Both the position numbers and the translations under genes were made by a program. A stretch of 64,000 nt of DNA from Pelotomaculum schinkii (GTDB lineage Bacteria; Bacillota; Desulfotomaculia; Desulfotomaculales; Pelotomaculaceae). Shown here one piece after another: positions 1 through 64,000 of this stretch. The notes below the pieces were generated by a model. That model was not told the DNA's origin, did no database searches, and worked only from the letters and a program-made list of their open reading frames with translations. The stretch is from NCBI RefSeq assembly GCF_004369205.1, contig NZ_QFGA01000002.1:372001-436000 (forward strand), written 5' to 3'. Position 1 is the first letter of the stretch, and each line of letters begins with the position of its first letter.

Positions 1-1
1 G

Positions 2-2014
2 GTCAGGGACGCCGGCTATATTCCCCTGAAGAACAAGGACGAAGACCCGGACGATCGCAGTGCGATCATAGAGCGCAACTGGCTCATTTTCAGTGTGATC
101 CTATCTGTGCCTATTATGCCGCTCATGTTTCTCCCCATGTCGAGGCCCACAATGTATACGATCCTCACCCTGGCCACCATTGTGCAGTTTACGGCGGGCT
201 GGACCTTTTATCGCGGCGCTTACCACGCCTTGAAAAATCGCTCGGCAAATATGGATGTCCTGGTTGCCATGGGGATTACAGCCGCTTACGGGTATAGTCT
301 GATGACGACTTTGCACATGTTCTTTCCCAACCTTTTCTTCGAAGGGCCAAATTTCTTTGACACGTCGGCTTTGCTGATTACCTTTGTGCGTTTCGGGAAA
401 TATTTGGAGGCTAAAGCAAAGGGCCGCGCCGGTCAGGCGTTAAAACGGCTGTTGGAGTTACAGGCCGATAAAGCGCGCCTGCTGATAAACGGCGAAGAAA
501 AGGAAGTAGCCGCGGCTGATCTAAAAACCGGCGACGTTGTAATTGTTAAACCCGGTGAAAGAATACCGGTTGACGGCGAGATTATAGAAGGACAAGCCAG
601 CATCGACGAGTCCATGCTGACCGGGGAGTCCATTCCCGTTGACAAGGGAGCCGGGGATCCTGTCATCGGGGCTACCATTAACCGTTCCGGCAGCATTAAA
701 GTGCAAACTGCCAAAACAGGCAAAGACACGGTGCTTTCCGGGATTATCAAAATGGTGGAGGACGCCCAGGGGGTTAAACCGCCAATCCAGCGCTTGGCCG
801 ACACGATCTCCAATTATTTCGTTCCCGCAGTGGTAACCCTGGCCCTGATCACTTTCCTGATCTGGTATTTTGCCCTGCACAGTACCTTTGTTTTCGCCTT
901 TACAGCAGCGATTGCCGTGTTGGTCATCGCCTGTCCCTGCGCGTTGGGGCTGGCGACTCCGACGGCCATCATGGTCGGCAGCGGCGTCGGCCTTAACCGC
1001 GGCCTTCTCTTTAAATCCGCAGCGGTGCTGGAAGCCATCTCCAGCTTACAGGCCATCGGTTTTGACAAGACCGGGACACTCACAAAAGGTACTCCTGAGG
1101 TTACGGATATCATTGCGGTTAATCCCTTCAAAGAAAAAGGCCTCTTACAAATAGCGGCAGCCGGAGAAAACCCCTCCATCCATCCCCTGGCTCAAGCGGT
1201 CACAAGTCGCGCCAGGAAAGAAGAAGTAGAAATCTTGGAAGTGAAGGATTATCAAGAGGAGAGCGGTTACGGGATAGCCTGCTCTTACCAGGGGCAGCCT
1301 TTGCTTATAGGCAATATCAAGCACATGCGGAAACACGGGATAGATGTAAGCGCTGTCGAAGAGGAATACACGCGCCTGGCGCAAGAAGGAAAGACGACGA
1401 TGTTTGTCTCTCTTGACGGCCGCGCTATCGGGTTGATTGCCTTGGCCGACGTCCTTAAAGAGAGCGCCAGGGAAGCGATCAAACGCCTGCACGGACTGGG
1501 CCTTAAGACTTTCATGATCACCGGGGATAATAAGAAGGTGGCCCATGTAGTCGGGCAGGAGGCCGGTATTGATGAGATTGCCGCCGAGGTCCTGCCCCAG
1601 GATAAGATCAATACCGTGAAAAAATATCAGGAACAAGGGCTCAAAGTGGCCATGGTCGGCGATGGCATTAACGATGCCCCCGCCCTGGCTAAAGCCGATA
1701 TCGGGATCGCCATCGGGTCAGGCACCGACGTGGCCAAGGAAACAGGCGATGTTATTTTGGTGCGCAATGACCTCCTTGATGTGGAAAGGGCGATCCGCTT
1801 AGGCAGGAAAACCTTAAATAAAATCAAACAAAACCTCTTCTGGGCTTTGATTTACAACGTGATTGGCATTCCTGTGGCAGCCGGCGTCCTTTATCCCATA
1901 ACCGGAAAACTCCTGCCGCCGGAATGGGCCGGGCTGGCGATGGCCTTTTCCTCTGTATCCGTGGTGACCAATTCCCTGCTCCTTAGCGGATACGGCAAGA
2001 AATTAATCGATTAA
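2..2014 (+). CDS. copA: Copper-exporting P1B-type ATPase, 5' end outside window
   Basis: ATP-driven export of Cu(I) across the cytoplasmic membrane. The reading frame is open from base 2, so the N-terminal metal-binding domains lie upstream of the window; the first in-frame ATG (95) is internal. Visible in order: membrane helices, the A-domain motif LTGES, the copper-binding membrane motif [10 protein letters not shown], the phosphorylation motif DKTGTLTKG (Asp codon near 1064), the HP motif in SIHPLAQAV, and the hinge motif [18 protein letters not shown]. The CPC motif separates it from Zn/Cd (also CPC but different flanks) and K/Mg ATPases; the wording is typical of Firmicutes CopA. The 3' end is intact. 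No copper chaperone or CsoR is visible downstream, so any partners lie upstream. Confidence 0.95.
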
Positions 2015-2317
2015 GCTTATTTTCCCGCTGCTGCTTGGACCTCTTTGGAGATCACGCGCCGCCTCCTTTCATAAATGTCCTTAGATTCAAGTTCATAAAG
2101 CTCCCTGCATATATATAATCTGCCGGTTCATACTACCTTTGCCATATAGATGGACATAACACTGCGCTTGCGCTTCAACCTGATATAATTAGGGGATTTT
2201 GCGGAAAGTAAAATCCGGTAAAATAAGGAGTGGAAATCATATGGTTTTTCATTATTGTCCCATGGAGCCGGTTAAAACATCGTTTAACTTCTAAAGTATT
2301 GTTGAGGAATATATATA
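2015..2317. other. Intergenic region with possible 17-codon leader ORF
   Basis: No recognisable gene. A TATAAT-like hexamer lies near 2183, without a convincing -35. A short ORF at 2241-2294 (17 residues, ATG after AAGGAG at 10-nt spacing) precedes the phosphoesterase gene. It may be a leader peptide or chance; nothing in its composition suggests attenuation. Confidence 0.3.
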
Positions 2318-3151
2318 ATGGGAGAAATATTTAGTTTGGAATGGATACCGGCAACCGCCGGTTTTTCGGGATGTGTGCTTTATTCGAAGTTAATCGAACG
2401 ACTTTGGCTTGATGTTCGTAAATTACGAATTCCACTTAACAGACTGCCGGCATCTTTCTCGGAATTCCGTATTGCGCTTTTTAGTGATATTCATCTGGGT
2501 TTTTTCTTTTCGGGAAAAGATCTATCATCAGTTGTAAAGGTAGTTAATGAACTGAACCCGGACACGATCTGTTTTACCGGTGATTTTCTAAACTCGGTTT
2601 CTTCCTTGAAGGCGCTTGAGTCAGGGGTTGCAGCTTTGGCAGAATTGACAGCTCCTTTTGGAAAGTATGCTGTTTTGGGAAACCATGACTATATGGCAGG
2701 TCCAAATCATGTGATCAATGGTTTGGAACGGGGCGGCTTTCACGTGCTTATCAATAAGCATGCAGCAATACAAAAAGACGGTGACAGGTTATTTCTAACC
2801 GGGCTTGACAGCATTTCGAAAGGCAAGCCTAATCTGGAAACAGCTATTCATGGAATACCTGAAGCCGCCTGCAACATTCTACTGGCGCATGAACCCGATA
2901 TAGCTGATGCAATCAGCAAATTTCCGGTAAGTTTACAGCTTTCCGGCCACAGCCACGGCGGCCAGGTACGGCTTCCGTTCATTGGTCCGGTAATCACCAC
3001 GGGACTGGGGAGAAAATACCACTCCGGTATTTACAAGATAAATGAGTTAATACTTTATACCAATAGAGGATTGGGGACAACAGTTCTTCCGGTCCGTTTC
3101 ATGTGCCGGCCCGAGATAACAATTATTACGCTGGCGCATAACCTTCCCTGA
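2318..3151 (+). CDS. Calcineurin-like metallophosphoesterase (YkuE type)
   Basis: A 277-residue binuclear metal phosphoesterase. All family motifs are present: SDIH (D57, H59), GD (88-89), GNHD (121-124), AHEPD (H191) and GHSHGG (210-215), which build the two-metal site. Length and motif spacing match the YkuE/LpxG-like branch, whose members are often membrane-associated and act on phospholipid or nucleotide phosphodiesters; the substrate here cannot be read from sequence. The first 40 residues are moderately hydrophobic (residues 12-22) and could anchor the protein, though no clear signal peptide is present. Start chosen at the ATG preceded by TTGAGGA. The gene appears to be monocistronic. 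Confidence 0.85.
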   Translation: MGEIFSLEWIPATAGFSGCVLYSKLIERLWLDVRKLRIPLNRLPASFSEFRIALFSDIHLGFFFSGKDLSSVVKVVNELNPDTICFTGDFLNSVSSLKALESGVAALAELTAPFGKYAVLGNHDYMAGPNHVINGLERGGFHVLINKHAAIQKDGDRLFLTGLDSISKGKPNLETAIHGIPEAACNILLAHEPDIADAISKFPVSLQLSGHSHGGQVRLPFIGPVITTGLGRKYHSGIYKINELILYTNRGLGTTVLPVRFMCRPEITIITLAHNLP

Positions 3152-3311
3152 AAGCATTCCAGTAAGCTAACCGCGAACTGGACAGTTTTTGCTATAAGAT
3201 GGCCGCTTCAGGAATATTGACGCACCCTTCGGCTCGAAAAAAGAACCCAAGCGCTGAATATCTAAAAGCAGATAGGGAAAGCTAACACTAATATTCAATC
3301 CGGAGGGCTAT

Positions 3312-4373
3312 ATGATGAGGGGAACCTATTATGATCCCGGTAAAATGGAGTCGAGAGCCATCGATATAGTTGACAACGTCCCTTTAAATGCTACAGAACT
3401 CGCCGCACTTTGGAATACGTATATGCATTATACGATGTTTGTCTGGATCTTTAAACACTTCAGCCAGACAACTGAGGATAATGAAGTAAGGATGATAATG
3501 GAGGACGCTGTTAATATATGCAGCAAGAGAGTAGACAGGGTTATTGAACTCTTTAATAATGAAAACCTGCCCATACCATCCGGTTTTACCGATAACGACG
3601 TGAATCTGAACGCTCCCCGGCTTTTTACGGATCCTTATTACCTCTATTATATGGTTAACGCGAATAAAATCGCGATCGGGATAAACGGGTTGTCTTTTGT
3701 AACCTCCGGGCGCGCTGATATTCGTGATTTCTATGATCATTGTATCAATTCAAGCATCCACCTATATAACAATACGGTTAACCTCCTATTATCAAAAGGC
3801 ATATATATCAGGCCGCCTATCGTAACCACTTCAAAAGAAGTCGATTATGTAAAGAAACAAAATTTCTTAGGCGGGTTCCTGGGTGAGCGAAGGAGTCTTC
3901 TAGCCCAGGAAATATCGGCGCTTTTTTATGGCATTATCACCAATAACATCGGCAAAAGGTTATTAATGGGATTCAGACAGACGGCCAGATCCGGCCAGGT
4001 ACGAAAATTTATGGACCGGGGAGTAAACCTGTCAAGCAGATTAATAGATACTTTCAGCTCATCTCTAACCCGTGAAGATGTGCCCGATCCAGTGCAGTGG
4101 GATTTCATGGTTACGGATTCAACAACCCCGGTTTTTTCAGATAAGTTTATGATGTATCATACCACGCTGATTATTTCCGCCGGTATATTAAACTACGCCG
4201 CGTCAATGGCAACAAGCCCGCGGCATGACTTAGCGGGCCATTACACAAAAGCTCTGGCTGAAGTGGCCAATTATCTTGAAGACGGTATCAATATCCTTAT
4301 TGACAACGGCTGGTACGAAGAGCCGCCCAGAACTGTAGATCGCAGGGAACTGGTAAACGAGCCAAAACATTAA
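3312..4373 (+). CDS. DUF3231 family protein (spore-coat-like)
   Basis: A 353-residue protein matching the DUF3231 pattern: two homologous halves (about 1-170 and 185-345), each a helical bundle with a repeated core like LWNTYMHYTMFVWIFKHF in half one and the FMMYHTTLIISAGILNYA segment in half two. Family members occur in spore-forming Bacilli and Clostridia, and some were found in spore coats; biochemical function is unknown. The start is the ATG after GGAGG (6-nt spacing). It is convergent with the CBS-GGDEF gene, with only 42 bases between them and no strong terminator visible there. Confidence 0.75.
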   Translation: MMRGTYYDPGKMESRAIDIVDNVPLNATELAALWNTYMHYTMFVWIFKHFSQTTEDNEVRMIMEDAVNICSKRVDRVIELFNNENLPIPSGFTDNDVNLNAPRLFTDPYYLYYMVNANKIAIGINGLSFVTSGRADIRDFYDHCINSSIHLYNNTVNLLLSKGIYIRPPIVTTSKEVDYVKKQNFLGGFLGERRSLLAQEISALFYGIITNNIGKRLLMGFRQTARSGQVRKFMDRGVNLSSRLIDTFSSSLTREDVPDPVQWDFMVTDSTTPVFSDKFMMYHTTLIISAGILNYAASMATSPRHDLAGHYTKALAEVANYLEDGINILIDNGWYEEPPRTVDRRELVNEPKH

Positions 4374-4415
4374 AAATAAAAGGGCTTTATTTAGATAAGG
4401 ATTATCGGGTTCAAT

Positions 4416-5252
4416 TTACTCTACGTATGTGATTTGTATACCCTTCTCTTTGGAAAGGGTACTGGCCAGGCTGGCCATATTTATTAAATTATCAACAGCA
4501 GTAGTAAGATAAGAGTCTGATGTACCGACCCTATGTCCTCTTGCTATACCGGCAACAATGGTTATCGGTACTCCACGCTCTTTTGTTGATACTTCTATTT
4601 TGTTAATTATCTTAATGGCCCATTCTCTAGAGCATTCAATATCTTCCGTGGTAACCGCCATAAATTCATCACCCGCATAACGCCCGGGAAAGTAAACACC
4701 ATTTTCCGTACTTTCCGAAAGTAATCTTCCTATAATCTTCAGGCAGGTGTCTCCCCTGACGTGACCGTACTTTTTATTGATATCTCCGAAATTATTGATA
4801 TCGAAGAAGATAATTGTTGCTTCCTTCCCATATTTAATAATATTTTCCACAAGGTACCTTAAATAAATTGTTTTTTTAAGGCCGGTTAACGTATCTTCAT
4901 GCTTACTTGCCTCAGTCAGAAGGGTTTTTTTAGTGACAATCCCTACTAGTTTGCCGTTCTCTATTACAGGCAACCTTTCAACCTTTTTTTCTTCTATTAG
5001 ATTAATTGCATCCCAAAGTGAAGTGTTTGGACAAATACATACCGGGTTTTTGGACATAGCGTCTGCCACAATACGGTTCATATGAGAACGCCGGGTATCT
5101 CTTGAGGTAATAATTCCACACAGTTTACCGTCCTCCAAAACCGGAAGTCCGCCAACACAGTTTTTTTCCATTAATAAGACGGCTTGTGCGACACTGTCCA
5201 GAATATCAACCGTAATGACAGGGGTCCTCATATAATTAGAAATGCCGGACAT
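4416..5252 (-). CDS. Tandem CBS domains with C-terminal GGDEF domain
   Basis: A 278-residue putative signalling protein: two CBS motifs (about 5-55 and 62-118) that in this family bind adenine nucleotides, then a GGDEF domain (about 122-278). The active-site loop reads AGDEF (193-197) instead of GGDEF; AGDEF versions can be active diguanylate cyclases. The metal-binding Asp (D151 in FFDINNFGD) is present. No RxxD inhibitory site is seen just upstream of AGDEF, so product inhibition at the protein level is unlikely. The start ATG shares its base with the stop of the upstream gene, so the two are translationally coupled. Both lie downstream of a c-di-GMP riboswitch at 5748-5845, suggesting RNA-level feedback. 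Confidence 0.85.
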   Translation of the reverse strand: MSGISNYMRTPVITVDILDSVAQAVLLMEKNCVGGLPVLEDGKLCGIITSRDTRRSHMNRIVADAMSKNPVCICPNTSLWDAINLIEEKKVERLPVIENGKLVGIVTKKTLLTEASKHEDTLTGLKKTIYLRYLVENIIKYGKEATIIFFDINNFGDINKKYGHVRGDTCLKIIGRLLSESTENGVYFPGRYAGDEFMAVTTEDIECSREWAIKIINKIEVSTKERGVPITIVAGIARGHRVGTSDSYLTTAVDNLINMASLASTLSKEKGIQITYVE

Positions 5253-5605
5253 CAGAGTTCCACCTCTAGATTAATTGCAAGTACAATGTCAACATGCGCT
5301 TTTAATAAAGTCGTTTCAGATGCGACCTTATTTGCTTCACCTAAAATAATATCCAGTAATCTTTCATTACTGATCATTCTTGATAGTGACTTGCGGACAA
5401 CTACCGCTTCCAGAGGCCCTTCTTCAATAATATTTATTTCGTACTGACCAGGACACATTAAATCTACCGTTCTCTTTACAGCTTCCGGGCCTATGGGAGC
5501 CCTCCTCCCGATCAGCAACACATCCTGAATTGGTGGAATCTCAAACTCGCTTATCTTCATTGAAAATAGTGCTTTTCTTCCGGGATCAACAGTTTCAGTA
5601 TGCAA
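5252..5605 (-). CDS. Unknown 117-aa protein, first or second gene of riboswitch operon
   Basis: I do not recognise the family. The start is a TTG at 5605 preceded by AAAGGGGGTG with 8-nt spacing; an in-frame ATG at M17 (MKISEFEIPP) is an alternative. The product is soluble, mixed alpha/beta by appearance, with an acidic C-terminus ending INLEVEL and a run of hydrophobic strands (VLLIGRR, EAVVVRK, HVDIVLAI). No Cys or metal motif. It overlaps the CBS-GGDEF start by one base, so the pair is a coupled operon; a role with the cyclase is inferred from this alone. Confidence 0.6.
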   Translation of the reverse strand: MHTETVDPGRKALFSMKISEFEIPPIQDVLLIGRRAPIGPEAVKRTVDLMCPGQYEINIIEEGPLEAVVVRKSLSRMISNERLLDIILGEANKVASETTLLKAHVDIVLAINLEVEL

Positions 5606-5728
5606 GTTGCAAACACCCCCTTTCTCTTATTTTTAAACAAAGTATTTAATTCCTTCATCAACTTATTAAGCTCGTTTAGCAAAGGACATACCCCTTCCTG
5701 AGCTGTTCTAGAAAAGGGCGTAAAAAAA

Positions 5729-5751
5729 AAGAAATTACCAGACCATTTCTT
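5729..5751 (-). terminator. Intrinsic terminator of the riboswitch expression platform
   Basis: On the minus strand a 7-bp stem AAGAAAT/ATTTCTT with a 9-nt loop is followed directly by nine U residues (plus-strand A run at 5722-5730). It begins where the aptamer ends. The stem is A/U-rich and therefore weak, which suits conditional termination. Confidence 0.55.
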
Positions 5752-5845
5752 GCAACCAGACAATCACCTCAGCCAAAAATGATAGAGACTCATAGCTTTG
5801 CGTCCCACCCTTTCGGAGCGGACTGTCCTTTAAAAACAGTTGGTA
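5748..5845 (-). promoter_or_regulatory. Cyclic di-GMP-I (GEMM) riboswitch aptamer
   Basis: The minus-strand RNA contains the hallmark core: a GAAA tetraloop-type hairpin (CCGAAAGG), then GGGACGCAAAGC, then a variable arm and a closing segment similar to the GGUUGC end of GEMM-I aptamers. It lies between a good promoter (5870-5899) and a U-tract hairpin (5729-5751). The gene two cistrons down carries a GGDEF domain, the expected biology for this ligand. Exact boundaries and the P1 pairing were judged by eye. Confidence 0.72.
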
Positions 5846-5869
5846 TATTATTCCGAAAATATTTAGTAA

Positions 5870-5899
5870 ATTATACAACTATGTATATACTTTTATCAA
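5870..5899 (-). promoter_or_regulatory. Sigma-A-type promoter of the riboswitch operon
   Basis: Minus strand TTGATA (5899-5894), 18-bp spacer, then perfect TATAAT (5875-5870). The predicted transcript starts about 20 bases before the aptamer. Confidence 0.7.
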
Positions 5900-6111
5900 C
5901 AGTCCTGAATCTAAATTGTCTTCGGGTCTGTCGCTTAGCGCAGATAAACGCAATCCTCATTAAAAACGTCATGGAACTTTGTGGGAAGCCTCCGTAGGTC
6001 TTGCGGCCATTAATGCTTATTAAAACTTATGCGATTTATCAATAATCAGCCGGTACCCACAGGAAGGGGATTATCCCCCTTCCCCGGCCCGAATCTCTTT
6101 CGTGAAGTCTA

Positions 6112-7125
6112 TTAATTTAATTGCGCTATTTTATCAAGCAAATCTTTAGCCTCTTTATCTTCACTCAGGTCATAGACCAATCCCAGGCAATACCTTGCCA
6201 TATCGAACTGCTTATCTTCAAAAGCCTTTTTGCCCAGCGCTGCCGCAATTCCCAGCACGGGCTCGCTGGCGCCGACTTGGATGAAGTGCTCCTGTATGGT
6301 TTTAAGCACCGCCTCTTGATCAGGGGACTCTATTTTTTTGCCGGTTTTTTGAGAAATATAGAACAGTTCGGAGGCCACCGCATCGTTTTTTTCAAAATCA
6401 CTGCTCAAATGGTACATGTTGATGGCATCAGCATAGTTTTCTTTTTCAATAAAATAGAAGCCCATATTTCGGTAACACCTGGCTATCTCTTTTTTGGTGG
6501 TGGCAAAGGATAGCGCCTGCCTGGTCAAATTAAGATATTCATCAAGATCACCGGTCAGCTTATGGGCTTCTGCCAGCTGAAAATATGCATATAAATTTAC
6601 CGGGTTGCACCTGACCGCCTGGTTCAGCGCCTGTATGGCAGCCTTCATATTATGTTCCTGCATATAAAGGAATCCGCGGATGATATACATATCACTGAAA
6701 TCATAGGGCGCCGGTTTAAAGTTTTTCGTTGGCTTGAAAAAATGCTGATAAAGATATGCTTGAAACATGTTTTTAAAGCTAAAATAATCATTCTCTTGAT
6801 CTGCCTCAAGAAAATCCTCACAGAACCGGATCAAAGAGTCCATCATGACTGTGGCTTTTTTATATTGTTTTGTTGAAACCAGGTATCTAACCTCATCATA
6901 CAATACGTCTATGCGTTTACCATCTTTGTAGAAATCTGATGCGACCGGTACCTTCTGCTCTTCAGGCAAAGTATCGTACAGGAGCCTTCCTATGGCGCGC
7001 AAAATATCCTTTGACAGCTCATGAGACTTGTAGATATCAGCCTGTTCCCTTAAATATGGTACATCTTTTTCACTGTTTCCGGTCAACCCGCTGGTGATCC
7101 TGGCAAGTATCTTTTCGTATTCCAT
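6112..7125 (-). CDS. Cytoplasmic TPR-repeat protein
   Basis: A 337-residue soluble protein without signal peptide. TPR-like helical pairs are clear at about 148-255 (segments such as MKAAIQALNQAVRCNPVN followed by LYAYFQLAEAHKLTGDL, and CYRNMGFYFIEKENYADAI). The N-terminal 110 residues are charged and helical, without known motif. TPR arrays bind partner proteins; which partner cannot be told. It is a lone gene: the next feature upstream (7291) belongs to a toxin-antitoxin pair. ATG preceded by TTTGGAGGTCAG supports the start. Confidence 0.75.
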   Translation of the reverse strand: MEYEKILARITSGLTGNSEKDVPYLREQADIYKSHELSKDILRAIGRLLYDTLPEEQKVPVASDFYKDGKRIDVLYDEVRYLVSTKQYKKATVMMDSLIRFCEDFLEADQENDYFSFKNMFQAYLYQHFFKPTKNFKPAPYDFSDMYIIRGFLYMQEHNMKAAIQALNQAVRCNPVNLYAYFQLAEAHKLTGDLDEYLNLTRQALSFATTKKEIARCYRNMGFYFIEKENYADAINMYHLSSDFEKNDAVASELFYISQKTGKKIESPDQEAVLKTIQEHFIQVGASEPVLGIAAALGKKAFEDKQFDMARYCLGLVYDLSEDKEAKDLLDKIAQLN

Positions 7126-7290
7126 GACTGACCTCCAAAGTTAAGTTGTCGACAATTCACTTCCCTGTTGCCTTTCTTATTTTTATTCGGGCTCAAAAAA
7201 GTAAAAACCTGCATGAAAAGAGGAGTTGCAGAATATTTCAGCTAAAATCGCTCCTCCTTTTTTTGTAAATATAAGAAAGTACGGGTTGCT

Positions 7291-7599
7291 TTATTCAAAA
7301 TCAATGTCTTGCATACGAAAGAGCTTAGCAGCATTAAAAATTTGCAGAATAAATACTTTCTCCTTACGAACCGTATAAACCAGACGATAATTTTTGTGGA
7401 TTATCTCCCGGATTTGGGAATGCCCTACTTCCGGTACTATCCTGCCCCTATCCGGGAAATCCGGTATACTCCGGCATACGGCGAGAAGCTCATCCGCAAA
7501 CCTAATCGCATTTTCCATGCTATCCCGGGCAATATACTCCGTTATCTCCTGGATATCCAAAGCACCCTGTTTAGTAAGAAAAAACCTTTTCTGAAACAT
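7291..7599 (-). CDS. ParE/RelE-superfamily toxin
   Basis: A 102-residue toxin of the ParE/RelE fold: N-terminal helices with KQGALDIQEITEYIARDS, the DELL..CRSIPDFPDRGR segment, and C-terminal strands IREIIHKNYRLVYTVRKEKVFILQIFNAA, characteristic of the plasmid-stabilisation toxin family. ParE members poison gyrase and RelE members cleave ribosomal mRNA; sequence alone does not decide, though the spacing is closer to ParE/RelB-E hybrids. The gene starts 3 bases after the antitoxin stop, so the pair is coupled. Confidence 0.85.
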   Translation of the reverse strand: MFQKRFFLTKQGALDIQEITEYIARDSMENAIRFADELLAVCRSIPDFPDRGRIVPEVGHSQIREIIHKNYRLVYTVRKEKVFILQIFNAAKLFRMQDIDFE

Positions 7600-7602
7600 T
7601 TG

Positions 7603-7890
7603 CTATTTACCATCAGCCATTCTGCTTTTTAAGCCCTGGAAAAAATCTTCCCCTTCTACAACTTGCCCGGACTCAATGTCCCGCAACCCCGCCACAAGTC
7701 CCTTCATAAAGCGCAACTCCTCCAATTTTCGCTGGTACTCTTCCACAGACTCAAGCACGGCGGCGGGCCGGCCATGCTGCGTCAAAATAATCGTACGGCG
7801 GTTTTTCTTTAAGCTTTCAAGAATTTCAGAAGTATTGGCGCGGAATTCGGTAACTGGCTGAATATCAGTAGTCAAATCCAGGGTTTCCAT
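7603..7890 (-). CDS. Phd/YefM-family antitoxin
   Basis: A 95-residue antitoxin. The N-terminal part (about 12-60) has the Phd/YefM DNA-binding pattern: VTEFRANTSEILESLKK, then TIILTQHGRPAAVL and a VEEYQ helix. The C-terminal tail (EVEGEDFFQGLKSRM-like, acidic and aromatic) would wrap the toxin. Start ATG has GGAGG at about 9 nt. In this family the antitoxin, alone or with toxin, represses the promoter upstream of it. Confidence 0.88.
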   Translation of the reverse strand: METLDLTTDIQPVTEFRANTSEILESLKKNRRTIILTQHGRPAAVLESVEEYQRKLEELRFMKGLVAGLRDIESGQVVEGEDFFQGLKSRMADGK

Positions 7891-8420
7891 AAGATTGCCT
7901 CCAAAGTCTTTTTAAAATAATTATAAAGGACATTTAAAAGACCTGCAACAATCCCTTTTTTGTTGTTACGGGTTTATATTATTTGCCGGCAAGACCATAT
8001 CAGTGGGATACCATAGCAATTTAAAGAACTCATTGACCCGATAGTATGAAATGGAGATAATAATTTTCCTGCAAACTACACTCGGCCAGAGTTAGGCAAT
8101 TGGCAAATATCCATAAAAAATTATTGAAAAAGGTTGAGAGTCAAAGCACCCAACCTTTTTTAATCGCCTTATTCAAATCAAACAACGTCAAGCAAGCTGC
8201 CTCGCTATAGTTTTGGAGCAGAAATGGTTACTATGCCGGAAACAGTACACCATTATCATACAAAAATGCATAAATAAAATACCGTTGACTTATTGCCGGA
8301 TCAGCGGTACAATAAAATTTGCGAGTATAATAGATTTAATTATAAAATCCCATATAATCATATCACAATTTGTTGCCGCTGTCAATACTGTATAGAATTT
8401 TTTGTTGAGGAGGATTTTCA
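7891..8420. other. Intergenic region between divergent operons
   Basis: Contains the promoter region of the antitoxin (minus) and the DUF6323-like gene (plus), plus a bidirectional terminator-like hairpin at 8127-8162. No ORF with coding character was seen. Confidence 0.5.
8127..8162. terminator. Bidirectional terminator-like hairpin
   Basis: Stem AAAAAGGTTG / CAACCTTTTTT with an internal AG-rich loop. A-run on one side and T-run on the other make it usable in both directions, although it sits between divergent genes and may be the relic end of a lost gene. Confidence 0.5.
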
Positions 8421-8912
8421 ATGGTTCTACACTCGCTTTTGCCATTTGATATACTTTCCACCCGAACAGAAATTGAGCAAATTATAAAGTGCAATGAACA
8501 TTCAACCCAATATGGACTTGTCTTGACATATAATGACGCTGTCCAATTAGTAGAAACCCGAAGCGAAGCCCTTCGGGAAAACGGGAGAATAGAAATTGGC
8601 AGTGAGACCATAAGAAAAATGATTACCACCTTTTACCACTCATCCTATATTAATCAGCAAGATTATGCAGATACTCTAAATGAACTTTTGGAAATCTTTT
8701 ACTACATGAAAAACGAGACGCTGGATTTAATCTCCGATGATGAGTTAATTGAGTTGATGAGAAATTATTATGAAAACCGCTGCAGAGGCTCATTAGAACT
8801 TTTAAAACACAGAGAGTTAGAAAAGTTGGCCAGGAATTTACGTTTTGGTGTGCCTGATTATGCCAATATGGATGAATCTGATGATGAAGTTCTAGATGAG
8901 GAGGAGTTTTAA
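8421..8912 (+). CDS. DUF6323-like protein
   Basis: A 163-residue protein of unknown function that I associate, from memory of its pattern and neighbour, with DUF6323. Visible: an N-terminal segment ILSTRTEIEQIIKCNEHS, the stretch YGLVLTYNDAVQLVETRSEAL, helices through the middle, and a very acidic C-terminal tail (DESDDEVLDEEEF). ATG preceded by GAGGAGG. It ends one codon before the next gene's ATG (TAA followed immediately by ATG), so both are made together. Confidence 0.55.
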   Translation: MVLHSLLPFDILSTRTEIEQIIKCNEHSTQYGLVLTYNDAVQLVETRSEALRENGRIEIGSETIRKMITTFYHSSYINQQDYADTLNELLEIFYYMKNETLDLISDDELIELMRNYYENRCRGSLELLKHRELEKLARNLRFGVPDYANMDESDDEVLDEEEF

Positions 8913-10325
8913 ATGGAAAACCGTAGCCTTATACAAATCAAAAATAATCAGATTAAAACGGAAAATATTGATTACCATCAACTAACATTATCTCTCTTAA
9001 ACGAAGGTTTGCGCACAAAAATGCTGACAGGGGCTCAAGTTGAACAAATACAGGCACAAATTATCGCCATGTTAGGTGAAGCCATTTCCCAATATACCAA
9101 ATACGAAAGTAGTTCTGTAAGAACTGAAACAGCCCAAGGTATTTTGCAATCCTTACTCTACAGTATTGATTATTATCTCATGAAGCTTTCATCCCTTGAA
9201 CAGTCTATTGAGGCTATACAACAAATAAATATAGTTGAGATATATAAACAGGGTTTAGAACTTGTGAAATGTGATTTAGAACTAGCACAGAATCTTTTGC
9301 AGGAAGTGCAAAATACAAGACTTCCAGTATCCATCATTGCTTATAATGATACCATCAATCAAGGCCTTGGGGAGTTTTTCCAGAGTTATGACGTTAAGTT
9401 TGATGCCCAGAATACGGCAGCTTCTATCGATTATCCTTTGCTGTTTGATGATTTTGGCTGGACAGGTATAAATTATATTAAACGGTATTTGGAGCATTTG
9501 AAACTTGAAAATGAACTGTGCAGCCATTTTAATCCGGAAGATATTAACTTGCTTTTAGAAGGCTATGGCCGGCAATACGGCTTGGATTGCACCCAGCCGC
9601 TTATCAATATTTCTGAGTTAATCTTGAAAAACGCGCTGTGTTTAGTTTTAAGCGGCAGGAGAGCAGATATTCTGACTATTAACCAAGATGACTGTGACTT
9701 ACTCGAAAGCCGCATGCAAATGTTAACTGAGGAACAATTTCCCGAAATGCTGCAGGGAGCTATGAATACAGTTTTTACCCAGCTTGATATTACAAATCCT
9801 GCTGTGCAGCAGTATTTTCAGCCATTTACCGATGTGTTCTGCCCGCAATTAATAAAGGCTGTTAAAGAAAACTCCCTTTCAGTTCTAATAGTACTTACAA
9901 TAGAAACCTTTACTTCCAGCACGCTATATTATGAACCAGGGGAAAAACTCAGTGACGAACAGCTCCGGGCAGTGATTGACAAACTGATGGAATGTCAAGA
10001 TGGTGAAGGCAAGGCTGATATAATTGAAAGGGAGATTCATAATATTGAAGATTTGACAGATGTATTCGGTGCTGATTGTATTTTTGGCCATGAATATACA
10101 GCCATCTTTAAACGGATGGGAGATTATGAGCTGGCAATTCTCTCGTCATTCCTATTAAATGATTCGCCTTTATCAAATGACAAAGTTTTATCTACTGATC
10201 ATCTACACCGCACAGAAAATGAACTCTACTGGCAAGAAAAACTTATACGCTATCTTGAAGCCGGCGATATTAACCGTTATAAAAACATTGTCCAACTGGC
10301 AGTAGAACTCCGGCAACAATATTAG
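8913..10325 (+). CDS. DUF6179-like protein, coupled to the DUF6323-like gene
   Basis: A 470-residue soluble, largely helical protein that I associate with DUF6179. It has no transmembrane segment, nucleotide-binding loop or nuclease motif. Recognisable stretches include LSLLNEGLRTKMLTGAQVEQ near the N-terminus, typical of this family, and an internal region rich in Leu/Ile helices. Its ribosome binding site (GAGGAGG) lies inside the last codons of the preceding gene. The two-gene arrangement recurs in Firmicutes as far as I recall; function is unknown. Confidence 0.55.
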   Translation: MENRSLIQIKNNQIKTENIDYHQLTLSLLNEGLRTKMLTGAQVEQIQAQIIAMLGEAISQYTKYESSSVRTETAQGILQSLLYSIDYYLMKLSSLEQSIEAIQQINIVEIYKQGLELVKCDLELAQNLLQEVQNTRLPVSIIAYNDTINQGLGEFFQSYDVKFDAQNTAASIDYPLLFDDFGWTGINYIKRYLEHLKLENELCSHFNPEDINLLLEGYGRQYGLDCTQPLINISELILKNALCLVLSGRRADILTINQDDCDLLESRMQMLTEEQFPEMLQGAMNTVFTQLDITNPAVQQYFQPFTDVFCPQLIKAVKENSLSVLIVLTIETFTSSTLYYEPGEKLSDEQLRAVIDKLMECQDGEGKADIIEREIHNIEDLTDVFGADCIFGHEYTAIFKRMGDYELAILSSFLLNDSPLSNDKVLSTDHLHRTENELYWQEKLIRYLEAGDINRYKNIVQLAVELRQQY

Positions 10326-10413
10326 TATAGAGCAGCCTATGTGGATTAAAGGGCAGGCCAACACCGTGAATGCCGGTTTATTTGCATAGTGAACCAGTAG
10401 GCACAAAACCATT

Positions 10414-10536
10414 TTATAGATAACATTGCCCCTTGTCCTGGCTCGATGGACGAGTACCCTCAGGCGGAGGCTCATGCTTTTTAACGTATGTATCAATGAT
10501 TTTTACTTCTGATTTTTTATCGTTTTTTTCGTCCAT
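10414..10536 (-). CDS. Small 40-aa protein, paralogue of the one at 12502-12663
   Basis: A 40-residue basic peptide that begins MDEKNDKKSEVKIIDTYVKK and ends with a Pro-rich tail. Its central motif KIIDTYVKKH is shared with the 53-residue protein at 12502-12663 (RIIETYVKKH). The ATG follows TGGTGATC at 5 nt. It is 38 bases downstream of the stop of the split membrane-protein gene, so it was probably the third cistron of that operon. No known family. Conservation of the motif between two copies supports its being translated. Confidence 0.5.
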   Translation of the reverse strand: MDEKNDKKSEVKIIDTYVKKHEPPPEGTRPSSQDKGQCYL

Positions 10537-10905
10537 AGAAGATCACCAATAAGTATTTCTTCCCAAATCAACTGCTAATTATTCAATGGTATTTCGGTGA
10601 TCTCTACCAGGTTATACTCATCAAGGTTTACAACAACACCGGTATCCTCTCCTAAACTTAGCTTCTCGTTCCTCTCTGAGTCCAAATATACTACATTTTT
10701 AAGGTATACTTCCCGGGGACTGGTACCCACTGAATCCATGTCGAGGTACCCTTCCAGGTAGGTGTTACTGTCGATCCGGATCGTAAGCCAGTAACCACTG
10801 TTGGCTATCTCCCCTGAAAACAACCGAAAGAAGATATTTGGCGGTTCAATATAATGCTCCCAAGAGGTGAGACACAGGATAATAAAAATAAGTTACAATG
10901 GGAGC

Positions 10906-11217
10906 ATGAAAAAGCGTAATCAGTATTCAGCCGAGTTTAAAGCCAAGGTAGTCCTGGAAGTTCTCCGGGAAGAAGCCACTGTCAATGAGATAGCGTCTAA
11001 ATATGGCATTCATCCTGTGATGGTCAATCGCTGGAAGCAGGAATTTGTAGACCGAGCTTCGGAGGTGTTCAAGAAAGGCCCCTCAGAAGCCGAAAAGGCT
11101 CTTGAAAAAGAGCAACAACATGTGGCAGAACTGGAGCGTAAAGTTGGTCAGTTAACATATGAAGTTGACTGGCTTAAAAAAAAATCTGACGAAATCCTCA
11201 ACCGTAAACGACCGTAA
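10906..11217 (+). CDS. IS3-family OrfA (HTH protein)
   Basis: A 103-residue OrfA: helix-turn-helix (KRNQYSAEFKAKVVLEVL, then EIASKYGIHPVMVNRWK) that recognises the IS ends, followed by a leucine-rich coiled coil (about 60-95) for dimerisation. ATG chosen at 10906 because upstream codons to 10867 have no ribosome site. It overlaps orfB around a run of nine A residues at about 11176-11184. Confidence 0.88.
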   Translation: MKKRNQYSAEFKAKVVLEVLREEATVNEIASKYGIHPVMVNRWKQEFVDRASEVFKKGPSEAEKALEKEQQHVAELERKVGQLTYEVDWLKKKSDEILNRKRP

Positions 11218-12055
11218 GGCCTTTGTTGAGCTTAGCCATAAAAATATCACGGTAAAGCGTCAGGCTGAGTTGCTGGGGCTCAATCGGAGTAGCGCATATA
11301 GGAAACCTCCCGTCAGGACAATTAGTGATGAGGAGTTATTAATCATGCGGTTGATTGATAAAATTCATACAGATGAACCGACCTGGGGCTACCGTACCAT
11401 CACGGCCATTCTCAGAAGAGAACATAAACTTGTGATTAACAAAAAACGAGTTCGCCGAATTATGCGTGATATGGGTATTTATACGTTGTATCCCAAGCCC
11501 AATCTGAGCAAACGCTACCATGCTCAATATATCCGCCCCTATCTGCTGCGCAACCTTAAAATCATCAGGCCAAACCAGGTCTGGGGTGTGGATATAACGT
11601 ATTTGCGCATGAAGAAAGGGTTCATGTATCTGTTTGTCATCATCGACTGGTATAGCCGCTATATTGTAGATTACGAGCTGTCAAGTACATTGGATAAATC
11701 CTTTGTCCTGAGATGTCTAAAGCGTGCTCTAAGTTGCCAGAAGCCAGAAATTATCAATTCTGACCAGGGCAGCCATTTTACTAATCCAGACTACATCAAG
11801 TTGTTGGAAGATAATGGAGTAAAGATCTCTATGGATGGCAAGGGCCAATGTCTGGATAATGCCAGAACGGAACGATTCTTCCGCACCTTGAAATATGAAC
11901 GAATCTACATAAGTGAGTACGAAACACCTCGAGAGTTGAGAATTATGCTGAATGACTACATGAAGACTTACAACACCCGCCGGCCTCATTCTTCGCTGGG
12001 TGGCGCCAGCCCAGTATCCTATTACCTCAAAAGCAAGCTCAATGAAGCTGCTTGA
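11159..12055 (+). CDS. IS3-family OrfB (DDE transposase)
   Basis: A 298-residue catalytic subunit with HTH_21 (about 50-110: DEPTWGYRTITAILRRE) and rve integrase core: first Asp in VWGVDITYLRM, second in INSDQGSHFT, and the Glu in ARTERFFRTLKYE, ending with RRPHSSLGGASP. Normally it is made as an OrfAB fusion by frameshifting on the A run. Here orfB sits in the +1 frame relative to orfA instead of the usual -1, so either the slippery run has changed length or orfB is started on its own. Confidence 0.9.
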   Translation: MKLTGLKKNLTKSSTVNDRKAFVELSHKNITVKRQAELLGLNRSSAYRKPPVRTISDEELLIMRLIDKIHTDEPTWGYRTITAILRREHKLVINKKRVRRIMRDMGIYTLYPKPNLSKRYHAQYIRPYLLRNLKIIRPNQVWGVDITYLRMKKGFMYLFVIIDWYSRYIVDYELSSTLDKSFVLRCLKRALSCQKPEIINSDQGSHFTNPDYIKLLEDNGVKISMDGKGQCLDNARTERFFRTLKYERIYISEYETPRELRIMLNDYMKTYNTRRPHSSLGGASPVSYYLKSKLNEAA

Positions 12056-12501
12056 TACATATCAACATGGGAAGGAGAAAACTTAATTTTTTATATCTGT
12101 GTTCTTGACACGGGGGGCATTATACAACAGCTTTTCCGAAGCGTCGTAAAAACTTGTCAAGCATGTTGCTGCGGTAAAACTTGGAATAAGCCAACCCCCA
12201 GGAAATACTAACAGCAGCAACCGCTAATACGGATAATAACGGAGTCCAGTTATTTTTCAACGCCAATCTTTTTAACGCCTGGATATTAACTGCATCAGCC
12301 CCTAAAAACAAAACAATCAAGGGGTAGATTATCACGTAAATAGCCATCGAATGGAGCAAGCTTTGGTACAACTCCAACTGACGGCTATCCGGCTTTTTCC
12401 CTCTTGACACCATTGAGTTAAATACTAATTGTGACAGCAAACCAGGTATTACCAGCAACAGGCTAAAAAATAAAGAATCCAGCTTAATCTCTGACATGTT
12501 T

Positions 12502-12663
12502 TTATCCGGCTGCTTTAGCAGTCTTTTTGGGGTCAGAAACTATCCCTTCAGGCGATTTTTTTAAACTTGGACGGGACGCCTCTACCGTCTGCTTGCTCTT
12601 AGCAGGATGTTTTTTGACATAGGTCTCAATAATTCTGATAGAATTTCTTTCAACCTGATCCAT
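12502..12663 (-). CDS. Small 53-aa basic protein upstream of the split membrane gene
   Basis: ATG at 12663 with an excellent AAAGGAGG site (8 nt). The 53-residue product starts MDQVERNSIRIIETYVKKHP and continues with a Lys/Ser/Pro-rich tail. It shares I(R/K)II(E/D)TYVKKH with the 40-residue protein at 10414-10536. Its stop is 4 bases from the start of the membrane-protein gene, so they form an operon. No known family. Confidence 0.6.
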   Translation of the reverse strand: MDQVERNSIRIIETYVKKHPAKSKQTVEASRPSLKKSPEGIVSDPKKTAKAAG

Positions 12664-13187
12664 AAAAACACCTCCTTTAGTTAATATTACCTTTAAAGAA
12701 GGCTAAAATCAACCATTATTGTAGGGTAGAAGTCTTCTTCAAACCGTCCTTTTCCAAGAAATATGAATAACCAGTTACCAGGACTAAAGCGTCATCACCG
12801 GCATGTCCAACAAAGATGTTCACCAGTTCCATAAAGGCCTTATTCATTAGCTCCCCAAGTATTCTCTTGCACTTTCAGTTACGGCCTGAATTAAACAAAG
12901 GCAAACCTGCGCCATACGCAACATAACAATGGCTATCTTCGGTCAGCGTTGTTCATGGTATCCAATATGTCAAGATTTTCGGGCAGACGCAGTTCGACGG
13001 TGAATTATTACAGTGGCTGGCCGCCGAAACTATATTACACTGGCTGCGACTACTGCCATGCTCAGTCTAATTAAGTAGAGTCCCGGTTTATTTGCGTATA
13101 CTCATACTAGAAAGTCCTGATTTCATAACCATCTTCCGGCCGCTATTGAAGCGGCATGGCTTGAAGATAAAAGAAAAGTGTAAGTTA
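12664..13187. other. Intergenic region with gene relics
   Basis: No confident gene. A 43-codon minus-strand ORF (12847 to 12716, starting MNKAFMELVNIF) has no ribosome site and no known match. A pair of short direct repeats (TATTACAGTGGCTG and TATTACACTGGCTG, about 13005-13053) looks like a decayed IS terminus but is too short to assign. Confidence 0.3.
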
Positions 13188-13566
13188 TTAGACATATTTG
13201 ATCAATGCCAGCGCTTCGCGGGCGATTTTCCTGGAGCGGGCCGCCACCAGCGCCACTGCATCGGGTTTCTTCGCCGGCGGCCACCAAGACCGGCCAGTCC
13301 TTAAAAATACCCCCCCCGTAGCGCTCACCCGGCACATCTGCCGCCGTCAGCACTGCTTCCACTCCCGGATAGGCACGGGCCGCCGACACATCAATGCTCT
13401 TTACCAAAGCCCGGGGATATTTCGTCCGCAGCATGGCGCCGTACAGCATATCTTTAAAATGCATATCATCAACATACTGGCCTGTTCCCAGTACTTTTTC
13501 CCGCGCGTCAATTCGTGGCAAGCTGGTTCCTATCCCCGCATGCGCTGTTGATATACTCTTAGCCAA
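13188..13566 (-). pseudogene. Remnant of xanthine dehydrogenase molybdenum subunit
   Basis: The N-terminus of an aldehyde/xanthine oxidoreductase large subunit: GTSLPRIDAREKVLGTGQYV, then DMLYGAMLRTKYPRALV and GVEAVLTAADVPG, all characteristic of the a/b hammerhead domain. After GEET the frame breaks; a second frame continues PDAVALVAARSRKIAREAL and stops at 13190. Only about 125 of some 760 residues remain. No other xdh or molybdenum-cofactor gene is nearby. Confidence 0.85.
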
Positions 13567-14376
13567 TTCTTTTCCGTTACTACATCTGCTCCAAAGCAGA
13601 TTTGATCCCTGTTAACAAAACGCTTAAAGGCATCAATACTGGTCATCCAATCCATTTAGCCCGAGAAAGTAGGGAATCATGGGCAGCTTATAAGCTGTAG
13701 TATAATTTTTATTACAGAATAGTGCATATCCCAGTTTAAAATGGAGACAATTTTACTGATGAACTATTGAGCCTGCTCTAACCCTATTAAGGCTATACCG
13801 AGTCATAGAGGGCGAGCCAATTCTCACTTTGGGCAGTTTCAGCGCTTCCGGTCATTTGATGCGGGCCGCGCGCGATACCGTTTCTGCAACTAGTTCAAAC
13901 GGTTGCCACCAGTCTGTAGTGCGCCACCCGTGGCTCTAGTCGCGTCGTGGAGAGAGGCAGGCCGTTGCGGACATCGGCGCTCAACTCGACGACTCGGCGA
14001 GGAAGCGGTCTCCGAGGCGATCCGCTGGGTAACATCGGACAATGATGCGGCCGCTCCCGGAGGTTAGTCCGGCCTACGCGGGCCACCGCGAGCGCTTGGC
14101 CAGGGGGTCGCACCGAGTCGGACGAGCCGAACAGCTTGGCCCTCCCCACTTACGCCGCCCCTGCATCAATCATCGAGGCTGGCTGCGCACAAAAACTGTC
14201 CGGCTATTCCAAGACGCAGGACCATTCTCCAAAATCGCAATTGACGTAACACGGACTGTCGTGTCATCCTCTCGGAACTCTATACAGCATTGCTCAGAAT
14301 AGTTAAGACCCGTAGGTCACAGCTTGGCAGACCAAAGACTGTCTGCCACAGGACGTTACTAATAAGGAGGATTACG
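13567..14376. other. Gene-free stretch at the left border of the GC-rich cluster
   Basis: From about 13850 the base composition rises sharply and codon-like structure disappears; overlapping ORFs here have no ribosome sites and no recognisable products. A short inverted repeat ACACG-6-CGTGT near 14250 overlaps a TTGACG hexamer about 140 bases before the precursor gene and could be a control element. Nothing else seen. Confidence 0.4.
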
Positions 14377-14742
14377 ATGCGTTTCATGTTTAAAGACCTT
14401 ATGATCACTGTTCTCCGCGACGATGTTATGGCCGGACCTCACTGTGGCTCTTGTTCTATTATCTCCTGTCCTCTACCCACAGTCAATTGTGGTCCTCTCA
14501 CGTGTCCTCTAACATCCGTAATGCAGCTTGCTGCTAGCGCGGAAAGTTTAGCCTCGTTGAAGCGCGAGCTTCAGATTGCTTTGGCCCAGGTTGAGGCGGT
14601 GGAGGCCGCGACGCGAGAACAGAACCAACCGAAGAGCTTTGAAGAGGCAGAGTTCGTCGAGCGGAGACTGGCTGAAGCACTCGAGACTGTGCGGCAACAG
14701 AAGAGCACGCTCCTGCGTTCGGGGACTTCAGAGGAGGGGTAA
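14377..14742 (+). CDS. Candidate lanthipeptide precursor, Cys-rich with C-terminal helical tail
   Basis: ATG at 14377 has a near-perfect ribosome site (TAAGGAGG, 6 nt). The 121-residue product has three parts: a leader-like start (MRFMFKDLMITVL, 1-13), a Cys/Ser/Thr/Pro-rich segment (about 23-46, with five Cys: HCGSCSIISC, then NCGPLTCPLTS), and a long charged helix (about 50-121, heptad-like LKRELQIALAQVEAVEAAT and ERRLAEALETVRQQK). The KDLM.TVL start followed by Cys-rich core resembles RiPP precursors found beside lanthipeptide synthetases. The location directly upstream of HopA1-like and kinase-cyclase genes supports this. The helical tail after the core is unusual; it may be a follower or a docking domain. 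Not certain that the core is modified. Confidence 0.6.
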   Translation: MRFMFKDLMITVLRDDVMAGPHCGSCSIISCPLPTVNCGPLTCPLTSVMQLAASAESLASLKRELQIALAQVEAVEAATREQNQPKSFEEAEFVERRLAEALETVRQQKSTLLRSGTSEEG

Positions 14743-14781
14743 CGAGCGACTCCAATTGGGCAGGTCTGGAACAGCGGAGAT

Positions 14782-15918
14782 ATGATCTATAGGTCGAACC
14801 CGCGTTACGCCCTGTTTAGTTTTGACGAACTAAATCAGGATGAGCGTGCAAAGCTCGGTTCAGTCGTGGCCGACCCTTCTTTTTATGGCGTCCTTGTCCC
14901 GAAAGCGCCAGGCACTTTAACGATCAAGCTAGTAGGCCACGAAACGGCCGAGCTCTTCCGAGATCTTGCGATAGGGCGCCCCCTACCGAGTGAATGCAAT
15001 TCGGGAGCTGCCGAGCTTCAGCTCTGGGATCTAGTCGCCGCAGAGATACTGGAGGTCAAGGCGAACGGGACCTTTAGAACTGGCTTGGCAGCAATGCCTA
15101 TGCGTAAGCGTTCGAAGCCATCCCTACCGCAAGGTAATTTGATGCGTATGTCTCTCGACGCGATCGCGTATGCCGAAGCCCTACAGCTTTCGAGCCCGGT
15201 AATGATATCTAATCGGCTATACGCCTACAACCGAATCCCGGTCGGGCCAAGATGGCGTCGACGCTGGACTAGGCAGGACATTAAGGCACGCATTGAATCT
15301 ATCATCCAATCTGCTCTCGTTCCCCCTCATACGTGGAACGCTTCGATTTTAGGGCCAACGTGGTCGACCTATACTCGATCTACTCTCACGTCAAAGAGCG
15401 CGGATGATTTCGGAGTATATAAGCTGTACATTAGCCCAAAGCCAGAATATTTTGTGGACTGTCTGGAGAGCGGACTCAATGACATTTTAAATCTCGAAGA
15501 CGCTTTAGGCTGGAAAGTTTGCAATGACCTCTCCGGTCTTCTCCGCCCTGACAAGTTCATTGTGTACTTTGAGTCCACGGCTCCCCTGTTCTCACTTGGC
15601 GACCGGCTTCAAGAGAGGTTGGACGGAGTCCCAAGTCACGGAGTCCCGTTCACAGCCGAGCTTGGCGGCAATGGGCTCCTGTCTTGGGGGCTGGATCCCC
15701 CAAGACTCTCAGGTGGTCCGGGGGCATCCTTATCGGAAAGTTGGCGTACGTGGCTCGCAGACAGGATTGCTGGAGCACTTTGGCAGTCGCGGCAACAAGG
15801 ACTGCGTGGCGAACGCGCATGTGAAGCGGCTCTTCTTCGCCTCCAGACTACCGGCGTGGATATTGACCGCTGGATGCCGACTGAACCCCTATTCGGGAAA
15901 ACAGGACCAGGTGATTGA
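14782..15918 (+). CDS. HopA1-like protein, putative phospho-Ser/Thr lyase
   Basis: A 378-residue protein whose C-terminal half matches the HopA1 (T3SS effector-like) pattern: YKLYISPKPEYFVDCLE, then WKVCNDLSGLLRPDKFIVYF, then GVPSHGVPFTAEL and GLLSWGLDPPR. In class V lanthipeptide and thioamitide clusters such proteins work with a kinase to dehydrate Ser/Thr. The N-terminal half (1-180) is poorly conserved, with a YNRIPVGPRWRRR segment before the core. Start ATG follows GCGGAGAT, 39 bases after the precursor stop. It overlaps the next gene at TGATG. High GC and frequent CGG/CGC codons distinguish it from the host genes. Confidence 0.6.
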   Translation: MIYRSNPRYALFSFDELNQDERAKLGSVVADPSFYGVLVPKAPGTLTIKLVGHETAELFRDLAIGRPLPSECNSGAAELQLWDLVAAEILEVKANGTFRTGLAAMPMRKRSKPSLPQGNLMRMSLDAIAYAEALQLSSPVMISNRLYAYNRIPVGPRWRRRWTRQDIKARIESIIQSALVPPHTWNASILGPTWSTYTRSTLTSKSADDFGVYKLYISPKPEYFVDCLESGLNDILNLEDALGWKVCNDLSGLLRPDKFIVYFESTAPLFSLGDRLQERLDGVPSHGVPFTAELGGNGLLSWGLDPPRLSGGPGASLSESWRTWLADRIAGALWQSRQQGLRGERACEAALLRLQTTGVDIDRWMPTEPLFGKTGPGD

Positions 15919-15919
15919 T

Positions 15920-18319
15920 GTGGACATAACGGAAAAGCTGATACTTCCGTCTGACGTCGAGTTGACGCGAGTTACAGATATCAACCAGGAACGCCTTACT
16001 GGCATCGCGTTTGACAAAGACGACTGGATCTTGACCCGTCCAGGCTCGAGGAGCCCCTCATCGGTCGTCAGCGACGCCCTAGCCCAACTACTCGATCAAT
16101 TCCGTGGCGGAACACGCATCGTGGATGCAGTGATAGCTTACGGAAAGCGCGCGGAAAAGGACTCGCAAGAGCTGCTCGACGAAGTCTGGCCTCCGCTCAA
16201 CCGCTTCATTCAGGCAAAATGGTTAGTTCCCGAAGGGTCGCTATTGGCAACGCCGCTGAATCCCTGGTATTCGAACGGCGCAAACTTGGCTGGATTGACG
16301 CTGCTGCGTTGCCTGCGCGTCCGCGAGGACTCTCAAGTCTATCAAGCTCGCTCAAGCGCTGGCGAATACCTCGCGGTGAAAATACTTGATGAACGTTCTA
16401 CTCCGAACGCTGGCGCCCTCCTAAGCGCTGAGGCTTGCATCCTGCAGCACCTCGGCGGCTCACCTAGTCCAGCCTTCATCGATTTAACGGCGCAAGGTAG
16501 CCGACACGTATTGATGATGGAGTGGTGCATCGGCGTGCCCATTACGGCGGCGGCCCGACCACACTATGAGGGGCCGGCCAAGGTCGCACGATGTCAGATT
16601 CACCAGCTGCTGGTCAGCCTGCTGGAATCCTATACATCGATCCACAGCAGTGGGGTACTACACGGTGACGTACATCCTGAGAATGCTATTGTCGACAGCG
16701 ATGGGCGTACTCGCCTAATCGATTTTGGCCTTGCGCAATTTATTGGCAAACCAAGGGAGAAGCTACTTCGCGGTGGTGTGCCCGAGTACATGGACCCGGA
16801 ACTTGCACAGGCGCTCCTCGACGATGGGCCTCGTCCAGAGACAACAATACAGTCCGAGCAATATTCTTTGGCGGCACTATGTTATAAGTTAGCAACAGGT
16901 TGCGCTTACCTGAATTTTCCAAAGGAGCGAGGCGAATTCCTGAAAGCTGTAGTCGAGCTAACTCCACTTCCATTTACAGCGCACGGCACTCCAGCTTGGC
17001 CTGAACTCGAAGAGATTCTCGTCAAGGCGCTGTCGAAAGACCCAGCCTTGAGATTCACCTCTACCTCCGATATGGCCACGCGCATCGCTCAACTCAATAT
17101 TCTCCCAAAACTACCAGTTCCGGAAATGTCCCGGAGTTCGGCCTGCGCGTCTGCACCATTTGTGGCGCAGGTCGAACGAAGACTGCATGTCGGTCAACGA
17201 ATTTACTCACAGGGCGTCGCAGCAGGACCACGCGCGACAATAATGACCGGAGCGGCGGGAATTGCGTATTATTTACTCCGCATAGCGATATTGTCCGCCA
17301 GCCCTGACCTGTTGGCTGCTGCCGATCAGTGGACGGAACGAGCTGGCCAGTTGGCGGCACACCAACGCGGAATCTACGACCCTTCTTCCGGAGCAACAGA
17401 AGGCGTGATTGGCAAAATATCACCATTCCATACGGACGCCGGTATCGCACTGATGCGCGGCTTGGTCGCGGAAGCGCGGAACGATTTAAGCGGACTCGTA
17501 ATGGCCGTTCGTGCCTTTATCCAGCTCACAGGCCGACCATGCGCGGCTATTGACCCGACGCTGGGGTGTGCAAGTGTATTGATTGGATCGGCGCTTCTAG
17601 CCCGCGCGCTCCAAAACACCGAGGGCAAATCCGATATTACCTCTAAAGCATCGAGCGATTTAGATACTCATGCGGACAAAATTCTGCGCTACGTATGGGA
17701 GAAGCTAGATCGCTGTGGTCCAGTCGGACATGAGTCAAGTGTGAGATATACAGGAGTTGCTCACGGATGGGCCGGACTCCTGTATGCAACTCTGATGTGG
17801 TCAGAAGTGGCCGGAGCGCCTCTACCAGCAAGTGTTGAGCGGCGGCTCTTCGAACTTGCGTCGCTATGCCTCCCGGAAGGTCGGGGGTTAGTTTGGCCTA
17901 TAGAGGGAAGGTCCACATACCGGGAGGTTATGCGAGGCTGGTGCCATGGAGCCCCAGGTCATGTTCATTTGTGGAATGCCGCCCATCGGATCTTAGGTTC
18001 GCGAGAATACTATGACATGGCGATCAAGGCCGCCTGGAGCACCTTCGATTTCGCGGGCGGAGGCGCGAGTATCTGTTGTGGCGAGGCAGGTCGCGTTTTT
18101 GCCCTGCTTAGCATGTATCGTCATTCGGGAGACCCGGCATGGTTGTACCGCGCGAAGGAGCGCGCCATGCGCGCCGTCTCGCAAGTAAATTTGAACGGTG
18201 ATCGAGCTTTTGAGAACAGCCTATATAAGGGTGAGCTCGGCGTGGCTCTTGCAATTCGCGAACTTGAGTATCCAGAAGATGCACTGCACCCAGTATTTGA
18301 GGTGGCGCCAAGAATCTAG
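15920..18319 (+). CDS. Kinase-LanC cyclase fusion (LanL-like without lyase domain)
   Basis: A 799-residue enzyme, GTG start at 15920 after AGGTGA (an ORF reaching to 15524 is only overlap with the upstream gene). Domains: N-terminal 1-125 with the DWILTRPGSRSPSSVV segment; Ser/Thr kinase about 130-400 with VKIL Lys (K154), HGDVHPEN (248-255), DFGLA (268-272); LanC-like cyclase about 440-790 with GAAGIAYYLL, the zinc Cys of GWCHGAPG (C675) and SICCGEAGR (C719, C720). The second ligand motif is CCG, not the usual CHG, giving a three-Cys zinc site as in ProcM-type cyclases. There is no SpvC-type lyase domain at the N-terminus, so the separate HopA1-like protein may take that role. Cytoplasmic. 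Confidence 0.75.
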   Translation: MDITEKLILPSDVELTRVTDINQERLTGIAFDKDDWILTRPGSRSPSSVVSDALAQLLDQFRGGTRIVDAVIAYGKRAEKDSQELLDEVWPPLNRFIQAKWLVPEGSLLATPLNPWYSNGANLAGLTLLRCLRVREDSQVYQARSSAGEYLAVKILDERSTPNAGALLSAEACILQHLGGSPSPAFIDLTAQGSRHVLMMEWCIGVPITAAARPHYEGPAKVARCQIHQLLVSLLESYTSIHSSGVLHGDVHPENAIVDSDGRTRLIDFGLAQFIGKPREKLLRGGVPEYMDPELAQALLDDGPRPETTIQSEQYSLAALCYKLATGCAYLNFPKERGEFLKAVVELTPLPFTAHGTPAWPELEEILVKALSKDPALRFTSTSDMATRIAQLNILPKLPVPEMSRSSACASAPFVAQVERRLHVGQRIYSQGVAAGPRATIMTGAAGIAYYLLRIAILSASPDLLAAADQWTERAGQLAAHQRGIYDPSSGATEGVIGKISPFHTDAGIALMRGLVAEARNDLSGLVMAVRAFIQLTGRPCAAIDPTLGCASVLIGSALLARALQNTEGKSDITSKASSDLDTHADKILRYVWEKLDRCGPVGHESSVRYTGVAHGWAGLLYATLMWSEVAGAPLPASVERRLFELASLCLPEGRGLVWPIEGRSTYREVMRGWCHGAPGHVHLWNAAHRILGSREYYDMAIKAAWSTFDFAGGGASICCGEAGRVFALLSMYRHSGDPAWLYRAKERAMRAVSQVNLNGDRAFENSLYKGELGVALAIRELEYPEDALHPVFEVAPRI

Positions 18320-18394
18320 TGAGGCAAACCAAAGGCGAGGTATTCTTGTTGCTATCCAAAAGCATTCTTACAGCCTCGTCTATATATTGCACGC

Positions 18395-19591
18395 CTACCT
18401 TTTTTGCTCCAGCATCAAAATAACATCACGTATAAGGGTTGCCGTTTGTTCAATTTTTCGGTTGTCCAGGATATCCGGGGTGTCGTTTTCGGTGTGAGTA
18501 ATCTTACCTAAAAGCCCCATAACCTCATTACTTGTAAAAGCCAGGGTCGTAATTCCCAGCGGCCAGAAAAAGCCGTGGTCGCTTTCGTAAAACTGCCCGC
18601 TAACAAAGTCTCCATACCTTTTGGCTGTATTCATTATGTTATCCTGCAGTTTTTCGGGGCATCCGAAAAAGGTTATGGAGGTTTGTGTTTCTTTAAATCC
18701 TATGCCGTCAATGTTAATCGCCGCGGCAGTGTTTTGCGGGGGATATTCCTTGGTGTATAAAGCGTCTCCCGGAAACCAGCTGTCTTCGCCGCCGTAGGCC
18801 ACAAATTCTATATTGTGTTTGGTTTCCACCTGTTTTAGATACCGGCCGATTAACAGCAAGGCCGAAATACCGGCAGCGTTGTCCATAGCTCCCGGCGTGG
18901 CGGGATTTGTATCATAATGGGCGCAGATCACAATTTTTTTACCACTATTGCCGGGCCGCCGTCCAATCACGTTGGAACCGTAGCTTTCTCTTCTGGCGCT
19001 GACTATTTTGAGCCTGCCCTTGAGGCCGGCATTTTGTACCACGAACAGCCCGTCCTGCCTGGATACCGTAACGGACGGAATGGATAATTCACTGTCTTCA
19101 AGCAGTACCGGGCGGGGTCTGTCATAGTGGTTTACGGTAATAATCGCGCCGGGTTTCATATTTTCCAGGAGTTCCATAAAGCGGTCCTGGCTTTCAACCA
19201 CGTAATAACGGCGGTCAAAGTTCTTGGGCAAAAAACTGGAAGAAGCTATATCTCCATATACAACCGCACTATTATTTGTCACATCAAGACGGCTGAGATC
19301 TTCGATTGACGAAACCGGAACCAGTTTGGCTTCCACATCACATGAAGGCGAGAAAGTATTCACCGCCGCAGGTACCCTTTTTCCCCCCACTGTCAATTCG
19401 CTGTAAAAATCCCGCCAATCAGGACAAGGGTATTTCTGTAAAACCACATCAAACCCCGCCATTTTCATTTCCCCGGCAATGAAATCCGCTGCCGCCAGGT
19501 GCCCTAAAGAATCGGCGGGACGTGCCCCGATCTCAACAGACAGCCTGTTAATGCAATGTTCCACATACCCTTTCTGATTGAAATTGGCCAT
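18395..19591 (-). CDS. M28-family metallopeptidase (aminopeptidase-like)
   Basis: A 398-residue zinc peptidase. Family signatures: IVICAHYDTNPATPGAMDNA (metal ligands His and the bridging Asp), EFVAYGGEDSW (catalytic Glu region), AAINIDGIG (Asp) and the C-terminal YESDHGFFWPLGI (His). A PA-like insert precedes the catalytic domain (about 90-190). No signal peptide, so probably cytoplasmic. ATG follows AAGGAGGG. It lies 80 bases downstream of the tandem MerR gene on the same strand, and its ribosome site is complementary to the sequence just after the MerR stop. Confidence 0.85.
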   Translation of the reverse strand: MANFNQKGYVEHCINRLSVEIGARPADSLGHLAAADFIAGEMKMAGFDVVLQKYPCPDWRDFYSELTVGGKRVPAAVNTFSPSCDVEAKLVPVSSIEDLSRLDVTNNSAVVYGDIASSSFLPKNFDRRYYVVESQDRFMELLENMKPGAIITVNHYDRPRPVLLEDSELSIPSVTVSRQDGLFVVQNAGLKGRLKIVSARRESYGSNVIGRRPGNSGKKIVICAHYDTNPATPGAMDNAAGISALLLIGRYLKQVETKHNIEFVAYGGEDSWFPGDALYTKEYPPQNTAAAINIDGIGFKETQTSITFFGCPEKLQDNIMNTAKRYGDFVSGQFYESDHGFFWPLGITTLAFTSNEVMGLLGKITHTENDTPDILDNRKIEQTATLIRDVILMLEQKR

Positions 19592-19593
19592 AA

Positions 19594-19673
19594 AAAAACC
19601 CTCCTTGTACCTGACGTTTTCCAGTCCAATAATACATCAGACTTTAAACCCTGGTGCACTAATGGAGGGTTTT
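19594..19673 (-). promoter_or_regulatory. Inverted repeat covering the peptidase ribosome binding site
   Basis: Minus strand: AAAACCCTCC directly after the MerR stop and GGAGGGTTTT (including the peptidase Shine-Dalgarno) 57 nt later. The 10-bp pairing would hide the ribosome site. The second arm is followed by a U run, so it could instead act as a terminator. Evidence is only the complementarity. Confidence 0.4.
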
Positions 19674-20433
19674 ATAATGAACACAAATTTTTAATAACAG
19701 TCAACCGGCTGATTAGCTCATGTGCTGATTGCTCGATGCTTCTAATCTTGGTAAGCCACTCATTCGTGTTGTAAAAAATGTTTTCTTCATCCGGCGGCAG
19801 CTCATTTAGTATACCGGTCAGCCCTTCTCTTATACCCCTGTCGTAATGGCAAAACATACTGTAAATAGACATCAGACTGAACCTGGCCTTGCGTAAAGCC
19901 CGGATCACATATAGCCGCCGGATTTCATGCTCCCCGTAATAACGATACCCGTTGTCCTGGTTACGTGGAACGGAAATCAAACCGTTTCTCTCCCAGCTTC
20001 TGAGCATATCAAGGGTAATATCCAACCGATTGGCTATATCTTTTGTTTTCCAAGACCGCAAGTCTGAACCGGTCAGGTTATCGCTTACGGCCGCCCATTC
20101 CTCAAGGAACCAGGCCGCAATCTCGGCTTTCTCCCGTTCTGCACTTACCAATGCCAGGTGTTCTTGCGCCGCCCGCATCGCTTCTTTATAGCTGCCGGCA
20201 GCCGACAGACTGAGAACAGCCAGAGCTTTTTGGCGTATGACACCCCCGAGCCATGTGCTTCTGTAAGCCGTTTTTACCAGGAGCACATGTTCAAGATGCA
20301 GCTCGCCGTACTGTCTATAGCCGTTATCCGCTCTTGGCACCGGCGGCAGGAAGCCAAGTTCCTCGTACTGCCTGACCGTATTGGGATGAACTCTGCATTT
20401 TTCTGCGATTTGTGAAGTTTTATAAGTTTTCAT
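19672..20433 (-). CDS. MerR-type regulator with two HTH domains
   Basis: A 253-residue protein with two complete MerR-type winged HTH segments in tandem: about 3-70 (TSQIAEKCRVHPNTVRQYEE, then GYRQYGELHLEHV) and about 128-195 (TKDIANRLDITLDMLRSWER, then GYRYYGEHEIRRL). A helical linker (75-125) joins them and a C-terminal coil follows. Classical MerR proteins have one HTH and dimerise through the coil; a single chain with both could bind an operator as a pseudo-dimer. There is no Cys-rich or drug-binding effector domain. Likely regulates itself and the peptidase downstream. Confidence 0.8.
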   Translation of the reverse strand: MKTYKTSQIAEKCRVHPNTVRQYEELGFLPPVPRADNGYRQYGELHLEHVLLVKTAYRSTWLGGVIRQKALAVLSLSAAGSYKEAMRAAQEHLALVSAEREKAEIAAWFLEEWAAVSDNLTGSDLRSWKTKDIANRLDITLDMLRSWERNGLISVPRNQDNGYRYYGEHEIRRLYVIRALRKARFSLMSIYSMFCHYDRGIREGLTGILNELPPDEENIFYNTNEWLTKIRSIEQSAHELISRLTVIKNLCSL

Positions 20434-20523
20434 ATTAACATACCACAGGAATTACATGAGCTGTTATGATAGCTTGCATAGTTTTATTCTGTCAAATAAC
20501 TCACAGCCTGACTGCTGTACCAG

Positions 20524-20970
20524 TTAAGACAACCGTAGTCGCCGTATTCCATTTTCTTCAAATTCTCTAGCATATTTATCTTTGAGATCCTCTAACTCGT
20601 TGAAAATATCTTCGTCCTCGAAAATAGATTTCATTTTGTCAAGGCCATGTTTTTCGATCATATCCCTTCGGGCGAGCTGCTCAATCAATTCGTCCCAAAA
20701 TGACTCTTCATTGTATTCATCAATAAAATCCATTGCCGGAGTTTCATCTTCAAACTTCCTCGCTGGATAAAACTCTCCTTCACTAGGGTACTTCTCAACT
20801 AGGTCATCAACACCAAACTCCTTAGCATGCGAAAAAAACTTTTGTTCCAAGTCCCTGTATTCTTTTGTTTCCACTCTTTCCTCAGAGCAAAATGCATGCA
20901 TTATCCAATCTGCAATATAGAACATGTCTAGCAGTTTAACGTATTCTTTCTTAGTGATGTTTATTTTCAC
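20524..20970 (-). CDS. Acidic protein of unknown function, 148 aa
   Basis: GTG start at 20970 chosen because GGAGG lies 8 nt upstream; longer in-frame starts have none. The product begins VKINITKKEYVKLLDMFYIA and is mostly helical, with clusters of Glu/Asp (FEDETPAMDFIDEYNEESFW, IFEDEDIFNELEDLKDKY). It has no membrane segment or catalytic motif. I do not recognise the family. Proteins of this look are sometimes small cytoplasmic adaptors; no neighbour shares its operon. Confidence 0.55.
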   Translation of the reverse strand: MKINITKKEYVKLLDMFYIADWIMHAFCSEERVETKEYRDLEQKFFSHAKEFGVDDLVEKYPSEGEFYPARKFEDETPAMDFIDEYNEESFWDELIEQLARRDMIEKHGLDKMKSIFEDEDIFNELEDLKDKYAREFEENGIRRLRLS

Positions 20971-21273
20971 CTGGTAGACCTCCATTTTAAAAGTTCTTAC
21001 TGTCATCAAGACGGCCGATTAACCTGCTGAATTATTACCTGATTCCGTTATCCCCACACCATTTAATTGCGATTTGTTTGATTATTATTTATGGAAAGAG
21101 ACAATGGTATTGTACTACAATTTTACAACTGAATTAACTAACAGAAGCACAAAACCTCTATTCTTCAATATAGGTTTCAATCTCTGGATAGCTAGGAGCA
21201 CAAATTGATCAGTTTTTTGAAACTTGAGGCGAGATTTATTAATTAAACTTAGACAGTAACATAACACGATCAT

Positions 21274-21944
21274 TTACTCAGTTGCAGCCGGCGCCGGATG
21301 TGCCTTAAGGTATTCAAGTGCATTGTAGATTTGTTCTGCCGCTTCTGCACGGGAAATCTTACCTTTCGCATTGAATTTACCTTCAGCATCCAGCTTAGTA
21401 ACGCCATAAAAGAGCGCGCGTTGAATAGCACCATCATAACTAATTGTCAGCTGATCGTGATCGGCGATCTCAACCGGAACAAGATTGATCATTGGCAGAT
21501 TGCCATGGTTTTCTATCGCTTGAATAAGATGATAAGTAAACTCTTCACGTGTCCATTCTTGATTCGGGTCTAAATCAGCCGGAAGTTCAAGCCCGTTTAC
21601 AGAAGCAACAATTAGAGCATCTGCATACCAGGCATCATTATCAGCCTTGGCAAAATAATCAGTCGCTTTAGGCTCTTTAAAGAATCTTACCAGATCAAGA
21701 TTTAAATCTAGCGAATTAACAATAAGTTGAATGCTTTGAGCCGCTGTAATTGGATCATCCGGGCAAATAGGTTATCGCCGACGCCTTTTACATATCCTTG
21801 TTCTTGAAGTGCAATTATTTTTTCTTTTGCAGTTACATTCGTCAGATCTGTGAATGGATTTGCCGCTGCAAAGCTATGTCCTGCAAATGTTAGTGTCAGT
21901 ACGGCTGCCGCGGAAAGTGAAACCATTTTAGATTTGATGCTCAT
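21274..21944 (-). pseudogene. S-layer-homology protein with one-base frameshift
   Basis: The start encodes a Sec signal peptide (AAAVLTLTFAGHSFAAA) and an SLH repeat (NPFTDLTNVTAKEKIIALQEQGYVKGV). At about 21765 one base is missing: after NLFA the expected continuation DDPITAAQSIQLIVNS is in another frame and runs on to a second SLH-like segment (GKFNAKGKISRAEAAEQIYN). With one base restored the protein would be 223 residues. SLH proteins bind pyruvylated wall polymer. Either a real inactivation or a sequencing error. Confidence 0.8.
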
Positions 21945-22302
21945 TTCATTTCACCTCATGTTGTTATTGTTTTCTTTAAGCTCTTCATATCCTTAGACGG
22001 GCTTACATGAGGAAAGGTTCGCTAAGTCGCTTTGGCCTAATGAAATGATAACATCCACGCGTTTTATCCAATCCTTATCCCAGGCCAAAAGTTGAGTTGA
22101 TTATATTCTTATCTAACCCTTATTGTCTAAACGATGCCTTAATATTTACCAGGTATCAACTTAACGTATTATAGTAAATATATTTCACTTAGAAAAATAG
22201 CTACAGGGCACTTTTAAAGGAGGATGTATCAAATATATAAAGAACAATTTACCAGATGCTCATTAACAAAGGTTCTCATAGCATTGGTAGGGAGTGATCA
22301 TT
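21945..22302. other. Intergenic region between divergent genes
   Basis: Holds the upstream regions of the SLH gene (minus) and the zinc-ribbon gene (plus). AT-rich; no ORF or strong hairpin was recognised. Confidence 0.4.
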
Positions 22303-22881
22303 ATGCCAAGGCGAATTTGCCCACGCTGCGGCTCCAGAAATACAGCAAAAATCCTATGGGGTATGCCTGCTTTTACCGAAGAGTTGCAGGAAAAACTCAA
22401 TAAAAAAGAAATTGTTTTTGGTGGCTGCTGCATCACAGGGAACGCCCCTACCCACCACTGCAATAAGTGTAAAAAAGATTTTGGTTATCTGACAACGGAT
22501 ATGGAACTTGCCACTACCGGTTTCAATTTCAGCCTTGGAGGCTATTTCGGTGGATACCACTCCTTATCAATAGCTAAAGCCGAAACAGGTGCTGTTGCTA
22601 CCTATACCCCTCCATTAAGTGTCTCTTATATGCAGTCAATTGAAAAGCAGTTAAGTACAGAAGAATGGCTTGAGTTTGTACATGGATTATATCGTTGTTA
22701 CATTCCCGACTGGAAAAAACACTACATTGATCCCGGTATACTTGATGGGACACAGTGGGGACTTGAAATCACTTTCATTGATAGAAAACCTCTGAAATGC
22801 AATGGCAGCAATATGTTCCCGCCCCACTGGAAGAAATTTCTTAAAGTTATTAATAAATTGGGTTTGCCTGATATAGAATGA
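22303..22881 (+). CDS. Zinc-ribbon protein of unknown function
   Basis: A 192-residue protein. ATG at 22303 is preferred over the GTG at 22294 because GGGAG lies about 9 nt upstream. Two CxxC pairs, RICPRCGSRN (N-terminus) and HHCNKCKKDFG (about 50-60), form a split zinc ribbon; a pair of Cys (GGCCITG) lies between. The rest has two aromatic-rich blocks (GFNFSLGGYFGGYHSL and HGLYRCYIPDWKKHYIDPG) without known match. Zinc ribbons here could bind nucleic acid or be structural. The next small gene starts 16 bases later. Confidence 0.6.
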   Translation: MPRRICPRCGSRNTAKILWGMPAFTEELQEKLNKKEIVFGGCCITGNAPTHHCNKCKKDFGYLTTDMELATTGFNFSLGGYFGGYHSLSIAKAETGAVATYTPPLSVSYMQSIEKQLSTEEWLEFVHGLYRCYIPDWKKHYIDPGILDGTQWGLEITFIDRKPLKCNGSNMFPPHWKKFLKVINKLGLPDIE

Positions 22882-22897
22882 TTTGAAGGAGATAAAG

Positions 22898-23101
22898 ATG
22901 GATGCAACAATACCTTTACAGCAAATTGAAAAGTTACGTCGTGAATTTAAAGCATATCTAAGTGCTGCTCACCCGGGCTGGAGCGAAAACACCGTTTCAA
23001 TGCACTATTCGGATGCATTTTATGCTTTTAACAATAACGTGGGATTAGACTTCTGGTCGTGCTTCACAAGTGATGCGACAATGTTGGAGGCTCGAGTATA
23101 A
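22898..23101 (+). CDS. Short protein, probably a truncated gene
   Basis: ATG at 22898 after AAGGAGAT. A 67-residue product: MDATIPLQQIEKLRREFKAY, then an AHPGWSENTVSMHYSDAFYA segment typical of short proteins encoded near restriction or HNH genes. It ends abruptly at a TAA; the same frame beyond the stop has little coding character. Likely the N-terminal remnant of a longer protein. Confidence 0.4.
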   Translation: MDATIPLQQIEKLRREFKAYLSAAHPGWSENTVSMHYSDAFYAFNNNVGLDFWSCFTSDATMLEARV

Positions 23102-23237
23102 AGAGTTAGGTATAGTACACCAAGCAAGGCCGCTGATTCTGTGGACAGGATTAGGAAATAACAAGCTATACACAATCTTCGCGGAACCATGCCAAACATC
23201 AAACGGTCAAGTCTCACTCAGGTAACGGAATATGCAA

Positions 23238-24518
23238 TTAATTAAGATTATGTATAGAAGTAGCCTTAGAATTTAAGCCGAGTAAGTTCCAAAATGCCTG
23301 CTCGACAAGAATTTTCGTGTTATATTGCCTGGCCTTTTTCGCTTTTCCGGACATTGAATCCGGGTCAGCAGTTACCAAATAATCTAAATCTTTGGTTACA
23401 CTCTTTTTCACAATCAGCCCATGCTCCGTTGCCATTTTCTGCGCCATCTCGCGTGCCATGGGATTCCCATTATATAAAGCAGTTAATGTTCCGGTAAAAC
23501 AAACAGATTTTCCTACAATGTCGTTTTTTATTTCAGGCTTCACTACACCATTGGAAACTATATTTTTTTGTTCTTCTTGAATTATTACATCCAAATCATC
23601 CCGGGCAATATGAAGCAGTTTAGCTAGTTGCATAATATCTTTCATTTCAAAATCAGTTATTATACCATCCATTAACGCAATGCGGGTGACATTTACCAAA
23701 TAGCGTTTATGTAAGGAAATAGCCTGTGGCTTGGTTATATTATATTGACTGGCTAACTCAAAAAGAGATTCGGATTCGTCATATGTAATTTTTCTATCAG
23801 CCAGAATTTCATCCAGTAAGCCAAGGTACTCAATAAACCCATTTTCTCCGCTTTCAGCTAGATTCGGTAAACGATTAATAATTTTGCTTATAAAATCGTC
23901 TTCTTTTTGCAGGCTATAATTTTCACGCTTATAATATTTATTTGATTTAGGAACATAGGGCCAGCAGTCTTTTTCTACAGGAGCACAAGTCAAATTTGGT
24001 AAATTGTCTGAACCAAAATCTTGTAAAAGCTTCATGAATAGTCTTGACGTATGAAGGCAATCAAAGTAGGCAGCATGATGCTTCTCGGTGGTGATGCCAA
24101 AATAGTTACAAAGGGAGCCTAGCTGTAGGCTAGGAACAGTAGGATCAACAATTTTTGAAAGCCGCATAGTGCATATTTGTGGCGCATCCGGTATCTTGAA
24201 ACCCATTTTCTCAGATTCATATTTAATAAATCTCATGTCAAAACTTATATTGTGACCAACTAGTATGTTTCCTGCCAAGTTATCAAAAATATCTCCAATA
24301 ATATCTTCAAATCGCGGGGCGTTTCGAACCATTCTTCCTGAGATACCATGTATATTAGTTGGTCCAAGATCTCTATCTGGATTTATCAAGGTCTCAAATT
24401 CACTGAGCACATTTCCTTTCGAATCCAAATTGATAATTGCTATTTCGATGATCTTATCATGTTTGGCAGGGAATAACCCAGTTGTTTCAATATCCAGTAC
24501 CGAAAATTTAAAGCTCAT
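23238..24518 (-). CDS. DEDDh 3'-5' exonuclease with C-terminal BRCT domain
   Basis: A 426-residue protein. N-terminal exonuclease fold (about 5-175) with the DEDDh motifs: VLDIETTG (D9, E11), VGHNISFDMRF (Asp) and HHAAYFDCLHTS (His and final Asp), as in DNA polymerase III epsilon and DinG N-termini. A middle region (about 215-320) is helical, with TerB-like pattern (ESLFELASQYNITKPQAISL, then LMDGIITDFEMKDIMQLAKL). A BRCT domain (about 335-415) begins GKSVCFTGTL and contains KKSVTKDLDYLVTAD, as in bacterial DNA ligase. Such architecture suggests DNA repair or processing. It stands alone on its strand. Confidence 0.85.
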   Translation of the reverse strand: MSFKFSVLDIETTGLFPAKHDKIIEIAIINLDSKGNVLSEFETLINPDRDLGPTNIHGISGRMVRNAPRFEDIIGDIFDNLAGNILVGHNISFDMRFIKYESEKMGFKIPDAPQICTMRLSKIVDPTVPSLQLGSLCNYFGITTEKHHAAYFDCLHTSRLFMKLLQDFGSDNLPNLTCAPVEKDCWPYVPKSNKYYKRENYSLQKEDDFISKIINRLPNLAESGENGFIEYLGLLDEILADRKITYDESESLFELASQYNITKPQAISLHKRYLVNVTRIALMDGIITDFEMKDIMQLAKLLHIARDDLDVIIQEEQKNIVSNGVVKPEIKNDIVGKSVCFTGTLTALYNGNPMAREMAQKMATEHGLIVKKSVTKDLDYLVTADPDSMSGKAKKARQYNTKILVEQAFWNLLGLNSKATSIHNLN

Positions 24519-24831
24519 ATCAAACCCCTCCCATATCTAAGGTAGTTGATATAATAAGCGCTGGAGTAACTGTCTTACTTTCTCCGGTAATGCTCCTCCA
24601 ATTTACTGTCACAATGCAACATGCCTTTTAAACCCCACATATTCAATCCCCCGGCAGCATTGTTTATATCTAATCCCGCAGCCACTGTAAGCATAAACAG
24701 CTGAGCGAACCTAGTATCAAGGCACCGATACTACACGAGATATTTGCTCCTCTTCTTGATGTCAGCTGTATTTCAAAGAAAAACATGGGTTGTGCAAATC
24801 ATGGTATTGTATCTACATATTCTTAGATATT
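24519..24831. other. Intergenic region, no feature recognised
   Basis: Between the exonuclease start and the end of the HNH gene. Short ORFs here lack ribosome sites. No strong hairpin was seen. Confidence 0.4.
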
Positions 24832-25761
24832 CTACCCAAGATAAACATTCTCATTATGCCATTCCAGGTAACGTGTGTCTGGAAGCTGTTCTTTCCGCTC
24901 CGGCAAAATAACCAATTTGCTCCCATGATGGGCATAATATTCTTTTCCATTGCCAAAGTCTTGTTTTATACGATGACTAACTTCTACGGTAAGATCTTTA
25001 TCGACCGTGATATAACCCCTGTCAAACAGAGTATGAAAATCTCTTCTAAGCAGCAACCCGTTACTAATTTCATGTGGTCCTTCTAAACTGTATGGTTTTA
25101 TATGTGCTGCCTCCAAAACTGGTAAGGTTTTTTCTCCCGTGATTGCACATCTCCTATGGTATGCGTCTGTGATCAACACTTTGAAAGCACCCTGACCGAT
25201 CCTTGGTGTAACAACTTGTTCTTTCCCATAACGATATTTTTGACTGTTTTCTCTAACCCCTAACTGCAACACACTTTGCAACCTGAGCCTTTCTTGCACC
25301 TGCTTATAAAGTGCCAGTCCAGTTGTTTCCTCAGTGTCATAAGTTTTACCCTGGACAATACTGCTGCTCCAGTCCCGGGGAACCGGAATCCAATGCTGCT
25401 CATCAAAATAAAAAGGTGTGGATAGGATAATACATCCGATGCTTGGATCAGGATCAGACAAGCGATTGGTTTTTTTGTATTTATAAATCCGGTTGTTGAG
25501 TTCCAAAAGGCTATTTGCACCATTGGAAATACCAAAAGCATCCCAAGCTAATGAGGAGGGTAAAATAGAATATTTTAGGAGTAACCCTCCACCTACAATA
25601 TAATCTTTTGGACTATGTAGTTTAAAAAGAAATAGGTTGCCTTCATCTAAAGCCTTAAAATTTGTACGGCCACCAGGTTTCCAAAAATTCACCTCCTCAC
25701 AATTGGCCCGTTTTAAAATATTAAACCAATCATAATCTGTAACTCCAACATACATCTTCAC
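24832..25761 (-). CDS. HNH endonuclease, restriction-like
   Basis: A 309-residue protein with GTG start at 25761 (GGTGGTGA 7 nt upstream). The N-terminal two thirds begin VKMYVGVTDYDWFNILKRAN and resemble the sensing part of uncharacterised restriction-like HNH proteins; the C-terminal HNH nuclease has YHRRCAITGEKTLPVLEAAH, IKPYS, NGLLLRRDFHTLFDRGYI. The His of AAHIKPYS and His of DFHTLFD are the expected metal/catalytic residues. It cuts DNA; specificity unknown. No methyltransferase partner is nearby, which argues for a modification-dependent nuclease or one with another trigger. Confidence 0.8.
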   Translation of the reverse strand: MKMYVGVTDYDWFNILKRANCEEVNFWKPGGRTNFKALDEGNLFLFKLHSPKDYIVGGGLLLKYSILPSSLAWDAFGISNGANSLLELNNRIYKYKKTNRLSDPDPSIGCIILSTPFYFDEQHWIPVPRDWSSSIVQGKTYDTEETTGLALYKQVQERLRLQSVLQLGVRENSQKYRYGKEQVVTPRIGQGAFKVLITDAYHRRCAITGEKTLPVLEAAHIKPYSLEGPHEISNGLLLRRDFHTLFDRGYITVDKDLTVEVSHRIKQDFGNGKEYYAHHGSKLVILPERKEQLPDTRYLEWHNENVYLG

Positions 25762-25948
25762 GAGAATATCACCACCCGGCAAAAAAGAAGGTTAAATCCT
25801 GGCTTGTCAACAGTAATTGCTATTACTCGTAATAAATAGTTTTACATATTTTTAATCATTGTTCTTTATTCGGCGGCCTTAGAAATCAAGGGGGACTCAA
25901 AAAGCCTACTCGGTACCTTTGCTGGCATCTGAAAAACTTTTGATCTAA

Positions 25949-26461
25949 TCAACACTGAAGCATAACAGCTAACTGAATATAGTACTTTTCATTCCAAAAA
26001 CCGTTCGCAGCCCCGGAAGTTGACGGGGCAACAAACAACAGAGTTTTTCCTATTCTTTTATTCTGCAAACCATAATCAATATCTTTTCTACCCATGAATT
26101 CCTGAGCAGCTTTTTTTCCGTTAAAACATAATACATTTGGCTCATACATTAATATTTTGTCTTTTAAAGATTCAGCATCAAAATTTGATTTCTTGAGTTT
26201 TGAATCAGCCCCTGAAACTCCCTTTGCTAAATCAGTGAGTCCGATATTATAATCCAAGAGTCTTTGATAATCTTTTGGTTCAAACAGGACTGGGGTCAAT
26301 CCAATACGATATAGTATGGGCCAAAACTTGTTCCCCGGTCCAGCATAATAAGCCTTCCTCATGGCGGATTTATCTCCTGCCGCTGTACCACAAAAAACCA
26401 CCTTGAGATTTGGTTTTAAAACGTCCGGCAGTATAAAATCGCCCTCCATTAAGTAAAACAT
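25949..26461 (-). CDS. Mug/TDG-like mismatch-specific DNA glycosylase
   Basis: A 170-residue protein of the uracil-DNA glycosylase superfamily, Mug/TDG branch: VVFCGTAAGDKSAMRKAYYA, AGPGNKFWPILYRIGLTP, DIGLTDLAKG-like NIGLTDLAKGVSGAD, and the C-terminal VAPSTSGAANGFW. In E. coli Mug the first motif is GINPG with catalytic Asn; here it is GTAAG, lacking Asn, as in a common uncharacterised subgroup. It would excise mispaired or damaged bases, but catalytic detail may differ. Start ATG preceded by AAGGTAAG. Confidence 0.8.
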   Translation of the reverse strand: MFYLMEGDFILPDVLKPNLKVVFCGTAAGDKSAMRKAYYAGPGNKFWPILYRIGLTPVLFEPKDYQRLLDYNIGLTDLAKGVSGADSKLKKSNFDAESLKDKILMYEPNVLCFNGKKAAQEFMGRKDIDYGLQNKRIGKTLLFVAPSTSGAANGFWNEKYYIQLAVMLQC

Positions 26462-26577
26462 ATCAGAATATCTTACCTTATGACATATGACACAACCAAT
26501 AATCCCGCTTGCTGGGATAGTAGTTCAATTGTCAGACGAAATCATCAGCAGATTAATACCATCGATAAGTTTCCGAT

Positions 26578-26591
26578 TTATTAGCCTAATG
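26578..26591 (+). repeat. Intergenic 14-mer, copy 1
   Basis: TTATTAGCCTAATG, identical to 29360-29373; both are followed by a similar (G/A)G(C/T)ATA. The two copies bracket the coupled pair of unknown genes at 26686-29221. The core ATTAGCCTAAT is nearly palindromic. Confidence 0.35.
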
Positions 26592-26685
26592 GGCATATGA
26601 TGCACAATTCACTTCTTTGGATAATAAACATTACGTGCAATTCGAAATCTTGCCTTAAGTTTAGGTTATATGGACAATCAGTAGT

Positions 26686-27774
26686 CTATATCTTATACTT
26701 AAGTAATATAGACTCCAATATGGCTTCCGAAGTTTCGGCAATAGCTTTCACAGATGGGGTACGCTTATTCACACCCTGTTTTTCTAATGATTCAAAAAGA
26801 CGAGCATCATAGTTACTTTCTTGCATGACCGTGTGATACTCTCTAAATTTCAATTTCGTAAACCTTTCTTTATCAAAAATATTATGATGTACATGAGCAA
26901 CTATGCCTTTGTAAATCATATCAAGGGATTCAGGGCTATTCCCTAAATTACCGGATAACATATGCATATAGTGAAAAGCTGCATCAAATCTGATATATGG
27001 AATTAACCGATTCTCTGCACACATAAGTAGGGTTTCAAAAGCCTGATAAAAATATCCCTGCATTGCAAATTGAAAAATTTGAGCATCATTCATGTCCTTT
27101 GAAATGGGAAGTACAGTGTTTTGTTTGTATTTAAGAAACCGGCTCTGTAAGTCAAGATTTTCCTCATCATATGTATCAAATATAATTGTATCTTTTGCAT
27201 GGGGTGCTAATCCAGCCACTACATCTTCTATAGTAATATAATTGTCCTTATATGTTTTCTGGTCAGTCTTATCGCTAAACATGCTGAAAAAAGCCTGTTT
27301 CGCAGCTCTGTACGCCAGATCACTTGATTGATTAGCAAAGTAGCGAACAGGTAAAACTGAAATAATGCCGGAGCAAGAATCGATAATTCTAATGTTATCC
27401 TCAATAGCATTGCTAATATGCTGTTGCAACTCCTCATCAAATTTGGGATTCTCGATCTGATTCGCAATATTAATGTATTTATAGAGTGGGTCGTCATAAA
27501 CATGGTGTAGACCCAACACAGAAAAGGGATAATGTTCATTATCATTAATATCCATCATCGTAACGGCAGTAAAGACATATGTGCTATATGGCGCAAAATA
27601 TTGAGCCAAAATAAATTCAACAAACTTTTTATTTTCAAACCAAAAGACACCAATTTCGTCCACAGCCGCCGACGAGCGCGATTGTGTAATGCTGTCTTTC
27701 GCTTTCACAAGAACATCTTTATATTTTTTCTGTAGTTCTTCTAATTCGGCCATTGCACAATCGGCGTATTGCAT
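26686..27774 (-). CDS. Unknown protein, second gene of a coupled pair
   Basis: A 362-residue protein. ATG at 27774 is one base after the stop of the upstream gene, with GAGG 10 nt before, so translation is coupled. Starts MQYADCAMAELEELQKKYKD. The N-terminal part is helical, then a beta-rich region (YSTYVFTAVTMMDINDNEHY, SVLGLHHVYDDPLYKYI) and a helical C-terminal half with FETLLMCAENRLIPYIRFDA. No nuclease, P-loop or membrane motif. I do not recognise the family; operon position beside defence genes is the only hint of role. Confidence 0.55.
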   Translation of the reverse strand: MQYADCAMAELEELQKKYKDVLVKAKDSITQSRSSAAVDEIGVFWFENKKFVEFILAQYFAPYSTYVFTAVTMMDINDNEHYPFSVLGLHHVYDDPLYKYINIANQIENPKFDEELQQHISNAIEDNIRIIDSCSGIISVLPVRYFANQSSDLAYRAAKQAFFSMFSDKTDQKTYKDNYITIEDVVAGLAPHAKDTIIFDTYDEENLDLQSRFLKYKQNTVLPISKDMNDAQIFQFAMQGYFYQAFETLLMCAENRLIPYIRFDAAFHYMHMLSGNLGNSPESLDMIYKGIVAHVHHNIFDKERFTKLKFREYHTVMQESNYDARLFESLEKQGVNKRTPSVKAIAETSEAILESILLKYKI

Positions 27775-27775
27775 T

Positions 27776-29221
27776 TTACTGATCCTCAATTTTCAAATAG
27801 CTAGGTAGACCATATGTGTTTTCCAGAACGGATAGGGTTTTATTCATAACCTGAACACAGTCGTGCCATACACTTTTCATATTCTGTGTGCCCTCATAAT
27901 CAGGAACACAGTGGTACTGATGCGCAGGGGACATACACTTTAGCAAAGAACTTTCTCTTATTGCCCCCCAAAGCCCATGTTCAAAAGCCGAGTCATAGTC
28001 ATAATAATGACCAAACAGGTCTTTCTCACCCACATAGATGGCTTTTTCCCGCACATTCTTTTTATCAAAATAAGATGTATCCATATCTATAAATTCTTTA
28101 TCACGGTACTCATTAACAAGTGCATCGAGGTATTTGACATTGACATGGCTGTCACCGTCATCTTTTCCGTATTCCAAAATTCGTTCGACAACTAATTTGT
28201 ACTGACCGATACCGTAATACTGATATTCTGTCCAAATATCTGTGTGTGTCGTCTCTTCTTTGAGTAAGTATTTAATCATTATGTAGTCTTCTACCAAAAC
28301 ACGAACAACACTCCTGGCTGCAATGGCGTTATATAAATTGTGCTTAACCACTTCAACCAGACGCTTGTAAGAGAATGTTGTGATTCCAAACAGTACAAGC
28401 ATTTTATTATCTAAAGGACTGCTCGATTTAAGCAATTCCGAATAGTATCGTAGAATTGCTTCAACTTTATCTATATAAAGATTTGTATCACTCTTTTCCA
28501 ACTCATAATCAAGCTTAATGATTTTGCAATCGCTCATTCGACTGACGGCCTCCCAAAACATATCAATATAGTTTGCATCAGGTGGTTCAATCATGTTGTG
28601 TGACATTTCCATTGAACGTACCGTTGGACGGACCATTTGCATTTTTTTATCCTCGTGGGACAGGTGGGGGTATTCCAAAATAAGCTCTAATATCTCCTTT
28701 GGCATATGCAATCTTCCAGATAAAAGTTGAAAGTACAATACCAAAAATCGAATATCGGTAGAAAAATGTGTTTGATGATCACTTGCTTTATCCAGAACTA
28801 AGCTTATTTTGTTATGCCGTTCACTGATACTTTGTCGTCCTAATGCGAAAGTTGTAGAAAAGTATGGGAACTGACTGAAAGTAAATATTGTAGTTAATGG
28901 AGATATTACTGTAGCAGGGATTATTTCCATAATATATAAATAAAATTCTTTTTGTTTCTGCTCTTCCATATTTAGCACAGAAGAAAATCGAGGGACATAT
29001 TGTGTAGGCAGTAGATTATGCAGTTTGTTCAAAATGTCATGACATTTTTTGAACCCGTCTTCACGCCCGTATTCATTTATAATTAATCCGAGCCATATAT
29101 ACTCAGGCAAGCGTCCATGAAACCAAGATTCTTCACGGCTTAATGAATCCATAATCTCATTCCACGGTGTTACAAACTTACCTTTTTTAAATTTATGAGC
29201 GGAAAGGTTACTATGGTTCAT
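27776..29221 (-). CDS. DUF5677-like protein, first gene of a coupled pair
   Basis: A 481-residue soluble helical protein. The C-terminal half (about 290-470) resembles DUF5677: AIAARSVVRVLVEDYIMIKY, YYGIGQYKLVVERI, then LWGAIRESSLLKCMSP and HYDYDSAFEHG-like wording. The N-terminal half begins MNHSNLSAHKFKKGKFVTPW and has no match I know. DUF5677 proteins are found scattered in defence regions and have a helical fold; activity is unknown. It is followed within one base by the 362-residue protein. Confidence 0.5.
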   Translation of the reverse strand: MNHSNLSAHKFKKGKFVTPWNEIMDSLSREESWFHGRLPEYIWLGLIINEYGREDGFKKCHDILNKLHNLLPTQYVPRFSSVLNMEEQKQKEFYLYIMEIIPATVISPLTTIFTFSQFPYFSTTFALGRQSISERHNKISLVLDKASDHQTHFSTDIRFLVLYFQLLSGRLHMPKEILELILEYPHLSHEDKKMQMVRPTVRSMEMSHNMIEPPDANYIDMFWEAVSRMSDCKIIKLDYELEKSDTNLYIDKVEAILRYYSELLKSSSPLDNKMLVLFGITTFSYKRLVEVVKHNLYNAIAARSVVRVLVEDYIMIKYLLKEETTHTDIWTEYQYYGIGQYKLVVERILEYGKDDGDSHVNVKYLDALVNEYRDKEFIDMDTSYFDKKNVREKAIYVGEKDLFGHYYDYDSAFEHGLWGAIRESSLLKCMSPAHQYHCVPDYEGTQNMKSVWHDCVQVMNKTLSVLENTYGLPSYLKIEDQ

Positions 29222-29359
29222 TTATTGCCTCACCTTCGACGATAACCAATCACACTATCATCATTATCTGCCGCTTTTAAAAACTTGACATTATAGCCAT
29301 AATTGAGCCCATACGAACTTCGCCTAATTGCTATAACACACATAATTCGTAACTGCCCA

Positions 29360-29373
29360 TTATTAGCCTAATG
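29360..29373 (+). repeat. Intergenic 14-mer, copy 2
   Basis: Exact copy of 26578-26591, lying upstream of the coupled unknown pair. Together the copies bracket the operon. Confidence 0.35.
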
Positions 29374-29454
29374 AGTATATTTTATGGATAATAGGAAGGT
29401 AAATTAATAATTACACATACCACTACCCTTTTAAAATACTATCTCTTATCTCTT

Positions 29455-31059
29455 TTACAAACTATCTTTTCCCTTCTTGCTGGGAACCTGAGGTTTTATA
29501 TGTATAATTATTACGTTTACATGATATCTACCCACAGTTTTAATATAACTATTAATATGTTTTTTAGCCTTTCCTGATTTTGTAGGGTCAAAAATAACAT
29601 AAAATACACCTAATAAATTTTCATCATCTTCTCCTATAATATATTCTTCTAGCTCTTCTAGGCCTTGAATATAATAATCCTGCCCTCGCCAAATTTTAGT
29701 TTCATATAAAAATCGACCATTCTTAGTAAAAGATAGTAAATCCGACCTCCCACCTCGAACTAAAACTTCCCTATAACTCCTAGATGTTAAAAAAGTTTGT
29801 AAAAGGGCTCGTGCAATATTTTCCTGAGGTTTGCCATTAACATATATATCAGCATATGTTTGGCGTTCAACCAAAGATTTAAATTCCTGAATCTCTTTCA
29901 TAGAAACATTAATTGGGTCTTTATCCCATCCCAACATACTTCGAGACAGCTTTAAATCAACATCGCAAAAATCCAAAACCAAACCATTACAAAAAAGTGA
30001 TATTTTACTCCAGACAGTATTTCTATATTCTTCTATCAATTTCTTGCTAAACACTCTGTCTGCATGCTCACTTAAATTTGCACATTGATTATTAACAAAA
30101 TTGAGAATAGAAATTAAATCACTCCCCAATTTATTAAAGTAGTTAGCAGATAAATACATAATAGCCTGTTGTGGGGAGGTATCTTGATTATAAGGTGTCT
30201 TAGGATCAGCTATAAATACAAGATTATTTACAAAACTAGTCATGAACCATCCCAACATGTCTAATAACCTTACGTTAACAGAATCCTGACGTCTTTCAGA
30301 TGATTGTGCTAATTCCAACAAACATTTAAATTTGTTTAAAGCAACATCAGGTGAAAGCTCCGTATTTGTTCCTATTTCCTCTAATAAAAGCATTACTTCT
30401 TTACATAATTGGAAGAGAGGCTTAACATAGTGGTTTATCCCATTTACAAAATTATTTAAACCAAGATTTGAAAATACCCATATTGCTTGCTGTAAGGATT
30501 CTTCAGCACTTTTCCATTTCTTATTTGCAAAATTTCTTCTATAAGTTGAAACTATGCGCATTCCCTGTAATACTTGCGTCATAGAGATCAAATTTTGATC
30601 TACTCGCTTAGGTTCGTATAATTTTTCCATTATTTCTGGAAGTAATGTTTCTATTTCATCAAATAGTATAGATGCATCGCCTTCAAACCCATATGCTATA
30701 ATGTTGCACAAATTCATAAAGTGCGAAATGAACTCTTCTACGTCTTCCGAAAGGATTAGGGCATTCTTTAATACGGGAATAAGATCTTGTTTATCAGCAC
30801 CCATACGGATTAGTAATACTGCAAAATTATTATGTACGCGTGACAGATCAGGATAGTTTTGCAGTAAATATTCAAATAAGATATATGATCCGTTATAATC
30901 TGCATTATTCATTAAGGACAATGCTAAATTATGTACCCAAAGAGGGTTTTTGGAGTCGTGCTTAATAACTAATTTCCATTGTTCAATTTCCTTCTCGAAG
31001 TCACCTGCATTATAGTACCCAATCGCTTTGTCAACTAAGCTCTCAAGTTCTGGTTTCAT
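29455..31059 (-). CDS. TPR protein with C-terminal PD-(D/E)XK-like nuclease segment
   Basis: A 534-residue protein. Residues about 1-120 are TPR-like (LESLVDKAIGYYNAGDFEKE, then NPLWVHNLALSLMNNADY and LSRVHNNFAVLLIRMGA). The middle is a long helical region. Near the C-terminus lies GGRSDLLSF (D440), a strand, then FLYETKIW (E453, K455): the Asp-(x)n-Glu-x-Lys pattern of restriction-like nucleases, followed by helix DYYIQGLEELEEYI and strand LLGVFYVIFDP. This suggests a sensor/scaffold fused to a nuclease, as in several phage defence effectors. No fixed partner gene; nearest neighbours are an IS element and the coupled pair. Confidence 0.6.
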   Translation of the reverse strand: MKPELESLVDKAIGYYNAGDFEKEIEQWKLVIKHDSKNPLWVHNLALSLMNNADYNGSYILFEYLLQNYPDLSRVHNNFAVLLIRMGADKQDLIPVLKNALILSEDVEEFISHFMNLCNIIAYGFEGDASILFDEIETLLPEIMEKLYEPKRVDQNLISMTQVLQGMRIVSTYRRNFANKKWKSAEESLQQAIWVFSNLGLNNFVNGINHYVKPLFQLCKEVMLLLEEIGTNTELSPDVALNKFKCLLELAQSSERRQDSVNVRLLDMLGWFMTSFVNNLVFIADPKTPYNQDTSPQQAIMYLSANYFNKLGSDLISILNFVNNQCANLSEHADRVFSKKLIEEYRNTVWSKISLFCNGLVLDFCDVDLKLSRSMLGWDKDPINVSMKEIQEFKSLVERQTYADIYVNGKPQENIARALLQTFLTSRSYREVLVRGGRSDLLSFTKNGRFLYETKIWRGQDYYIQGLEELEEYIIGEDDENLLGVFYVIFDPTKSGKAKKHINSYIKTVGRYHVNVIIIHIKPQVPSKKGKDSL

Positions 31060-31270
31060 GTTTACCTCACATCATTCAGATTTGCTCCGGGGTACTTGTT
31101 TAAATAACTATATAATTAACTTCCGCTAATAGACATAGCACTAAACCGCTGTCGCGGTGGTTCCAATATTCCCAAATCGGCTTTTCCCGAACTGATCTGT
31201 AAAGATTCAGTTTTTTTTATTGGTCTCCTTTACAATATAGCTACTTTATTTTAAAGGAGATGTTTGTACC

Positions 31271-32137
31271 ATGACTAAAGAAGAAGTTTTAGCCAAGCTT
31301 AAATTCGACGTAGAACTTAGGGGTTTAAGCAAGTCCACTCAGGATGAGTATCTTACAAAAGCTAAACTATTTCAGGATCACTTTGATAAACCTGCAACCG
31401 AGCTTGGTATTGAAGATGTTAGAAAGTTTCTTCATTATCTCACTACAGTTAAGAAGCTTGCTCCTGAATCGGTAAATACCTACAATAGCGGTCTCCGCTT
31501 TTTGTATGGTGTAACTTTGAATGCCAGCTTAAACCATAGGCAAATCCCTCGCCACCGTAAACCACACAAACTGCCTGACATCCTTACCAAAGAAGAGATA
31601 CAAACCCTTTTTAACGCCTGCAATAACTTGCGAGATAAATGCATCCTTATGACTCTATATGGTGCTGGGCTACGTCTAAGTGAAGTGGCCTCCCTAAAAG
31701 TTTCAGATATTCAAAGCGATAAAATGCAGTTATTTATCCGCAACGCTAAAGGAAGTAAAGATCGATATGCTATACTTTCTCAAGCCAACCTTGAGATACT
31801 CAGAGCTTACTGGAAAGCTTACCGCCCTAAAGAATGGCTTTTCTACAGCAGAAATCATACCGGCACACATATAACACCTAGAGCTGTACAAAATCTATTT
31901 CGCAAATATATAAATAAGGCTAAAATCACTAAAAACGTTACGGTCCATACGCTAAGGCATAGTTTCGCTACCCACCTGCTGGAATCCGGCACTAGTATTT
32001 ATCATATTAAGCAACTGCTCGGTCACTCAAATATCAATACGACCTGTGTTTACTTGCATTTGGTTAAAATTGAATCTCTCAACGCAACAAGTCCCCTTGA
32101 TCAAATGACTACTCAATCGGAAAAAGCTAATGGTTGA
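31271..32137 (+). CDS. Tyrosine recombinase of an IS91-type element
   Basis: A 288-residue site-specific recombinase. N-terminal SAM-like core-binding domain (about 3-90: FDVELRGLSKSTQDEYLTKA) and catalytic domain (about 105-275) with the R of LYGAGLRLSEVASLK, the HTLRHSFATHLLESG box, LGHSNINTTCVY with the nucleophile Tyr. The start is the ATG after AAAGGAGAT. It overlaps the downstream transposase by 8 bases, as found in the IS91 subgroup that carries its own integrase. Confidence 0.92.
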   Translation: MTKEEVLAKLKFDVELRGLSKSTQDEYLTKAKLFQDHFDKPATELGIEDVRKFLHYLTTVKKLAPESVNTYNSGLRFLYGVTLNASLNHRQIPRHRKPHKLPDILTKEEIQTLFNACNNLRDKCILMTLYGAGLRLSEVASLKVSDIQSDKMQLFIRNAKGSKDRYAILSQANLEILRAYWKAYRPKEWLFYSRNHTGTHITPRAVQNLFRKYINKAKITKNVTVHTLRHSFATHLLESGTSIYHIKQLLGHSNINTTCVYLHLVKIESLNATSPLDQMTTQSEKANG

Positions 32138-33281
32138 AGTTCAAGATATCTTCCTGAAGTACGGCAATAACTATCGTACCAATCACAAGCTTACTCTTGT
32201 ACAGCATAAAGCGATGTCAGCCATTCAAAAATGCAGAACGTCAAAGTTAGGCGGCCACAAGGAGGTTTGTGACAATTGTGGTCATACTCGAATTTCATAC
32301 AATTCTTGCCGTAATAGACACTGCCCTAAATGCCAAGCTTTTGCCAAAGAACGCTGGATTGATAACCAGAAAAGAAATCTGCTCGATATCGGTTACTTTC
32401 ATGTGGTATTTACCATCCCGGATACTCTCAACTCAATCATCTACCAAAATCAAAAAGTTATATATACCCTTTTGTTTAAGGCCGTTGCTGAAACTCTTGC
32501 CGAATTAGCATCTGATAAGAAATATCTTGGGGCAAAGATTGGCTTCTCTTCTGTTCTCCATACCTGGGGACAAAACCTCATGCACCACCCCCATATTCAC
32601 TGTATTGTACCCGGCGGTGGATTATCCTCTATTGGAAAATGGGTGAATAGTAGAAAGAAATTCTTCATCCCGGTAAAAGTCCTCTCACGTAAATTTAGGG
32701 GCAAATTCCTATATTACCTTAAACAACTCTATACCCAAAACAAACTTGAATTCCAAGGCAGTCAGACCTATCTTGCCGACAATAAGGAATTTGAAAAGCT
32801 TCTATCCTCACTCTATGGCAAAGATTGGATTGTTTACTGCAAACCACCGTTTAAAAATGCTGCTTGTGTTGTTGAATACCTGGGTCGATATACTCACAGA
32901 GTGGCTATATCCAATAATCGCATCGTTAGCATTAATAATGATACCGTTACCTTCAAATGGCGGGACTACAAGGATGACAATAAGCATAAGGTGATGACGC
33001 TTTCCGCCGATGAGTTTATCCGTAGATTTCTTATTCATATCCTACCGAGTGGCTTTATGAAAATCAGACACTACGGCTTGCTGGGCAATCGTAACAAGAC
33101 AACCAAACTGAAGATTTGCATACAGCTTACCCATACGCCTCTTTTAACTCAAGAAAAAGCATCTACACTTCAACTCATCCAGAAGCTTACTGGAATAGAT
33201 TTATCTAAATGCCCTATCTGCGGATCGGAAAAACTCAAACGGTTTATGTGCTTGGGTAAATCTCCCCCTATCAGTATCTAA
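32130..33281 (+). CDS. IS91-family HUH transposase
   Basis: A 383-residue rolling-circle transposase. N-terminal zinc-binding region (CDNCGHTRISYNSCRNRHCP, then CQAFAKERW), the HUH motif HPHIHCIVPGG, and the catalytic segment EYLGRYTHRVAISNNRI followed by WRDYKD. A C-terminal CPICGSEKL zinc pair is present. It nicks one strand and copies the element without target duplication. Appears full length and intact. Confidence 0.93.
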   Translation: MVEVQDIFLKYGNNYRTNHKLTLVQHKAMSAIQKCRTSKLGGHKEVCDNCGHTRISYNSCRNRHCPKCQAFAKERWIDNQKRNLLDIGYFHVVFTIPDTLNSIIYQNQKVIYTLLFKAVAETLAELASDKKYLGAKIGFSSVLHTWGQNLMHHPHIHCIVPGGGLSSIGKWVNSRKKFFIPVKVLSRKFRGKFLYYLKQLYTQNKLEFQGSQTYLADNKEFEKLLSSLYGKDWIVYCKPPFKNAACVVEYLGRYTHRVAISNNRIVSINNDTVTFKWRDYKDDNKHKVMTLSADEFIRRFLIHILPSGFMKIRHYGLLGNRNKTTKLKICIQLTHTPLLTQEKASTLQLIQKLTGIDLSKCPICGSEKLKRFMCLGKSPPISI

Positions 33282-33719
33282 ATTGAATGTATTTAAGAAA
33301 TTGCCCTGTCATGGGGAGGGGGAATCTATATCTATTTCACCAAGATTTAACGCTGCTCTGATACATTTTGTTACAGAGTTTCCCTTTAAGTCATATAAAT
33401 TAGACGGGAGATAAGATATTCAATCCCCATAGCGAGACCACCCATCAACCGCGGTTTCGTGCAATGTAATTATCCAAAGTTAGGTAAGTAGTAGTATCTC
33501 CACCAGAACCTGCTTCTAATTTACTCAAACTCTGATTCGGGTTTGAGCTTTTTTACGCCTAACTTCGGATAATTTGCTAGACAATATGCTAATTTGTAAA
33601 TAATAAGACGCTACCTCAATGCCAATTTTTTAGATATTTTATAACGATAAATATTGCATGTATATGATAAGGACTAATGAATGCATGTTTCTTAGCAATG
33701 CCATATGTCTTGGCTTAGC
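33282..33719. other. IS91 right flank with hairpins
   Basis: No gene. Holds a terminator-like hairpin at 33524-33554 nested inside a 17-bp inverted repeat (33468-33484 and 33558-33574), probably the terminal structure of the IS91-type element. The rest is AT-rich and precedes the 3' end of the helicase operon on the other strand. Confidence 0.45.
33524..33554 (+). terminator. Hairpin with T run at the IS91 element end
   Basis: Stem CTCAAAC/GTTTGAG with a 10-nt loop followed by CTTTTTT on the plus strand. It lies centrally between the two arms of the 17-bp inverted repeat. Confidence 0.5.
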
Positions 33720-35894
33720 TCAATAATTGATATGATTGAAAAATTCCAAGTCTAATCCATCGATAACAAATGCTTTGCGCAATAAATCTGGAGATACAAA
33801 TTCATCGTATTTTCCCAGGAACGGGGCTTCCGCTTCATCAAGCAATTTCAAAGGATCAATTGTTTGTTCAGCAAGCCGTTCAAGTTCCCGTTTCAAATCT
33901 TCGGCGCTGCATTGTCCTGCAACTGTCAGATAATAAGGCTCAGTAGGTAGTATTGTACGCATACGTAGTGGTTCTTTCAGTATAAATTTAAGCACCCGGA
34001 CCAACGTGCGGAATTGCCTGCTGCCAATCCAAGGCAGAATAAAAAGTGAATCCCCCCCGGCGTTTACCACAATATTCTTCAGCAAACCTGTTTCATATGC
34101 GAGCCTTCTGGCTTTTTCCAGTCGCTTGACGGCATTGGGCCGCAGGTAAGAATAGATTTCTTTGCTATGCAAAATATCCCGCATTTTTGCCACGACCCTT
34201 GTATCGAGATCTCCTCCAGCGCCCAGCCACAAAGTGTCAGAGCGCCCGCGGACAGGTTCGACGTATACCGCCTTATGCCTGCTGTCCACCTCAATGACTC
34301 GCCAGGAACGTCCGGCAAGCGTCAGTGCATAACCCGGCGGCGGTACTGTCGTAATGCTGCCGATTTCTTCGGTGCCGGAATAAACAGCATGTTCTTCTTC
34401 GTCTTTGAATACTGCGTAAAAACGAAAATTATTAACGACTTTTTCTCCAGTCAGGCCTATAATTAATCCACCATCATCAACACGTTGTATGTGATCGGTT
34501 TGTAGTAAATACCGCAGGAATGTTTTGTAATCCTCAGGAGCGATCTCTCGGAAAGCTGGCAAAGCCAGTACTTTAAATGCAAGATCTCTTGGCGTAGCTT
34601 CGCCCATTGCTTTAAGAATGCTCATCGTCTGGTGATATAGCAATCCCATGGGTTGACGGCGCAACGTAAAGGGTTCTATCCAACGATCTTTCGTGTAAAG
34701 TTCTATTACCGAAATGGCACGCAGCAGCGTCCATGGAATACGTGAAGGGAGTGGCGCGCTTTCATCTTCCTCCTCAGGACAGACAAACAGCATTTCTGAG
34801 GGTTGTCCGCGTCTTCCTGACCGTCCCAGACGTTGTACAAAGCTGGAGCAGCTATACGGCGCGCCTACCTGCATTACCCGCTCAAGATTTCCCAGATCGA
34901 TGCCCAGTTCCAATGTCAGCGTGGCCGCAGCCACGGCAGGCCCCGGTCCTTCGCGCAATGCCGCCTCCGCCTCTTCACGCAGCATGGCGGAGATGCTGCC
35001 ATGATGGACATAAAAAACATCGCGTTCGCACCGGCGGGCGGCAACGGTTCGCATTTCCCTCGTCACTTCTTCCGCGTCCGTCCGGCTGTTTGTAAATATC
35101 AGTGCTTTTTTAGTATGTGTGGCATCGTAAATATACTCGTAGAATGTGGCCCGTGCTTGGGCAAGTTGTTCGGCCTGTTCGGTATCACGGGCATCCGGCA
35201 TAGAAAAATGCTCAACCGCAAGACGCAATCTGCTGCCGCCTGAGGGATTGGAAACCGCTACACCGCGCGATGTTCCTGCACTAAGCCATTTCTTTGCTGT
35301 TTCATAGTCGCTCAACGTTGCAGAAAGACCGATACGGCGTGGCATACAACAGGCCATGCTTTCTATGCGGGCAAGCTGACATAAAAGCTGCGTTCCGCGA
35401 TCTTGTCCCATGAATGCGTGCACTTCATCAACAACTATAAACCGCAAATCACCGAACAGCTGTGGAATTGCATTGGGCCGGTTCATCAACAATCCCTCTA
35501 ACGATTCCGGTGTAATCTGCAACACGCCGGAAGGCCGCCGCAAAAGCTTCGCTTTTTCATTCTGGGATACGTCACCATGCCAGTGCCATACGGGAATCTG
35601 CGCTTCGCGCAAAAGGTCGTTTAACCGCTCGAACTGGTCGTTAATCAAAGCTTTAAGCGGCCCGATATATAGGATACCAACACTGCGGGATGGATGCTCA
35701 TAAAGCTGAGTCAGCGCAGGGAAAAGTGCCGCCTCCGTTTTGCCACTGGCTGTAGCTGATGCTATCAACAAATGGTCTTCGGTATCCATCAACACCTGAC
35801 AGGCATCGACTTGCACACTTCGCAGCTCTGTCCAGTTATTCCGATAGATATATTCCTGAATAAACGGCGCCAAGCGGTAAAAAGGGTTACTCAT
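33720..35894 (-). CDS. DEAD-box Lhr/BrxHI-like superfamily 2 helicase
   Basis: A 724-residue SF2 helicase. Motif I IASATASGKTEAAL (K52), motif II VVDEVHAFMG, motif III LSATLS, motif IV region with IFTNSRTDAEEV, and motif VI QRLGRSGRRGQ. The C-terminal 300 residues form an Lhr-like winged-helix and beta region. Closest in layout to the BrxHI helicase of type 2 BREX. Its ATG overlaps the upstream ATPase stop by four bases (ATGA), and the three genes from 40788 to 33720 form one operon. It would unwind or translocate on DNA; specific function unknown. Confidence 0.85.
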   Translation of the reverse strand: MSNPFYRLAPFIQEYIYRNNWTELRSVQVDACQVLMDTEDHLLIASATASGKTEAALFPALTQLYEHPSRSVGILYIGPLKALINDQFERLNDLLREAQIPVWHWHGDVSQNEKAKLLRRPSGVLQITPESLEGLLMNRPNAIPQLFGDLRFIVVDEVHAFMGQDRGTQLLCQLARIESMACCMPRRIGLSATLSDYETAKKWLSAGTSRGVAVSNPSGGSRLRLAVEHFSMPDARDTEQAEQLAQARATFYEYIYDATHTKKALIFTNSRTDAEEVTREMRTVAARRCERDVFYVHHGSISAMLREEAEAALREGPGPAVAAATLTLELGIDLGNLERVMQVGAPYSCSSFVQRLGRSGRRGQPSEMLFVCPEEEDESAPLPSRIPWTLLRAISVIELYTKDRWIEPFTLRRQPMGLLYHQTMSILKAMGEATPRDLAFKVLALPAFREIAPEDYKTFLRYLLQTDHIQRVDDGGLIIGLTGEKVVNNFRFYAVFKDEEEHAVYSGTEEIGSITTVPPPGYALTLAGRSWRVIEVDSRHKAVYVEPVRGRSDTLWLGAGGDLDTRVVAKMRDILHSKEIYSYLRPNAVKRLEKARRLAYETGLLKNIVVNAGGDSLFILPWIGSRQFRTLVRVLKFILKEPLRMRTILPTEPYYLTVAGQCSAEDLKRELERLAEQTIDPLKLLDEAEAPFLGKYDEFVSPDLLRKAFVIDGLDLEFFNHINY

Positions 35895-37216
35895 AGTTCG
35901 AACTCCGTCAGGAAGTCGCTTACCTGGTCCGGATCATCTTTTGCTGCCTCCACCTTATGTCCTTCCATAAGCTGTTCAAATGTTTTATCGGGGTTCTGAT
36001 ACAATATGTCCTGTATATCCATAAAGTCACGAATAACCTCTCGTGGTGTCAGCAGTTTCTCCGCCCCCATTCTCCCAACGGCACTCTCCATGAATACCAC
36101 AAGCTGTTCATCGGTAATTGGACTTTCATGATGATAGTGGGTGCTGTATAGAGCACGCAGCTTTTGCAGAAGCAGAAGGATTTCCTCGTTAGAGAGCATT
36201 TCGAGCTTGAGTGCCGGCGCAGCCAAATTTCGCAATCCATTTCCGGAAAAGCGCCCCTCCATCAATCGGGAGCGCAATGCTTCATAGCTGTATAATCCAC
36301 GTCGTTCATCCTCGACAAACTGAGGCGTACCGCCCATGAAAATAGCCAAATGTGATGCTTTCCCCTGCATGGTATCATTAAACATCATAAGCAATTTTTC
36401 ATAGTTTGCTGTGCGGGCAACGGAATTCGTGATTTTATAAAGGTTGACGCCTTCGTCAATAAAAAGAATCAATCCCTTATAACCTAAATTTGTTATAAAC
36501 TCCGCCCAGAGCTTTATGTAATCATACCAGCTGCTATCATCTATAATCACGCCGACACCCAGCGCATTGCGCGCTTCGGTCTTAGTCGTAAATTCACCCC
36601 GCATCCAGCGCATTGCAGCCTGTTTTTTCTCATCGTCAGAAAGCTTATAGCCGCGCCAATAGGTTGCAAGTACTGATGAAAAGTCAAAGCCGTGCACCAT
36701 GCTTTCTAATTCGCCCGCCGCCTCAAGAATGCGCTCTTCCACAGACTGTACCAGAACATCCTCGGGCGGCCGGCTGCCTTGCTCGTGAATGATCCGCTGC
36801 TGCAGCGAAGAAATCCATTTTTGCAGAATAACTTCCAGGGCGCCGCCATCAGGACGCGTACGTGTTGCAAGGTTGGTCATCAGCTCTCGATAGGTTGCAA
36901 GGCCCTGACCTTTTGTACCAACCAGACGCCGCTCGGGAGATAGATCTGCATCTGCAACGATAAAATCACGATCCATGGCATAATTGCGAATGGTTTGCAG
37001 CATGAAGCTTTTACCACTGCCATAGCGTCCGACAATTAGCCGAAACGCTGCGCCGCCTTCCGCGGTATTATCCAGGTCCCGCAGCAAGGCTTCGATCTCA
37101 TATTTCCTTCCGACAGTGATATATTCAAGCCCCACCCGGGGTACAACCCCGGAGGTCAGCGAATTTACCAAAGCGGTTGATATCCTTTTAGGAATTTTCA
37201 TCTGGTTCATAATCAT
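35891..37216 (-). CDS. BrxD-like P-loop ATPase (DUF2791 type)
   Basis: A 441-residue ATPase: start region MKIPKRISTALVNSLTSGVV, then GLEYITVGRKYEIEALL, Walker A IVGRYGSGKSFML (about 60-73) and Walker B LILFIDEGVNLYKI, followed by arginine-rich segments (LRSRLMEGRFSGNGLRN). This pattern belongs to the DUF2791/BrxD family, which in BREX type 2 pairs with BrxHI. It is coupled to both neighbours by ATGA-type overlaps. No PglX, PglZ, BrxC or methyltransferase gene is in the window, so this is not a complete BREX. Confidence 0.82.
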   Translation of the reverse strand: MIMNQMKIPKRISTALVNSLTSGVVPRVGLEYITVGRKYEIEALLRDLDNTAEGGAAFRLIVGRYGSGKSFMLQTIRNYAMDRDFIVADADLSPERRLVGTKGQGLATYRELMTNLATRTRPDGGALEVILQKWISSLQQRIIHEQGSRPPEDVLVQSVEERILEAAGELESMVHGFDFSSVLATYWRGYKLSDDEKKQAAMRWMRGEFTTKTEARNALGVGVIIDDSSWYDYIKLWAEFITNLGYKGLILFIDEGVNLYKITNSVARTANYEKLLMMFNDTMQGKASHLAIFMGGTPQFVEDERRGLYSYEALRSRLMEGRFSGNGLRNLAAPALKLEMLSNEEILLLLQKLRALYSTHYHHESPITDEQLVVFMESAVGRMGAEKLLTPREVIRDFMDIQDILYQNPDKTFEQLMEGHKVEAAKDDPDQVSDFLTEFEL

Positions 37217-40200
37217 TCATCCTCCACAGAAAATAATCTTTTGACCGGCTCAAAATACTCTTCGAGAACAGCTCCATCCTCAATCAGGAGATCTCCAACG
37301 GTTTCTATAGCTGCTTCATTAATGCTGTCTAATACTGGTTCTACCATAGTCTCCGCCTTTTCTGCTATGCTTTGCAGATCCTGCCGGCTTGCGCCTCGCA
37401 CCATAGCATATAGCGTATCAAGCTGGCAAGGTGAGAGTTTCTGGCATAGTTCCCGCCATTCAGCATCAAGCCCATCCGCGTTCCATACAGCATGTACTTG
37501 TGCTTCCTGTGCTGGATATGTCCGTAGAAATTCAAGCTCATCCCGATAGTCCTCGTCGATGAGATGCAACTGACTTTCTTGAACAATCAATAAACTTCCA
37601 AGTATGCGCAGCGCCTTTTCATTGATTTGGTCGACGACTTCTTCTGTCATACAACTTGGCATGATGGCCTGCAGTGCGCTGCTTGTCATCTCCCAACCAT
37701 GTTTTGACAGCGTATTAATAAGCAGGCATTCGCTCTCATCCAATTGTGAGAGCAGTTCTGCAACAACTGCAAGGTCTGTCAACAATCCGTCAGGTGTGTC
37801 ATCAGGGCGTACGGGTATTGATGTAACCATTGTATCTTCCGGCATAGCTTTTATTAAATCAGGCGCGTGTGCGTCCATTTGCTCTTCTGTGTTCTCTATC
37901 ATCAGCATGCGCTGTGTTTCCTCGGCCTCTGCCGCTGCACGAGCCAGTTTGTTAGCGTCTATGGTGATTTTTTCCTGTACCTCTCGCTTTTTAAAAAACT
38001 CACGCTCCATGTATGCATCAATCAATTTGCATAAGTCTTCTTCCAGATCAATGCCGCGCAGCTTACTTGAAAAATCTTTGATTTCACGCAGCTTGTTTTC
38101 CGTATGGCGTATGACTTGTGCCAGAAAATCCCTTAACGGCGAATGTGTGCTTAGGGGTATGGCGTTTATCTTTATCGTACGCGGCTCTCCCGCATACAAA
38201 GCGCTTTGGAACAGGTATCGCTCACGTTGCACATAACCGGGGTTGAACATTTCTACAATACGGCGTCCTTGTTTTTTTTCCAAAAAGGCATCGACCAGTG
38301 CAACGGCTTTAGGAATATACTCATCGCATAAAGAGGCATGCACACTTTGATAAAACTTACTGCGTGTAATATCATAATTGGCGGCCTGCGACAGCAAGGG
38401 TAGGTCGATACGAAGGGGCCTTTCTCCAAATTTCATTAGCAGTAAATTATCCAAAGTATTTTGACCAACCGGACAGCCGCACATATTGGAAATTTCGTCT
38501 GCAGGAACTTCAAGATCATGTGCCAGGATAAAATCGTTTACCCATGCCGCTAAATACCTGTCCAGTTTAGGAAACAATGCCCGGTACGCGCGCCAAACAT
38601 TCATTAGCTTTTGATAGCCTTCAAGAGGCGATTCACAACCCACAAGGTTAATCAATTCATAAACGTACAAAAAAATATAAGACAAGTCCGTATTCGGATA
38701 TTCACCGCATCGTACCCTCGCGCGCCAGTAAAAATACCACTGTGATTGGGTAGAGGTCATGCTTTCGTATGTTGGCCAATAGGTCATAAACGGAGTAAAT
38801 CTTGCCTGCTTCACCGTCTTGGTTGAGAAATTTTGAGCCTGCTCCACAAAATACTGTTCTCCTGTCCGGAAGCTTATGTTTATTTGGGGCCGAAACCCAA
38901 TGTTCGTGGTTAGTTCAGTTCGTTGTGGAATGGGGACGCCCTTATTGGGTGCTGGCTCACCTTGCAGCTGAATCTCGGCAAAGGTTTGCTGAGTTTTTAA
39001 TGCTACTTGCTTAAACACATACGGCTTGGGCAAATGGGGCAAAGGCTTAAATGGATTGATAATCAGGCAGTCCGTTACGGACCACCTTGTGATGCCCAGT
39101 AATTCATGCTGAACAAGCTGCGTTTGATACCTCTTCATATATTCCATATCTGCATACAGGGCAATACGTATCCTGGCCTTGAGTTTTTCAAGAGACGCAA
39201 AAATCTTTGTGCTGTTACTCTTAGTCATGATGTCTGGTTCTATCAAAACAAGGATATCGAATTTTAGGGATGGCGGCACCTCGTTTTTGGTTATGGAATT
39301 GGTTGTTGCAATAATAATTAAGCTTGATTGGACTGGCGCAGAAGAATCCTTTTTGCTCCCATCCAGCCAGAGTGGTGACAGTGGTTGAAGGCCGGTGTAT
39401 ATTTCATCCAGGCGCTGCTTCTTTCCAACAATGAGCAGCCGTAATTGCGGCGATTTGCTGGATAGCTCATGTATAAGCTCCAGTAGAGCATTTATATGTT
39501 TCACACCGCTGCCATTCAGTCCGCCACTCAGTCCCCATTCAGCAAGAAAACGCAAATGGCTATATGCGCGGGTCTTCCCTGATTGCTCACGAATCAGGCT
39601 GTCAGTTATCATGCGTTTCCAAGGCCCCGACAGGCGGTCACCGCCACAAGACAGTAATTCCTCGGCGCTGAGTGTAAACGGTTTTTCAATAGAACAGCCG
39701 TCAGCAAGTCTGCCCATCCGGCCCAGTCCCAGTTTCTCAAGTAATTCAATACTAAACCAGCCGTCGTCCGTCTGTACAAATTTATTGTCCGGCAAAATCG
39801 CCCGAGAGAGTTGCGCGGCGGAAAAACGTTTTCCTCCTGCCCAAACTTCAGCACGCGCATAGGCCTTACCAATACCATTGTGTTGTTCAGAGTAGGCATT
39901 CAGCAAAAGTTCACCATTTTCGTAGACAGTATGGAGCTCCAGCAGGCGTTGTATTTCTCCTTTAAGAAATGATTTCCATGTGCTAAAAGCTGCCATTACA
40001 AGCTTTGGAATATCATCCCCCGTAAGCACGACGCTATCTCCCTGCGCAAATATGCGCTCTACCAACGCATCATACTGTTTGGGCCGCAGTGTATTTCCGT
40101 CCCACACATAATCTTGGGCACCATAAACCGGCCGCAATTCACCGGTGTGCATTTCACGCTGCAAGGCAACGTGGTCCTTAGTCACATCTTTTATAGAGAT

Positions 40201-40788
40201 CCATAAATATGGAGCGCGATCATAGCTGTAGGGACACTCCACACGAATGCCGCTGTTTATGAGGGCCGGCACACCCTTTGATAGAAGTTCGACAAGCTGA
40301 TGGCCTACTACAGGATCATGCAGTGACTGAGAGACAGCATCCCCTACTGCCACATGCCACATGGTATCTCCGGATAGAAACCAACCGTTTTCTGCTAACA
40401 CAGTTACGCCTTCTGGAGGTGCACAGAAAACTCCCCCTTCCCTCTCTGAGAAGGAAAGTATAAAGCTGGAGGGTATATCTACCTGTTTAATTGCTTCTGA
40501 AAGCGCATCACATCGGTAAATCGCATGTTTTTCGCCAACAGCTTTTGTCAAATGGAAAAGCCATGCACGTACCGCCTCAACGTCTTGCGGTTTTATTTGC
40601 ATAGCTCCATTCACATCTTTAACGCTTATGGGAAAATGCAGGCGACTAAACCTTGACAGTGCTTCCCCGATGGGATAGGGTTTGCCCTTTATTCCAGCAC
40701 GCAGTGTAAACATTGCAGTATTGTTGCTATAGCTCAATTCAAAGATAATAGGTTTTTGTGCAAAAAGACTAGATATAAATGATAACAT
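37213..40788 (-). CDS. TerB_N-containing large protein, first gene of helicase operon
   Basis: A 1191-residue protein. ATG at 40788 is preferred over the TTG at 40800 because GGAG lies 6 nt upstream. Residues about 430-620 look like a degenerate helicase-type region (LRLLIVGKKQRLDEIYTGLQ, SLIIIATTNSI, FDILVLIEPDIM) without an intact Walker motif. TerB_N follows at about 660-880: FTPFMTYWPTYESM, then QWYFYWRARVRCGEYPNT and DLSYIFLYVYELINLVG. The C-terminal part (about 1050-1190) is helical, probably TerB_C, with repeated segments such as LLSQLDESECLLINTLSKHG. TerB_N/TerB_C proteins are known in stress and phage-response operons. Likely the sensor or platform for ATPase and helicase. Confidence 0.75.
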   Translation of the reverse strand: MLSFISSLFAQKPIIFELSYSNNTAMFTLRAGIKGKPYPIGEALSRFSRLHFPISVKDVNGAMQIKPQDVEAVRAWLFHLTKAVGEKHAIYRCDALSEAIKQVDIPSSFILSFSEREGGVFCAPPEGVTVLAENGWFLSGDTMWHVAVGDAVSQSLHDPVVGHQLVELLSKGVPALINSGIRVECPYSYDRAPYLWISIKDVTKDHVALQREMHTGELRPVYGAQDYVWDGNTLRPKQYDALVERIFAQGDSVVLTGDDIPKLVMAAFSTWKSFLKGEIQRLLELHTVYENGELLLNAYSEQHNGIGKAYARAEVWAGGKRFSAAQLSRAILPDNKFVQTDDGWFSIELLEKLGLGRMGRLADGCSIEKPFTLSAEELLSCGGDRLSGPWKRMITDSLIREQSGKTRAYSHLRFLAEWGLSGGLNGSGVKHINALLELIHELSSKSPQLRLLIVGKKQRLDEIYTGLQPLSPLWLDGSKKDSSAPVQSSLIIIATTNSITKNEVPPSLKFDILVLIEPDIMTKSNSTKIFASLEKLKARIRIALYADMEYMKRYQTQLVQHELLGITRWSVTDCLIINPFKPLPHLPKPYVFKQVALKTQQTFAEIQLQGEPAPNKGVPIPQRTELTTNIGFRPQINISFRTGEQYFVEQAQNFSTKTVKQARFTPFMTYWPTYESMTSTQSQWYFYWRARVRCGEYPNTDLSYIFLYVYELINLVGCESPLEGYQKLMNVWRAYRALFPKLDRYLAAWVNDFILAHDLEVPADEISNMCGCPVGQNTLDNLLLMKFGERPLRIDLPLLSQAANYDITRSKFYQSVHASLCDEYIPKAVALVDAFLEKKQGRRIVEMFNPGYVQRERYLFQSALYAGEPRTIKINAIPLSTHSPLRDFLAQVIRHTENKLREIKDFSSKLRGIDLEEDLCKLIDAYMEREFFKKREVQEKITIDANKLARAAAEAEETQRMLMIENTEEQMDAHAPDLIKAMPEDTMVTSIPVRPDDTPDGLLTDLAVVAELLSQLDESECLLINTLSKHGWEMTSSALQAIMPSCMTEEVVDQINEKALRILGSLLIVQESQLHLIDEDYRDELEFLRTYPAQEAQVHAVWNADGLDAEWRELCQKLSPCQLDTLYAMVRGASRQDLQSIAEKAETMVEPVLDSINEAAIETVGDLLIEDGAVLEEYFEPVKRLFSVEDE

Positions 40789-40954
40789 GGCCTGCTCCAA
40801 ATGGGAGTTATTTCATCTTATTATATCAGTAAATAAGCAGCAAAATTGAAGGAGTTTAAAACCAGAGAACCATCAAAAGTTCAGCGTTTATGAATAAACG
40901 GAATATTTGTTTACCAACAAACTACCATTATGCCCATAATCTACCTCCATACTA

Positions 40955-41812
40955 TCAAAACTCGTTTTCATGTTTTTTGAAAAAGTCATAATATATACGT
41001 ACATTTTCCAATTCTGTCCACCGTTTCACATCAACCGGGCTTTTATCAAGATCATATATTTTAGCTCCACGCATGGCAAGCAGAAACGGAGAATGCGTGG
41101 AGATAATAAACTGACAGCCAAAAAACCGTGCAGAGTCCTCAATAAACTTCATTAACTCCATCTGACGCATTGGCGAAAGACTGTTTTCAGGCTCATCCAA
41201 TATATAAAGACCATTTTCACCTATTTTTTCAGTGAAATATAGAAATGCACTTTCCCCATTCGAATATTCCCGCACATTATCAATCAATTCATTTCTTACA
41301 AAACGGGACTGCGTTTTAAATCTGGCATTATTTACTTTTTTAAGTTGCTCGTAATCTGCTATAGATTTCATCTGAAAACTAGAATATTTTGCATCCAAAT
41401 ATTCTTCAAAAAGCTTTTCCCGTTTTTGGTCAATTCCTTCATTTAAGTTACGGATATTCAACATATAGTCAAATACATCATCACTGGTAATTATTCTGCT
41501 ATTTTCAGGGATACTGGCTTTAAGGTGCATCTCACACATATTAACATAGTCAGGAAAAAAATTAGATTTATTATAAATAGAGTCACGACTGATTCCTGTT
41601 TTTTCTGCTATAATATTTAATGCAGTTGATTTACCTGAACCATTTCCGCCATATAAAATCGTTACTGGCTCAAAATCAATTCTTTCAAGACCATGTTCTG
41701 ATAATATCTTAAATGGATAAAAAGAGTCATAGCACGTTCTTTTTACCTTTTTTATGAAAAAGTCAAATTCCATATCCCCATTGGGAAATGTAAAAAGATT
41801 TAAATAAACCAT
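40955..41812 (-). CDS. Stand-alone ABC-type ATPase (AAA_21-like)
   Basis: A 285-residue cytoplasmic ATPase with Walker A ILYGGNGSGKSTAL (about 52-65), an ABC-signature-like segment YSNGESAFLYF, Walker B GLYILDEPENSLSP and the H-loop ISTHSPFLLA. No membrane domain or transporter partner. Such stand-alone ABC ATPases (RloC, OLD, Abi-like) often act in defence with a nuclease partner; here the C-terminus is short, with no attached nuclease. ATG follows AGGAGAAAAG. The HEPN-like gene upstream could be its partner (132 bases apart, same strand). Confidence 0.8.
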   Translation of the reverse strand: MVYLNLFTFPNGDMEFDFFIKKVKRTCYDSFYPFKILSEHGLERIDFEPVTILYGGNGSGKSTALNIIAEKTGISRDSIYNKSNFFPDYVNMCEMHLKASIPENSRIITSDDVFDYMLNIRNLNEGIDQKREKLFEEYLDAKYSSFQMKSIADYEQLKKVNNARFKTQSRFVRNELIDNVREYSNGESAFLYFTEKIGENGLYILDEPENSLSPMRQMELMKFIEDSARFFGCQFIISTHSPFLLAMRGAKIYDLDKSPVDVKRWTELENVRIYYDFFKKHENEF

Positions 41813-41944
41813 TCTTTTCTCCTAAAGTATAGCATTATATAAACAATAAGAAATTCACTTGTGTTTGTTCATATACCCATTATTATCTTATTCGAAATGT
41901 TTTGGAGGTGATTGAAACCGGTATTATATACTAATAAGGGCTTA

Positions 41945-42835
41945 TTACATGATAGCTTCATATACGAATCTTGAAGGTGAGATTTCAGCTCCATCTAAAA
42001 AACGTGGAAATTCAGCACCTTCATAAAGACCAAATTCATCACTAAAATGTTCTAGTTCAATAACAAACGGTACTGGTCCAGGATACTCAAATGTTTCTTT
42101 TAGCCTAACCTTATCAACATAGTCAATTAAATACTGGTTAGTTATCGGATGTTTCCGGCAGTTTACTAAGTAAAAGTTATCTCTAACAAACTGAAAATAT
42201 TTTATTTTATTAGAGATTTTTTTATGATATTTAATGAAGGCTGATTCCACGATTTCTGACAGCAAGCTAGCTAGCTGAAAACATGGCTTCAAACAGTCAG
42301 GTAAAACGATATCTGGCTTGATATTATCTTTATGCTCATAAAGAAAATGATTTGGAGGCATATGATAAGAGTAATATTCTCTAAGATACTTCAAGATTGA
42401 AAATACTTCACAAACACTTTCATCAATAATTTGTGGTCTACCAGAACAGAAGGTTGAATTAAATACATTCACTAATTTTGAATGAGTTATCTCAGATAAA
42501 TTATCAAGGCTTTCATTTGGAAGCATATATACACAAGCAAGGAATGCATGAAATAGAGAGTAGTAGCTAAGAAAGTAAAAAGATGCCCAACAACGTGACT
42601 CTTTGGCAACTAAAGATTCTTGATACATTGCAGATGAAGAAAATACCTCTTTAAGTGACTTATGAACCCTTATATTCCACAAGAAGCTTTCTTCTGGAGG
42701 ATGTTTTTTAAAATAATCAGCATATTTATTTTTCCATGAATCAATATATTTTTTCTGCTCTTTAGAATCAGAAACTCTTTGATTTAATGAGCTAAAATTG
42801 GAATAACTATATTCCGTGTAATTTTCGAATGCCAA
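41945..42835 (-). CDS. Unknown protein with HEPN-like helical segment
   Basis: A 296-residue protein, TTG start with a strong AAGGAGATT site. The segment SRCWASFYFLSYYSLFHAFL (about 80-100) resembles the core helix of HEPN or DUF-type nucleotidyltransferase-associated proteins; a candidate RX4-6H motif is not clear, so RNase activity is not claimed. The rest is helical, with a beta-rich C-terminus (PVPFVIELEHFSDEFGLYEG). Same strand as the ABC-type ATPase and could be co-transcribed with it. Confidence 0.4.
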   Translation of the reverse strand: MAFENYTEYSYSNFSSLNQRVSDSKEQKKYIDSWKNKYADYFKKHPPEESFLWNIRVHKSLKEVFSSSAMYQESLVAKESRCWASFYFLSYYSLFHAFLACVYMLPNESLDNLSEITHSKLVNVFNSTFCSGRPQIIDESVCEVFSILKYLREYYSYHMPPNHFLYEHKDNIKPDIVLPDCLKPCFQLASLLSEIVESAFIKYHKKISNKIKYFQFVRDNFYLVNCRKHPITNQYLIDYVDKVRLKETFEYPGPVPFVIELEHFSDEFGLYEGAEFPRFLDGAEISPSRFVYEAIM

Positions 42836-42895
42836 CTTAATCTCCTTCTTAATTCCGTAGTTTAGGCATTTGTCAAGTCAAATGTTGTTTTTCGC

Positions 42896-43969
42896 TCAGT
42901 CAACACCCTTTTGACTCCTGTTTCTTGCAGTTTCCCAGACTGCCAGTTCAAGGCGGAGAGAATCAATTGAAGAAATTCGGCGTTCGAGGCACTGTTTGGG
43001 CATTACGCTTAACTCTATTTCAGCTATATTGAGCCAGCTTCCATGCTTTGGCGTGTAATGGATCTCAAGGCGTTTAGCAAGGCCTCTGGCTACATCCGGT
43101 GTAAATGCTTCATAAAGCGATGCCGTGGTATGAGTGTTTATCCATCACTAGCCGGATCTATTTTGCATTGGATAATGAACCTCAAGCAGTTCCCGGACCT
43201 GATTTGCCCAGTCAATCCGAGTTCTTCTTTCAGAGACCGTTACATGCCTCCAGTCTGCCAATGGTTCTGTGAAGACAAAGATGCTGCAGGTTCCGTTGCG
43301 GACATATTCACCGTCCTGACACTCAGGCCTTCCGGCCTTCATCGGGATCGGGGTTCTGGCCTCACCAAGGAGCTGGTACGGCTTTTCGTCCATGCAGACG
43401 ACCGGATATAGTCTGCAATATTGCTCTGCTGGTACAGATCCAAAACATCTTCCATACAGGCGATGAAGGCGGCGTTCTGTTCAGGCGGAATACACCAACA
43501 TTTACGGAGATGTGGTTTCAGTTCGTTTTTTTAAAAGCCGTCCAACGGTCACATAAGAGATGCTGTCAATGTACTGTAATTCAACCGCTTTATCCGTCAG
43601 CAACCTTAGAGTCCATCTGGATCGTCCCGATGGGGGCGAACTGCAGCTCAATGCGATGATCTTTGCTTCCACTTCACCGGTAATCTTTGGTTCAACGGGT
43701 GGCGTCTCGCGTTTCTTTCTGCCGAGCGCAACCTGCAGCCCATGTTCCGAGTACTGACTTCGAATGGTATGAACGGTCTGCGGGTGAACATGAAACAACG
43801 CTGCTATTTCAACTTCGCTCTTTCGCCCGCCCGTGCCGTTCTCATCAGCTGCCAACAGAATATTGGCATGCATGATGGTTTTTGCCGAGGCGGAACCCCT
43901 GGAAACGATCTTGAGCAGGGTCTTCCGCTCCTCATCAGAAAGACGGACATGGTATCTTATTTTTGGCAA
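42896..43969 (-). pseudogene. IS630-family transposase with several frameshifts
   Basis: The N-terminus (43969 to 43502) is a winged HTH (SEVEIAALFHVHPQTVHTIR). The frame shifts at a T7 run near 43532, again near 43408 before [12 protein letters not shown], and again near 43170 before NTHTTASLYEAF. Later pieces read RLEIHYTPKHGSWLNIAEIE and stop at 42896. The central VMDN catalytic region is damaged. At least three frame changes make it non-functional. Confidence 0.85.
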
Positions 43970-44054
43970 GGCATACCCCTCCCTCCTGGGAAGAGTATAA
44001 TAAGTTTTATCATAGTTTAAGATTTAACAACTACTAGGAGTAACAACTTATATT

Positions 44055-45764
44055 TTATCTTGATTGTTTTCTAAGTGCTTCAATTGCACCTGATATCACA
44101 TCTATTGTAGAATCACGCTGCCATTCATCCCAGAAATCAACCGTTGCACTGTTAGGTTCATAAAATGGTTTTGAAATCTTAATTCTACTTGGAAGTAATG
44201 AGGCATCACCAACAACTAAGGCTTCACCTATATCAAGAATTGGTAATAGTTCCGCATATCCACCAAGACTATCTGGTAGGAGTCTTTTAATAACTGCCTG
44301 GTCTTCTGCATTTGTTAACCGCATTGCAACAAAGTTATTGCTTTGACTTAAAATAGTTCGGTTAACTTCTGCTGGACGCTGGCTGATAACAACTAACCCT
44401 ATTCCGTATTTACGACCTTCTTTTGCTATTCGTTCAAAGTTTTGAAGACCTGCATCTTCTAAAGAACTTCTCGTTTTTTCTGGAAGATATAAATGTGCTT
44501 CATCACAAAAAATTGCTATAGGATGTCGATTTTCTTTACTGATCCATTGCTGAATAGAAAAAACAAGTCGTCCAACTAAGCTAACCATTAAAGAAAGAAC
44601 ATCAGAAGGCACTTCAGAAAAATCAATTATCTTAACGCCTTTATTTAGTTGTAGACTGCTAGAATGCATCAAGACTTTGCTAAGATGCTCCATATATTCA
44701 TAAGCCAGTACTTCCTTACTTTCATTAAATAGGAAATTAAGCCGTTTATCACTTTTTTTTGATTCTAAACGCTGAATAAAACGTGTTAATTTGCCATGCA
44801 TCGGTCCTTGTTTTTCCGTTTTAGCACCGGGAACCATTTCTGTATCCAATCTATTAAACTCAACAAGTATTTCTGATAATTTGTAAGGGACAGGACTATC
44901 GATAGTAAAAATTCCGGCAATATCTTTTTTACCAAGACTTTCAAGATTTTTACGTTTTTGTTCTAAAACTGCATTTGAAAAAGCCATTGCTTGATTGGGA
45001 GCATTGTTATCACTTCTATCGAGCATCAAAGATATCATTTCTTCATAGGTCAATAACCAATAAGGTAGAAATAATATTCCGTCTTTACTTTTGTCATTCG
45101 GCCCTGCAATTTTTACATGCTGAAAACCGCTACCATTAAGAGGTGCATACTCACCATGGATGTCAAAAACAATTACATTTGCCGATGGAAGTTTAGCTAC
45201 TTGTTCAAGAAGCTTTGCTACTGTCCATGATTTCCCTGAGCCCGTACTCCCAACTATAACAGCATGGCGTTGAAAGAACTTATTTCCATCAAGCCATGCT
45301 TCCGCATTTTCATCAAGAGCATAGTGACCTAAAGAGAGCGGACTTTTTCCTTCTATCGCAATTTGAGTAATAGCCTTCATAAAGCTTGTTAATCTATCGC
45401 CATGTAGCATGAAACAATCAGCATCTATTTCAGGGACGGTTTCAAGAGTTCTTTTGAATACATTTGGTTTTGTTCCAAATTTATCGAGATGAGTTCCTAT
45501 GAGTGTTGCTTTAACAACATTTTCAATAATGTACATTGGTTTATTATCATCATCAACTGACTCAAAAGAGTTCCGCATTATTTTATTTACTAAAGCGATA
45601 AGATGTTGACCGACTTTAGAGCTTTGAACAACAACAAGGTGATTAACCTGCATCCTTTTTAGTTTTTCTTCATTTTCAATTTTAATTACAATATTTGCAG
45701 TGTCGACGTTTTCAACAACGCCGATTCTCTCGGGAGAATCTTTTTCAAAGTCAAAAATAGACAT
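44055..45764 (-). CDS. herA: HerA-family ATPase of a SIR2-HerA defence pair
   Basis: A 569-residue hexameric-type HerA/FtsK-superfamily ATPase: N-terminal HAS-barrel-like domain (about 5-110: IGVVENVDTANIVIKI), Walker A AVIVGSTGSGKSWTVAKLLE, Walker B PIAIFCDEAHLYLP, and arginine-finger region around SQRPAEVNRTILSQSNNFVA. No membrane helices, which separates it from conjugation VirD4 proteins. It starts 13 bases after the SIR2 stop with an AAAGGAGG site. Known SIR2-HerA systems form large complexes that deplete NAD+ and can cut DNA on phage infection. Confidence 0.88.
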   Translation of the reverse strand: MSIFDFEKDSPERIGVVENVDTANIVIKIENEEKLKRMQVNHLVVVQSSKVGQHLIALVNKIMRNSFESVDDDNKPMYIIENVVKATLIGTHLDKFGTKPNVFKRTLETVPEIDADCFMLHGDRLTSFMKAITQIAIEGKSPLSLGHYALDENAEAWLDGNKFFQRHAVIVGSTGSGKSWTVAKLLEQVAKLPSANVIVFDIHGEYAPLNGSGFQHVKIAGPNDKSKDGILFLPYWLLTYEEMISLMLDRSDNNAPNQAMAFSNAVLEQKRKNLESLGKKDIAGIFTIDSPVPYKLSEILVEFNRLDTEMVPGAKTEKQGPMHGKLTRFIQRLESKKSDKRLNFLFNESKEVLAYEYMEHLSKVLMHSSSLQLNKGVKIIDFSEVPSDVLSLMVSLVGRLVFSIQQWISKENRHPIAIFCDEAHLYLPEKTRSSLEDAGLQNFERIAKEGRKYGIGLVVISQRPAEVNRTILSQSNNFVAMRLTNAEDQAVIKRLLPDSLGGYAELLPILDIGEALVVGDASLLPSRIKISKPFYEPNSATVDFWDEWQRDSTIDVISGAIEALRKQSR

Positions 45765-45777
45765 AAGATTACCTCCT

Positions 45778-46803
45778 TTATTCGAGCCATAATCTGTAGA
45801 ACAAATCTAAGCGCCAATAGTCTTCGGGAAAGGCTTCAGTTTCCGATTTACTATAGTGAACAATTGTTCCACCACCGCTTAGTTCGGATATAATTAGACA
45901 ATTGCTGTTGTCAGCTTGTATAAATAAATCTTTGATTTTAGGAGTAAGTTCTTTAGTTACTATAACAAGGGGCTTATTCTTATTTCTGTTTTCATCAATA
46001 ATGATAGGCTGAATATGCTCATCGTTAAATCCATATCCAATGCAAAGATACGATGTAGAGCTACGCAATGCTTTATCGGCTTCAGCTATAACGGTCCTAA
46101 AAGGATCCTTATGCGTTTCTTTATACTTTCCATTCCCTGGGGTTACAATCATCGGCAAATAAATATCTGAGAAATCAGCATAATCAAGAAATTGTGTTGC
46201 CAAGATATTTTGGTTTGATTTATGTTTAAACCAGTCTACTGAGCCATGAACCTTGTACAGGTTTACTGTTCTTTTCACAAAGGTTGATTGTATATTTCCG
46301 AAGTTTTTAATGTAGTTACCGGAGAACCCTGTTTCTACTGCCCCTTGAGCAAAGTCAATAGAATACTCTACAAGTCTATCGTAATTAGTAGTGATAATAT
46401 TTGTAACTCCGGCTCTCTGGATAAACTTCTTAATAATCATTGTAAGGGCTGGATATTTTCCATGTCTAATAAAATCCAAAAAGGCTTCACGATCCTTTTT
46501 ACTAATACATGACCAAACCGTTGCTATTATTGAAGTATGTATTTCATCTTTCAGCATGATATTATCTAAAGCTAATTCTAGGTTATTTGTGTTATTAAGC
46601 TCAGCAACAAATGCTTTCCAGCTATCTTCTTCTTGGTATTTCGTTTCGAGCTGATTAACGATTTCTGTCGCCAAATCTTTCATTGATGGTAGGCCATAGG
46701 GAATTGACCCACCGCTACCAATTAATAACGCGGGGCATCCATCCAATCTCTGTTGAATGCTGGTAGCAAATTTTTCAAGTTTTTCATCTATTGTCAGTTT
46801 CAA
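45778..46803 (-). CDS. SIR2-domain NADase of a SIR2-HerA defence pair
   Basis: A 341-residue SIR2-fold protein. TTG at 46803 is preferred (AGGGTGG 8 nt upstream) over the in-frame GTG at 46815 whose spacing is too short. NAD-binding motif ALLIGSGGSIPYGLPSM, ITTNYDRLVEY (catalytic Asn), YKVHGSVDW (catalytic His) and the late CIGYGFNDEHI. Defence SIR2 proteins hydrolyse NAD+ rather than deacetylate. Directly followed by herA. Before IS4 insertion the gene at 48525-49547 lay about 115-127 bases upstream on the same strand. Confidence 0.9.
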   Translation of the reverse strand: MKLTIDEKLEKFATSIQQRLDGCPALLIGSGGSIPYGLPSMKDLATEIVNQLETKYQEEDSWKAFVAELNNTNNLELALDNIMLKDEIHTSIIATVWSCISKKDREAFLDFIRHGKYPALTMIIKKFIQRAGVTNIITTNYDRLVEYSIDFAQGAVETGFSGNYIKNFGNIQSTFVKRTVNLYKVHGSVDWFKHKSNQNILATQFLDYADFSDIYLPMIVTPGNGKYKETHKDPFRTVIAEADKALRSSTSYLCIGYGFNDEHIQPIIIDENRNKNKPLVIVTKELTPKIKDLFIQADNSNCLIISELSGGGTIVHYSKSETEAFPEDYWRLDLFYRLWLE

Positions 46804-46951
46804 ACTTGCGCCCACCCTCTCTCGACAGCCAGAACTTTATGGAACACCAATTTCCCTTTATTACAGTCATACATATTCTCTGGTTTCTGTCTATCTAGTG
46901 CTCAGTACGAAATTGCCCTTTATATAAAATTACATTTCTTCTATTTTGAGT

Positions 46952-48540
46952 CACTAACGTTGCATTAATAAATGTCGATATTGTCAACATCTAAATTTGC
47001 TCAAAATCAGTCAATTTCCAGGAATATCATGGCATGTCAATGAAAAACTCCTTATAATAGAGGTATAGCAGGTAATCCTGTCCATAGTCTCTAAATAAGG
47101 AGCATCAGCATGGATCAGGATACCACACAGTCCACATTTAATCAAGTTCTCAAACAGTTTCCCTACGATGATTTTTTAAGGTTTATTAAGGATTTCGGAG
47201 CCGATAAGTACATTAAAAAGCTTTTTACAATCAAGTTGCTCTACATCCTCATTATTGCTCAAATCAGTAAGATTGAATCATTAAGAGAACTGGCCGGTAA
47301 AGTAAAAAATGACCTTGAGTTGCAAAAATTATTAAAGCTTGACTCCATCAGCGCTTCGCAGCTATCAAGACGTTTAAGGGACATAAAAAGCACCTTTTGG
47401 GCTGATACATTTATTGCCGTTTCCAAAACAACGCTGGTAAAAACTGCTGCTTATGCTCACCGGGAACCCAAAGAAAACAGGATCCATATCATTGATTCCA
47501 GTACCATTTCATTATGTCTAAACAAATTTAGATGGGCGGATTTCCGAAAGACAAAATCCGGAATTAAGCTTCATCAACGGATACAAATCCAAAATGGATG
47601 CTCATATCCGGATAAAGCAATCCTTACGCCTGCTAAAGTCTCGGATAAGTCTCAGTTAGATGAGTTGGTAACAACCGATCCAGACGTCTTAAATGTTTTT
47701 GACCGGGGTTACGTGGATTACAAGAAATGGGACGAGTACTGCCAAGCCGGCATTAGATTTGTTACCAGGTTAAAAGAAGGCGCCCTGGTTGATGTTATTG
47801 AACATCACAAAATCGCCGGCACAGCTATGACTGAAAGTACAGTAATATTGGGTAATCCCAAAACCACCAGAATGAAATATCAATTAAGGTTGATTCAAAC
47901 CCGGGACAGTGAAGGAAACCCAATTATTATTCTAACAAACGATTTTAGCATGGACACTCTTGAGATTTCAGAAATATACCGGTTGAGATGGCAAGTGGAG
48001 CTGTTTTTTAAATGGCTAAAACAACACCTTAAGATAAAAAGGTTCTTTGGTACTAGTGATAGTGCTGTATACGGCCAGATATGGATAGCCCTTATAACGT
48101 ATTGCTTGCTGATGATAACACGCCTGACCTTGCCTGTGAAAATAACTCTATTGGATACCATGCGTCTTATTGCCGACCACCTCTATAATTCCTATGCTGC
48201 CTTAATTGAGGTTCTGAAAAAGCCTCCGGTCAGATCATCCCGTGGCAGGCGAAGAAATGAGCATTGTGAAAGCTTTAATCTGTTGATAAAACAAATTGAT
48301 GTTGAGGGTACTGAGTTCTTAAATACCGTTGATGTAGAGCTATTTTACTTATAGGCCGCACCGCAAAAAGAATTATAGGTAAAAAATGTGGAGCAGGGTT
48401 ACCTTTTATGGAGCCGTTGCCCTTTTAAATAATCTGGTAAAGAAACTTTGTCTGAATATTGCGAATTAAGCACTTTTCTGGTGTGGAGACCTTAAAACTT
48501 CCTGTTTACAAGAGCCGTCAGTTTTTATGCAACGCTAGTG
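46952..48540 (+). mobile_element. IS4-family insertion sequence, 1589 bp
   Basis: Ends are inverted repeats (left CACTAACGTTGCAT, right complement CACTAGCGTTGCAT) flanked by the 9-bp direct duplication ATTTTGAGT (46943-46951 and 48541-48549), as expected for IS4. The insertion changed only the last three codons of the gene at 48525-49547. Confidence 0.92.
47110..48354 (+). CDS. IS4-family transposase
   Basis: A 414-residue DDE transposase: N-terminal DUF4372-like region (STFNQVLKQFPYDDFLRFIK), first Asp in IHIIDSSTISLCL, second in VLNVFDRGYVDYKKW, and the Y-(2)-R-(3)-E-(6)-K signature YRLRWQVELFFKWLKQHLK with the catalytic Glu. Full length and intact, so the element may still be active. ATG follows AAGGAG. 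Confidence 0.93.
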   Translation: MDQDTTQSTFNQVLKQFPYDDFLRFIKDFGADKYIKKLFTIKLLYILIIAQISKIESLRELAGKVKNDLELQKLLKLDSISASQLSRRLRDIKSTFWADTFIAVSKTTLVKTAAYAHREPKENRIHIIDSSTISLCLNKFRWADFRKTKSGIKLHQRIQIQNGCSYPDKAILTPAKVSDKSQLDELVTTDPDVLNVFDRGYVDYKKWDEYCQAGIRFVTRLKEGALVDVIEHHKIAGTAMTESTVILGNPKTTRMKYQLRLIQTRDSEGNPIIILTNDFSMDTLEISEIYRLRWQVELFFKWLKQHLKIKRFFGTSDSAVYGQIWIALITYCLLMITRLTLPVKITLLDTMRLIADHLYNSYAALIEVLKKPPVRSSRGRRRNEHCESFNLLIKQIDVEGTEFLNTVDVELFYL

Positions 48541-49547
48541 ATTTTGAGTAAGGTTCCATCTTGTGCAATACTGATTTTCTTTTCGTAATCAATAATCTCG
48601 GGACATGTATATTCTAATAAAGAATTTATTTGCCACCTTATTAGATAATTACGAACTCGATTGTGTAATCCGAATCTTAGCCCTATCTTATAATCTCTAC
48701 TGGGAGCTATTGCAGGTTGCATTGCTGACCAAAATGATAAATTTTGAATTCTATATTCGTCGCCCATTTTAATTACATTTTCTGGTATCTCTAGTTCTCC
48801 TTCAATCCAGTCCCCTTGTGCCAAACATTTATTAATCCGACTATTTATTTTATCAGCTAGAATAAAGTATCCAGAAAGTCTCGATGCTTTTTCATAGTAC
48901 TTTGCAGTGTTTATAAGCATTTCGAAATGTGAAGGGGGATTAACGTGTTCATCTCCTGGGGGGTCATAAAAATAAATTTGAACAGGCATACCATCACGAG
49001 GCAAGCTGGAAATTATCCCATATTTATAGTCAGCAACATGGGCTTGTTTTTTAGCCGGTATTTCTTTTGCAGCTTTTGTAAAATCAGATTTATGTTCGCG
49101 CCCTCGAGCTTCATATATTATTATTTCTCTATTTTTTGAGATTCGGTAGTCACATCTTTTCCCTGATCCATCTATACGAGAAACTTCAGGCAGCCTCGCG
49201 TTAAATATTCTGCACATACTAATAGTAGCAAGACCAACACCTATTATCTCTGATGAATTTGTTTTTAGTTCATGATACTCATTCTTTAGCGTTAGATACT
49301 GGCTATCAGGTGGTGCATCGAATGAGGCTGCTATATTTAGAAAAGCATTACAAAACCGGCCAGATAAAGTACCCCATCTCCCAACATAATGTACAGATGC
49401 ATAATGCGGTATTTGAATGGGATATAGAGACAATCCGTTATTTATTTGTTCAATTAATATACGTTTATGTGGTCCTATAGCAAATTTGCATGAACCATCA
49501 GCATCATGGCAAGGTATATTTCTTTTTGTGAACAGTGCTCTAAGCAT
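48525..49547 (-). CDS. Unknown protein, possible nuclease, 3' end altered by IS4
   Basis: A 340-residue soluble protein beginning MLRALFTKRNIPCHDADG. A segment KRCDYRIS then REIIIYEARGRE (about 130-152) resembles the Asp ... Glu-x-(Lys/Arg) core of PD-(D/E)XK nucleases, though the last residue is Arg. The C-terminus now ends TLLKITSVA; without the IS it would end TLLKIEEM with the stop at 46930. It therefore lay directly upstream of the SIR2 gene, same strand, and was probably its operon partner. Function of the change is probably small. No known family. Confidence 0.5.
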   Translation of the reverse strand: MLRALFTKRNIPCHDADGSCKFAIGPHKRILIEQINNGLSLYPIQIPHYASVHYVGRWGTLSGRFCNAFLNIAASFDAPPDSQYLTLKNEYHELKTNSSEIIGVGLATISMCRIFNARLPEVSRIDGSGKRCDYRISKNREIIIYEARGREHKSDFTKAAKEIPAKKQAHVADYKYGIISSLPRDGMPVQIYFYDPPGDEHVNPPSHFEMLINTAKYYEKASRLSGYFILADKINSRINKCLAQGDWIEGELEIPENVIKMGDEYRIQNLSFWSAMQPAIAPSRDYKIGLRFGLHNRVRNYLIRWQINSLLEYTCPEIIDYEKKISIAQDGTLLKITSVA

Positions 49548-49991
49548 TATATCCCTTCTTTTCTGTTCTAATATGACACTTTGTTAAGAATAGGACTCTC
49601 TTTGATCAATCCTATTTAGCTTAAAGACTAACACGATTTACACTTCCTCATTTATTATATTATTGAATATTTCAACATTTCCTCCTTTTTAAACAGAAAT
49701 TTCTTAGAATAACGCATGGCTGGGCCAAACTGGAAATCTTATCAATAGCTCATCGTTAAAACCAACAGCAACAATTACGACAGCCAATGAGAAAAATGGC
49801 GGTCTTGTGTTTTATGCAGTATTCGACAAAGCTTGGTCTCCTAACTTACCCCCTGTTTGTCGAGTAAATAATTGAGAATATTTGAGTCCCCGCCTTGTCT
49901 GCAAGGTGGGGATTGTTTTACGCCTACAAAAAAATCAAGACGGAGTGACCATCTTTTGGTAATACTCTTCGGTTTGCTTTTAGTCTCACGC
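49548..49991. other. Intergenic region with gene relic and terminator
   Basis: A plus-strand open stretch ending near 49874 (reads LKPTATITTANEKNGGLVFY near its end) is preceded by a stop and has no start signal, so it is the tail of a lost gene. It is followed by a strong terminator at 49888-49920. Confidence 0.4.
49888..49920 (+). terminator. Strong intrinsic terminator
   Basis: 10-bp stem CCCCGCCTTG/CAAGGTGGGG (one G-T pair), TCTG loop, followed by ATTGTTTT on the plus strand. It fits the gene relic upstream. Confidence 0.65.
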
Positions 49992-50838
49992 TCATTTGCA
50001 GATAGCTTGAAGTGCATCTGCTATTTTCACTGTATCCTCAATAGAATTATCATTGCCAAATGTTATTCTGATTGTTCCTTCTGCATATTCTGGAGGAACT
50101 CCAATTGACCGTATTACATGTGATACTTGTGTGTTAACCGAATCACAGGCAGAACCAGTTGAGATGCAAATTCCGATCAAGTCCATGCGGTGCAGTATTG
50201 CTTCCCCGTCTGCACCTCGGATAGAAATGTTGACATTGCCCGGTAAGCGATTTATATCATCACCGTTCAGGATAAAATCAATATTTCTGTCTTGAAGCAG
50301 ATTTAGCAGATGTTCCGAAAGAGCAGCTTTGTGTGCCATATTTTTCTTTATGTTCGCCAAATTCTTTTGAAGAGCGGCTGCCATTCCTACCACACCTGCT
50401 ATGTTTTCCGTACCGGCACGTTTACCACCTTCCTGTGCGCCTCCAGAAATATAGGGGATAAGAACCGTGCCACTGCGTACGTACAGGAAGCCAATGCCTT
50501 TCAGCCCATTAAATTTATGAGCAGATGCTGACAGCATGTCAACACCCAGAGTATTTACATCTACCGGTATATGCCCGACTGCCTGCACCGCATCGCTATG
50601 GAACAGGGCACCGTGGAGATGCGCAATATCTGCAAGAGTTCGAATATCCTGAATGGTACCGATTTCATTATTTGCCAGCATCACAGAAATAAGACACGTG
50701 TCGTCTGCGATTACACTTTGCAAGGTTTCTGACATCATAATCCCCTTGTTGGTAACAGGTAAATAATCCACCGGATACCCCATGTCTTCCAGAAAGGTAC
50801 ATGAATTCAATACCGCATGATGTTCAATGGAGGATAAG
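49992..50838 (-). pseudogene. Cysteine desulfurase, 5' end lost at the CRISPR array
   Basis: Codes for roughly the last three quarters of a NifS/IscS-type PLP enzyme: SSIEHHAVLNSC, LVSVMLANNEIGTIQ-like ISVMLANNEIGTIQD, FHSDAVQAVGHI, the PLP-lysine motif SASAHKFNGLKGIGFLYV, GGAQEGGKRAGTENI, and CISTGSACDS with the active Cys. The first about 90 residues (including DNAATT and GNPSS motifs) are absent: upstream of about 50838 the sequence is CRISPR repeat. A translational start does not exist, so it is inactive. C-terminus is complete. Confidence 0.82.
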
Positions 50839-50843
50839 TGTGA

Positions 50844-53522
50844 GCTCCCATGTAGGGAGCGACTTTTCATACAGCCAAGTCGCATGATAATGCCGGAATT
50901 TCAATCCACGCTCCCATGTAGGGAGCGACTTTGTCGTTTCGCAATCCAATTGTTTGCCTTCCGATTTCAATCCACGCTCCCATGTAGGGAGCGACGTTAA
51001 CCGAGGAGGAAATGCAGTTGATCCACAATACCGTATTTCAATCCACGCTCCCATGTAGGGAGCGACTTATCTTGCCGTAAATACCCCATTCCTCTATGGA
51101 TTTCAATCCACGCTCCCATGTAGGGAGCGACAACTCCTGCATAAAGCTCCCCGGCTCCTCTTGTATTTCAATCCACGCTCCCATGTAGGGAGCGACTTAG
51201 AATCCATAGCCGACACATCATGAGCGGCCTATTTCAATCCACGCTCCCATGTAGGGAGCGACTGATTCGCTGGGGGCTTGGATGTAAACATACCCACATT
51301 TCAATCCACGCTCCCATGTAGGGAGCGACACGGCTCACAAAATCTATGCAATTGACTGCTTGTATTTCAATCCACGCTCCCATGTAGGGAGCGACCGCTA
51401 AATGGCGCATTGTAATCAAAACATAGAGCATTTCAATCCACGCTCCCATGTAGGGAGCGACCTGCTTACTGTTACGGAAAATACCAATGCTTCGATATTT
51501 CAATCCACGCTCCCATGTAGGGAGCGACTTTTGGCTTTTCCCCTTCAGCTGACTTTCTACTATTTCAATCCACGCTCCCATGTAGGGAGCGACAGTTAAA
51601 CCAGCAGGTGTTATCCCCCGGTCAAGTGATTTCAATCCACGCTCCCATGTAGGGAGCGACGAAATAGTGTAACCTTTCCAAACCACGGAATTTTATTTCA
51701 ATCCACGCTCCCATGTAGGGAGCGACGGATTAACCCCAGGAGCAGGTCCTTGCGCAGCGTATTTCAATCCACGCTCCCATGTAGGGAGCGACGGTGGAGG
51801 AACTACTGGGTAAAGCTAAATTCAAAATTTCAATCCACGCTCCCATGTAGGGAGCGACACTTTTTGGCCTTGGCCTTGACCGGCAGCTTGAAATTTCAAT
51901 CCACGCTCCCATGTAGGGAGCGACACAGTTTTGGGTCGTTTGGCGAAGGGATGGACCAATTTCAATCCACGCTCCCATGTAGGGAGCGACCACGTCGCCG
52001 GGGCGATCTCTCCGATGCATTCAAATTTCAATCCACGCTCCCATGTAGGGAGCGACTATTTTATCTCCTGCTGATAAGTATCCTGTCCACTGATTTCAAT
52101 CCACGCTCCCATGTAGGGAGCGACGTCAACGACAGTGTTTTTGTTGCCGGTGCGAATACATTTCAATCCACGCTCCCATGTAGGGAGCGACCCATTCAAT
52201 CAAGCAAATACACAAAAAAGCTATATTTCAATCCACGCTCCCATGTAGGGAGCGACCTACGACCCAGCCAACAGCAGGTTTACTGAGGTAATTTCAATCC
52301 ACGCTCCCATGTAGGGAGCGACGGCGTACATCATAGAGCATGGACTGCCTTATCTTATTTCAATCCACGCTCCCATGTAGGGAGCGACGTAAACGATTTC
52401 TCAAACGTCCACTGCCGCCAGATTTCAATCCACGCTCCCATGTAGGGAGCGACTGAGACGATCAATGACATTGACAGCCAGGTCGTATTTCAATCCACGC
52501 TCCCATGTAGGGAGCGACTGAAAGAATACACGGTTTGGAACCGCGTCACAAGCATTTCAATCCACGCTCCCATGTAGGGAGCGACTCACCAGCAAGGTTT
52601 TTATATCCGGGGAGCAAAATTTCAATCCACGCTCCCATGTAGGGAGCGACCCATAGAAGGTCTTGGCGGGATTATTGCCTGTATTTCAATCCACGCTCCC
52701 ATGTAGGGAGCGACGTTATCGGGAATATCCACGACAACCCTGAATTACTATTTCAATCCACGCTCCCATGTAGGGAGCGACATGACAACAACTCCTTCCG
52801 TATGGCTCCCCAACCAGGATTTCAATCCACGCTCCCATGTAGGGAGCGACTTATAGCGGGGCCATTAACGGACTCACCTTCAACATTTCAATCCACGCTC
52901 CCATGTAGGGAGCGACGTAAACTTGGGTCGTTGGGAACCTGCTTTCAAATAATTTCAATCCACGCTCCCATGTAGGGAGCGACCCTGGCCGTCCTTTGTA
53001 AAACGCAACGAAGGCAACAGATTTCAATCCACGCTCCCATGTAGGGAGCGACCTTGACGGCGACGGAGTATCAGGCGGTGAGAGAGCGATTTCAATCCAC
53101 GCTCCCATGTAGGGAGCGACTGTGAATGGTGTTGACATATACGTTGGATCCGGATTTCAATCCACGCTCCCATGTAGGGAGCGACGACAGGGTATTGGAT
53201 TTACCCTTGGGCACAGAGCGATTTCAATCCACGCTCCCATGTAGGGAGCGACTCAACATGAGGCCTGATAGCTACTCAAGTTATTTCGCAATTTCAATCC
53301 ACGCTCCCATGTAGGGAGCGACGGTCATTGTCTTGGCTCCCGCGCTACCGGACAGATTTCAATCCACGCTCCCATGTAGGGAGCGACGATAACCGCAATA
53401 TCTTTCAACTTATCGTCTACGTTATTTCAATCCACGCTCCCATGTAGGGAGCGACACCAAATGATACAGGCAGAGGGAGATTCGTTTATTATTTCAATCC
53501 ACGCTCCCATGTAGGGAGCGAC
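50844..53522 (-). CRISPR. Type I-C CRISPR array, 40 complete repeats and one degenerate
   Basis: The 32-bp repeat reads on the minus strand GTCGCTCCCTACATGGGAGC followed by GTGGATTGAAAT, the type I-C (Dvulg) pattern. Complete repeats start at 50898 (first on this strand) and end with 53491-53522; spacers are mostly 33-37 nt with one of 39 (50996-51034). At the distal end a degenerate repeat keeps only its terminal 20 bases (50844-50863). Degeneracy at this end and cas2 plus an AT-rich leader at the other agree on transcription from high to low coordinates. All complete repeats appear identical by eye. Confidence 0.97.
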
Positions 53523-53690
53523 AGCAAAAACTAATAAAAACTATCTTTTAATAGATAGATTTCATTCATCTTCTTCTATTTTTCATAAAATACACCATTG
53601 TCCTCCCGACATTTCCTGCATATTTCAACAAATTTCCTCCCATCTCGCGGTGCGAAACCCCCAGGGATTTATGTTTGCTTCACATTCGCA
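53523..53690 (-). promoter_or_regulatory. CRISPR leader
   Basis: AT-rich 168-bp stretch between the cas2 stop and the first repeat, in the standard position and orientation for type I-C. Expected to contain the array promoter and the integration signal next to the first repeat. Confidence 0.65.
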
Positions 53691-54209
53691 CTAAATAATC
53701 AAGGTATCCTCAACATCAAAAGAAGCTTTTGCACCCACATGCTCAACCTTGTTCTTGTAATTATTTCCCAGCAAATAAAACCTCAGGCTATCCTTCTCCG
53801 TATCAATAATTTTCTCCAGCTTATGCTGAATCTCGCGGAACTTAGCCATATCCAACACGCATTCAAAGACCGAATTCTGAACACGCTGCCCATAGTTCAC
53901 ACATTGCTTGGCAACTTGACGCAGCCGCTTTCTCCCCACCGCTGTTTGAGTATTTACGTCATATAGCCGGGCGTCGCGTTCCATTCTTTCCAGCAGATCG
54001 GCGGTATCCTCATATGCGGGTAACAGAGAGCTTGCCAAATCTTCATCTGTATGTACCGCAAAGTCAAGGTGTCGTCTGTCTTGCCGCCTTTGGGAGCGGA
54101 TTTGCCGGTCGGACTGTTCCAGCAGTTCTTTGACCGAAGTTGAAACTTCAATACAAATCTGGCTCCCATTGGCGAGCTTATATGTTATCGTTACAAATGA
54201 CTTGTCCAT
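53691..54209 (-). pseudogene. cas2: Chimera of mobile-element sigma factor N-terminus and cas2
   Basis: A 172-codon open frame, ATG at 54209 with GGAGG. Residues about 1-80 (MDKSFVTITYKLANGSQICI through SQRRQDRRHLDFAVHTDED and LLERMERDARLY) match the N-terminus of sigma-70-like factors carried by Tn1549/CTn elements. From DVNTQTAVGRKRLRQVAKQC to the end (HVGAKASFDVEDTLII) it is type I-C Cas2, lacking only its first six or seven residues (usually MLVLITY). The join is at TATGAC, shared by both parents. Cas2 keeps the Asp of its YDVNT motif but has lost beta-strand 1, so nuclease/dimer function is doubtful. Confidence 0.85.
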
Positions 54210-54311
54210 TGTTTTACCTCCATTCATCATGTTTATGGATTGATGGCTGATGAACGGAGAGGGGGTGGGGAACGGCAACCGGGGCCGCTATGGTGTTTAG
54301 TCCCGGCGCGG

Positions 54312-54336
54312 ACTTCGGGCCAAGTTGGCCCGAAGT
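54312..54336. repeat. 25-bp palindrome, copy 1
   Basis: Arms ACTTCGGGCCAA and TTGGCCCGAAGT around one central base. Intergenic, 103 bases upstream of the chimera start. Confidence 0.9.
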
Positions 54337-54540
54337 GGAAAGGCTTGTCCAGTAAAAAAGCAGTCAAAAAAGAGGACAAAAAAGCACCTATACAGGAACG
54401 CTCCCGCAAGGTGTTAAGTGAAAAATGGGCGCAGTATCCACCCATTCTTTTTATGACTTTTTTGAATTTATGAAGAATTAGAACATCGGCTAAGCTAAGC
54501 CGTTACAATAAAGCAACGGTTCCTCCCATATAAAAAGCAG

Positions 54541-54578
54541 CGGCTTTGGATACATAAGAACCTCCTATTCCAAAGCCG
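54541..54578. terminator. Hairpin, terminator-like element
   Basis: Stem CGGCTTTGGA/TCCAAAGCCG with an 18-nt loop. Shares the AGCAGCGGCTTTG sequence with the hairpin at 54647-54685. No clear U run, so termination is uncertain. Confidence 0.35.
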
Positions 54579-54646
54579 TCACTATTGTCAAGGGTTAAAA
54601 AAGAGCGCAATTATCACGCCCTCTGCAATCTCCTTTTTTCAAAAAG

Positions 54647-54685
54647 AAGCAGCGGCTTTGAATTCTCATTTCAAAACCGCTGCTT
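54647..54685 (-). terminator. Terminator of the methyltransferase cassette
   Basis: 16-bp stem with one mismatch: AAGCAGCGG and TTTGAA pair with TTCAAA and CCGCTGCTT. On the minus strand it is followed by CTTTTTG. It lies just downstream of the P-loop gene ending at 54789. Confidence 0.65.
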
Positions 54686-54788
54686 GGTTTCTGAATATGC
54701 AATTTTAGCATACTTAATCATCTGCCAAAACTGCGGTTTTTTTTATTGCCGTAGACGGCAGATTGTATAGTCTATTATGTAATACCCC

Positions 54789-55292
54789 CTAATTACCAAC
54801 CAACTCTACTATTTTCTTGGCAGCTTGAACTGGTGAAATATTACTTACGTCAATATGTGTAGTATTCATCTCTTGATATAGTGGAAGTCTATCCAGACTT
54901 CTTTGCAAAACATCGGACGTTCTTTCACCATTTTCAATAGCCCTTTTTAGCCTTTGCGTAAGCGCTTCTTTCGAAACGGACAGCGTGAATTTGTATACTT
55001 CAATATTTGTAAAATTCAGCTTTTCCAACAAGTTGTTTATTATCGATTCCTGATGCATAACCCAACAAAATATAACATTTTCATATTCCGTACAAGAAAG
55101 AAAGCTGTTTAGCAAAAAGCAAATATTGTTTTCTACCATCTGTTTCGTTTCATCAGTAACTCGAAAGGGATTCATACACCAACACCAATCGCCATCTAAA
55201 AACACACTTGGTTGTAGTAAACCGAGAAGTTCTTTGCATGTAGATGTTTTCCCAACCCCCATTGTTCCATTGATAAAAATTAATCTTTTCAT
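54789..55292 (-). CDS. P-loop kinase-like AAA protein
   Basis: A 167-residue protein with Walker A INGTMGVGKTSTCKELL (about 7-23), an FLDGDWCWCMNPF substrate-loop segment, and LQRSLDRLPLYQ near the end. Resembles small nucleoside/shikimate-kinase-like P-loop proteins (AAA_33/cytidylate kinase type) seen beside antibiotic-modifying genes. It follows the methyltransferase by 8 bases. Substrate unknown. Confidence 0.7.
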   Translation of the reverse strand: MKRLIFINGTMGVGKTSTCKELLGLLQPSVFLDGDWCWCMNPFRVTDETKQMVENNICFLLNSFLSCTEYENVIFCWVMHQESIINNLLEKLNFTNIEVYKFTLSVSKEALTQRLKRAIENGERTSDVLQRSLDRLPLYQEMNTTHIDVSNISPVQAAKKIVELVGN

Positions 55293-55300
55293 TTCTTCTC

Positions 55301-55966
55301 CTATTTAGTTGATAGAATCATAATCGTGTTCTCAATGCCCCATATTTTTTTGACCGACTTAAACCCGGATTCCGTTAATAATGACATTTCATGTTTTATC
55401 GTAAAAGGAATGTCATAGTGATAGAAATTTTCCGTGAGATTGTAATCCATTATAAGCTTTTCTCTTTCCGATAAAAATTGCGCCTCTATATTGCTATCAT
55501 TGGAACCAATCATATAATCACATTCAATAAAAACGCCATCGTCTTTTAGGCAGCGGAAAACGTTGGTGTAGAGCTTCAGTTTCTGCGAATGCGTAAAATG
55601 ATGAAAAGACATAACCGATATCACTGCATCATATTTTTGTGTACCCATATCAACGGTAAAATAACTGCTATTTATTAGATTGATCGAATACTTTGAATAT
55701 TTTGCAGCCAGTTTCCCCAGCATTTTGTCCGCGAAATCAATACCCGTTACTTCTATTTCAGGAAACTTTGTAAAAATGGATTCTAATTCCAATCCAGTTC
55801 CGCATCCTAAATCCAATAATGTTTTTGTATGAGAGGGAATATGTTGGGCTATTTCGTGATAGCATTTTTCCCCTCCATCAATATTTTTAATCTGTTGAGT
55901 GTCATATATATCTGCTCGTGTGTTAAAAAATGTTTTCATTTCTTCTGGCATTTCATTCATATTCAT
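55301..55966 (-). CDS. SAM-dependent methyltransferase
   Basis: A 221-residue class I methyltransferase: motif I TLLDLGCGTGLELESIF, motif II VTGIDFADKML, motif IV YDAVISVMSFHHFTHSQK. The N-terminal FFNTRADIYDTQQIKNIDGG is typical of the UbiE/small-molecule branch. It overlaps the upstream TetR gene by 14 bases, so they are co-translated; TetR probably represses the operon until a small molecule arrives. Target unknown, so no resistance is claimed. Confidence 0.8.
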   Translation of the reverse strand: MNMNEMPEEMKTFFNTRADIYDTQQIKNIDGGEKCYHEIAQHIPSHTKTLLDLGCGTGLELESIFTKFPEIEVTGIDFADKMLGKLAAKYSKYSINLINSSYFTVDMGTQKYDAVISVMSFHHFTHSQKLKLYTNVFRCLKDDGVFIECDYMIGSNDSNIEAQFLSEREKLIMDYNLTENFYHYDIPFTIKHEMSLLTESGFKSVKKIWGIENTIMILSTK

Positions 55967-56525
55967 TCTCCTTTATTACGATAGAAAATCGTTTAAAAGC
56001 ATTTTTTATAAGTTGAACTACTTCTTCATGTGGCAAATTTATATCATCTGATACAATTTGAGTTGCAATTCCGTGCGAATAAAGCCATACATCTCTAAAT
56101 AAACTTCGTGCGTTCTCCAAACTAAGGCCAGTTATTTCCTTGGCATTCATAATTGAAGATTGGTTCCAATCGGCATCAAGTATTTCTTCAATACTTTTTC
56201 CTGCACAGTTTTTGTTCATAAAAAGAGTGTTAAATATGTTTTTTTCTTGTCTTGCAAACTCAATATAGGCAATTCCTTGTGTCAATAATCTATTCTTATC
56301 ATTCATACGATCTTCCATAAAAGAATTGTAATATATATCAAGCTGGACAATTACATCTTGCTTTAACTCTTCCATATTTTCATAAACACGAAACAAAGGT
56401 TTAGTCGAACAGTTCAAGAGAAAAGCGATACTTCTGGCATTAACACTTTCCATACCCTGTTCTCGCACTAAAGAAATAGCAGCATTTAGAATAGCCTCTT
56501 TACTAATTGTTGGTTTTGGCGGCAT
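55953..56525 (-). CDS. TetR-family regulator
   Basis: A 190-residue TetR protein: HTH in the first 50 residues (KEAILNAAISLVREQGMESV, then ARSIAFLLNCSTKPLFRVY) and an all-helical ligand domain including NKNCAGKSIEEILDADWNQS, of the TetR_C_WHG-like branch. First gene of the cassette, so the promoter lies at 56526-56620. Confidence 0.85.
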   Translation of the reverse strand: MPPKPTISKEAILNAAISLVREQGMESVNARSIAFLLNCSTKPLFRVYENMEELKQDVIVQLDIYYNSFMEDRMNDKNRLLTQGIAYIEFARQEKNIFNTLFMNKNCAGKSIEEILDADWNQSSIMNAKEITGLSLENARSLFRDVWLYSHGIATQIVSDDINLPHEEVVQLIKNAFKRFSIVIKENEYE

Positions 56526-56869
56526 ATAAAATCCTCCCTTAATTTACAAAGAATATAATTTAGTGATGGCTATTGGATTTTATAAATGACCAACTCTTAG
56601 TCAAATGCAAAATCAATAGACCTATTAACCATATACATCGATGAATGATTATCCCCATGAATAGACAAATTATAATAAAGCAATGGCAGTTTTTATTGTC
56701 ATGTTATTTTCCCTTCTCTAAAAGCAACACACGTTGCGTAACATCTGTTACCATTATATCAAAAATACATAGAATGTCAAGAATTTTACCCGATAAGCCC
56801 AACAAAATAGTCAAATAGATGTCCCGGGATATTCATCATTTTGTGAAATTGCGCAAAACGGCAAGCAAT

Positions 56870-56952
56870 GTGACTGTGGCCACAGTCACGAAAAACTGCT
56901 TGTTGGGGAGCCTCCCCAAACCCTGCCACTTCGGGCCAACTTGGCCCGAAGT
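56870..56952. other. Candidate oriT-like cluster of inverted repeats
   Basis: Perfect palindrome GTGACTGTGG/CCACAGTCAC, then TTGGGG-AGCCT-CCCCAA and then AACCCTGCC, which resembles the nick consensus (ATCCTGC) of MobP-type origins. It is at the 3' side of the relaxase gene. The link to transfer is inference; alternatives are relaxase terminators. Confidence 0.35.
56928..56952. repeat. 25-bp palindrome, copy 2
   Basis: Same arms as copy 1, central base C on the plus strand. It lies 33 bases beyond the relaxase stop. Confidence 0.9.
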
Positions 56953-56984
56953 CAGCGCGTTGCGCTCTTTGTTGCGTCATGTCG

Positions 56985-58397
56985 CTATCGCTCCATTTCC
57001 TTATTTTTCTGCGTATCCGTCAGACCGAGCAGATGGTCAATATTGGCCTTTGCTGTAATAAGCTCCTGCATACTCTTTTTTGCCGCCCGGTACTCCTGGT
57101 ATGCGGCATTTTTTTCAGCCGTCAGCCGTTGCCTTTCCGCTTTGAGCGCGTCCATCTTCGGGAGCTTCGCCCCGGAAAGAATACGCTTGAAAGTAGCCTG
57201 TGCCGCCCGGTGCAATGTAATGTCGCCCTCATGCTCCGCATAATATTTCTGGCTGTACTTCGCGGCCTTGTAGCCCTCAAACACAGCGCGGGTCTTTGCA
57301 TAGTCAACCATTGCCACCATTAAATCCGCATTGGTGTTCGCCGCGCCTTCAATAGTTTTTATTTTATCTGAAAGAGTATGGAAACGGTCTGCGGCTTGTG
57401 CCGTTTTTTCGGCAAGCTGTGAATATTCCAGGAGATTATTTTCCTGCAAATATTGGAGTGTTGCCGCCATTTGTTTGAGATTGAACACCTTGGCCCACCG
57501 CTCGTAAGCCGGGCCTTTTCCAGCCCTCATTCTGGATTGAATATCAATAATCAGATTGACCCTGCGCGGCTCGAAGCGCCCCCCTGATGGAGAGGCCCGG
57601 CCCTCGATAATAGCCTGTATATCTTCCAGTCCATAGCCCTTGCCAAGTGTGGAGGATCGGAGCCGGGTAAACCGTTCTTGCCCCTCAGCCCGAAAGCTGA
57701 CCGTACCGCCGCGCCCCTGTTTGACTTCATAGCCGGCAGCTTCCATAGCATGAAAAAATTCTTCCATGCTGGTAGGCTTTTCAGAAAGGCAAATGTCAAT
57801 CTGTGTTTTTAACCGTTCCTGAAATGTCAGCGGCTTATTACCGTCAAGCCATTGCCCGTAATGCTTGTATTTTCCCTTGCTTTTTAGCTTTGGATGGGCG
57901 ATATAGGATAATCCATTTTCAATACATATCCGGTCAGAAAGCCGTCGGAGGGCAAAGCTGGAACCCCAAAAATTATTGAATTTTCTTGTGCAGTCAAGGG
58001 CGGTGGAATTGTAGTAAATGTGATTATGAAAGTGTTTGCGGTCTACATGCGTGGCAACAAAAAAAGCATAGTTGCCTTTTGTCCAGCGCATAGCCGTTTC
58101 ATAGCCAATCCGGTTGGCTTCTTCTGGCGTGATCTCTCCGGGAACAAAGGATTGCCGGATTTGATAACACAAAATATCGGCATCTTTTTTTTGCTCCCGT
58201 CCGGTGATCGCTTTGTACTTAGCTTTGGAAAGTAAAAATTCTGCGTCGGCAGTTTCCGCGTCGCACTGATAAGAGGAAATCAATTCACCCTGCTGTGTTT
58301 TTTCAGGATTTTGCCCATAGTCGAAACGGTCAGCAAGGGATTGTGCAATGGTTTCTCCCTTGCTAATGTGATGAATGATCAGGCGCGTGGTTGCCAT
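56985..58397 (-). CDS. MobP-type relaxase
   Basis: A 470-residue relaxase of the Tn1549-type mobilisation family. ATG at 58397 chosen for its AAAGGAGGGG site. Catalytic region: FFVATHVDRKHFHNHIYYN (metal His triad HxDxxHxHxH-like) at about 115-140, and the N-terminal RLIIHHISKGETIAQSLADR with candidate nicking Tyr in FDYGQNPEKT (about 28). The C-terminal 200 residues are coiled-coil-rich (QRLTAEKNAAYQEYRAAKK). It nicks oriT and leads the strand during conjugation. With MobC (59556) it forms the relaxosome. Confidence 0.9.
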   Translation of the reverse strand: MATTRLIIHHISKGETIAQSLADRFDYGQNPEKTQQGELISSYQCDAETADAEFLLSKAKYKAITGREQKKDADILCYQIRQSFVPGEITPEEANRIGYETAMRWTKGNYAFFVATHVDRKHFHNHIYYNSTALDCTRKFNNFWGSSFALRRLSDRICIENGLSYIAHPKLKSKGKYKHYGQWLDGNKPLTFQERLKTQIDICLSEKPTSMEEFFHAMEAAGYEVKQGRGGTVSFRAEGQERFTRLRSSTLGKGYGLEDIQAIIEGRASPSGGRFEPRRVNLIIDIQSRMRAGKGPAYERWAKVFNLKQMAATLQYLQENNLLEYSQLAEKTAQAADRFHTLSDKIKTIEGAANTNADLMVAMVDYAKTRAVFEGYKAAKYSQKYYAEHEGDITLHRAAQATFKRILSGAKLPKMDALKAERQRLTAEKNAAYQEYRAAKKSMQELITAKANIDHLLGLTDTQKNKEMER

Positions 58398-58423
58398 AAA
58401 CACCCCTCCTTTCCGGCAGTATC

Positions 58424-58448
58424 ACTTCGGGCCAAGTTGGCCCGAAGT
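58424..58448. repeat. 25-bp palindrome, copy 3
   Basis: Same sequence as copy 1; 27 bases upstream of the relaxase start codon. Confidence 0.9.
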
Positions 58449-58513
58449 CCACGATTGAGATGTAAAAAGCGGGCCGCTTGGCCCGCTTTCCTTGTGTGGT
58501 GTCGTTTCTGTTT

Positions 58514-58813
58514 TTATCCCATCACGTAATCTTTCAGGAAACAATTCAGGTCGGCCAGCCTGTCGATGAACCACTCGATTACAGCCCGGAGGCCAAGAGG
58601 GGAAATCAGGAAGCCTAATATGAGCATTGCCACGCCGTTAAGGGTTGGGCCTCCCGTGATAAATATTAAAACTCCCAAGGCAGCAAGAATAACGGCGGCA
58701 ACCGTACAAATCCATTCAGAAACACAGAAGATAAAATACAGAAATGCGACGGTGATGCTTAATGCAATAATAAATGGTATCGCAATGATTTTAAAAATAA
58801 TCTTCATAATCAT
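58514..58813 (-). CDS. CD1845-like small membrane protein
   Basis: A 99-residue protein with three membrane helices (IIAIPFIIALSITVAFLYFI, TVAAVILAALGVLIFITGG, LNGVAMLILGFLISPLGL) and a short charged tail ending FLKDYVMG. This matches the CD1845-type protein regularly found between the relaxase and regulator of Tn1549-like elements. Function unknown; possibly linked to the transfer apparatus. Confidence 0.75.
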   Translation of the reverse strand: MIMKIIFKIIAIPFIIALSITVAFLYFIFCVSEWICTVAAVILAALGVLIFITGGPTLNGVAMLILGFLISPLGLRAVIEWFIDRLADLNCFLKDYVMG

Positions 58814-58902
58814 GACCCCTTTCTTGTTTGGTTCTACCTATATTTTACCATCCGAGAAAGGGGACAACAATGTTGTTGCGTCTTTGCGAATCTCGTCCCG
58901 GA

Positions 58903-58927
58903 ACTTCGGGCCAAGTTGGCCCGAAGT
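58903..58927. repeat. 25-bp palindrome, copy 4
   Basis: Same sequence as copy 1. Its last base is the final base of the TGA stop of the XRE regulator, so the repeat begins within that gene's stop codon. Confidence 0.9.
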
Positions 58928-59148
58928 CACTTTTCCGGCGGTACAAATTCCAGCAGATCGCCAATCTCACAGTTCAACACCGTGCATATCCGAGCCAATA
59001 CATCTATGTCCAATCTGCTTATGCTGTTGTTGCAGTAATGATTGATTTGGGAACGCTGCATTTCTGCCTTATGGCTCAATTTGTTTTTGCTGATGCCCTC
59101 TTTTTCAATCAGCTCATTCAGCTTTATTTTTATCGTTCCGTATTCCAT
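58927..59148 (-). CDS. XRE-family HTH regulator
   Basis: A 73-residue Cro/C1-type protein, essentially only the HTH: IKLNELIEKEGISKNKLSHK, then QRSQINHYCNNSISRLDIDV, closing with VLNCEIGDLLEF. Small XRE proteins of this length control conjugation genes in Tn1549-type elements. Divergent from the Spo0A-C-like gene (132 bases between starts), so one operator could serve both. Confidence 0.88.
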   Translation of the reverse strand: MEYGTIKIKLNELIEKEGISKNKLSHKAEMQRSQINHYCNNSISRLDIDVLARICTVLNCEIGDLLEFVPPEK

Positions 59149-59280
59149 CGGAAACCCTCCTTTATCCGTTAAAAATCCACAACATTGACATATATAGTAT
59201 GCACTAAGTAGAATTGATTAGTAAGCTCTAACAAGTCCTGTTAGACTAATTACACATACCAGTAAAAAGGAGGGGAAAAA

Positions 59281-59499
59281 ATGGATACTGCAAAAGCGAA
59301 AAGAGCGTTGAAAAAACTTGCCAAGCAAAAAGGAATCAGCGAAAAAGAAGTACGCCGAGAAATTGAAATTGCCATTGAGGAAGCGATGAAAAGTCCTGAA
59401 CTGCAGGCACAGGCATTTTGGAAATCTATTCCCCATAAGGGGGAACAGCTAACGCCGGAGGAAGTCATTGCCTACATAGCGGATATGGTAAAAGAATGA
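59281..59499 (+). CDS. Spo0A C-terminal-like DNA-binding protein
   Basis: A 72-residue protein resembling the C-terminal effector domain of Spo0A, as found in many Clostridia mobile elements: KRALKKLAKQKGISEKEVRR, then IEEAMKSPELQAQAFWKSIP and LTPEEVIAYIADMV. The only plus-strand gene in this element segment. Preceded by AAAGGAGGGG. Likely a small accessory regulator. Confidence 0.65.
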   Translation: MDTAKAKRALKKLAKQKGISEKEVRREIEIAIEEAMKSPELQAQAFWKSIPHKGEQLTPEEVIAYIADMVKE

Positions 59500-59555
59500 T
59501 GCTGATATAAAAAAAGCGGGGAGCGGAGGCACGATGCCAACGCTCCCCGCCGCCG

Positions 59556-59903
59556 TTATAGCTCCACCACTGCCGTAAGCTGTTTTAAAACGTCGGATAC
59601 CCGGCCCCACAACTCTGCATAATCTTTTTGCAGAGCCGCAATCTCGGACGGGTAAACACCGTAGGTATTGGCATGAATGGCAACCTGATTGAGATTATTC
59701 GCGCACCTGCGTTGCAAGGAAACAAGTTCCCGGACAGGGGCAAGGTCAACGTTCAGGACATAACCGTTCAGGGCCATTTTTCGGATATAGGCCCCGGCAT
59801 TGGTTATCCCGGCCTCGGCCATACGCTGATGAATGGTATCCAATTCATCCTCCGATACCATGACATGCAGATGAATCCCGCGCTTGCGCTTATGGGCGCT
59901 CAC
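59556..59903 (-). CDS. mobC: MobC-like relaxosome accessory protein
   Basis: A 115-residue mobilisation protein: ribbon-helix-helix start (GIHLHVMVSEDELDTIHQRM, then GITNAGAYIRKMALNGYVL) and the MobC signature VSLQRRCANNLNQVAIHANT. MobC binds oriT and opens DNA for the relaxase. It overlaps the upstream small gene by four bases. Confidence 0.9.
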   Translation of the reverse strand: MSAHKRKRGIHLHVMVSEDELDTIHQRMAEAGITNAGAYIRKMALNGYVLNVDLAPVRELVSLQRRCANNLNQVAIHANTYGVYPSEIAALQKDYAELWGRVSDVLKQLTAVVEL

Positions 59904-60085
59904 CGTTCCAGTTCCCGGCTCCGCTTGCGTCGGGGCGGTTCCTTTACCTTGTCCAGCGGTTTTTCCTCTGGGACAGGGACAGACGGAAGAACCGGCAAGG
60001 CCGTATTGTTTGGGATACCGTCAATCATATTGCAGTTCTGTTCGGTGGAAAGTTCCGCATTGTTCAGATAGTTGTCTTTTTTCAT
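59900..60085 (-). CDS. Small 61-aa protein upstream of mobC
   Basis: Begins MKKDNYLNNAELSTEQNCNM and ends in a Pro/Arg-rich tail (EPPRRKRSRELER). ATG has GGAGGTA upstream, and the stop overlaps the mobC start (ATGA), so it is translated with mobC. No known family; short polar proteins of this kind commonly precede mobC in these elements. Confidence 0.6.
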   Translation of the reverse strand: MKKDNYLNNAELSTEQNCNMIDGIPNNTALPVLPSVPVPEEKPLDKVKEPPRRKRSRELER

Positions 60086-60108
60086 AAATAAAAATACCTC
60101 CTTCTATG

Positions 60109-60133
60109 ACTTCGGGCCAAGTTGGCCCGAAGT
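60109..60133. repeat. 25-bp palindrome, copy 5
   Basis: Same sequence as copy 1; between the 61-aa gene start and the stop of the gene at 60138. Confidence 0.9.
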
Positions 60134-60137
60134 TTTG

Positions 60138-60908
60138 CTATCTGTCCTTTTCCGTATTCTTGGAAGGAGCAGGACGGGCGGCGTTGTCCCTTGCGGCCTG
60201 TTCGGCTCCTTCCTTTAAACGCTCGGAAATGGGTTTCTTTTCGTTCCGGGCTTTACTATCCATGATTTTCTCATAGCGCCCGGAAAGCTCCGCATCTGTG
60301 ACAAACTCCTTTTTCACAAAGGAACCAAAGTCAGGATACCACCAAGTCAGCCGCCTCACATCAGGGATACGTTTGGCCTGTTCCCATTTGCCGACAGTCT
60401 GCACCTGCTGTTCCAACTGCTCCGGCGACAGACGAAGCTGATCGGGATTATCGGGCGCGGCCCGAAGCTCGTAATCGCCCATCTGCTTTCCCGTCAGGGG
60501 CGCGTCATATATAAGATAGCCCCACGCTTGGAAATGGCCTTGTTCCACATTTTCCCTCTTATCGAAGTTCACAAGGCGCAAAGGGCCGTTCTCTGTTTTG
60601 GGAAAAGTGCCAATATCCACGGGCCTTTGTGTAGAATAATATTTGTAAGCCAATTTTTCGGATACGCCATAATCATGCTGATACTCCGAAACGCGGTTCT
60701 CATAATCCCCTATGGCAGCGGCCTTATTGGTGGTGTAGTGACCCCAATAATAGTCGCGCTTACCGTTTTCTTCGGTAAACTGCCATGTGACAAAGGGCTG
60801 TGGGGCATTGGGATTTTCCGCAAGGGCAAAGCCGCGGTCATTGTCAAAGAGGACTGACCGCTTGATTTCATAGCCATGCACCTTTTCCTTACTTGGGTTA
60901 TCGCTCAT
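60138..60908 (-). CDS. Mobile-element cytosolic protein (DUF4316/LPD-like)
   Basis: A 256-residue soluble protein. N-terminal half (KRSVLFDNDRGFALAENPNA, then PFVTWQFTEENGKRDYYWGH) resembles the DNA-element-associated domains of Tn1549-type large polyvalent proteins; the C-terminal 45 residues are low-complexity Lys/Glu/Ala (ERLKEGAEQAARDNAARP). Start ATG has TGGAGGTAAAAA. Role in the element is unknown. Confidence 0.6.
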   Translation of the reverse strand: MSDNPSKEKVHGYEIKRSVLFDNDRGFALAENPNAPQPFVTWQFTEENGKRDYYWGHYTTNKAAAIGDYENRVSEYQHDYGVSEKLAYKYYSTQRPVDIGTFPKTENGPLRLVNFDKRENVEQGHFQAWGYLIYDAPLTGKQMGDYELRAAPDNPDQLRLSPEQLEQQVQTVGKWEQAKRIPDVRRLTWWYPDFGSFVKKEFVTDAELSGRYEKIMDSKARNEKKPISERLKEGAEQAARDNAARPAPSKNTEKDR

Positions 60909-61045
60909 TTTTTACCTCCATTCCATAGGGAAATGTTACGAAGTTATCCCCGGAATGAGGGGAGTAAGACATTTATGCCTCTCCTTTTAAAACCGGGGCC
61001 GGAAAGCCGCTGAAACCGGCACTTTTTCAGGCGAACATCGTAACG

Positions 61046-61429
61046 CTATACCCTTTTGTTTTGCCGCTTTTTTCGCATCCGTTCCCGGCTCTTGCGGCGA
61101 TTGCCCTCATACTGGCAAGCCTCCGAACAATACGCCTGACTTGTGACCGGAATAAAAGCCGCGCCGCAGACCGGACAAATCTTTTGGGAAAATGCTGCGT
61201 TTGTTCCCGTCAGCTTCGCTTCCAGCACGGAATCAAGCGGCAGGACGGCGTTTTGAAAATACTTGCAGTATGCGCCCGTCCACCATTTGTTCAGCATATA
61301 GCAGGGGCAATCCAGCGGCAGACAACCGTATTCCGGGTCGTAGTTGGCGCACATGCCAACCACCAGCCTGCGGATTGCCGCCCGTTCGCTCCGGGTCAGT
61401 TCGCGGGCTTCCGTCTGGTCTTTTGCCAT
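61046..61429 (-). CDS. Cysteine-rich VLP-domain protein
   Basis: A 127-residue protein with ATG at 61429; the in-frame GTG at 61438 falls inside palindrome copy 6. Cys clusters: CANYDPEYGCLPLDCPCYML and CPVCGAAFIPVTSQAYCSEAC form two zinc sites; the C-terminus is basic (RRKSRERMRKKRQNKRV). This is the Cys-rich VLP protein common in conjugative elements of gut Clostridia. Probably nucleic-acid binding. Confidence 0.75.
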   Translation of the reverse strand: MAKDQTEARELTRSERAAIRRLVVGMCANYDPEYGCLPLDCPCYMLNKWWTGAYCKYFQNAVLPLDSVLEAKLTGTNAAFSQKICPVCGAAFIPVTSQAYCSEACQYEGNRRKSRERMRKKRQNKRV

Positions 61430-61434
61430 AGGCT

Positions 61435-61644
61435 TCACTTCGGGTCAACTTGGCCCGAAGTTACCGCCTCCTTTTCCCGCGAGATTATGACATCCCGGTA
61501 GCAAACGCCGACACAGGGAGCGCCGTTCCAGTATCCGCAGTTCCGGCAGGGGGAGCCTTTCGGCGGTTTACTCACCGTACCCCGGCGCGGGGGCCGGGGC
61601 TTTTCCTTCATCATTTTTTCGTAGGGGCTGTTTGTAAAGTTCAT
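61435..61644 (-). CDS. Small Cys-containing protein ending in the palindrome
   Basis: A 69-residue protein: MNFTNSPYEKMMKEKPRPPR, then SPCRNCGYWNGAPCVGVCYR (four Cys) and a tail TSGQVDPK that is encoded by palindrome copy 6, with the stop directly at its end. ATGA overlap with the DUF4366 gene. The repeat has thus supplied the C-terminus. Confidence 0.6.
   Translation of the reverse strand: MNFTNSPYEKMMKEKPRPPRRGTVSKPPKGSPCRNCGYWNGAPCVGVCYRDVIISREKEAVTSGQVDPK
61437..61461. repeat. 25-bp palindrome, copy 6
   Basis: One base differs from the arm consensus (GGGT for GGGC at 61445). Lies inside the 3' end of the small Cys gene. Confidence 0.88.
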
Positions 61645-62300
61645 GCTTCACCGTCCCCGTCCTGATCTTCCTCATCCACCGCCGAAAGCTCGTCGGCCTG
61701 CTCCATATCCTCCGTATCATAAAGATCAGCTTCCTCACTGTAATCAAAATCATCCTCTTGATCAGATTGCTCGTGCTTCGGGCGGTAAATCTTAAAGTAA
61801 TATCCGGCTCCGCCTCCGATCACTACGACAGCCAGCACCAGCAGGAGCATCCCCATATTGCTTTGGGATTCCGGCTTTGTATCGCTTTCCGGGGTGGCTG
61901 TGCTATCAGGCGTATCTTCCGGCTCCGGGGTAGTTACAACCGTTTCGTTTTCTTGTGCATCGCCGGACTTTTCGGCAAGAGCCAGCAGGTCTTTTTCCGT
62001 AACGGCGTTCAGGAAATACACATTATCCGTTTCCCGTTGCAGGTCAATCACAAGGTAAAATACATTTTCATCGGGGGTGGTGATGGTATAAAACTGCTTG
62101 CCGTCCTCGTCGGTGGCGGTATTGACTACCGTGCCGGTTCCGGCAGGGGTAAAGGGATTGGGTTCACTCGTCGCCTCCGGGACAGGAACTTCTGTCACTT
62201 CCGGGGCTTCCTCCCCGCCGCTGGCATAGGCCACGGTGGTAAAGCAGAACATCAGAGCAAAAACGGCGCAGAGCGCCGCCAGCTTACGAAATTTTTTCAT
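61641..62300 (-). CDS. DUF4366 (CD1107-type) secreted/membrane protein
   Basis: A 219-residue protein: N-terminal signal peptide (LAALCAVFALMFCFTTVAYA), an extracellular domain (TDEDGKQFYTITTPDENVFY, then DLQRETDNVYFLNAVTEKDL), a Thr/Pro/Glu-rich linker, one membrane helix (MGMLLLVLAVVVIGGGAGYY) and an acidic tail (DDFDYSEEADLYDTEDMEQA). This matches the CD1107 family of Tn1549-like elements, part of the mating surface. Coupled by ATGA to DUF4315 upstream. Confidence 0.85.
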   Translation of the reverse strand: MKKFRKLAALCAVFALMFCFTTVAYASGGEEAPEVTEVPVPEATSEPNPFTPAGTGTVVNTATDEDGKQFYTITTPDENVFYLVIDLQRETDNVYFLNAVTEKDLLALAEKSGDAQENETVVTTPEPEDTPDSTATPESDTKPESQSNMGMLLLVLAVVVIGGGAGYYFKIYRPKHEQSDQEDDFDYSEEADLYDTEDMEQADELSAVDEEDQDGDGEA

Positions 62301-62566
62301 GCTTCGGTTTCCTCCTTCTCCGTATTGGTGGACTTCGGGCCAAGTTGGCCCGAAGTAAAAGGCGCTCCGTTCTGCTCACGAAGCGCCTTTAAGATGGCCG
62401 GGAGGTCTGTCATCGGAATATCCATACCGCGTACCGCCTCCACAATTTCCGTATTTTCAAGCTCGGTTTTCTGCTTTTCCAGTTCCCGCAGCTTGGCCTG
62501 AAACTCACTGATTTTTTCCTTAGTTTTATCAATGTCTTTATTGACGCGCTCAATTTTTGCGTTCAA
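62297..62566 (-). CDS. DUF4315 protein, C-terminus passing through the palindrome
   Basis: An 89-residue coiled-coil protein. TTG start at 62566 (AAGGAAGGTGC upstream) gives NAKIERVNKDIDKTKEKISE, the usual DUF4315 start. Near the end, TSGQLGPK is encoded by palindrome copy 7, before the tail STNTEKEETEA. Coupled to the next gene by ATGA overlap. Confidence 0.8.
   Translation of the reverse strand: MNAKIERVNKDIDKTKEKISEFQAKLRELEKQKTELENTEIVEAVRGMDIPMTDLPAILKALREQNGAPFTSGQLGPKSTNTEKEETEA
62332..62356. repeat. 25-bp palindrome, copy 7
   Basis: Same sequence as copy 1, lying inside the DUF4315 gene, read in frame. Confidence 0.9.
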
Positions 62567-62601
62567 AATAGCACCTTCCTTTCTCATGTTGCGTCCGGGT
62601 T

Positions 62602-64000
62602 TTAACCTGATAATCTGCCGAACGCATAAAAGTGTTCCGTCCAATACTTGGTGTCCATCCGGGCATACTGTACGCCGCCGCTGGCACAGTGGAGCATCAT
62701 GTTATCGCCCACATAGATGCCGACGTGGGACACTGCCCCGGAGCTGTCATAGGTTCCGGTAAAAAAGATAATGTCGCCGGGCTTGGCTTCGGCAGGGCGG
62801 ATCTTTGCGCATTGGTTGAAAATGCCCTGCGCCGTTGTCCGGCTCATGGGATATACGCCGGATTTGTCCAGCACATAGCAGACGAAGCCCGAACAGTCGA
62901 AGGATGTGGAGGGGCTGGAGCCGCCCCAAACGTAGGGGTAGCCCAAATACTTCTCGGCCTCCCCGATCAGCGCGGCAAAATCCGGGTCTGCAAGGGCCTC
63001 CGGCGGTACGTCGTAATCGGTGTATTCTCCGGGGTGGGCGTAAATATTGCCCTCAAAGAGCTTGGGGCGGTTGCCTTGGGTTTTCTGATAGACGGCGTAC
63101 CGCGCCTGTTGCTCCGTATCCAGATTCGCGGCGGCAACCGTGCCTAATGACTTGTTTTTTAGGCTGACGTTCAGAATGTAATAGTTGTAAGGAACCTCTA
63201 CGGTATAGGTATCGTGATGGGTATTGCCGTTCTCGTCCGTCCATGTGTCCGTCCGGGTTTCGGTGCGGTAGCGTACCTCCACAGTTCTTGTGACGGTCAG
63301 GGAATATTGCTGACGGAAAAGTGATTGCAATTCAGCCTGTACCTTTTCCGGGGTGTATTCTCCAAACTTGGCGGTCAGGTAGGAGGCCAGTTCAAAGGGG
63401 TCATGCCCGATTTCATCCACGGAATAACGGTATTCGTCATAACCGGGATAGTCGCTTTCTATGCGTGACAGCTTTTCCCGCAAATCCTTTTCCAGCCCGG
63501 TATAGCTTGCTTCCACCGCTTCAATGTCACTGTCCGATGATACATAGGACGTGCCGCCGATAGCGCCGATCAATCCGTTCCCGATGGTGGCAAGAGAGGC
63601 CACGCAGGATTGCAGGATGATAATCAGCAAAAACAGCACCAGCCCGATTAGCAGGATTTTCGGGTTCCGTTTCACAAAGGCCGTAACCGTCCGGGCTATT
63701 TTCTCCGTAAACTTCACCGCTTGCTTACCGTGCTTTGCCGCCTCCCGTGCCTGCTTGGCATATTGCTTTTTCAGCCTCCGCTTTTGCCAGAAGCGGGAAA
63801 CGGGATTGCTCTTTAGCTCCGGGTGCTCCTGTACCATCGTGCGGTACTGAAAATCTGCCTTTGCCCGGATGTCCCGCCGTTCCCATTTTCGGACTTGCCG
63901 GGCAGGGTGGGTACGGACGCGGTGCTTTATAAAGCGGGTCGTACCACGGACAGCCGTTTCCCCGGCAAGCTCCGTTCGGTGCGCGGCCTCTGTCCCTACA
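62602..64000 (-). CDS. CD1108-type NlpC/P60 cell-wall hydrolase, 5' end outside window
   Basis: The frame is open to the window edge (no stop from 63837 to 63999), so the N-terminus lies beyond. Visible: basic cytoplasmic part, one membrane helix (KILLIGLVLFLLIIILQSCV), an extracellular lysozyme-like region (EKDLREKLSRIESDYPGYDE) and a C-terminal NlpC/P60 domain with FDCSGFVCYVLDKSG (catalytic Cys), GAVSHVGIYVGDNMMLHCAS (catalytic His). Opens peptidoglycan for the mating channel of the conjugative element. Directly upstream of DUF4315 on the same strand. Confidence 0.9.
   Translation of the reverse strand, partial: VGTEAAHRTELAGETAVRGTTRFIKHRVRTHPARQVRKWERRDIRAKADFQYRTMVQEHPELKSNPVSRFWQKRRLKKQYAKQAREAAKHGKQAVKFTEKIARTVTAFVKRNPKILLIGLVLFLLIIILQSCVASLATIGNGLIGAIGGTSYVSSDSDIEAVEASYTGLEKDLREKLSRIESDYPGYDEYRYSVDEIGHDPFELASYLTAKFGEYTPEKVQAELQSLFRQQYSLTVTRTVEVRYRTETRTDTWTDENGNTHHDTYTVEVPYNYYILNVSLKNKSLGTVAAANLDTEQQARYAVYQKTQGNRPKLFEGNIYAHPGEYTDYDVPPEALADPDFAALIGEAEKYLGYPYVWGGSSPSTSFDCSGFVCYVLDKSGVYPMSRTTAQGIFNQCAKIRPAEAKPGDIIFFTGTYDSSGAVSHVGIYVGDNMMLHCASGGVQYARMDTKYWTEHFYAFGRLSG

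What the first reader, a model, noticed from the sequence alone, without database searches (positions are those of the whole stretch)
14377..18319. Split-lyase lanthipeptide-like cluster: HopA1-like protein plus kinase-LanC fusion
Class III/IV synthetases carry lyase, kinase and cyclase in one chain; class V uses separate proteins with HopA1-like partners. Here kinase and zinc-type cyclase are fused while the only candidate for the lyase step is a separate HopA1-like protein. This is a combination of class IV and class V parts. The stretch is also GC-rich and codon-biased unlike its surroundings, which suggests acquisition from an actinobacterial or similar source.
Basis: partly seen in the sequence, partly recalled or inferred. 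Interest (0 to 1): 0.82.

Follow-up and report, generated by a model that had tools for sequence, protein, structure and literature searches.

The report
Split lanthipeptide-making enzyme pair
A three-gene bacterial cassette seems to make ring-bearing (lanthionine) peptides with a two-protein machine in which each protein appears to carry its own peptide-docking domain, a layout we did not find in the papers searched.

Summary
In detail: 14377-18319 encodes a Cys/Ser/Thr-rich precursor (A, 121 aa), a 378-aa protein (Y) and a 799-aa protein kinase fused to a zinc-type LanC (K). No lyase family was reported for K. Y has no Pfam hit of its own, but profile-profile comparison, fold search and catalytic-residue spacing place it in the HopA1/LanY/SpvC phospho-lyase superfamily. 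The same A-Y-K set occurs in eight other loci (Paenibacillus, two Cupriavidus, a planctomycete, a gammaproteobacterium, three actinobacteria). Y probably begins with a related domain, and in Cupriavidus the same domain is fused to a 2OG oxygenase. A 2023 paper states that no class II-V lanthipeptide enzyme has an identifiable RRE. Best reading: an RRE-guided, two-enzyme lanthipeptide synthetase (K phosphorylates, Y eliminates, K's LanC cyclises). By the tests made it is neither class IV nor class V. Nothing is biochemically shown, and the lyase part of the Y model is weak. 'Actinobacterial acquisition' is not supported. Class VI could not be compared. A chimeric-looking contig end elsewhere in the assembly is a caution.

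The parts
14365..14370 (+). ribosome-binding site AGGAGG, six bases before the ATG of A
   Evidence: sequence
14377..14742 (+). precursor peptide gene A (121 aa, 5 Cys)
   Evidence: BLASTP against 11 precursors or precursor units of relatives (small set, low-complexity and composition filters off): 5 of 11 at E<=1e-4 (L009 8e-14, L011 7e-11, L007 units 1 and 2 at 1e-6 and 4e-6, L030b 1e-5), 2 weak (0.10, 0.93), 4 none
14383..14415 (+). N-terminal strand-like motif of A (residues 3-13), candidate docking strand for the RREs
   Evidence: same kind of motif at the N-terminus of the precursors, or of each unit in L007 (alignment); role inferred
14416..14517 (+). presumed core of A (residues 14-47; holds all 5 Cys, with Ser/Thr)
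   Evidence: sequence and precursor alignment; limits inferred
14545..14721 (+). C-terminal helix-like segment of A (residues 57-115)
   Evidence: shared in the precursor alignment; in L007 one copy precedes the first of three cores and one follows each core; helix inferred from sequence
14782..15918 (+). Y, 378 aa, HopA1/LanY-superfamily phospho-Ser/Thr lyase candidate
   Evidence: hhalign against five PF17914 proteins: prob 84.5, score 49.3; trimmed set prob 72.3, score 44.4 vs max 22.9 in 300 column shuffles; Foldseek rank 1 is HopA1 4rsx (E 4.3e-3, prob 1.00), rank 8 LxmY (prob 0.98)
14782..15081 (+). N-terminal RRE-like domain of Y (residues 1-100)
   Evidence: hhalign with K's RRE: prob 60.3, score 31.3 vs max 22.8 in 200 shuffles; order of elements in the model
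15319..15891 (+). lyase domain of Y (about residues 180-370) with K214, K245, R255, Y262
   Evidence: VIA-align rows; invariant residues
15920..18319 (+). K, 799 aa, RRE-kinase-LanC fusion (GTG start)
15920..16270 (+). N-terminal RRE domain of K (residues 1-117)
   Evidence: AlphaFold2 model pLDDT 80.5; Foldseek and VIA rows led by RREs, best TbiB1 Z 10.5, PqqD Z 9.9
16301..17104 (+). Ser/Thr protein kinase domain of K (about residues 128-395; HGDVHPEN at 248, DFG at 268)
   Evidence: Pfam PF00069; motifs
17234..18298 (+). zinc-type LanC cyclase domain of K (residues 439-793; WCHG at 674, CCG at 719)
   Evidence: Pfam PF05147; motifs

Best explanation
The cassette is a minimal lanthipeptide pathway made of a precursor and a two-enzyme synthetase. 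K docks on the precursor through its N-terminal RRE (inferred from fold), its kinase domain phosphorylates Ser/Thr of the core (inferred from conserved motifs), and its zinc LanC domain adds Cys thiols to the resulting dehydro-residues to give (methyl)lanthionine rings (inferred). The missing step, elimination of phosphate, is done by the separate protein Y: a HopA1/LanY-type lyase (superfamily supported by profile, fold rows and residue spacing; activity inferred) with a probably related N-terminal docking domain. The N-terminal strand-like motif of the precursor is the likely RRE ligand. The C-terminal helix-like segment is a second recognition or scaffold element (inferred).
For: A, Y and K stand together in the window and eight other loci, with K on the other strand in the two Cupriavidus. 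In a sample of 296 actinomycete genomes the K-RRE profile hits three, the same three that the Y profile hits in a sample of 345. K: Pkinase and LANC_like; HGD[VI]H..N in 9 of 9 K, DFG in 8 of 9 (L030 has DFP), WC[HN]G and CCG in 8 of 8 full-length K. Y: hhalign; Foldseek and VIA rows; Micromonospora Y hit by PF17914 over model 22-165 of 170; L029 Y hit by RamC_N. Residues equivalent to CaoY R187/K219/R229/Y236 (roles from PMC9486802 passages) are K214/K245/R255/Y262, kept in 9 of 9 Y. RRE of K. The same domain is fused to a 2OG oxygenase in L008 and L012.
Against: No direct Pfam/NCBIfam hit for the window's Y, and neither the HopA1 nor the RamC_N hit of its relatives reaches a curated cut-off. 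A global-mode hhalign run of Y against LanY gave probability 48 only. The Y lyase domain is modelled at low confidence (block pLDDT 37-78). No Foldseek match of Y has E<=0.001, and ranks 2-7 are unrelated folds. Its best VIA Z (8.5) is near background, with unrelated chains at 7.1 and 6.7. For K's RRE, too, no Foldseek match has E<=0.001 and no PqqD family hit was found. K scores 141.5 bits against the LanL cut-off of 650. No transporter was recognised among the window neighbours typed; the next gene is an M28 peptidase on the other strand, with a 62% homologue in relative G015, a genome without a Y hit only if it was in that sample, so its link is open. The relatives' neighbourhoods were listed as ORFs and only a few were typed. 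No product is known.
Confidence: 0.75

Rival explanations
1. K alone dehydrates and cyclises the peptide, eliminating phosphate in its kinase site as LanM does, and Y is an accessory or carrier protein.
For: K carries kinase and cyclase; LanM enzymes eliminate within the kinase site (PMC9486802 passage).
Against: K's kinase is of the PF00069 type, whose known users (LanKC, LanL) have a dedicated lyase domain (passages). Y sits beside A and keeps the four lyase positions in 9 of 9 members. The K-RRE and Y profiles hit the same three actinomycetes.
Confidence: 0.1
2. A divergent class V cluster in which LanK and LanC happen to be fused (a question of filing; the steps could be the same).
For: HopA1/LanY-type lyase separate from the kinase; class Vb uses LanC (PMC12291118 passage); locus L021 holds a PF17914 protein between ORFs that look by eye like an APH-type kinase and a LanC.
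Against: The kinase is Pkinase-like (PF00069, 74.3 bits), with APH just below its cut-off (22.7 vs 23.2). K has an RRE, which class V enzymes lack according to PMC10604976. Y carries Lys where the class V lyase CaoY has Arg187.
Confidence: 0.12
3. The product is not a lanthipeptide: the enzymes phosphorylate or dehydrate only, or the LanC-like domain makes another thioether or serves as scaffold.
For: No product known. The core in L030 is an extreme Cys/Thr/Ser run, and a 2OG oxygenase accompanies the Cupriavidus set.
Against: LanC motifs WC[HN]G and CCG intact in 8 of 8 full-length K; Cys and Ser/Thr occur together in every precursor listed.
Confidence: 0.13
4. The island is foreign DNA joined to this contig by misassembly or contamination, so the cassette is real but not in this organism.
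For: GC above all 15 genome samples. Its upstream DNA has no match in 24 relatives, and the Y profile hits 1 of 348 genomes of the phylum sample, its own. Contig C6 begins with a 127-base stretch 99.2% identical to part of the kinase gene, joined to other DNA.
Against: The island lies inside a 1.11-Mb contig. Cassettes of this kind are patchily distributed in other samples too.
Confidence: 0.12

Closest known systems
Class IV lanthipeptide synthetase LanL (NCBIfam NF038150)
   Same: PF00069-type kinase and zinc LanC in one chain
   Different: no in-chain lyase found; the N-terminus is an RRE; 141.5 bits against a cut-off of 650
Class V dehydratase LanK/LanY (CaoK/CaoY, LxmK/LxmY) and class Vb LanC
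   Same: separate HopA1-superfamily lyase next to a kinase; catalytic positions spaced within two residues of CaoY
   Different: kinase is Pkinase-type and fused to LanC; RRE present; Lys instead of Arg at the CaoY R187 position
Class III LanKC (RamC, ThurKC, PneKC)
   Same: Pkinase-type kinase, related lyase fold
   Different: lyase is a separate protein; LanC keeps the zinc-site motifs; an RRE is present, whereas ThurKC binds its leader without one (PMC10604976 passage)
Class I LanB (NisB, MibB) and PqqD-type RREs (TbiB1, PqqD)
   Same: RRE fold for leader recognition (VIA Z 8.5-10.5)
   Different: dehydration here would be by kinase and lyase, not tRNA-dependent (class I chemistry recalled)
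RRE-JmjC fusions reported in PMC12710340 (section 6 read)
   Same: an RRE joined to a 2OG-oxygenase-type domain, comparable to the Cupriavidus RRE-2OG fusion
   Different: that paper's JmjC is PF08007; here PF13640, beside a kinase/lyase lanthipeptide set
Class VI LanKCb of streptococci (He et al. 2023; seen only as cited in PMC12328550)
   Same: a kinase-type lanthipeptide synthetase by its name
   Different: could not be compared: the paper is not held

Membership tests
Class IV LanL | lyase, kinase and zinc LanC in a single chain | tested here: not met
   no lyase family reported for K; LanL profile aligned only from position 231 of 851; N-terminal domain is RRE-like
Class IV LanL | NCBIfam NF038150 curated cut-off (650 bits) | tested here: not met
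   141.5 bits
Class IV LanL | zinc-site LanC motifs | tested here: met
   WCHG and CCG in window K; WC[HN]G and CCG in 8 of 8 full-length K
Class V lanthipeptide system | standalone APH-type LanK (PF01636) | tested here: not met
   APH 22.7 bits, below 23.2; Pkinase 74.3; fused to LanC
Class V lanthipeptide system | standalone LanY lyase passing PF17914 | tested here: not met
   no hit at E<=1 for window Y; Micromonospora Y 13.7-15.7 bits, below 22.7
HopA1/LanY/SpvC phospho-lyase superfamily (wider than PF17914) | profile similarity to LanY | tested here: met
   hhalign local prob 84.5, score 49.3, global run prob 48; trimmed set 44.4 vs max 22.9 in 300 column shuffles and 14.9 reversed
HopA1/LanY/SpvC phospho-lyase superfamily (wider than PF17914) | fold | tested here: inconclusive
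   Foldseek rank 1 and five top VIA rows are such lyases, but no Foldseek E<=0.001, model weak there, Z near background
HopA1/LanY/SpvC phospho-lyase superfamily (wider than PF17914) | catalytic positions equivalent to CaoY R187, K219, R229, Y236 | tested here: met
   K214, K245, R255, Y262 with equivalents in 9 of 9 Y; spacing from the first +30 to +32 / +40 to +42 / +47 to +49, CaoY +32/+42/+49; first position Lys, as SpvC K104 (PMC9486802 passages)
RRE (PqqD superfamily), domain of K | bbb-aaa winged helix fold (definition in PMC12710340) | tested here: met
   model pLDDT 80.5 with an extra short helix after the first strand; VIA Z 10.5 TbiB1, 9.9 PqqD
RRE (PqqD superfamily), domain of K | Pfam PqqD match | tested here: not met
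   no PqqD hit for 6 members at E<=10; one weak ThcOx hit, E 0.014
RRE (PqqD superfamily), domain of K | binds the precursor | not testable with these tools
   needs a binding assay
RRE-like domain of Y | homology to K's RRE | tested here: inconclusive
   hhalign prob 60.3, score 31.3 vs max 22.8 in 200 shuffles, 10.8 reversed; not searched alone for fold
Lanthipeptide | (methyl)lanthionine in the product | not testable with these tools
   needs MS of product

The most novel reading that the evidence does not exclude
A further lanthipeptide class: an RRE-guided, two-protein synthetase (RRE-kinase-LanC plus RRE-lyase) in which every modifying enzyme, including an optional 2OG oxygenase, docks on the same N-terminal strand of the precursor through its own copy of one RRE family. 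The core lies between that strand and a C-terminal helix and can be repeated as modules (three core units in the Paenibacillus precursor).
Probability: 0.55. Interest if true: 0.85.

Novelty: new variant of a known kind. Interest (0 to 1): 0.77.

Why it matters
Class II-V lanthipeptide enzymes are said to lack an identifiable RRE (PMC10604976 passage). If confirmed, these enzymes would show how kinase, lyase and cyclase steps can be shared between proteins by a common docking domain. They would give a small two-enzyme system for testing how a phosphorylated peptide passes from kinase to lyase, and a plug-in domain for adding further modifications, as the RRE-oxygenase fusion in Cupriavidus suggests. 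The lyase also has Lys where class V CaoY has Arg, and Tyr two residues on where SpvC has His106, which bears on how the lyase families are related.

Tried and rejected
Direct family scans did not identify Y. Pfam scans of K's N-terminal domain gave only weak mixed hits: DUF7782 0.0045 (two of six members), ThcOx 0.014 (one), and others that look unrelated.

Viral contigs: 12 pattern matches, no relative. Phage records: no megablast match to 13740-18340. Plasmids: no DNA match to 13650-14380. Rfam: nothing at gathering score in 12500-20500. The stretch upstream of A (13840-14376, GC-rich up to about 14200) has no Pfam match in three ORFs and no copy in 24 relatives; unexplained.

Dropped rows: G1256 (E 7.6e-4, 54 columns, stop inside) is not counted as a relative. 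L018 (PF17914 E 0.59) showed no match to locus L009, which holds that genome's Y. L010 K stops at an in-frame TAG, so only its piece before the stop was used in the alignment and the tree.

Limits of the counts: the genome samples scored only the best few first-look candidates in a genome (5 or 9 for Y, 15 for the RRE), and the genome-contig scan used two short peptide patterns, so absence counts are upper limits of knowledge, not proof. G946 and G908 are unnamed; I call them actinobacteria because they were drawn from the class of the Micromonospora genome.

Trees of K and Y (9 rows each) leave the window without a well-supported place and with a long branch. In relative G015 the gene right of the island (M28 peptidase) is 62% identical, and nucleotide similarity to the window begins at 18463, just right of the island, and not left of it. 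The left flank (12050-13800) had only short matches in 5 of 40 relatives. The empty site was therefore not shown.

Literature: searches showed no paper on an RRE-kinase-LanC fusion or an RRE-lyase, as far as listings and the passages read show. Papers outside the library are not covered; the class VI paper (He et al. 2023) and Pei et al. 2022 are not held.

Full report
What is there. The stretch 14377-18319 holds three collinear genes. A (14377-14742, 121 aa) has a strong ribosome-binding site and five Cys among Ser/Thr. Y (14782-15918, 378 aa) follows after 39 bases. K (15920-18319, 799 aa, GTG start) begins one base after the Y stop. Pfam finds a protein kinase and a LANC_like domain in K; no lyase family was reported. 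Y has no hit at E<=1 in Pfam or NCBIfam.

The set is conserved. Y relatives were found on two of 72,556 plasmid records (K relatives on the same two) and, by a pattern scan, in four loci of the 84,980-species genome collection. Profile searches hit 1 of 348 genomes in the window's phylum sample (its own), 1 of 343 in the planctomycete sample (the known one), 3 of 345 in the actinomycete sample (two new) and 2 of 200 in the Burkholderiaceae sample (the known one and a weak hit that I discount). Only the best few candidates of each genome were scored there, so these counts are minima. All nine loci (window, L007-L012, L029, L030) hold A next to Y and an RRE-kinase-LanC type K. In the two closely related Cupriavidus, K is on the opposite strand, with a further gene between. 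In Micromonospora halophytica (L010) K is interrupted by an in-frame TAG. Identities to the window are 29-36% for the A3/A4 rows; L029 is alike at 33-35%, and L030 is more distant, at 26-27%.

Y is a phospho-lyase-superfamily protein. The HopA1 model PF17914 hits the Micromonospora Y as the one place reported in that genome, over model positions 22-165 of 170, though below the cut-off (15.7 bits, E 0.04). The other weak hit of that search (L018, E 0.59) was not in a Y. The L029 Y instead touches RamC_N (E 0.0097, below its cut-off); that RamC is a class III enzyme with an N-terminal lyase is recalled. A profile of nine Y against five PF17914 proteins that pass the cut-off gives hhalign probability 84.5 over 156 columns; a global-mode run gives 48.0. 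With the LanY set trimmed, probability is 72.3 and score 44.4, while 300 column shuffles never exceed 22.9 and the reversed set gives 14.9. The predicted structure is weak in the lyase part (block pLDDT 37-78). Foldseek still ranks a HopA1 effector first (E 4.3e-3, probability 1.00) and LxmY eighth (probability 0.98), but no match has E<=0.001 and ranks 2-7 are other folds. VIA-align lists lyase domains of CuvL (Z 8.5), ThurKC (8.2), HopA1 (7.8, 175 aligned), OspF (7.4) and LxmY (6.9, 177 aligned), with unrelated chains close by (7.1, 6.7).

Catalytic positions. PMC9486802 (passages) shows that CaoY R187, K219 and R229 matter and aligns Y236 with SpvC Y158. The spacing 32/42/49 is reproduced exactly by the LanY of L019 (R165, K197, R207, Y214; my mapping). 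The window Y has K214, K245, R255, Y262 (+31/+41/+48). Equivalents exist in 9 of 9 Y, at +30 to +32, +40 to +42 and +47 to +49; the last two steps (10 and 7 residues) are the same in all nine and in CaoY. The first position is Lys, as the paper gives for SpvC K104, while the residue two further on is Tyr, not His.

K begins with an RRE. Its first 120 residues model at pLDDT 80.5 as three strands and three helices, with an extra short helix after the first strand. Foldseek returns TigE, PqqD, ThcOx, MibB and TbiB1 at probability 1.00, though none at E<=0.001, and two Rickettsia methyltransferases at 0.99. VIA gives TbiB1 Z 10.5, PqqD 9.9, TigE 9.8, lasso B1 (6jx3) 9.6 and NisB 9.2, with non-RiPP chains up to 8.6. 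The two Cupriavidus loci encode the same domain fused to a 2OG-Fe(II) oxygenase (PF13640, E 3e-12). The N-terminal part of Y (9 rows) aligns with the RRE set (11 rows) at hhalign probability 60.3, score 31.3; best of 200 shuffles 22.8, reversed 10.8. Its model shows the same order of elements by my reading. I call this probable, not shown. In 296 actinomycetes the K-RRE profile hits three genomes, the same three that hold Y.

Precursors. By alignment they share a short N-terminal strand-like motif (FKDLMITV-like or FRAKRLRV-like), then a Cys-rich variable part, then a helix-like end. BLASTP of A against 11 relatives' precursors or units finds 5 at E<=1e-4, 2 weak and 4 not at all, in a small set with filters off. 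The Paenibacillus precursor has three such units; L029 has ten [CY]G[ND]AGAS repeats; L030 has two precursors with CT/CS runs. The N-terminal motif fits the way RREs bind leaders as a strand (PMC10604976 passage). The helix-like part lies after the core, except that in the Paenibacillus precursor a copy also precedes the first core.

Mechanism. Most likely K is recruited by its RRE and phosphorylates the core, Y eliminates the phosphate, and the LanC part of K closes thioether rings. The domain assignments are supported by the calls above. Every catalytic step, the docking and the product are inferred.

Known classes. K is not LanL (141.5 bits against 650; no in-chain lyase found) and not class V LanK (Pkinase 74.3 bits, APH 22.7 against 23.2). 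Class III lacks the LanC zinc site (PMC9486802 passage), whose motifs are present here. PMC10604976 states that no class II-V enzyme has an identifiable RRE (passage). PMC12710340 (2025; passages and section 6 read) names new RRE fusions, among them JmjC oxygenases, without kinase, lyase or LanC among those named, and 'kinase', 'lyase' and 'HopA1' do not occur in its main text. I therefore rate this a new variant of lanthipeptide synthetase. Class VI could not be compared, because its paper is not held.

Origin and caution. The island 13750-18340 has GC 0.555, against a mean of 0.478 (max 0.533) in 15 sampled 5-kb pieces of the genome. It is locally unlike its flanks (0.44-0.45), but GC3 is near 0.55. 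Trees do not place it with actinobacteria. Contig C6 (6,023 bases) starts with 127 bases 99.2% identical to window 16652-16778 and then runs into other DNA, so this locus may have taken part in an odd join in the assembly. The island itself sits inside a 1.11-Mb contig.

Noticed in passing
G000 contig C6:1-127 (L002, L037) vs window 16652-16778: A 6-kb contig begins with a 99.2% copy of 127 bases of the kinase gene and then runs into what looks by eye like a spore-germination gene: probably a chimeric contig end.
   Followed up: partly
L008:10155-11063 and L012:10155-11063: Fusion of the same RRE-type domain to a 2OG-Fe(II) oxygenase, between Y and K; the local precursor is Pro-rich.
   Followed up: partly
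L008:5253-8417 and L012:4326-8419: A full-length LanB (Lant_dehydr_N and _C; typed in L008 only, L012 by eye) lies directly upstream of the A-Y-K set, preceded in L012 by a Cupin_8 gene: two dehydration systems side by side.
   Followed up: no
L010:12113: In-frame TAG in the Micromonospora K at the Trp position of the WCNG motif; gene interrupted or sequencing error.
   Followed up: no
L029:9174-9836 (-): Precursor with ten [CY]G[ND]AGAS repeats in the core.
   Followed up: partly
   Followed up: partly
window 13123-13566 and 10867-12055: Fragment of a xanthine dehydrogenase-like gene and a transposase pair (HTH_Tnp_1 and rve, IS3-like) left of the island.
   Followed up: no
window 18395-19591 (-): M28-family peptidase gene directly right of the cassette, on the other strand; a 62% homologue lies in relative G015.
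   Followed up: partly
window 13840-14376: Stretch without a recognisable gene upstream of A, GC-rich in its first part, not found in 24 relatives.
   Followed up: partly
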